The position numbers were made by a program, and so were the translations under genes. The notes beneath the pieces were generated by a model. That model was not told where the DNA came from, did not search any database, and worked only from the letters and a program-made list of their open reading frames with translations. From positions 1 through 20,854 of IMG/VR virus record IMGVR_UViG_3300037503_000027: a DNA stretch of 20,854 nt. One strand, 5' to 3'. Position 1 is the first letter of the stretch, and each line of letters begins with the position of its first letter. Below are positions 1-20,854 of this stretch, in pieces. Origin of the DNA: a virus.

Positions 1-252
1 ATGACTCAGAGCTACTCGTCGAAGTGGATGACTTACAAAGAAGTGGCGGCCCACTTCCGCGTGAGCGAGGCGACGGTGCGGCTGGGCCGGGGCGTGTTCT
101 CGAAGCTCAGGCGCGTCCCGCTGACGGCGGGGCGGACGGTCGTGCTGCGCGCCGACGTTGAGAAGCTCGACCGGGAGATGGTGCGCGCGGCCTTCGCGCC
201 ATCGCCCGCCGTCGTCTCGATTGAAGAGGGGCGGAAACGAAAAAGGGCCTGA
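1..252 (+). CDS. Small helix-turn-helix (excisionase/MerR-like) DNA-binding protein
   Basis: The 83-residue product has an N-terminal helix-turn-helix of the excisionase (HTH_17) type: TYKEVAAHFRVSEATVR at about residues 11-27, then a basic wing and the typical closing segment VVLRADVEKLDRE (about 47-59). Such proteins bind DNA as excisionases or as small transcription regulators. A basic tail (GRKRKRA) ends the protein. The ATG is the first base of the window, so I cannot see a ribosome-binding site or exclude a start further upstream. Its position ahead of the replication and recombinase genes fits a directionality factor or an early regulator, but the recombinase lies 2.4 kb away, so neither role is shown. 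Confidence 0.75.
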   Translation: MTQSYSSKWMTYKEVAAHFRVSEATVRLGRGVFSKLRRVPLTAGRTVVLRADVEKLDREMVRAAFAPSPAVVSIEEGRKRKRA

Positions 253-334
253 CAAACGGAAAGCCGGCCCCGAGCCCTGCGTGCGAAAGCTGAACTCGGA
301 AACCGGCTGCCTCCCATCAAAGAAAGGCACGTGG

Positions 335-700
335 ATGATAAAGCAAACCTCATCCGGCGGCAATCCTAAAACTCACAGGCGGTCACTCAGTCACGCCGAG
401 GTCGTCCAATGTGAGAGAGCAACGCGCCCCACCTGCGACTGCCGCTGCGGCGGCGCCCTACACGGCGCCAACCGCGCGCCTGAAGGCGCCGGGCGTGACT
501 TCTTCGAGGGCCTGCCCACCTCAGACCCTCACCACCTTCAGACCCGAGCTGAGAAGCGGGATGCGCGGCGCACCGGCCGCGGCCGCCGCCGCGAAGAGCA
601 GCGCGCCCGCGACCGCGAAGCCTTCTTCGTCGAGAAAGACCGCCGCCGCGAGGAGCGCGTGGCCGAGTGGGAAAGGCAAGGGATACGTGTTCGGCTCTGA
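335..700 (+). CDS. Basic, charged phage protein with CxCxCGG motif, function unknown
   Basis: I chose ATG 335 because AAAGG lies seven bases upstream. The frame is open further back to 158, but that part overlaps the preceding gene. The 121-residue product has a Cys-rich motif, TCDCRCGGALHG (about residues 34-45), that could bind a metal. It is followed by a strongly charged Arg/Glu segment from about residue 70 to the end (for example RRREEQRARDREAFF) that should form a helix or coiled coil. Similar CxCxCGG..HG motifs occur in uncharacterised phage proteins. The stop codon overlaps the start of the GGDEF gene by 14 bases, suggesting translational coupling. The role is unknown. Confidence 0.6.
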   Translation: MIKQTSSGGNPKTHRRSLSHAEVVQCERATRPTCDCRCGGALHGANRAPEGAGRDFFEGLPTSDPHHLQTRAEKRDARRTGRGRRREEQRARDREAFFVEKDRRREERVAEWERQGIRVRL

Positions 701-1241
701 AGTGTTTAGACGACTGCGCCGCCTCATCGCCGGCGCGATCTGCCCCGAGCTGGTCGAGCAGCGCAACACCTTCGAGCGCCTGGCTAACACCGACCCGCTC
801 ACGGGCGTCGCCAACCGCCGCGCCCTCGACCGCGCCCTGCCCTCGGCGGAAGCCGACCCGCACGTCCGGGTCGTTCTCTTCGACGCCGACAACTTCCGCG
901 AAGCAAACAAGAGCTGCGGCCACGCCACGGGCGACCAGTTAATCCGCATGATGTCGGGCGCGATTGTCGGCGCGGCCACCGCGCGCGGCTTCGGCGCGCG
1001 GGTCTTTCGCCTGGGCGGTGACGAGTTCGCCGTCCTCGCTTCGGAAGTGTCCGCCTACCAAATCCGGGATGACGCCGAGGCCGCCTTCGGCACGCTCATC
1101 ATGGGGCCGGGCCTGCGGGTCTCTATCAGCGGCACCGTGGGGCGCACGCTCGCCGAGGCGGACGCCGCGCTCCAGGCGCGCAAGGGCACGAGGAAGGGAA
1201 GCCCCGCCCCGGAGCGCACCGTCCGGGAGGTGAAGCCTTGA
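687..1241 (+). CDS. Compact GGDEF-domain protein (putative diguanylate cyclase)
   Basis: The 184-residue product is almost entirely one GGDEF domain. It has DPLTGVANRRAL at residues 36-47, the metal-binding strand FDADNF (Asp66, Asp68) followed by CGHATGDQL, and RLGGDEFAVL with an intact GGDEF at 110-114. The closing ADAALQARKGTRKG matches the usual AD.ALY.AK..GR end. The catalytic signature therefore looks complete, and synthesis of cyclic di-GMP from GTP is the family function. The RxxD inhibitory site is absent before GGDEF, and the region between GGDEF and the last strand is short. I see no sensor domain or membrane segment. GTG 687 is preferred because AAGGG and GAAAGG lie just upstream; the frame is open back to 411, but that Ala/Pro/Ser-rich part overlaps the previous gene and is unconvincing. 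Signalling or a non-canonical nucleotide role is inference. Confidence 0.85.
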   Translation: MFGSEVFRRLRRLIAGAICPELVEQRNTFERLANTDPLTGVANRRALDRALPSAEADPHVRVVLFDADNFREANKSCGHATGDQLIRMMSGAIVGAATARGFGARVFRLGGDEFAVLASEVSAYQIRDDAEAAFGTLIMGPGLRVSISGTVGRTLAEADAALQARKGTRKGSPAPERTVREVKP

Positions 1242-1474
1242 GCGCGCCACAATTCACGCCGCCCGTCGGCGCCCGCCGGGTGTTTCTCATCATGGAGGAT
1301 GAGCCGCTCACCTTCGAGCTGGTCGATGAGGAGAAGGGCGGGGCCGAGGCCGCGCCGCCTTCGAGCGTCACTCGAAGCTCAGACGATTCTTTAACTCTGC
1401 TCCTGACGGGGGCCGGAGATCGCAAGACCTTCGCCGAAGCTCTAGCCGATTCCAACAGGGAGGCAGGCGCCTAA
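1238..1474 (+). CDS. Small hypothetical protein
   Basis: The 78-residue acidic product has no family I recognise. The start is a TTG that overlaps the stop of the GGDEF gene (TTGA) and is preceded by a good ribosome-binding site, GGGAGGTG, so it is probably co-translated with the cyclase. Residues 15-28 (RVFLIMEDEPLTFE) look like a beta strand rich in acidic residues, the middle is a flexible Glu/Ala/Ser linker, and the end is probably helical. A short non-enzymatic partner or effector of the upstream gene is possible, but nothing in the sequence proves it. Confidence 0.55.
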   Translation: MSAPQFTPPVGARRVFLIMEDEPLTFELVDEEKGGAEAAPPSSVTRSSDDSLTLLLTGAGDRKTFAEALADSNREAGA

Positions 1475-1476
1475 GC

Positions 1477-2394
1477 TTGAAAAAGCCCAAGCAGACAACC
1501 CTCGACCTCGACGGCGGCGGCATCATCCGCGTCGAGAAGAGGGAGCGGTGGCTGACTATCGAAAATTCGACGGTGCGCGACAAACGCCTGACCTTCGGCG
1601 CGCGCGGCCTTCATCACTTCATTCTCAGTTTCCCGAATAAATGGGAGTTGAAAGTACGCCATTTAGTTAAGCACTCGCCGGCCGGGCGTGACGCCGTTTA
1701 CGCGATGCTGCGCGAGCTGGAGAAGTTCCGATACCTCATCCGCAAGAAAGACCGCGGGCACAAGGGGAGAATCGTCTGGATTTCAACGATTTACGAGACC
1801 CCGCAAGGCGAGCCGCTCAGTGATGAGGAGGTGCGGCAACTTCACGGGGGCAGGCCGAAGAAAAGAAAGGCTGATAAGCCCTCCTTACCATTTACTGAAA
1901 AGCCGTATCTGGCCGGGCCGGATACGGTCGAGCCCGATACGGCCGGGCCAGATGCGGGCAGGCCAGATACGGCCCGGCCAGATACGGCGGGGGCGGAAAC
2001 TAAAGAATTACCTAGTGATGAATCCTCCAGGGATGAATCACTGAAGGCATCCGGGCGCGCAGCGCCCTCAACACCCACACCGACGAAAGAGCCGGGCGGC
2101 GCGGCGGGTGTGGGTGTGTCGGCGGGGAAATTCAACGATGAGCAATATCAGCTCTACATCGAGGAGTGCATCCGCCGCAAAGAAAACATCGAGAGCCCGG
2201 CCGGGCTGTTGATCTACCTCCGTAGGGGCGAGATGGACGCGCGCGTCGAGCGCGTGCTGAGCGAGATCGAGCGGCGCGCGCAGCCGGTCAAATGTCCGCC
2301 GACGTGCCCGAAGTGTTTCGGCAGCGGGTGGGAGTCGGTGCCGGGGCAGGGGGCGCGCAAGTGCCCCAATCTGACGCCCGAGGGGGAGCGATGA
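1477..2394 (+). CDS. Phage replication initiator-like protein (winged helix, linker repeats, Cys-rich C-terminus)
   Basis: The 305-residue product has an N-terminal winged-helix domain at about residues 46-110. The segment LSFPNKWELKVRHLVKHS, then GRDAVYAMLRELEKFRYLIR and a basic wing, is typical of plasmid and phage replication initiators of the HTH/RepO type. A flexible linker carries five-residue repeats of the form PDTA(G/R) (about 148-172). The C-terminus has Cys273, Cys277, Cys280 and Cys296, a possible zinc ribbon. The expected role is to bind the origin and recruit host helicase. The linker DNA itself looks like an iteron array (see the repeat at 1903-1995). The TTG start at 1477 is two bases after the previous stop, with GGGAGG about 13 bases upstream; no in-frame ATG precedes the winged helix. 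The stop overlaps an ATG (ATGA). Confidence 0.75.
   Translation: MKKPKQTTLDLDGGGIIRVEKRERWLTIENSTVRDKRLTFGARGLHHFILSFPNKWELKVRHLVKHSPAGRDAVYAMLRELEKFRYLIRKKDRGHKGRIVWISTIYETPQGEPLSDEEVRQLHGGRPKKRKADKPSLPFTEKPYLAGPDTVEPDTAGPDAGRPDTARPDTAGAETKELPSDESSRDESLKASGRAAPSTPTPTKEPGGAAGVGVSAGKFNDEQYQLYIEECIRRKENIESPAGLLIYLRRGEMDARVERVLSEIERRAQPVKCPPTCPKCFGSGWESVPGQGARKCPNLTPEGER
1903..1995 (+). repeat. Iteron-like 15-bp direct repeats inside the replication gene
   Basis: GATACGG recurs exactly every 15 bases at 1921, 1936, 1966 and 1981, with the variant GATGCGG at 1951. The unit is close to GATACGGCCGGGCCA. An inverted 12-base copy, CCGTATCTGGCC, lies at 1903-1914 and is the exact reverse complement of 1961-1972 and 1976-1987. 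The period is a multiple of three, so the array also encodes a repeated PDTA linker and could have arisen only as a protein repeat. The inverted copy and the adjacent AT-rich DNA favour an additional origin role, as in the lambda O gene. Confidence 0.7.
1996..2046. other. AT-rich tract beside the iterons, candidate DNA-unwinding element
   Basis: This stretch inside the replication gene is about 60% A+T by count (31 of 51), in a window that is about one third A+T. It directly follows the iteron-like array and contains GATGAATC twice, 15 bases apart (2017 and 2032), framed by AGTGAT and ATCACT. Iterons next to an AT-rich segment within the initiator gene is the layout of the lambda origin. The origin assignment is inference. 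Confidence 0.4.
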
Positions 2395-2688
2395 GGATTG
2401 ATTCGACGGCGCGGGGCGTGGGTGCATTCGGAAGGGTATGCGCCGCCCCCGGCAGACTCGGGGCGAGGCTGCCGAGCCGTCGGGCGCGCGGGGCGCCGGG
2501 GGGGCGCCCCGCGCAGTTATCTCGGCCGTCCGGGGGCCGGAATTCCTGCGCGTCGGGGCGGCCGGGCCGTGAGGCTTTAGTGGCTCGCGGAGGCCCCGAT
2601 TTATCGAGGTTTTCTTTCATCCGCGGCGGGGCGGCGGATCGGTTACGAGAAGAGATTTTTTCATAACCGAAAGGGGAGGGCCGGGGCC
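2395..2688. other. Gap between replication and recombinase genes; no confident gene
   Basis: This 294-base gap is extremely G-rich. One + frame is open from ATG 2391, overlapping the previous stop, to 2666. Its predicted product is almost only Gly, Arg, Pro, Ala and Ser with few acidic residues, which looks like translated non-coding DNA. The gap holds a perfect hairpin at 2486-2514 and a 6-base inverted repeat (CGGTTA at 2640, TAACCG at 2664) around a T-rich stretch just ahead of the recombinase ribosome-binding site. It may carry an operator or leader for the recombinase. Confidence 0.5.
2486..2514. repeat. Perfect 12-bp GC-only inverted repeat (hairpin)
   Basis: GCGCGGGGCGCC at 2486-2497 is the exact reverse complement of GGCGCCCCGCGC at 2503-2514, with a loop of five G. 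No T-run follows, so it is not a classical intrinsic terminator. It could act as a transcription pause, an RNA-stability element or a structural element near the candidate origin. Confidence 0.7.
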
Positions 2689-3711
2689 GTGGCGGAGGTC
2701 ACGCAAAAGGCGGTCGCTTTACAGCTCGTCCGCGGGGGCGGCCGGCTCCCCCAGGAGCGCGACCTCTCGCCCGTCCGGGTCTACCTCGCCTCACTCGGCC
2801 AGCCCAAATCGAAGGAGTCCATGCTGGTCTGCCTCAAGCGCGCGGCCCGCCTGATGGGCGCGGCCTCGGCCGAGGAGATCGTGTGGGGGGCGCTGCGCTA
2901 CGCCCACGTCGAGCTGCTTAAAGAGAGGATGAAGACGGCCGGCTACGAGCCCGCGACGATCAACGTCACCCTCTCGGCGCTGAAGGGCGTGGCTAAACAG
3001 GCGTGGCTGCTGGGCGGGCTGGGGATGAGCGTTGACGACTACCAGCGGATCGCGGTGGTGAAGCCCGTCAGGGCCTCGCGCGACCGCCGGGGCCGGGCAC
3101 TTTCGGGAGACGAGCTGGCCGCGCTGCTGAAGGCGTGCGAGAGCGATAAGACGGCCGCCGGGCCGCGCGACGCCTGCCTCGTCGCGTTGCTGTCCCGAGG
3201 CGGCCTGCGCCGTGAGGAGGCCGTCGGCCTCTCGCTCGAAGACTTCGACCGGAGGGATCACTCGCTCCTGGTGCGCGGCAAGGGCGACCGCGAGCGCACC
3301 GTCTTCTTCCGCCGCGGCGGCGCCCGCCGCGCTCTGCTCGCATGGCTCCGGGCTCGGGGCGACGCCGACGGCGCGCTGCTGTGCCCCGTGGACAAGTCCG
3401 GCCGGGTCGAGGTGCGGAGGATGACTGCGCAGGCCGTCTATAAGGCCCTCTCGAAGAGGGCGAGGCAGGCCCAGCTCACGCGGGCCGTCACGCCTCACGA
3501 TCTGCGCCGCACCTTGGCGACGCATTTGCTCGACCGCGGCGTGGACCTCTCACTCGTTCAACAGCTCCTCGGCCACGCCGATGTTTCGACGACGACGATT
3601 TACGACCGCCGTTCCGAGGACGCGCAGCGTGAGGCCCTGGACCTGCTGCCGCTGGAGTACCGCAAGCCGCGACGGCGGAAAGGTAAGCGCGGCCGCGGCC
3701 GGCGTAAGTGA
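2689..3711 (+). CDS. Tyrosine recombinase / phage integrase (XerC/D-like)
   Basis: The 340-residue protein has an N-terminal SAM-like core-binding domain (about residues 20-125) and a C-terminal catalytic domain with all expected active-site residues. These are Arg174 in GGLRREEA, Lys198 in RGKGDRER, His270 and Arg273 in PHDLRRTLATH, His296 in LGHADVSTT, and the nucleophile Tyr305 in IYD. It should catalyse site-specific recombination through a 3'-phosphotyrosine intermediate, most likely phage integration and excision. A role in resolving genome dimers is the alternative. The C-terminal tail is strongly basic. GTG 2689 is chosen because GGGGAGGG lies about eight bases upstream. The gene ends in a terminator and is followed by an inverted-repeat island suitable as its attachment site. 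Confidence 0.92.
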   Translation: MAEVTQKAVALQLVRGGGRLPQERDLSPVRVYLASLGQPKSKESMLVCLKRAARLMGAASAEEIVWGALRYAHVELLKERMKTAGYEPATINVTLSALKGVAKQAWLLGGLGMSVDDYQRIAVVKPVRASRDRRGRALSGDELAALLKACESDKTAAGPRDACLVALLSRGGLRREEAVGLSLEDFDRRDHSLLVRGKGDRERTVFFRRGGARRALLAWLRARGDADGALLCPVDKSGRVEVRRMTAQAVYKALSKRARQAQLTRAVTPHDLRRTLATHLLDRGVDLSLVQQLLGHADVSTTTIYDRRSEDAQREALDLLPLEYRKPRRRKGKRGRGRRK

Positions 3712-3735
3712 GCGCCCGAGCGCGCTCGAATTTTT
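3710..3735 (+). terminator. Intrinsic terminator after the recombinase gene
   Basis: GAGCGC at 3710-3715 pairs with GCGCTC at 3722-3727 across a six-base loop, and a T-run (TTTTT, 3731-3735) follows three bases later. The stem begins inside the recombinase stop codon. This would end the early transcript before the AT-rich island. Confidence 0.6.
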
Positions 3736-3767
3736 ATTCGTGCAGGGGGAAGACAGTGGCGCGCGTC

Positions 3768-3821
3768 TTATCAGACATTTTTATAGATACCATAAATAAG
3801 TCTGATAATGGTTCTTATGGT
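3768..3821. promoter_or_regulatory. AT-rich island with interleaved inverted repeats; candidate attP or operator
   Basis: Two perfect inverted repeats interlock in the order A-B-A'-B': TTATCAGAC (3768-3776), ACCATAA (3789-3795), GTCTGATAA (3800-3808) and TTATGGT (3815-3821). The stretch is very AT-rich for this genome and lies between the recombinase terminator and the next gene. That is a usual place for a phage attachment site. It could instead be a promoter with paired operators, or, if transcribed, a pseudoknot or switching hairpin. No sequence from the host is available to identify an attachment core. Confidence 0.5.
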
Positions 3822-3859
3822 CATCGACTCAGGCACTCGGGAGAACTAGGAGGAGGCAC

Positions 3860-4045
3860 ATGGAAACCGACTGGCTCAGCGTGGCGAGGTTCGCTTACGA
3901 GGCTTACGCGGAGACGACCGAAAACAAGAATTTCCGCGGCGAAGAGATGCCGGCATTCGACGAGCTGCCGCCGAAGATTCGGGAGGCGTGGGTGAACGCC
4001 GTGCGCAAGGCGTGCGATGTCTTCGGCCGCGCCGTCACCGCTTGA
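3860..4045 (+). CDS. Small hypothetical protein
   Basis: The 61-residue product starts at an ATG preceded by the strong ribosome-binding site AGGAGGAGG, so it is very probably translated. The sequence is acidic and probably all-helical: a first helix around WLSVARFAYEAYAETTENK, a short loop with PAFDELPPKIREAW, then a final helix. I recognise no family with a known function; short proteins with a 'P..I..AW..A' segment are common in phage early regions. It is the first gene after the terminator and AT-rich island, so it probably heads a new transcript that continues to the ATPase gene. Confidence 0.7.
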   Translation: METDWLSVARFAYEAYAETTENKNFRGEEMPAFDELPPKIREAWVNAVRKACDVFGRAVTA

Positions 4046-4055
4046 GGCTTAGGCC

Positions 4056-4469
4056 ATGACCGATTCATCGAAGCGGCCGACGTTCGCCGAGTGGCTCAAG
4101 CAACTAGAGGCCGCGGGCATAGACATCCCGCGGCTGGCGCCTCATCAGCTCACGCTGGCTCACTTCCTCGAAGAGTTTGCGGGGAGTGAGCCGCCGAGGC
4201 GGTTAATCATCGAGCGGCCGCCGAGCCGGCTGCCCATTAAGGAGCGGCACATGACGACTGTTGAGCGAGAGATACGCGAGCGGGGATGGGGCGCGGTGTT
4301 GCGCGAGGTCGCCGAACTCGCCCGGCGCTCCTATGAAGCCCGCGAAGCCTCCGGCGCTGAAGGTAGCGAAATGCTGGTGTGGCGCGCGCTGATAGAGCGC
4401 GCCGAGGGGGCGCAGCGGGCCGGCGAAACGATTGACGCCGGCCGGGAGAAAGGCCGCGCGCCGAAGTGA
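4056..4469 (+). CDS. Hypothetical protein with a possible internal restart
   Basis: The 137-residue product is not recognised. The N-terminal third (FAEWLKQLEAAGIDIPRLAPHQ) is predicted helical. The C-terminal part, residues 66-137, is a separate charged helical segment beginning MTTVEREIRERGWGAVL. That Met (ATG 4251) has its own good ribosome-binding site, AAGGAG, about six bases upstream, better than the one at ATG 4056 (AGG). The locus may therefore make a long and a short protein, or the true start may be 4251. Neighbours are a small protein upstream and a membrane peptide downstream, all in one direction. Confidence 0.6.
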   Translation: MTDSSKRPTFAEWLKQLEAAGIDIPRLAPHQLTLAHFLEEFAGSEPPRRLIIERPPSRLPIKERHMTTVEREIRERGWGAVLREVAELARRSYEAREASGAEGSEMLVWRALIERAEGAQRAGETIDAGREKGRAPK

Positions 4470-4497
4470 CGTGCCGTTACTACGTGAGAAAGGTGAA

Positions 4498-4638
4498 ATG
4501 AGTATGCGCCTCACTAAGCTGTTGGGTTGGGCCTGCCTCATCGCGGCACTCCTCTCCCTCGTCTGGCTCGCGTGCGCGTTGATGGATGCGGTTTCAAACT
4601 ATCGAGGTCCGAATGAAAAAATTAAATATCTCCCCTGA
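4498..4638 (+). CDS. Short single-pass membrane peptide
   Basis: The 46-residue product starts MSMRLTKLL and contains one clear transmembrane segment, about residues 9-29 (GWACLIAALLSLVWLACAL), with positive charge on the N-terminal side and a short polar tail. AAAGGTG lies just upstream of the ATG. The last 26 bases overlap the start of the HerA-like ATPase gene, so the two are probably translationally coupled. Such peptides can anchor a partner to the membrane or act as small holin-like or signalling proteins. Nothing in the sequence chooses between these. Confidence 0.6.
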   Translation: MSMRLTKLLGWACLIAALLSLVWLACALMDAVSNYRGPNEKIKYLP

Positions 4639-6469
4639 CCTCTCGCTGCCCGTGGACGCCGTAACTCAAACCCTCGTCGTCTACGGATCGAAAGGGATGG
4701 GCAAGACGAATTTCGGCAGCGTCTTCGCCGAGGAACTCTACGGCGCGGGTCAACGATTCTCCGTCATTGACCCGATGGGCGTTTGGTGGGGCCTTCAGCA
4801 CGGCGCCCGCCGCGGCGAGCCCGGCCTCGAAGTACTCCTCCTCGGCGGCGTCCACGGCGACCTGCCCATCGAGCCGACGGGCGGCGAGGTGGTCGCGGAC
4901 CTCGTCGCCGACGAGGCGATCTCCGTCGTCGTGGACATCTCCCGCCGCCCGGACGGCCGCGCCTGGTCGAAGGGCGAGAAGGTCCGCTTCGTCACGAGCT
5001 ACATGACGCGCCTCTACGCGCGGCAGGTCGAGCACCGGCGGCCGCTGATGCAGATCATCGACGAGGCCGCGCGCTACGCGCCGCAGGGATTGCGCTCGGG
5101 CGACGTGGACGAGTCCAAGTGCCTCGGCGCAATCGCTATGGTTTGCGAGGAGGGGCGCAACCTCGGGATCGGGCTGACGCTGCTGACGCAGCGCAGCGCC
5201 CGGCTCAATAAGGACGTGGCTGAGTTGGCCGACGTGCTCGTCGCGTTCCGCACCGTGGGCCCCAACTCCGTCGGCGCCATCACCGACTGGCTGGGCGACC
5301 ACGTCGCGCGCGAGCGCCATAAGGAGATCGTCGAGCAGCTCCGGCAGTTGCCCGTCGGCACGGCGCTCGTCATCAGTCCGGGCTGGCTCGGCTTCGAGGG
5401 CGTCGTGCCCGTGCGCGCCCGCCAGACGTTCGACTCGTCGGCCACGCCCAAGGCCGGGCAAGCCCTCCAGGCGCCGGGCCGGGCGACGAAGCCCGACCTG
5501 GAGAAGTACCGCGCGCGGATGACCGAGACCATCGAGCGCGCGAAGGAAAATGACCCGCGTGAGCAGAAGAAAAAGGTGGGCGAGCTGACGCGGAAAGTCG
5601 CGGAGCTGGAGGCCGCGCTTGAGGAAGCTAAGACGGCCACCGCGCCGGCCGAGACGCAGAGGGTCGAGGTCCCCGTCATCAAGCCGGCCGAGTTGATTCG
5701 CATCGAGGCCGTCGTCAAAGAGCTGGACTCCATCGCCGGCCGCGCCGAGGAGTTAATTCAGAATACGGCGGGGCTGTCCGGCCGCTTCGACGAGGCGCGC
5801 GCCGAGGTGAAGGCGGAAGCCGGCCGGCTGGCGGCTTTGATCGAACGCGCGACCGCGGCCCCGGCGGAGCTTCAGCCTTCACCGCCCGCGCGCTCGCTTC
5901 ACGGGGCCGGGCGGCCGACCGCCCCGCTGCCTCGGGCCACGCGCCCGGCGGCGGCCGTCTCGGGTGACGGGAAGCTGTCAGGCCCGGCGCAGCGCATCCT
6001 CGACGAGCTTGCCCGCTTTGAAGCCTTCGGCATCGACGAGCCCGACCGCGCGAACGTCGCGGTCTTCGTCGGCTATCATCAGCGGTCGAAGTCTTTCACT
6101 AACTCGCTCAGCTCACTCCACACGGCCGGGCTCATCGAATACCCCGACGCCGGCAAGATCGCCCTCACGCGGGAGGGGCGCGCGCGGGCGCGTCCGGGCG
6201 AGCCTATCCACTCGCGCCGCGAACTTCACGAAGCTTGGTATCAGCAGCTCGGCGCGGGCACCGTCAGGGCTCGGATGCTGCGGCTTATCATCGAAGCCCA
6301 CCCCGACGCCGTCGGCCGCGCCGAACTCGCCGGGGCGATGGGCTACCACCCGCGCTCCAAGTCTTTCACCAACGCCCTCAGCTCGCTCAGCGGTTTGAAG
6401 CTCGTCAGGTACCCGCGGGAGGGCTACGTCGAGGCGACGGCCTTGTTATTCCCGGAGGGCCTGCGCTGA
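4613..6469 (+). CDS. HerA/FtsK-like P-loop ATPase with coiled coil and two C-terminal winged helices
   Basis: This 618-residue protein starts with a HerA-type ATPase domain (about 1-290). Walker A is GSKGMGKT at 25-32, followed by the FSVIDPMGVWWGL strand; Walker B is LMQIIDEA with Asp150 and Glu151; and LTLLTQRSARLNKDV holds the Gln sensor typical of HerA/VirB4 ATPases. A charged coiled-coil and Ala/Pro-rich linker region follows (about 300-440). Two winged-helix repeats of about 90 residues share the motif GYHxRSKSFTNxLSSL, starting at residues 487 and 577. I recall related ATPases with the same tandem C-terminal repeat in other phages and integrated elements, function unknown. DNA binding with ATP-driven translocation is the natural inference. 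ATG 4613 is preferred over ATG 4586 because GAGG lies five bases upstream. Confidence 0.85.
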   Translation: MKKLNISPDLSLPVDAVTQTLVVYGSKGMGKTNFGSVFAEELYGAGQRFSVIDPMGVWWGLQHGARRGEPGLEVLLLGGVHGDLPIEPTGGEVVADLVADEAISVVVDISRRPDGRAWSKGEKVRFVTSYMTRLYARQVEHRRPLMQIIDEAARYAPQGLRSGDVDESKCLGAIAMVCEEGRNLGIGLTLLTQRSARLNKDVAELADVLVAFRTVGPNSVGAITDWLGDHVARERHKEIVEQLRQLPVGTALVISPGWLGFEGVVPVRARQTFDSSATPKAGQALQAPGRATKPDLEKYRARMTETIERAKENDPREQKKKVGELTRKVAELEAALEEAKTATAPAETQRVEVPVIKPAELIRIEAVVKELDSIAGRAEELIQNTAGLSGRFDEARAEVKAEAGRLAALIERATAAPAELQPSPPARSLHGAGRPTAPLPRATRPAAAVSGDGKLSGPAQRILDELARFEAFGIDEPDRANVAVFVGYHQRSKSFTNSLSSLHTAGLIEYPDAGKIALTREGRARARPGEPIHSRRELHEAWYQQLGAGTVRARMLRLIIEAHPDAVGRAELAGAMGYHPRSKSFTNALSSLSGLKLVRYPREGYVEATALLFPEGLR

Positions 6470-6735
6470 TGAAACTGACGTACGACCAGGACAAACAGTT
6501 AGAGGCCACGGCCAACTTCATCACCGGCCTTGAATTTCTGGCCCGCTCGTATCTGGCGATGATGCGCGCGGCCGACCCCGAGAACGCCGACTGCTGGACG
6601 TGGTGCGACGTGGTAGTCGGCGACCTAGTTAACGCCGCGTTCGTCGAATTCCTCTCGGGCGGCGACGACGAGAGGCCCGACGGGCTGACCGGCGAAGTGC
6701 GAATTAGGACGAAGGCCAACATCGTCGAGGAGTGA
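6469..6735 (+). CDS. Small acidic hypothetical protein
   Basis: The 88-residue product starts at an ATG that shares one base with the ATPase stop (TGATG), with GGAGGG ten bases upstream. It is acidic and predicted mostly helical, with a hydrophobic core segment around FITGLEFLARSYLAMMRAADPENADCWTW. I recognise no family. Coupling to the ATPase gene suggests they are made together, so it could be a small partner of that enzyme, but this is inference from position only. Confidence 0.6.
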   Translation: MKLTYDQDKQLEATANFITGLEFLARSYLAMMRAADPENADCWTWCDVVVGDLVNAAFVEFLSGGDDERPDGLTGEVRIRTKANIVEE

Positions 6736-6737
6736 GG

Positions 6738-6935
6738 ATGAGCAAAGCGGCAGCCGGACGCGCGGCGAAAGAACTACTGGTCGGCTGGTGCGAGAAGTGC
6801 TCGCGCCGGCTGGGCCTCGCCCTCAGATGCGGCCGCTGCCGCGCGCGCATTTGCGTCGAGTGCGTCTTCGCCGTCGAGGTCAAAGAGCGGCTGTGTATCC
6901 AGTGCCAGATCGAAGAGGATTACAGGAATGAGTAA
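6738..6935 (+). CDS. Small multi-CxxC zinc-binding-like protein
   Basis: The 65-residue product has four CxxC pairs in a row, CEKC, CGRC, CVEC and CIQC, between about residues 18 and 59. This is enough for two zinc sites in a B-box or RING-like arrangement. ATG 6738 follows GAGGAG by about six bases; an in-frame GTG two codons upstream is the alternative. The stop overlaps the next start by eight bases. A compact zinc module of this kind usually binds nucleic acid or protein. Its target here is unknown. Confidence 0.65.
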   Translation: MSKAAAGRAAKELLVGWCEKCSRRLGLALRCGRCRARICVECVFAVEVKERLCIQCQIEEDYRNE

Positions 6936-7239
6936 CAGCGGTCGAAGCCTCGACCTATTCGGCGAGCCCATCACCGCCGCCCCGCGCGCCGCCTCGCCGT
7001 GTGATGACGTTGACACGCGGCGCAAGCCGACGCGGCCCCAAGGTTACGCCGCGACGCCCGGCACTGGCCCCGACGGCGAGACGTGCGGGACGTGCAAGCA
7101 TCACGTCGTCATCACCTACTCGAAGGACTATCACAAGTGTTTAGAGTTCCGCCGTCGCGGCGGGAGGTGGACGCACGGCCCCGGCTCAGACATCAGGGTC
7201 GGGAGCCCGGCCTGCAAACTATGGGAGGCGAAGGATTGA
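6928..7239 (+). CDS. Conserved phage protein of unknown function (GETCGTCKH type)
   Basis: The 103-residue product has an opening LDLFGEPI motif like those of several phage and replication-associated proteins. It continues with GYAATPGTGPDGETCGTCKHH (about 48-68), a KDYHKC segment and a WTHGPGSDIRVGSPACKLW ending. This pattern of four Cys within a GETCG.C.H...K.Y.KC...SPAC frame recurs in many phage early regions that I recognise, always without known function. The cysteines suggest one structural zinc site. The start overlaps the previous gene by eight bases (ATGAGTAA), so the cassette is translationally coupled. Confidence 0.75.
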   Translation: MSNSGRSLDLFGEPITAAPRAASPCDDVDTRRKPTRPQGYAATPGTGPDGETCGTCKHHVVITYSKDYHKCLEFRRRGGRWTHGPGSDIRVGSPACKLWEAKD

Positions 7240-7536
7240 ATGAAAGTTACATCTCAACAAATTCTCGACTTGGGGTTGAACGTCTTCGGCCTGCACCTCT
7301 TCCTCGAATCCGTCGCCAAGCAATTCAAACCTCACGGCGACGAGCGCGACCAGCAGCCGCTCGAATTTGAAATCGAACACAGGGGGACGCGCTCGACCGC
7401 GAGGCTGTGGCTGGGCGTGACGCTCGACGAGGAGGCGAAGGGTGACGACATGGTCGTGCTACGCCTTGGCGTGAGGGCGGGAAAGGTCGGACAGGATGCG
7501 CCGGCCGAGGCGAACGACGTAACTGATTCTGATTAA
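7240..7536 (+). CDS. Hypothetical protein
   Basis: The 98-residue product begins directly after the previous stop, with GGGAGGCGAAGG as ribosome-binding site. It is predicted as an alpha/beta fold: a helix around QQILDLGLNVFGLHLFLESVAKQF, then strands FEIEHRG, ARLWLGVTL and MVVLRLGV, and an acidic flexible tail. No family is recognised. It is part of the tight early cassette between the ATPase gene and the regulatory gap. Confidence 0.6.
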   Translation: MKVTSQQILDLGLNVFGLHLFLESVAKQFKPHGDERDQQPLEFEIEHRGTRSTARLWLGVTLDEEAKGDDMVVLRLGVRAGKVGQDAPAEANDVTDSD

Positions 7537-7537
7537 A

Positions 7538-7864
7538 ATGAAGGACAAGCAAATCCAGCTCGAATTCCGCCGGCATAAACTCAGCCGCGACCTCCAGACC
7601 GAGAAGCTGGTCTGCTCGCTTTGCCGCTGGGAATGGAAGACGCCTCCTCAATCCGAGTGCCCCGGCGTGCCGCGCTACGCTTACGCAGACATCCCGCCCG
7701 ATCTCCTCCACAAGACGGGACTGCGCGAGAAGCACCTGAAGCCGGGCGGGCCGCCGCGCGGCTGCTATTACAGGTCGGGGCAAGCCGGCAAGCCCACCCG
7801 ATGGTGCTTGCTCTATGCCGTGTCTGAGGCCGTGCCGACACAGAGGAAGGCCCGCACTGAATAA
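7538..7864 (+). CDS. Hypothetical protein with CxxC and later cysteines
   Basis: The 108-residue product contains VCSLCRWEW (CxxC, about residues 26-29), then a Cys in SECPGVPRYAY, and Cys in PRGCYYR and RWCLLYAVSEA. Cys spacing and aromatic residues around them suggest a zinc-stabilised small fold. The start is one base after the previous stop; the stop overlaps the next start (TAATG). I see no catalytic motif. It resembles, in style only, the other Cys-rich proteins of this cassette. Confidence 0.6.
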   Translation: MKDKQIQLEFRRHKLSRDLQTEKLVCSLCRWEWKTPPQSECPGVPRYAYADIPPDLLHKTGLREKHLKPGGPPRGCYYRSGQAGKPTRWCLLYAVSEAVPTQRKARTE

Positions 7865-8115
7865 TGGATGAGGGGCGTACGCCAGAAGTGATTGCGACGG
7901 AGCTGCGCGACGCGGCAGCCGCGCTTAATCATCTGATGATGGAGGCGGCGCAGCACGGGTGCAAGGTCGAGGTCGAGGTGAAGCACGTGGGCGTGCCCGA
8001 CCACATCTCGGCCGAGGCGACGCACGTCCGCCTGACGGTCTACCAGCTCGTCGCGCCGACGCCCCAGCCGGTCGAGGCGCCGACTCCGGCGCGCGGCAAG
8101 CGCGGGGGCGTTTAA
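7864..8115 (+). CDS. Small hypothetical protein, last gene of the early cassette
   Basis: The 83-residue product has an N-terminal helix (TPEVIATELRDAAAALNHLMMEAAQHG), then two probable strands, CKVEVEVKHVGV and HVRLTVYQLV, and a Pro/Lys tail. The helix-strand layout could be a small dimer-forming domain. No family is recognised. The start shares one base with the previous stop. After this gene there is a 396-base gap, so it probably ends the operon, although I see no clear terminator. Confidence 0.6.
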   Translation: MDEGRTPEVIATELRDAAAALNHLMMEAAQHGCKVEVEVKHVGVPDHISAEATHVRLTVYQLVAPTPQPVEAPTPARGKRGGV

Positions 8116-8511
8116 GTCAGTTACTATTCAGTTAATGAGAAACTTACTGCGGAGCATCCTTAACTGGATTCGGCGTTCGCTCGCGCGCCGTCGGCGCCGA
8201 CGCGAGGCCCTGCGCCCCCGGAGGCGCTCGACCTGAGCGGCCGCGATTCACGATTTACCATTTGCAGCCTCTCAACTCGTGACAGTCGCCCGCGTGGGCG
8301 CTTCCCTCCCCCGCCCTCCCGACCCCTACAAAAATTCGGAATCAATGTTAAGATTTGAGGCGCCCCACGGAGCGTGTAAACCTTTCTTGCTCTTCGTCAC
8401 GGCCGCGGGGCCGGGGCGGTTGGATAGGGTCCAAAATTCTCCCGTTGATTAACAATGGGAAACAACGGAGGCCGGACTCACCCGGCATCTAAGCACCGGC
8501 GGAGGGGGCCG
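8116..8511. other. 396-base gap with no confident gene
   Basis: The gap separates the early cassette from the regulatory genes. It begins with CAGTTA at 8118 and 8129, eleven bases apart, with the inverse TAACTG at 8161, a possible operator. A 33-codon Arg-rich ORF at 8135-8236 lacks a ribosome-binding site and is not accepted. CGTCGGCGCCGACG near 8187-8200 is a perfect palindrome. AT-rich patches around 8330-8355 and 8430-8455 may hold promoters, but no good -35/-10 pair is evident. The frame of the next gene is open from ATG 8455, without a ribosome-binding site. Confidence 0.4.
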
Positions 8512-8754
8512 ATGTCAGGACAAGACAGAGGGGAGCGGCGCATAGGAGAGCGGCGAAGCTCGAAGGCCCGCGACGAAAACACGCGCCTGCGCGCTCTGGA
8601 GCGCGTCCTGCGCGATTTCATCCTCTACGTGCGCGACAAGCCCCGTGATTTGTTCGCGCCGCGAACGCTGGCGATGGTGGACGAGTCTGAGATCATCGTC
8701 GGGGAACTGGACAGGTTACGATCCGAGGGGGGGCCTCAGCAGCCCGCGACATAA
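8512..8754 (+). CDS. Small charged helical hypothetical protein
   Basis: ATG 8512 is chosen over ATG 8455 because GGAGGGGG lies directly upstream. The 80-residue product opens with a basic, Arg-rich stretch (RGERRIGERRSSKARDEN), then a long helix (RLRALERVLRDFILYVRDK) and a second helix around MVDESEIIVGELDRLR. It looks like a small dimeric helical protein. No family is recognised. Its position in the gap before the winged-helix gene suggests a regulatory or early accessory role. Confidence 0.55.
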   Translation: MSGQDRGERRIGERRSSKARDENTRLRALERVLRDFILYVRDKPRDLFAPRTLAMVDESEIIVGELDRLRSEGGPQQPAT

Positions 8755-8763
8755 TTCTCCTCA

Positions 8764-8805
8764 TTTTCCTTAGTAAATAACGAAATCTCGCCGCCGCCAT
8801 ACTCT
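8764..8805 (+). promoter_or_regulatory. Conserved intergenic element, copy 1 (putative phage promoter)
   Basis: TTTTCCTTAGTAAATAACGA at 8764-8783 matches 18 to 19 of 20 bases in two other intergenic places (9342 and 19833). It is followed by CTCGCC and TACTCT at 8800-8805. This copy is the most diverged after the core, and lies about 90 bases upstream of the winged-helix gene. Confidence 0.55.
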
Positions 8806-8896
8806 ACGTGTGGCCGGGAGGGCTCTCTAGTCGAATCCCTATCCCTCACCGTTCACGCCCCCATCTACGAGTAAGAGCAAGGAGTATCCCCGGAGC

Positions 8897-9331
8897 ATGA
8901 GCGCCCTTCGCAAACCCGCCGCGAATCAGCACCAGGACGGCCACACCGTTCCCGCCGGCATCCCCAAGCTCAAATCCTTCGAGCACATCGCCGACCCGCG
9001 CGTCCGCCGCGCAAAGGAATACGAGCAGGCCCTCGTCTGGGCGCTCGACCAGTGCCCGCCCGAGTATGCCGGCCGGCTGAAGAAGGAAATCAAATGGGCG
9101 CGCGCCGAGCAGACGCGCGACCAGGACGTTGACCGGGAGGCCATCTATCAGGCCGTGCAGTTCCCGCTGACGCGCTCCGAGATCGCCGAGGACACGGGCC
9201 TGCCCGCCTCGACCGTGTGGAAGCGGTTGCAAGAGCTGTTAGACAGCGGCCGCGTGCGTGAGACGAAGAGGCCGGTGCAGGGCAATAACAAGTTCGTCCT
9301 CATCTACTCAAAGAATCCCATCCTCCCCTGA
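8897..9331 (+). CDS. Winged-helix DNA-binding protein, putative phage regulator
   Basis: The 144-residue product has a C-terminal winged helix-turn-helix. Its parts are AIYQAVQFPLTRSEIAEDTG, the recognition helix PASTVWKRLQELLDSG, and a wing ending in KFVLIYSK (about residues 75-139). The N-terminal half is polar, probably with one long helix (RRAKEYEQALVWALDQ). This is the fold of MarR/ArsR/GntR-like regulators, without a visible ligand domain. It has its own upstream conserved element and a second copy just after its stop, so control of those elements is an attractive but untested idea. AAGGAG lies about 12 bases before the ATG. Confidence 0.75.
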   Translation: MSALRKPAANQHQDGHTVPAGIPKLKSFEHIADPRVRRAKEYEQALVWALDQCPPEYAGRLKKEIKWARAEQTRDQDVDREAIYQAVQFPLTRSEIAEDTGLPASTVWKRLQELLDSGRVRETKRPVQGNNKFVLIYSKNPILP

Positions 9332-9341
9332 AGGGGCGCAG

Positions 9342-9381
9342 TTTTCCTCAGTAAATAACGACAGTTTTTCTCGCCTACTCT
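9342..9381 (+). promoter_or_regulatory. Conserved intergenic element, copy 2 (putative promoter of the lysis/head genes)
   Basis: Thirty consecutive bases from 9343 to 9372 are identical to 19834-19863, followed in both by C, one variable base and a pyrimidine-rich -10-like hexamer (TACTCT here at 9376-9381). The core is TTTCCTCAGTAAATAACGA. No TTGACA-like -35 box is present at the normal distance. The element precedes the endolysin gene by about 135 bases and starts the long late gene block. Confidence 0.6.
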
Positions 9382-9448
9382 CTTCGGTGTGAGGGGGGGC
9401 GGGCGCGCATGTGCTGAGCGGCAGTCCGCACGCCAACCATAAGCGGCA

Positions 9449-9520
9449 ATGAAGACCGCAGCCGCGCCTGTCCCGCCCTCCCCTCACGATTTTTGTCTTC
9501 AGAGGAGAGTCGGCCAGTGA
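9449..9520 (+). CDS. Possible 23-residue leader peptide before the endolysin
   Basis: A short frame from ATG 9449 ends with a TGA that overlaps the endolysin GTG start (GTGA, 9517-9520). The peptide is MKTAAAPVPPSPHDFCLQRR plus three residues. Terminating ribosomes could restart on the endolysin, whose own ribosome-binding site lies inside the leader. The leader's own ribosome-binding site is weak, so the call is tentative. Confidence 0.2.
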   Translation: MKTAAAPVPPSPHDFCLQRRVGQ

Positions 9521-10551
9521 TTACCCTCAAGCAGTTCAGACAGCTCTTCCCGGCTTGCCCCGGAGATAAGGCCGCCCTGTACCAGCCCCTGCTCGTCGCC
9601 GCGATGGCCGAATTCGGCATCGTCACCCGGAAGCGCGCGGCGGCCTTCCTCGCGCAACTCGCGCATGAGTCAAACGACCTCTCGCGCTGGTCGGAAAATC
9701 TCAACTACTCCGCGCGCCGTCTGACGCAGGTCTGGCCGCGGCGCTTCCCGACGCCGGCCGCGGCGGAGCCGTACGCCCACAACCCCCAAGCCCTCGCGAA
9801 CAAGACCTACGGCGGGCGCATGGGTAACACACAGCCGGGCGACGGTTGGAAGTTCCGCGGGCGCTGTCCGATTCAGGCGACCGGGCGCGAGATGTATGAG
9901 CTGCTCGCCGACTTGCTCGGGCTGCCCCTGCTCGAAGACCCCGACCTCCTGCTCGCCCCGCGTCACGGGTTCCGGGCGGCGGCGGCGATCTGGGCGCGCG
10001 TCAAGGGCCTCAACTCCGTCGCCGACAAGTTGAACGGCCGGGGCGACGAGGCCGACCTGCGCCAGCTCGTCAAGATTACGGTCAAGATCAACGGGGGCAC
10101 GAACGGCAAGGAAGACCGCGAGGCGCGCTACCGGGACGCGCTGAAGGTGCTCACGGTTTCTCAGTTCGCGGAGGCCCAGCTTCAGCACACGCTCGACTCG
10201 CTCACGGCCCCGGAGGCGCCCGCGGCCACCCCGCAGGCCGTCCCGACCTCGGAAGCGCAGCCACAGGCCCCGCAGGCGCCCGCGGCGGCCACAGAAAAGA
10301 CGCCCGCGGAGCCGTCGCTGCTCGACGAAATCCCCGTCAACGACGAGACGAAAGCGGTCGGCGCGGGGCTCGCGCGCAAGCTCGGCCTGCGCGCCGGAGG
10401 CGGCATCGTCACGCTCTGGACGATGGGCCTCGGCGGCAAGGTGTTTTTGATCGCGGCGCTGCTCGGCGCCGCCGGCCTCGTCTACTACTACCGGCGCGAG
10501 GTCCGGGCGGCGCTCGTGCTCGCGCTGCGCAAGGTGAAGGGGGGCGCGTGA
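9517..10551 (+). CDS. GH19-family endolysin (chitinase/muramidase-like) with C-terminal membrane segment
   Basis: The catalytic domain (about residues 1-210) has the two GH19 glutamates: Glu51 in LAHESNDLSRW and Glu60 in SENLNYSARRL. It also has the family signature from residue 99, GGRMGNTQPGDGWKFRGR, then PIQATGR. Phage GH19 enzymes cleave the glycan strands of peptidoglycan to release virions. After an Ala/Pro/Gln linker (about 225-275), residues 309-325 (VFLIAALLGAAGLVYYY) form a transmembrane segment followed by a basic end. The enzyme may thus be held at the inner membrane. The usual Gly in the RGRGxIQ motif is Cys here. GTG 9517 is chosen because AGAGGAGAG sits about seven bases upstream; TTG 9493 is the longer alternative. 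Confidence 0.88.
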   Translation: MITLKQFRQLFPACPGDKAALYQPLLVAAMAEFGIVTRKRAAAFLAQLAHESNDLSRWSENLNYSARRLTQVWPRRFPTPAAAEPYAHNPQALANKTYGGRMGNTQPGDGWKFRGRCPIQATGREMYELLADLLGLPLLEDPDLLLAPRHGFRAAAAIWARVKGLNSVADKLNGRGDEADLRQLVKITVKINGGTNGKEDREARYRDALKVLTVSQFAEAQLQHTLDSLTAPEAPAATPQAVPTSEAQPQAPQAPAAATEKTPAEPSLLDEIPVNDETKAVGAGLARKLGLRAGGGIVTLWTMGLGGKVFLIAALLGAAGLVYYYRREVRAALVLALRKVKGGA

Positions 10552-11045
10552 TGGCAGGCAGGGCGAGACAGATTTTCAAGACCGCGGGCGGCGCGGTCTC
10601 GCATTTCGTGACGACGCGCCCGATGTCGGCGCTGCTCGTCGCGGTCACTCTCGGCGCGCTTGCGTCCGTCGCGTGGCAGTTCGCCGGCGGCGTCGTGTCG
10701 GGCGCCCGCTCGGCCATCACTTCAAACCAGGTGCAGGCGACCGAAGCGCAGTCGCACGAGGCGCAGGTGCAGGCGGGGGCGGCCATCGCCTCCGCGAACG
10801 AGACGGCCGTCGAGCGGAAGGTCAACGACCAGGTCCGCGAGAGGACGATCAAGCCCGCGGTCGAGCAGACGGCGCGAGAGGCGGCGGCGGCGAAAGAAAG
10901 AGTCAAGGGAGCACGGTCGAATTATGAAAAAGCTACTAACACGAACGCTCTGCGTCGCGGCGATGATCTCGGCGCTCTGCACCGTCGCAACTGCGCAGAC
11001 CTCGCCCTCCTCTACCCCGGCGAGCGATTCGCCCGTTGTCAGTGA
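10551..11045 (+). CDS. Spanin-like inner-membrane protein (i-spanin candidate)
   Basis: The 164-residue product has a short basic N-terminus, one transmembrane segment at about 25-45 (MSALLVAVTLGALASVAWQF), and a long Ala/Glu/Gln-rich helical region predicted as coiled coil. Its C-terminus ends NCADLALLYPGERFARC. This Rz-like layout, directly after the endolysin and overlapping the next secreted protein out of frame by 122 bases, is the classical arrangement of i-spanin and o-spanin genes. Spanins fuse the inner and outer membranes in diderm hosts. The start shares one base with the endolysin stop; GTG 10548 is a possible alternative. Confidence 0.6.
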   Translation: MAGRARQIFKTAGGAVSHFVTTRPMSALLVAVTLGALASVAWQFAGGVVSGARSAITSNQVQATEAQSHEAQVQAGAAIASANETAVERKVNDQVRERTIKPAVEQTAREAAAAKERVKGARSNYEKATNTNALRRGDDLGALHRRNCADLALLYPGERFARCQ

Positions 11046-11391
11046 CGAGCAGTTGCTCGCCCAACTCGTCGGCGAGGTCAAGGCCGGCCGCGAGCTGGTG
11101 GAGGCGCAGCGCGCCGAGATAGCGACGCTCGAAAAGCAGCTCGCCGCGGAGAAGGCCAACTCGGCGTCGCTCGCGACGAGCTACCAGGCGGCCGAACGCG
11201 AGATCGAGCAGCTCCGCCGGTCAGTCGGATTTCTTGAGCGCGCGATCACCTTGAACGAGCAGACCATCGCCGTGCTCAAGAGTGATAACGAACGATTGAA
11301 GGGCGAGGCGCGGAAGTCGCGCAAGCGGGCCGTGCTCGCGACGCTGGCCGCGGGCGGCATGCTCGCGGCGCGGGTGCTCGGGGTCTTCTAA
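10924..11391 (+). CDS. Secreted coiled-coil protein overlapping the spanin-like gene
   Basis: The 155-residue product starts with a clear signal peptide, MKKLLTRTLCVAAMISALC followed by TVATA and a likely signal-peptidase-I site after ATA. The central part (about 40-125) is a long coiled coil with repeated Glu/Gln/Leu. Residues about 138-154 (AVLATLAAGGMLAARVLGV) could form a C-terminal membrane segment. It starts inside the preceding gene in another frame, as o-spanins do, but it has no good lipobox (Cys at -1 Leu is not canonical) and is far longer than Rz1. It may be a unimolecular-spanin-like or other lysis protein. AAGGGAG lies 12 bases upstream of the ATG. Confidence 0.55.
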   Translation: MKKLLTRTLCVAAMISALCTVATAQTSPSSTPASDSPVVSDEQLLAQLVGEVKAGRELVEAQRAEIATLEKQLAAEKANSASLATSYQAAEREIEQLRRSVGFLERAITLNEQTIAVLKSDNERLKGEARKSRKRAVLATLAAGGMLAARVLGVF

Positions 11392-11727
11392 ATGGCTTTC
11401 AACCTCTCAGCCCGAAACAGGCGGCGCGCGATCACGGTCGCGCGTTGGGCCCTGCCGTTCGTGGCGTCGGCCGTCGCCTCCTGTTTCATCGCCTGGGGGT
11501 CAATCAACTACGCGAAGGGCGCCGAGGCGCAGCGCCTCACGACGGTCGAGCGCGACGTGCAGGCCGTGAAGTCGGACGTGGACAGGGCGCGCGGCGAGCA
11601 CGGCGAGTTCGTCAGGCGCGACGCCTTCCAGATCGTGCTCGACGACTTGAAAGAGATCAAGGGCGACGTGCGCGAGGTGCGCCAGGCGCAGCGGCAAATG
11701 CTGCCGGCGCCCGCCGAGGAGAGATGA
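11392..11727 (+). CDS. Holin/XhlA-like membrane protein
   Basis: The 111-residue product begins directly after the previous stop. It has a basic N-terminus, one transmembrane segment at about 18-38 (ALPFVASAVASCFIAWGSI), then an amphipathic coiled coil (TTVERDVQAVKSDVDRARGEHGEF) and a second helix rich in Lys, Asp and Glu. Small phage proteins with one membrane helix and a coiled coil often accompany endolysins, as XhlA-type proteins or holins. Its place in the lysis cassette supports that role, but there is no family-specific motif. Confidence 0.5.
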   Translation: MAFNLSARNRRRAITVARWALPFVASAVASCFIAWGSINYAKGAEAQRLTTVERDVQAVKSDVDRARGEHGEFVRRDAFQIVLDDLKEIKGDVREVRQAQRQMLPAPAEER

Positions 11728-11736
11728 GGACGAGAT

Positions 11737-11946
11737 ATGCCGAAGGCACCCAACTCCTGTGACGAATGCCGGAGGGAGAGCCCCACGCTCTACGAACGCG
11801 ACCGCCTCCTCATCTGCATCTACTGCCTGCCCGACGAGGCGGTAATCGGCTTGGGCGCCCTCCGCTCCATCAAGGCGGCCGTGACGGGCGTCGTCAACAT
11901 CGAGCGCCGTCGGCGCTCTCTGGCGGGAGGCCCTTCGAGGAGATGA
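11737..11946 (+). CDS. Small zinc-finger-like protein
   Basis: The 69-residue product carries CDEC (residues 8-11) and CIYC (about 27-30), the spacing of a four-Cys zinc finger, followed by a basic helical tail (ERRRRSLAGG). It is preceded by GAGGACGAG and overlaps the next start (ATGA). Comparable two-CxxC proteins are frequent between lysis and packaging genes of phages, without established function. A nucleic-acid or protein-binding role is inferred from the Cys pairs. Confidence 0.6.
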   Translation: MPKAPNSCDECRRESPTLYERDRLLICIYCLPDEAVIGLGALRSIKAAVTGVVNIERRRRSLAGGPSRR

Positions 11947-12512
11947 GCGGGCGGAAGGAATACGCCCGCGCGCCCGAGGTCGAGGCGATAGCCGGGGGGC
12001 TGATCGACCTCTGTCACCCGCACCTTCACGGCGTCCGCATCGAGTACCTGTGGACGAACAAACCGCCCGTCGTCGGCGGCCGGCCGCGCGCGGCGGTCAT
12101 GCGCAAGGTCACGGGGCTCTACGCCTTCCTCGCCACGTCCGGCGCCGAGGGCGAGCCGCGGCCCTTCTTCGTGATGGAAGTCTGCCGGCCCATCTGGCTC
12201 GCCCGCTCGGCCGAGTGGCGGGTCGCGCTCGTGGATCACGAGCTGAAGCACGGCGGACACGACGAAGAGCGGGGCACGCTCTTCATCGTCCCGCATGACA
12301 TCGAGGACTTCGACGACGTGGTCGCGCGACACGGGGCTTGGGATGACGGGCTCGTCAGTTTCGCCGCGGCGCTGGCCGCGGGCGAGGAGGGGAAGACGCC
12401 GCCGGCGTCAGACGCCCCGTTGAGAAACAACAGGTATCAACGCCATGCCGTTTCAGAAGGGGCAAAGCGGAAATCCGCATGGAAGGCCGCCCAAGTCCAG
12501 GGCGCTCACTGA
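11943..12512 (+). CDS. Putative phage metallopeptidase
   Basis: The 189-residue product contains VDHELKHGG, an HExxH zinc-protease motif with His99, Glu100 and His103. It is embedded in the pattern LVDHELKH...HDIEDFDDVVARHGAWDDGLVSFAAAL that I recognise from the 'putative phage metallopeptidase' family. The N-terminal half (KEYARAPEVEAIAGGLIDLCHPHL) matches that family's opening. Its substrate is unknown; the usual position next to terminase genes hints at head or DNA-packaging roles. The start overlaps the previous stop. The last 68 bases run, in another frame, under the next gene, so the C-terminal tail after about residue 165 is poorly constrained. Confidence 0.8.
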   Translation: MSGRKEYARAPEVEAIAGGLIDLCHPHLHGVRIEYLWTNKPPVVGGRPRAAVMRKVTGLYAFLATSGAEGEPRPFFVMEVCRPIWLARSAEWRVALVDHELKHGGHDEERGTLFIVPHDIEDFDDVVARHGAWDDGLVSFAAALAAGEEGKTPPASDAPLRNNRYQRHAVSEGAKRKSAWKAAQVQGAH

Positions 12513-12846
12513 CCTCCTCAGCCTCCGCGGCGACGCCCAGGTCACTCTCGACGGCCAGAATTTGAGCGGCGGGGAGCTGCTCGCGCGCCTCCTCTGGGAG
12601 ATCGCGACCACGGGCCGCGCGAAGTTCCCCGATGGCACGGAGCTGGAAGTCGGGCCGAAGGATTGGCTGGAGACGGTGAAGTGGCTGTACGCCCACATAG
12701 ACGGGCCGGCGCCGAAGCCCGAGCCGGTAGACCCCGACGAAGGTTTGACGGATGAAGACCTCGAAAAAATGTCGGACGACGAACTCGAAGCCCTCATCCG
12801 GCGCAAGCAAAAGCGCGAAGCCAAAGGCCGGCGGCGGGGCGAGTAA
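12445..12846 (+). CDS. terS: DUF5681-like protein, putative small terminase subunit
   Basis: The 133-residue product opens with FQKGQSGNPHGRPPKSRALTD, the FKxGQSGNPxGRP signature of DUF5681 proteins that commonly lie directly before the large terminase gene. The middle is a helical domain (GGELLARLLWEIATTGRAKF...WLETVKWLYAHIDG). The acidic end EDLEKMSDDELEALIRRKQK resembles terminase small-subunit tails. The proposed role is to recognise phage DNA and regulate the large subunit. The gene overlaps the metallopeptidase by 68 bases and the large terminase by 95 bases, both out of frame. The ribosome-binding site is weak (AGG about ten bases upstream). Confidence 0.65.
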   Translation: MPFQKGQSGNPHGRPPKSRALTDLLSLRGDAQVTLDGQNLSGGELLARLLWEIATTGRAKFPDGTELEVGPKDWLETVKWLYAHIDGPAPKPEPVDPDEGLTDEDLEKMSDDELEALIRRKQKREAKGRRRGE

Positions 12847-14332
12847 GAGGGAGAGGCGCACCCACGCCCGCGGGCGTGACGCGCGCGCCTCCCAGGCCGA
12901 CCGCGCCCGCGCCGTTCTGGAGCTGAGGCGACGCCGCCGCAAAAAAGGCGCACGCTCTTTGACATTCGTCGAGTTCGTCACTCGCGTCCGGCCGAGCTAT
13001 CGCTGGTACAAGCACTGCCTCGTCCTCGCGGCAGTGCTTCAGAAGGTAGCCGACGGCGAGATCAAGCGGCTGATGATCTTCATGCCGCCGCGGCACGGCA
13101 AATCCGAGCTGGCCTCCCGCCTCTTCACTGCCTACTTCCTTTACCTCTACCCGGACCGATTTGTCGGCCTCTCCAGCTACTCGGCGGGGCTGGCCTACAC
13201 GCTCTCGCGGGCGGCCCGCGAAAACTACAAAGAAGCGGGCGGCGTCATTGACGGCAAAGCCAACGCCGTTAAGCAGTGGCTCACCGGCGGCGGCGGTTTG
13301 TGGGCGACCGGCGTCGGCGGCGAGGCGACGGGCAAAGGCTGGCATTTGGGCGTCATTGACGATCCCTTAAAGAACGCGGAGCAGGCCGCCTCCGTCACGA
13401 TTAGGGAGAAGCAAAAGGAGTGGTACGGCTCGACCTGGTACACGCGCGAAGAGCCCTGGTCGGACACGGACCCGCACGGCGCGCTCATCGTCATCAACAC
13501 GCGCTGGAATGAAGACGACTTGTCGGGGTGGCTGCTCGCCGAAGAGGTGGAAGGGGAAGAGCCCGAGCGGTGGCACATCGTCTCCTTCGAGGCGATTAAA
13601 GAGGGGGAGGCGCAAAAGTTCCCGGCCACTTGTACCGTCGAGCCCGACTGGCGCAAACCCGGCGAAGCCCTCTGTGAAGAGCGCCGGCCGCTCGCCAAGC
13701 TGAAGCGCATCGAGAAGCGCATCGGCAGTTACTTTTGGAATGCTCTTTATCAGCAACGGCCGCGCCCGAAGGCGGGGCACAAGTTCAAGCTGTCCTGGTT
13801 CAAGGATCGCGTCCTCGGGGCGGCTCCCGTGGACGCCGACCGCGTCCTGTACGTGGACAAGGCCGGGACCGACGGCGGCGGCTGCTACACGGCGATGGTG
13901 CTCATGGGGCGCGAGAAGAGCGGCCGCACCTTCGTCGAGGAAGTGAGGCGCGGCCAGTGGTCGGCGCTGGAGCGCGAGGAGCGGATCAAGAGATTCGCCG
14001 GTGACGTGGCGGCGAAGTACGGGTTGAAATTCAAGGTCTGGCTCGAAGAGGAAGGCGGCTCGGGCGGCAAGGAAAGCGCCGAGGCCAGCGTCCGAAACCT
14101 CGCGGGCTACGCGGCGCGCACGGAGCGCGTCTCGGGCGACAAGGAAATCCGCGCCGAGCCCCTCGCGGCTCAGTGCGAGGCGATGAATGTCTGGCTCGTC
14201 GAGGGCGAGTGGAACAAGGCGTACCTCGACGAGTTGACCTCGTTCCCGTTCGGCAAGTTCAAAGACCAGGTGGACGCATCGAGCGGCGCCTTTAACAAGC
14301 TGGCCGGCAAGCAGTCGATGAAGTTCTTCTAA
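12752..14332 (+). CDS. terL: Terminase large subunit (ATPase-nuclease DNA packaging motor)
   Basis: The 526-residue product contains a packaging ATPase and a RNase-H-like nuclease. Walker A is MPPRHGKSE at 111-119, the strand FVGLSSYS precedes the adenine-binding region, Walker B is GVIDDP with Asp203 and Asp204, and VINTRWNEDDLSGWLL follows as a coupling motif. The C-terminal nuclease starts at VLYVDKAGTDGGG (Asp369) and continues with WLEEEGGSGGKE (about 430-441). It cuts concatemeric DNA and pumps it into the prohead through the portal. ATG 12752 has GAAGG eight bases upstream and overlaps the previous gene by 95 bases. The first 65 residues are very basic and low complexity, so the real start may be later. 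Confidence 0.93.
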   Translation: MKTSKKCRTTNSKPSSGASKSAKPKAGGGASKRERRTHARGRDARASQADRARAVLELRRRRRKKGARSLTFVEFVTRVRPSYRWYKHCLVLAAVLQKVADGEIKRLMIFMPPRHGKSELASRLFTAYFLYLYPDRFVGLSSYSAGLAYTLSRAARENYKEAGGVIDGKANAVKQWLTGGGGLWATGVGGEATGKGWHLGVIDDPLKNAEQAASVTIREKQKEWYGSTWYTREEPWSDTDPHGALIVINTRWNEDDLSGWLLAEEVEGEEPERWHIVSFEAIKEGEAQKFPATCTVEPDWRKPGEALCEERRPLAKLKRIEKRIGSYFWNALYQQRPRPKAGHKFKLSWFKDRVLGAAPVDADRVLYVDKAGTDGGGCYTAMVLMGREKSGRTFVEEVRRGQWSALEREERIKRFAGDVAAKYGLKFKVWLEEEGGSGGKESAEASVRNLAGYAARTERVSGDKEIRAEPLAAQCEAMNVWLVEGEWNKAYLDELTSFPFGKFKDQVDASSGAFNKLAGKQSMKFF

Positions 14333-16587
14333 TGAATAAGAAATCACTCGTCGGGCGCGCGGGGCGCGCGCTCAAGTCTTTCGTCTACGACCCGGCCAAC
14401 CCGGACCACTGGTCGTCGGCCGAGGGCGTCAACTGGCACAAGCTGAACGGCGAGGACGTGAACACTTCGCGGGTCAACGCCTTCGCCAACTCCATCGTCG
14501 CGGCCTGCCTCGCCTGGGGCACGCGCAACTTCCGGCAGGCGTTCATCACCCTGCTCAGGGAGACGGGGCCGAAGCAGTATGAGCAGGTGACGAAGCACCC
14601 GGCGCTCGACCTGCTGAAGCGGCCCAACGACCACTATTCGGCGAAGACCCTCTGGCTCGGCGCATACATCTCCTACCAGCTCGACGGCAACGCCTACATC
14701 ATCAAGGTCAAGAACGCGCGCGGGTTCGGCGTCCCCGTCGAGCTGTACTACGCGCCGCACTGGTGTATGCGGCCCGTCTACACGCCGGGCAGTAAGAAGT
14801 GGATTGACTATTACGAATACACCTTCGACGGGCATTACGCGCGCTTCGCCCCCGAGGACGTGATCCACATCAAGAACGGCGTAGACCCGAAAAACCCGCG
14901 CGTGGGCTACGCGCCGCTGAAGGCCGCGATGCTGGAGGTCTTCACCGACGAGGAGGCCGCGCGCTTCAGCGCCGCTCTCCTCAAGAACATGGGCGTGCCC
15001 GGCATCATCATCTCGTCGGGCGACCCGAACACACAGATCGAGGAAGACCAGGCGAAGGGCCTGATAGAGAAGTTCAAGCGCCGCTTCACCGGCAAGAAAC
15101 GCGGCGAGCCCTTCGTGGCGACCGGCGCGCTGAAGGTTGACACCATCGGCTTCACCCCGGAGGAGCTGAACCTCGAAGGCGTGCGCAGGATTCCGGCCGA
15201 CCGCATCCTCGGCGTCATGGGCATCCCCGGCGCCGTCGTCGGCCTCGGCTCGGGCACGGACGCCTCGACCTACAACAACCTCCGCAACTTCCAGCGCCAG
15301 GCATTCGAGCAGCACCTCATCCCCGTCTGGGATGACTTCGCCGACGAGTTCACCGAACAACTCCTGCGCGACTTCGACGACGACCCGGCGCTCTTCTTCG
15401 ACTTCGACACCTCGGAGGTCGCGGCGCTGCGCGAGGACGAGGACGCCGCGCACACGCGGGCGCGCGAGGCTTTCGAGGCGGGCGGCATCACGCTCAATCA
15501 ATACCGCTCGCTCATCGGGCAAGACCCCGACCCCTTCGGCGATTACTACCTGCGCCTTAGCTCGAAGGCCCCCGTCACACCGCAGGGCGCGGCCGAGCAG
15601 GCGGCGCTCGGGCTCTTCAGCGCATTTTTCACGACGCAGGAGCAGCTCGGCGACGGGCCGGGGTCGGCGGGCGCTCAGACGGCCCAGCAGCTCGCTCAGA
15701 AGGCGTTCCTGGCCGCGTTCGCCGCGGCTCAGATGAAGCGGCTCCCGCCGGCTCCGGCCGAGCGCGCCCCGGCCTCGGGCGGCGCCTTCAAATCTCTCGA
15801 CGACGAGGTCGAGCAGACGCAGGCCGAAGCCGCGCCGCTCTTCGCCGAGGCGCTGCGCGCGGCCTTCGTCCGTCTGGCGGCCGACGTGCCCGAGGAAGTG
15901 GCCGCCGCCGGCGACCTGACGGACGCGGCCGGCGCCGCCGAGATCATCGGCACGCGCGTCGTCGGCCGCCGCGTCGAGCTGTTCACGGCGGCCTTCGAGG
16001 AGATGCACGGCCGCATCGAGGAAGAGGTCAAGGCGCACGTCCGCCGCGGGCTCCAGACGGAGACGGTGAGCAGCGACGCCTCGCGGTCGAGCATCGCCAG
16101 AAACAACGACGCCCGCGTCGCGGCTTACACCTCGGACCTGAAGCAGCAGACCGTGACGGCCGTGAGGGAGGCAATCCTCGCGATGGAAGAGGGCGCTACC
16201 CACGAGCAGATCGTGACGCGCGTCGCTCAGCACGTCTCGGGGCGGCAGATGTATCCCGGCGTTTTCGACTCTGCGCGCAAGCTCGCACTCGGCAACGGCA
16301 TGACCGAGGCCCAGGCCGACGCCGCGGGCGAAGAGGCGGCGAGCCTGCACCGGGCTCAGCTCATCGCCGAGACCGAGACCCGCATCGCGGCGAATTATGA
16401 CTTGATCGAGACGCTGGGCGCGGCCGGCGTCGAGCGCGTCCTCGTCCACGACGGCGCGGATTGCGGCTGGGAATACCACGACCAGGACAAGAAGGCCGAT
16501 GGTATGATTGTGACGCTCGCCCAGGCGCGTCGTCACCCCCTCAGCCATCCACGCTGCCGGAGGCGGTTTACCCCCGTCGCCGAATAA
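14332..16587 (+). CDS. HK97-type portal protein fused to a MuF-like minor head domain
   Basis: The 751-residue product is longer than typical HK97 portals (about 400-500 residues). Residues about 35-420 match the HK97-type portal pattern: NAFANSIVAACLAWGTRNF, HPALDLLKRPN, SYQLDGNAYIIK, YEYTFDGHYARFAPEDVIHIK, a GYAPLKAA segment, and MGIPGAVVGLGSGT. After an Ala-rich linker, the end (about 480-751) looks like a MuF/SPP1 gp7-type head-morphogenesis domain. It finishes with VLVHDGADCGWEYHDQD and HPLSHPRCRRRF, with Cys711 and Cys742 as likely metal-binding residues. The portal forms the DNA entry channel, and MuF proteins are minor capsid components. The start shares a base with the terminase stop. 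Confidence 0.88.
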   Translation: MNKKSLVGRAGRALKSFVYDPANPDHWSSAEGVNWHKLNGEDVNTSRVNAFANSIVAACLAWGTRNFRQAFITLLRETGPKQYEQVTKHPALDLLKRPNDHYSAKTLWLGAYISYQLDGNAYIIKVKNARGFGVPVELYYAPHWCMRPVYTPGSKKWIDYYEYTFDGHYARFAPEDVIHIKNGVDPKNPRVGYAPLKAAMLEVFTDEEAARFSAALLKNMGVPGIIISSGDPNTQIEEDQAKGLIEKFKRRFTGKKRGEPFVATGALKVDTIGFTPEELNLEGVRRIPADRILGVMGIPGAVVGLGSGTDASTYNNLRNFQRQAFEQHLIPVWDDFADEFTEQLLRDFDDDPALFFDFDTSEVAALREDEDAAHTRAREAFEAGGITLNQYRSLIGQDPDPFGDYYLRLSSKAPVTPQGAAEQAALGLFSAFFTTQEQLGDGPGSAGAQTAQQLAQKAFLAAFAAAQMKRLPPAPAERAPASGGAFKSLDDEVEQTQAEAAPLFAEALRAAFVRLAADVPEEVAAAGDLTDAAGAAEIIGTRVVGRRVELFTAAFEEMHGRIEEEVKAHVRRGLQTETVSSDASRSSIARNNDARVAAYTSDLKQQTVTAVREAILAMEEGATHEQIVTRVAQHVSGRQMYPGVFDSARKLALGNGMTEAQADAAGEEAASLHRAQLIAETETRIAANYDLIETLGAAGVERVLVHDGADCGWEYHDQDKKADGMIVTLAQARRHPLSHPRCRRRFTPVAE

Positions 16588-16620
16588 CTGACTGGCAATT
16601 CATTAAGGAGCAATTAACAG

Positions 16621-17796
16621 ATGTCAGCATTTGAGCTGGTACGTTTGGGCGGGGCGGTCAAGGCCCTCGGCAACGGCAAAGTCGGCGGCTACCTCGTCCG
16701 CTTCTCGACGCCCAGCAGCCCGGACCTCGCCGGCGACTTCTTCACCGCCGAGACGGACTTCGACATCACGTCGGGGCACCAATCAACTATCTACTTCGAC
16801 CACGGCCAGGACCCCTTGTTTAAGAAGCTCAAGCTGGGCACGGCCGTCCTGAAGATGGACAGCGTCGGCGTGTTCGTGGAAGGGCAGCTCGACATGGCGC
16901 TCCCCGAGGCGCAGCGCCTCTACGGGCTGGCCGAGGATAAGCAGCTCGGCTGGTCTTCGGGCACGGCCTCACACCTCGTCGAGCGTGAGCGCGAGGGCAA
17001 GGCCCGGCGCATCGTGCGCTGGCCTCTCGGGCTCGACGCGAGCATGACGCACACCCCCTGCGAATGGCGCAACGAAGCGGTCGCGGTCAAATTCATCCGC
17101 CCCGAGCAGGAGAGCAAAGGCGTCGCGGAAGAAGACCTCGATATGTGGGAGGCGAGAATCCGGGCCGAGCGCGAGGAGTACGTGCAGATGCTTCGCCTGC
17201 GCGGCTTCCTCAAGTCGGCAAAGAACCTTTTCGGCGATGCCGTCAGGGAGCGCGAGGAAGACCTCGCGGGGCGCGCGCATGACATCCACGAGCTGACGGA
17301 GACGCTCGCGTCGCTCTTCTGGCAGCTCCAGTGGGTCGCCCTGAGCGCCGCCGAGAGCGGCATCCAGATAGACTTCGCGGCGCGCATCGACGAGATTCTC
17401 GCCGGCTTCGTCGGCGAGGCCCGCGCCGCCGGCCTCCGTATGTGCGGGCTGGGGGAGGCATCAACGAAAACGGCCGGCGACGCTTCATCCACAAATAATT
17501 CTTATGGTAAGCTCGGCGTGAGTTTACCGTTACTCACCCACTCCAAAGCGGTTCGAGATGCCGCGCGTGGGCTACTTGTTCGTATGCAGGAACTGCACGA
17601 ACAACGGCAACGCGAGGGCAAGAGCCGCACCTTGAACGACCAGCACACTCAGACCGCGGAGGCCATCGCCTCCGACCTCGAAGCGGCCGCGAAGGCGGCC
17701 CGCGAGCTGACCTCTGACGTGAAGGCGAACGAGTCCATGCGGCGTGCCCGCGTTGAATATCAACGCACGGTGGCGCGCGGCCTGGGCGTGCGCTGA
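16621..17796 (+). CDS. Prohead protease (HK97 S78-type) with long C-terminal scaffold-like extension
   Basis: The 391-residue product has an N-terminal serine-protease domain (about 1-165). It shows the catalytic His61 in IYFDHG, the Ser in LGWSSGTASH (Ser112 or Ser113), and the closing WPLGLDASMTHTPCEWRNEAV segment with its conserved acidic and Pro residues. This protease cleaves the capsid scaffold domain during head maturation. The remaining 225 residues are unusual: a helical part (about 170-290), a low-G+C, Ser/Thr/Asn-rich linker (about 285-305), and a last coiled coil (MQELHEQRQREGKSRTLN... to the end). The extension may act as scaffold. AAGGAG lies ten bases before the ATG. Confidence 0.82.
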   Translation: MSAFELVRLGGAVKALGNGKVGGYLVRFSTPSSPDLAGDFFTAETDFDITSGHQSTIYFDHGQDPLFKKLKLGTAVLKMDSVGVFVEGQLDMALPEAQRLYGLAEDKQLGWSSGTASHLVEREREGKARRIVRWPLGLDASMTHTPCEWRNEAVAVKFIRPEQESKGVAEEDLDMWEARIRAEREEYVQMLRLRGFLKSAKNLFGDAVREREEDLAGRAHDIHELTETLASLFWQLQWVALSAAESGIQIDFAARIDEILAGFVGEARAAGLRMCGLGEASTKTAGDASSTNNSYGKLGVSLPLLTHSKAVRDAARGLLVRMQELHEQRQREGKSRTLNDQHTQTAEAIASDLEAAAKAARELTSDVKANESMRRARVEYQRTVARGLGVR

Positions 17797-17817
17797 CCGT
17801 CAGAGGAGGCAGGTCAA

Positions 17818-19218
17818 ATGGCATCGAAACTTCAACAGGCACTCCAGCGCCGCGACGAATTGCAGGCGAAGGTGGGGGCGGCCTTCAAGCGTTACGACGG
17901 GGCGGCCGAGGGCGAGGACACGACCGCCGTCGAGAAGGAAATCGAGGACACTAACGCGGAGCTTAAGAGCGCGCAGGCCGAGGTCGAGCGCCTGACAAAT
18001 CTCGAAACGATGCGCGTCGGCGAATCGGACTCGACGAAGGGCATCACGCGCCCCGGCGCGAACGGCGGCGGCGTCGCGCAGCCCGGCACGCTCAGCGCGG
18101 GCGACGCCGAGATCAAGTCGCTCGCGCGGTCCTCGCGCTTCGGCGAGCTGAAGTACTTCAAGGGCGACAACGGCGATGTCGAGGCGTACAAGTTCGCGCG
18201 CTGGTTCCTCGGCACCGTCGGCAACATGAAGTCGCACCTCGACTGGGTGAAGTCCCACGGCATCGAGGTCAAGGCGCAGCAGGAGTCCATCAACACGGCC
18301 GGCGGCTTCCTCGTGCCGGGCGAGTTCAGCTCGCGCATCATCTCGCTCACGGAAGAGTTCGGCGTCTTCAGGCCCAACACGTACATAGAGCCGATGGGCC
18401 GCGACACGAAGAACATACCGCGCCGCCTCGGCGGCGTGCAGTTCTACTTCGTCGGCGAAGGGCAGCGGGGCACCGAGAGCGCGATCACGGGCGACCTGGT
18501 CGGCCTGGTCGCTAAGAAGATCATGGCGATTGTCGTCCGCTCATCCGAGGTGGACGAGGACGCGCTCGTGAACTTCGGCGACGTGCTCGCGGGAGACATC
18601 GCCGCCGCGAAGGCCGAGAAGGAAGACCTCTGCGGCTTCAACGGCGACGGGACCGCCGGCTACGGCGGCACCGTCGGCCTGCGCACGATGCTCAAGAGCC
18701 TCTCCGCCAACCGCGCGGAGATCGCCGGGCTGCACGTCGCGGCCGGGCCGACGTGGGGCGACATCACCCTGCGCGACCTCTCGGCCGTGCTGGGGCTGCT
18801 GCCCGCCTTCGTCTTCCGCCGCGGCAAGCCGAAGTGGTACACGTCGCAGACGTTCTGGGCGAACGTGATGCAGCCCCTCGCGCTGGCGGCGGGCGGCACG
18901 ACGGCCGCCGAGGTCCAGAAGGGCACGGATAAGATGTTCCTCGGCTACCCCGTGGAGACTACCGAAGTCTTCCCGCACCAGGAGGCCGCCGACGACATCC
19001 CCCTCACCTTCGGCGCGCTGGAACTTTCGTCCACGCTCGGCGACCGCCGTCAACTGACGCTGGCCGTCTCGACCGAATACAAGTGGGCCGAGGACCAGAT
19101 CGGCATCAAGGCGACGGCCCGCCTCGACATCAAGAATCACGATGTCGGCAACGCCTCGGCCGACCCGGAGGAGCGGCAGGCCGGGCCGATGGTCGGCCTC
19201 ATCACCGCCGAGAGCTAA
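17818..19218 (+). CDS. Major capsid protein (HK97 fold)
   Basis: The 466-residue product begins with a coiled-coil delta-type domain (about 1-65: LQQALQRRDELQAKVGAAF, then DTNAELKSAQAEVERLTNL), then a flexible Gly-rich stretch (about 66-100). The HK97 core follows, with INTAGGFLVPGEFSSRIISL near residue 160, RRLGGVQFYFVGEGQ, and DLCGFNGDGTAGYGG, all characteristic of this fold. The last third (QLTLAVSTEYKWAEDQIGIKATARLDIKNH) is the usual P-domain/C-terminal strand end. It builds the icosahedral shell, with the N-terminal domain serving as built-in scaffold for removal by the upstream protease. AGAGGAGG lies eight bases before the ATG. A hairpin follows the stop. Confidence 0.92.
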   Translation: MASKLQQALQRRDELQAKVGAAFKRYDGAAEGEDTTAVEKEIEDTNAELKSAQAEVERLTNLETMRVGESDSTKGITRPGANGGGVAQPGTLSAGDAEIKSLARSSRFGELKYFKGDNGDVEAYKFARWFLGTVGNMKSHLDWVKSHGIEVKAQQESINTAGGFLVPGEFSSRIISLTEEFGVFRPNTYIEPMGRDTKNIPRRLGGVQFYFVGEGQRGTESAITGDLVGLVAKKIMAIVVRSSEVDEDALVNFGDVLAGDIAAAKAEKEDLCGFNGDGTAGYGGTVGLRTMLKSLSANRAEIAGLHVAAGPTWGDITLRDLSAVLGLLPAFVFRRGKPKWYTSQTFWANVMQPLALAAGGTTAAEVQKGTDKMFLGYPVETTEVFPHQEAADDIPLTFGALELSSTLGDRRQLTLAVSTEYKWAEDQIGIKATARLDIKNHDVGNASADPEERQAGPMVGLITAES

Positions 19219-19249
19219 CGCCACGCCCTTGTGGTTTCGAGTTGAGACC

Positions 19250-19281
19250 GGGAGGGGCGCACTCAAAACTGCGCCCCTCCC
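19250..19281 (+). terminator. Strong hairpin after the major capsid gene (terminator-like or RNA stabilising)
   Basis: GGGAGGGGCGCA (19250-19261) pairs perfectly with TGCGCCCCTCCC (19270-19281) over an eight-base loop. No T-run follows; the next gene's ribosome-binding site starts seven bases later. It may partly terminate transcription or protect the capsid mRNA 3' end, giving more capsid than downstream proteins. Confidence 0.6.
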
Positions 19282-19299
19282 ACAGCCAGGAGAAAGCTG

Positions 19300-19749
19300 A
19301 TGATTAACTCTCAGGAAACTAGGACCGTGGTGATTACGCCCCCGCAGGGGCCGGTGGACAACGCCGCTTTCGTCACGGCCACACTCGACACGCTGGGCGC
19401 CGGTTACGTTGACTTCATCGTCGTGCTGGGCTCGATAGACGCGGCGCTCGCCGCGCTGAAGGTCCGCGAGTCAGACGCCTCAGACATGACCGGCGCGGCC
19501 GACGTGCCCGGCGCGGACTTCAGCGTCGCGCCGTCCGCCCTGCCCGGCGCGACCGACGATAACAAGGCGTACCACATCGGCCTCGACATGCGGGGCCGCA
19601 AGCGTTACCTCGACCTCGTCCTGACGGCCGGCGACGGCGCGGCGGGCACCTTCGCCTGCGTCATCGCGCAGCTCTCGCGGCTCGCCTCGTCACCGCGCAC
19701 GGCCGCCCAGCGCGGCTTTGCGGGCGAGCTGCTCGTGCCGACGCTGTAA
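19300..19749 (+). CDS. Putative capsid decoration/head structural protein
   Basis: The 149-residue product is predicted to be rich in beta strands (TRTVVITPPQG, FVTATLDTLGAGYVDFIVVLGS, KRYLDLVLTAGD). The segment LGSIDAALAALKVRESDASDMTGAADVPGADF resembles small phage structural proteins that sit directly after capsid genes and often decorate or stabilise heads. No catalytic motif is present. AGGAGA lies about seven bases before the ATG. It is framed by two strong hairpins (19250-19281 and 19773-19812), so its transcript level may be set separately. Function is inferred from position and strand content only. Confidence 0.6.
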   Translation: MINSQETRTVVITPPQGPVDNAAFVTATLDTLGAGYVDFIVVLGSIDAALAALKVRESDASDMTGAADVPGADFSVAPSALPGATDDNKAYHIGLDMRGRKRYLDLVLTAGDGAAGTFACVIAQLSRLASSPRTAAQRGFAGELLVPTL

Positions 19750-19772
19750 TCCTTCCCCCACGGCGACGGCAC

Positions 19773-19812
19773 GAAGGGGCCGGGCTAGGTTCAATCCTCG
19801 CCCGGCCCCTTC
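19773..19812 (+). terminator. Long GC-rich hairpin after the decoration gene, probable terminator
   Basis: GAAGGGGCCGGGC (19773-19785) pairs perfectly with GCCCGGCCCCTTC (19800-19812). The 14-base loop can close by AGG-CCT for a few more pairs. Only a weak T-rich stretch (ACATTTCATAAAT) follows. A new promoter-like element starts 20 bases later, so this is a natural transcription boundary. Confidence 0.6.
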
Positions 19813-19832
19813 ACATTTCATAAATCCGCCCC

Positions 19833-19872
19833 ATTTCCTCAGTAAATAACGACAGTTTTTCTCACCTATCCT
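19833..19872 (+). promoter_or_regulatory. Conserved intergenic element, copy 3 (putative promoter of connector/tail genes)
   Basis: ATTTCCTCAGTAAATAACGA is followed by CAGTTTTTCTC, identical over 30 bases (19834-19863) to the copy before the endolysin, with the -10-like hexamer TATCCT at 19867-19872. The spacing between AGTAAATAACGA and the hexamer is 14 bases here and at 9342, and 16 in copy 1. It lies just after a hairpin and 65 bases before the next start codon. Confidence 0.6.
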
Positions 19873-19936
19873 CAGACCGTCGAGAACGGCGTCCGCGCCG
19901 GTGTGTCTTGCGGAACTTCAAACCGAGGAATTCGAG

Positions 19937-20092
19937 ATGGTCAAAGTCATTTTAGAGAGGCCCTACGGCCTGCTGGCGAAGGGCGACACGATGGAGGTCA
20001 CGCGCGGCGTCGCCGAGCAGCTCATCACCCGCGGCATCGCGCGCGCGGCCGACGACGCCGACGGGAAGAGGGAGAAGCGCGGGCGCAAGTAA
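19937..20092 (+). CDS. Small head-associated phage protein
   Basis: The 51-residue product, KVILERPYGLLAKGDTMEVTRGVAEQLITRGIARAAD plus a basic tail, matches the style of short phage proteins with an 'x-G-D/E-x-x-E-V-x-x-x-x-A-x-x-L-I-x-x-G' core. These often lie between capsid and connector genes and have no established function. I chose ATG 19937 because GAGGAA is six bases upstream; the frame is open from 19901, but that start lacks such a site. It is the first gene after the third conserved element. Confidence 0.65.
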   Translation: MVKVILERPYGLLAKGDTMEVTRGVAEQLITRGIARAADDADGKREKRGRK

Positions 20093-20129
20093 TCGCGCCG
20101 CCCATCACTTTCGGCGAGGGAGTACCTGG

Positions 20130-20735
20130 ATGGATTACTGCACGAAAGAGGAGCTGGTCGGCGGCGAGGCGCTCACGGGCTACTTGCCGCAGGCCACTTC
20201 CGAGGATGACCAGGCGAAGCTCGCGGGAATCATCACCCGCGTCTCGCGCCGGATTGACTCCTACGTGACCGACGGCCGGGCCGTGGACTTCTTCGCGCCC
20301 GCGGGCGCGGCGTCCGACCTCGTCGTCTACGGCGACGGCATCTCCACCCTTACGCTTCCCGAGTTCGTCCCCGGCAGCGTCGAGAAGGTGACGGGGCTGC
20401 ACGGCGTCGAGATCACAGATTACGTCGAGCGCGGGACGGGGATTCAGCTCACGGACACGGCCGGGTCGCTGGCACGCGGCGCCTACTTCGGTGAGGGCAT
20501 CGCTTACACCGTCAAGGCCAAGTGGGGCTTCGGGGCCATCCCTGGGGACATCAACGAAGCGGCGCTCCAGCTCACGGTGCGCACCTACCGCAGCAGCGAC
20601 GAAGCCTTCTCAGGCGTCATCGGCGGCGTCCGCCAGGACGGCTCGATCATCGAGCGCAGCCTGCCGGCGGCCGTCAAGGAAATCCTCGACGTACACCGCC
20701 GCAAGTACCGGAGCCGCCGGCTCAATATCGCCTGA
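20130..20735 (+). CDS. Head-tail connector/adaptor protein
   Basis: The 201-residue product has an N-terminal helical bundle (CTKEELVGGEALTGYLPQ, then LAGIITRVSRRIDSYVTDG), a beta-rich middle (LVVYGDGISTLTLPEFV, VEKVTGLHGVEI) and a C-terminal helical part (DINEAALQLTVRTYRSSDEAFSG). This resembles phage head-completion proteins of the HK97 gp6/SPP1 gp15 connector type, which attach to the portal. The position after the capsid genes agrees. It is a family-level guess; no single motif is decisive. GAGGGAG lies about eight bases before the ATG. Confidence 0.65.
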   Translation: MDYCTKEELVGGEALTGYLPQATSEDDQAKLAGIITRVSRRIDSYVTDGRAVDFFAPAGAASDLVVYGDGISTLTLPEFVPGSVEKVTGLHGVEITDYVERGTGIQLTDTAGSLARGAYFGEGIAYTVKAKWGFGAIPGDINEAALQLTVRTYRSSDEAFSGVIGGVRQDGSIIERSLPAAVKEILDVHRRKYRSRRLNIA

Positions 20736-20854
20736 TGAGTTCACTGCGCGCCAGGGCGAGGCTCGCGTTGCGGGAGGCGGAAGTCGTCTTCGCGCAGGAG
20801 GTGGGCGCCGCCTTCACGCAACTCGGCCGCGACCTCGCCGAGCGCGTGCGCTCG
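20735..20854 (+). CDS. Partial gene, start of a probable head-completion or tail protein
   Basis: ATG 20735 shares a base with the connector stop (TGATG), and the frame stays open to the window end (40 codons). The visible N-terminus, MSSLRARARLALREAEVVFA and on, is a basic, probably helical segment. Position after the connector gene suggests another head-tail joining or neck protein. The product cannot be identified from this fragment. Confidence 0.5.
   Translation, partial: MSSLRARARLALREAEVVFAQEVGAAFTQLGRDLAERVRS

Follow-up and report, generated by a model that had tools for sequence, protein, structure and literature searches.

The window analyzed here, a virus record of 20,854 bases (IMGVR_UViG_3300037503_000027), carries a short element repeated three times between its genes, which raises the question of what this element does and which protein, if any, reads it. 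The genes of the window follow the order integrase, winged-helix (WH) protein, endolysin, large terminase, portal, HK97-type capsid and connector; a temperate life is likely, judging from the integrase gene. Positions 411–1241 encode a GGDEF domain (Pfam, 6.2e-17) whose LGGDEFA motif is intact, possibly a phage-carried diguanylate cyclase. The product of positions 4586–6469 (627 aa) is ATPase-like and matches FtsK-like and terminase PHROG families weakly. The features of the window used below are as follows.

8765–8783, + strand: core of putative promoter copy 1, 1 mismatch to TTTCCTCAGTAAATAACGA, with the box GTAAATAACGA at 8773–8783
8800–8805, + strand: -10-like hexamer TACTCT of copy 1, 27 nt from the box start; whole copy 8765–8805, upstream of the WH gene
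8897–9331, + strand: gene of the WH regulator, 144 aa (Pfam HTH_24, 1.6e-6; seven-phage alignment), putative activator reading the boxes
9343–9361, + strand: core of putative promoter copy 2, 0 mismatches, box at 9351–9361
9376–9381, + strand: -10-like hexamer TACTCT of copy 2, 25 nt from the box start; whole copy 9343–9381
9389–9487, + strand: structured leader RNA starting at the predicted transcription start (~9388), with a long basal stem and the conserved inner core GTGCTG..GCAGCCGCGCCTGTC
9517–10551, + strand: gene of a GH19-type endolysin (PHROG endolysin, 2.6e-73), first in the lysis–packaging–head block after copy 2
19773–19812, + strand: intrinsic-terminator-like hairpin GAAGGGGCCGGG...CCCGGCCCCTTC, directly before copy 3 and kept in the relative L134
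19834–19852, + strand: core of putative promoter copy 3, 0 mismatches, box at 19842–19852
19867–19872, + strand: -10-like hexamer TATCCT of copy 3, 25 nt from the box start; whole copy 19834–19872

A search with the core TTTCCTCAGTAAATAACGA at no more than 3 mismatches detected three matches in the window, all on the + strand, against an expectation of 0 from 100 dinucleotide shuffles. The first-pass annotation had placed the core at 8764, 9342 and 19833; the three copies were confirmed, and the coordinates proved to be off by one. Its statement that two copies are identical over 30 bases holds for copies 2 and 3, which are alike over exactly 30 bases (34/35 in BLASTN), and the TACTCT or TATCCT hexamer that it saw after each copy was found at the positions given above. 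All three copies are intergenic with a gene downstream, as it had described: copy 2 is located between the WH and endolysin genes, and copy 3 between the small gene that follows the capsid gene and the connector block, upstream of a small gene and the head–tail connector. As to the lack of a normal -35 box, a search for a sigma-70-type -35/-10 pair at the three window copies found none, with a consensus that may not be that of the host. An exact 16-mer core search of genome_contigs gave 39 matches, which is no more than the chance level in 257 Gb, and exact core matches in viral contigs outside the one relative contig were unrelated sequence.

The comparison set consisted of seven phage contigs that have the WH gene in common, namely, the window and six IMG/VR relatives (L134, L054, L056, L153, L154, and L180). 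One contig, IMGVR_UViG_3300037503_000028 (loci L009, L013, L055, and L134), keeps all three copies in place, and the five further phages were reached through WH homologues with 33–41% identity. In all seven phages, one box is located upstream of the WH gene and one downstream, the latter directly before the leader even where ~270 bp are inserted in between (L180). A third copy stands before structural genes in the window, L134, L153, and L054 (4/7 phages), which brings the number of sites to 18. In L054 (8340–8405) and L180 (before 10685), the stretch from the WH gene to the second box contains short tandem TCATCACTTATCAC repeats.

Other routes did not extend the set. The capsid used as bait gave no relatives; a pattern of box plus TACTCTC gave 115 matches, with a WH gene only in the known L153 and L154 contigs, and the leader covariance model found nothing in the 80 of them to which it was applied. 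A leader pattern in viral_contigs gave 18 matches, 15 of them unrelated and 3 on contigs already in hand. The WH profile detected no true homologue in 396 genomes of the phylum of the Acidobacteriia MAG (where the best terminase match had 41% identity), 241 of that of the Opitutales MAG, 148 of that of the Binatia MAG, or 398 of the Duganella phylum, and a WH homologue was absent from named phages.

Copies lying inside genes in relatives were named by the first-pass annotation as evidence against its reading; the 18 sites in the seven phages occupy gaps. Three of them touch a listed ORF: one overlaps the end of the ORF before it by 4 bases, and the other two fall within ORFs that are probably spurious there, one being an overlapping frame and the other having an over-extended start.

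A box of the GTAAAAATA type is present in all seven phages, each phage or group of phages having its own version: GTAAATAACGA in the window, and GTAAAAATARA, GTAGAAATAGR or CCGAAAATCAA in relatives. It is nearly identical within each phage and different between phages. At 16/18 sites, a -10-like hexamer (TAnnnT-like) starts 24 or 25 nt after the first base of the box; the distance is 27 at copy 1 of the window and of L134. The hexamers seen are TACTCT, TATCCT, TAAACT, TATGCT, TAAAAT, TAATCT, TTATCT, TAACTT, TAACGT, and GATAAT, of which TAACGT was read from the sequence of the third L054 site. If transcription starts about six bases past the hexamer, the box spans approximately -37 to -27, which is the place of the host -35 element. 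With a two-block PWM, the training sites scored 20–29 bits, other places on the real strands at most 16.1 and reversed controls at most 18.1, in a test that is partly circular because the top-scoring sites are those from which the PWM was built; no other place in the contigs approaches the training-site scores. The L054 boxes were left outside the PWM and placed by eye; they score low with it and were recognized by position and by their own repetition. Taken together, the repeated elements are very probably promoters, and in kind they resemble phage promoters with a box in place of the -35 element, such as those of T4 MotA. The label that the first-pass annotation gave them, an AT-rich element marking transcription units, was an understatement. 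In L054, positions 11592–11660, between the terminase gene and the next gene, hold the third box (CCGAAAATCAA) and, after it, an inverted repeat, CGGCTAACGTG...CACGTTAGCCG, possibly a second leader.

As for the protein that might read the box, the WH regulator is named mainly because its recognition helix changes along with the box from phage to phage. The window and L134 have the same box and the same recognition helix, ASTVWKRL. The helices YSTVYKLL (L056), YATVYKIL (L154), and HATAYKIL (L153) go with the common box GTAAAAATA or nearly so, whereas YKTAYKIL in L180 goes with GTAGAAATA and YGTVRENL in L054 with GAAAATCAA, which makes about five independent pairs. In the seven-phage alignment, an N-terminal motif, SFxHIxDPxxRRAKEYEQxL, is more conserved than the DNA-binding helix. 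The WH probably activates the boxes, as this co-variation suggests. Profile searches with the WH matched general winged-helix families only, with no Q family and no phage activator family.

The second promoter copy is followed by a structured RNA. In each of the seven phages, a hairpin of 67–100 nt begins within ~3 nt of the predicted copy-2 start, occupies almost the entire 5' untranslated region and ends ~20–35 bases before the next start codon. Its fold z-scores are -3.6 in the window, -3.1 in L134, -3.7 in L054, and -4.1 in L056, and both the folds of four members and the seven-phage consensus show one interrupted stem, not two stem-loops. The stem sequences differ between phages and the pairing is kept: 92.9% of cells are paired in the seven-sequence alignment, while slid-partner controls give only 30–54%. 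Changes on both sides were found in 12/18 pairs versus 4.9 in shuffles, none of 500 of which reached 12; these counts lean towards the structure, because it was itself derived from this alignment, and the sequences are related. MAFFT misaligned whole leaders, and the loops of the window and L134 (the first two rows of the alignment) were therefore shortened. In an arm-swap matrix, own arms pair best in 6/7 rows, the exception being the close pair L153/L154.

The covariance model matches the window leader with 52.8 bits. A model of the other four members, with L180, L153, and L154 left out, recovers L180 where expected (E 0.0013); L153 is the best match of its locus but with E 1.4, and L154 is missed. 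No further member was found among 64 other terminase relatives, and none of the Rfam covariance models matched the leader of any of the seven phages at E values up to 1, so that the leader matches none of the tested RNA families, as the WH matches none of the tested regulator families. That the leader RNA is real and conserved is almost certain. It appears to belong to the promoter and not to a gene, since the next gene differs between phages. From the copy 2 box to the leader end (145 bases), the window and L134 are 97.9% identical, with surrounding genes at 71–87%, and the 180 bp after the leader are unrelated (41%). The first lysis-region genes (10617–11162 in L134, 9517–10551 in the window) are unrelated right after the leader, which gives a sharp exchange boundary.

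Terminator-like hairpins divide the region further. The hairpin before copy 3 shows a compensating A-T to C-G change between the window and L134, and in L180 a hairpin resembling a terminator separates the WH gene from copy 2. In L153 (10624–10654), the copy-2 -10 lies inside the 5' arm of a terminator-like hairpin, GCCCCTACTCTC...GAGAGTAGGGGC-TTTTT, whose 3' arm is the leader start; read-through and newly started transcripts would then fold differently. A similar but imperfect hairpin holds the copy-2 -10 in L154 (about 10420–10450), and this overlap was rejected as a general feature. The segmentation by terminators fits separate activator-driven units and calls for caution in taking the leader for a general antiterminator; the terminator before copy 3 speaks against a leader that makes polymerase ignore all terminators.

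These data may be read in more than one way. If the boxes were operators, the WH would act as a repressor that covers the -35 region of host-type promoters, its own included, and silences the late units during lysogeny. The overlap with the -35 position and the autoregulatory placement suit a repressor equally well, and so does the temperate life suggested by the integrase. However, no -35 was recognized under the box in the sigma-70-type search, so the promoters would be poor once freed, and the WH gene stands just before the lysis block, the lambdoid place of a late regulator, not with the integrase; repression is considered rather unlikely. The constant -10 spacing is what is expected of a pair recognized by a sigma factor, and a host alternative sigma, or simply a host promoter type with no relation to the WH, could account for it. 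Such a reader would hardly explain a box that is near-identical within a phage but varies from one phage to another as the WH recognition helix does. No phage lacking the WH was found to carry the box–leader pair among the terminase relatives and the box-pattern matches. Host recognition is the least probable of the explanations considered.

The order of regulator, promoter, short structured RNA, lysis and terminase genes is also that of lambdoid phages (for Q, qut and pR', see PMC6266700). Copy 2 could accordingly be pR'-like; the WH would then be a Q-like factor that loads on the promoter DNA, and the leader would correspond to the lambda 6S RNA, the short RNA made in the absence of the factor. 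Against this stand the box common to three promoters, that of the regulator itself included, and the absence of a match between the WH and any Q family. In addition, the U-tract after the hairpin is weak in the window and missing in L134, so the leader is not a general terminator; antitermination of the Q type is judged unlikely. A separate question, compatible with WH-driven promoters, concerns the leader alone, which may only stabilize the 5' end or direct mRNA processing and play no part in transcription. A long stem right at the 5' terminus suits end protection, and the sequence of the basal stem is free to vary; the inner core GTGCTG..GCAGCCRCGCYTGTC, however, is retained beyond pairing needs in four phages. 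A stabilizer remains a tenable minority view, and an action of the leader on transcription elongation is put forward equally tentatively, 5'-end protection being as likely.

The explanation that we favor, and consider probable, is a class of phage promoters in which a phage-specific box replaces the -35 element and is probably read by the WH, with autoregulation and a promoter-tied leader at the lysis–packaging unit. Box, spacing, positions and the paired hairpin are directly visible in the comparison; promoter activity, binding by the WH, activation instead of repression and leader function are deduced from them. The activator–promoter reading is best supported because all seven phages retain the box, the -10 spacing and the two box positions on either side of the WH gene, and because phages that differ in the box sequence also differ in the WH recognition helix. 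The reading of the first-pass annotation, phage promoters needing a phage activator, possibly the WH, is in this respect the one that comparison favors, as an interpretation of sequence; the leader, the terminator and the box variation had escaped it.

In the proposed mechanism, the phage-specific box at approximately -37 to -27, in a fixed register 24–25 nt before a host-type -10, would most likely be bound by the WH encoded between copies 1 and 2, which would recruit the host RNA polymerase. The WH would thus turn on its own gene via copy 1 (positive feedback), the lysis–packaging–head block via copy 2, and, past a terminator, the connector block via copy 3. Transcripts from copy 2 would start at about +1 with the hairpin leader. 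Since the leader remains linked to the promoter even when another gene follows, it most likely acts not on the translation of one gene but on transcription or on the whole transcript, by RNA-based antitermination or antipausing (cf. HK022 put) or by 5'-end protection. It is also conceivable, if improbable, that the system has two parts, the C-terminal winged helix of the WH activating the box promoters and its basic, nearly invariant N-terminal motif (HIxDPxxRRAKEYEQ) riding with polymerase or binding the copy-2 leader. If so, WH and leader would form an RNA-plus-protein switch, both starting and protecting late transcription.

The arrangement seems to be a new form of the phage late-gene switch. 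How late genes are controlled is well understood for few phages, and these infect few hosts. A compact module of regulator, box and structured leader absent from Rfam was recovered here from sequence alone in seven uncultivated phages. The co-changing boxes and recognition helices offer candidate orthogonal activator–promoter pairs, and the leader is a new RNA element heading a phage late operon, whose action on polymerase is directly assayable.

Among known systems, the same box repeated in a fixed register to the -10, as found here at 18 sites in 7 phages, is characteristic of activator-type promoters. In the T4 middle promoters, the MotA box replaces the -35 element, is centered at -30 and lies 12 ± 1 bp from the host -10 (PMC2988021). 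The present box likewise takes the -35 place, at ~-37 to -27 and ~14 bp from a host-type -10; the box itself is different, MotA works with AsiA, and here the units are lysis and structural ones, the phage is of the temperate type, and a single module comprises box, regulator and leader. Phage P2 has one activator, Ogr, for several late promoters. The same arrangement, with non-consensus -35 elements, is known for Mu C (PMC4461284). Several putative late promoters, presumably served by one activator and giving no match to a sigma-70-type -35/-10 pair in the window, are seen here as well; unlike here, Mu C binds at sites that overlap the -35 or are located upstream of it, and the WH matches no phage activator family by profile. 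We know of no leader RNA of the present kind at Mu C or P2 Ogr promoters.

In phage lambda, the 6S RNA is the short RNA of the pR' region. The succession of regulator gene, promoter, short structured RNA, and lysis and packaging genes resembles that of lambda Q, pR' and 6S; it departs from lambda in its three promoter copies with a common box, in a leader that is no conserved terminator and in the lack of Q homology. HK022 put is a structured RNA of ~70 nt just after a promoter heading a long operon and acts on polymerase without a dedicated protein (PMC9378689). The present leader has the same place as putL; put, however, consists of two stem-loops and serves early operons, whereas here one long interrupted stem without an Rfam match heads a lysis–packaging operon. 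The conAn system of pLS20-family plasmids likewise combines a protein with a structured RNA, located where a very long operon begins (PMC8955417); its protein and RNA are different, and in the present phages the promoter of the RNA is preceded by the protein gene.
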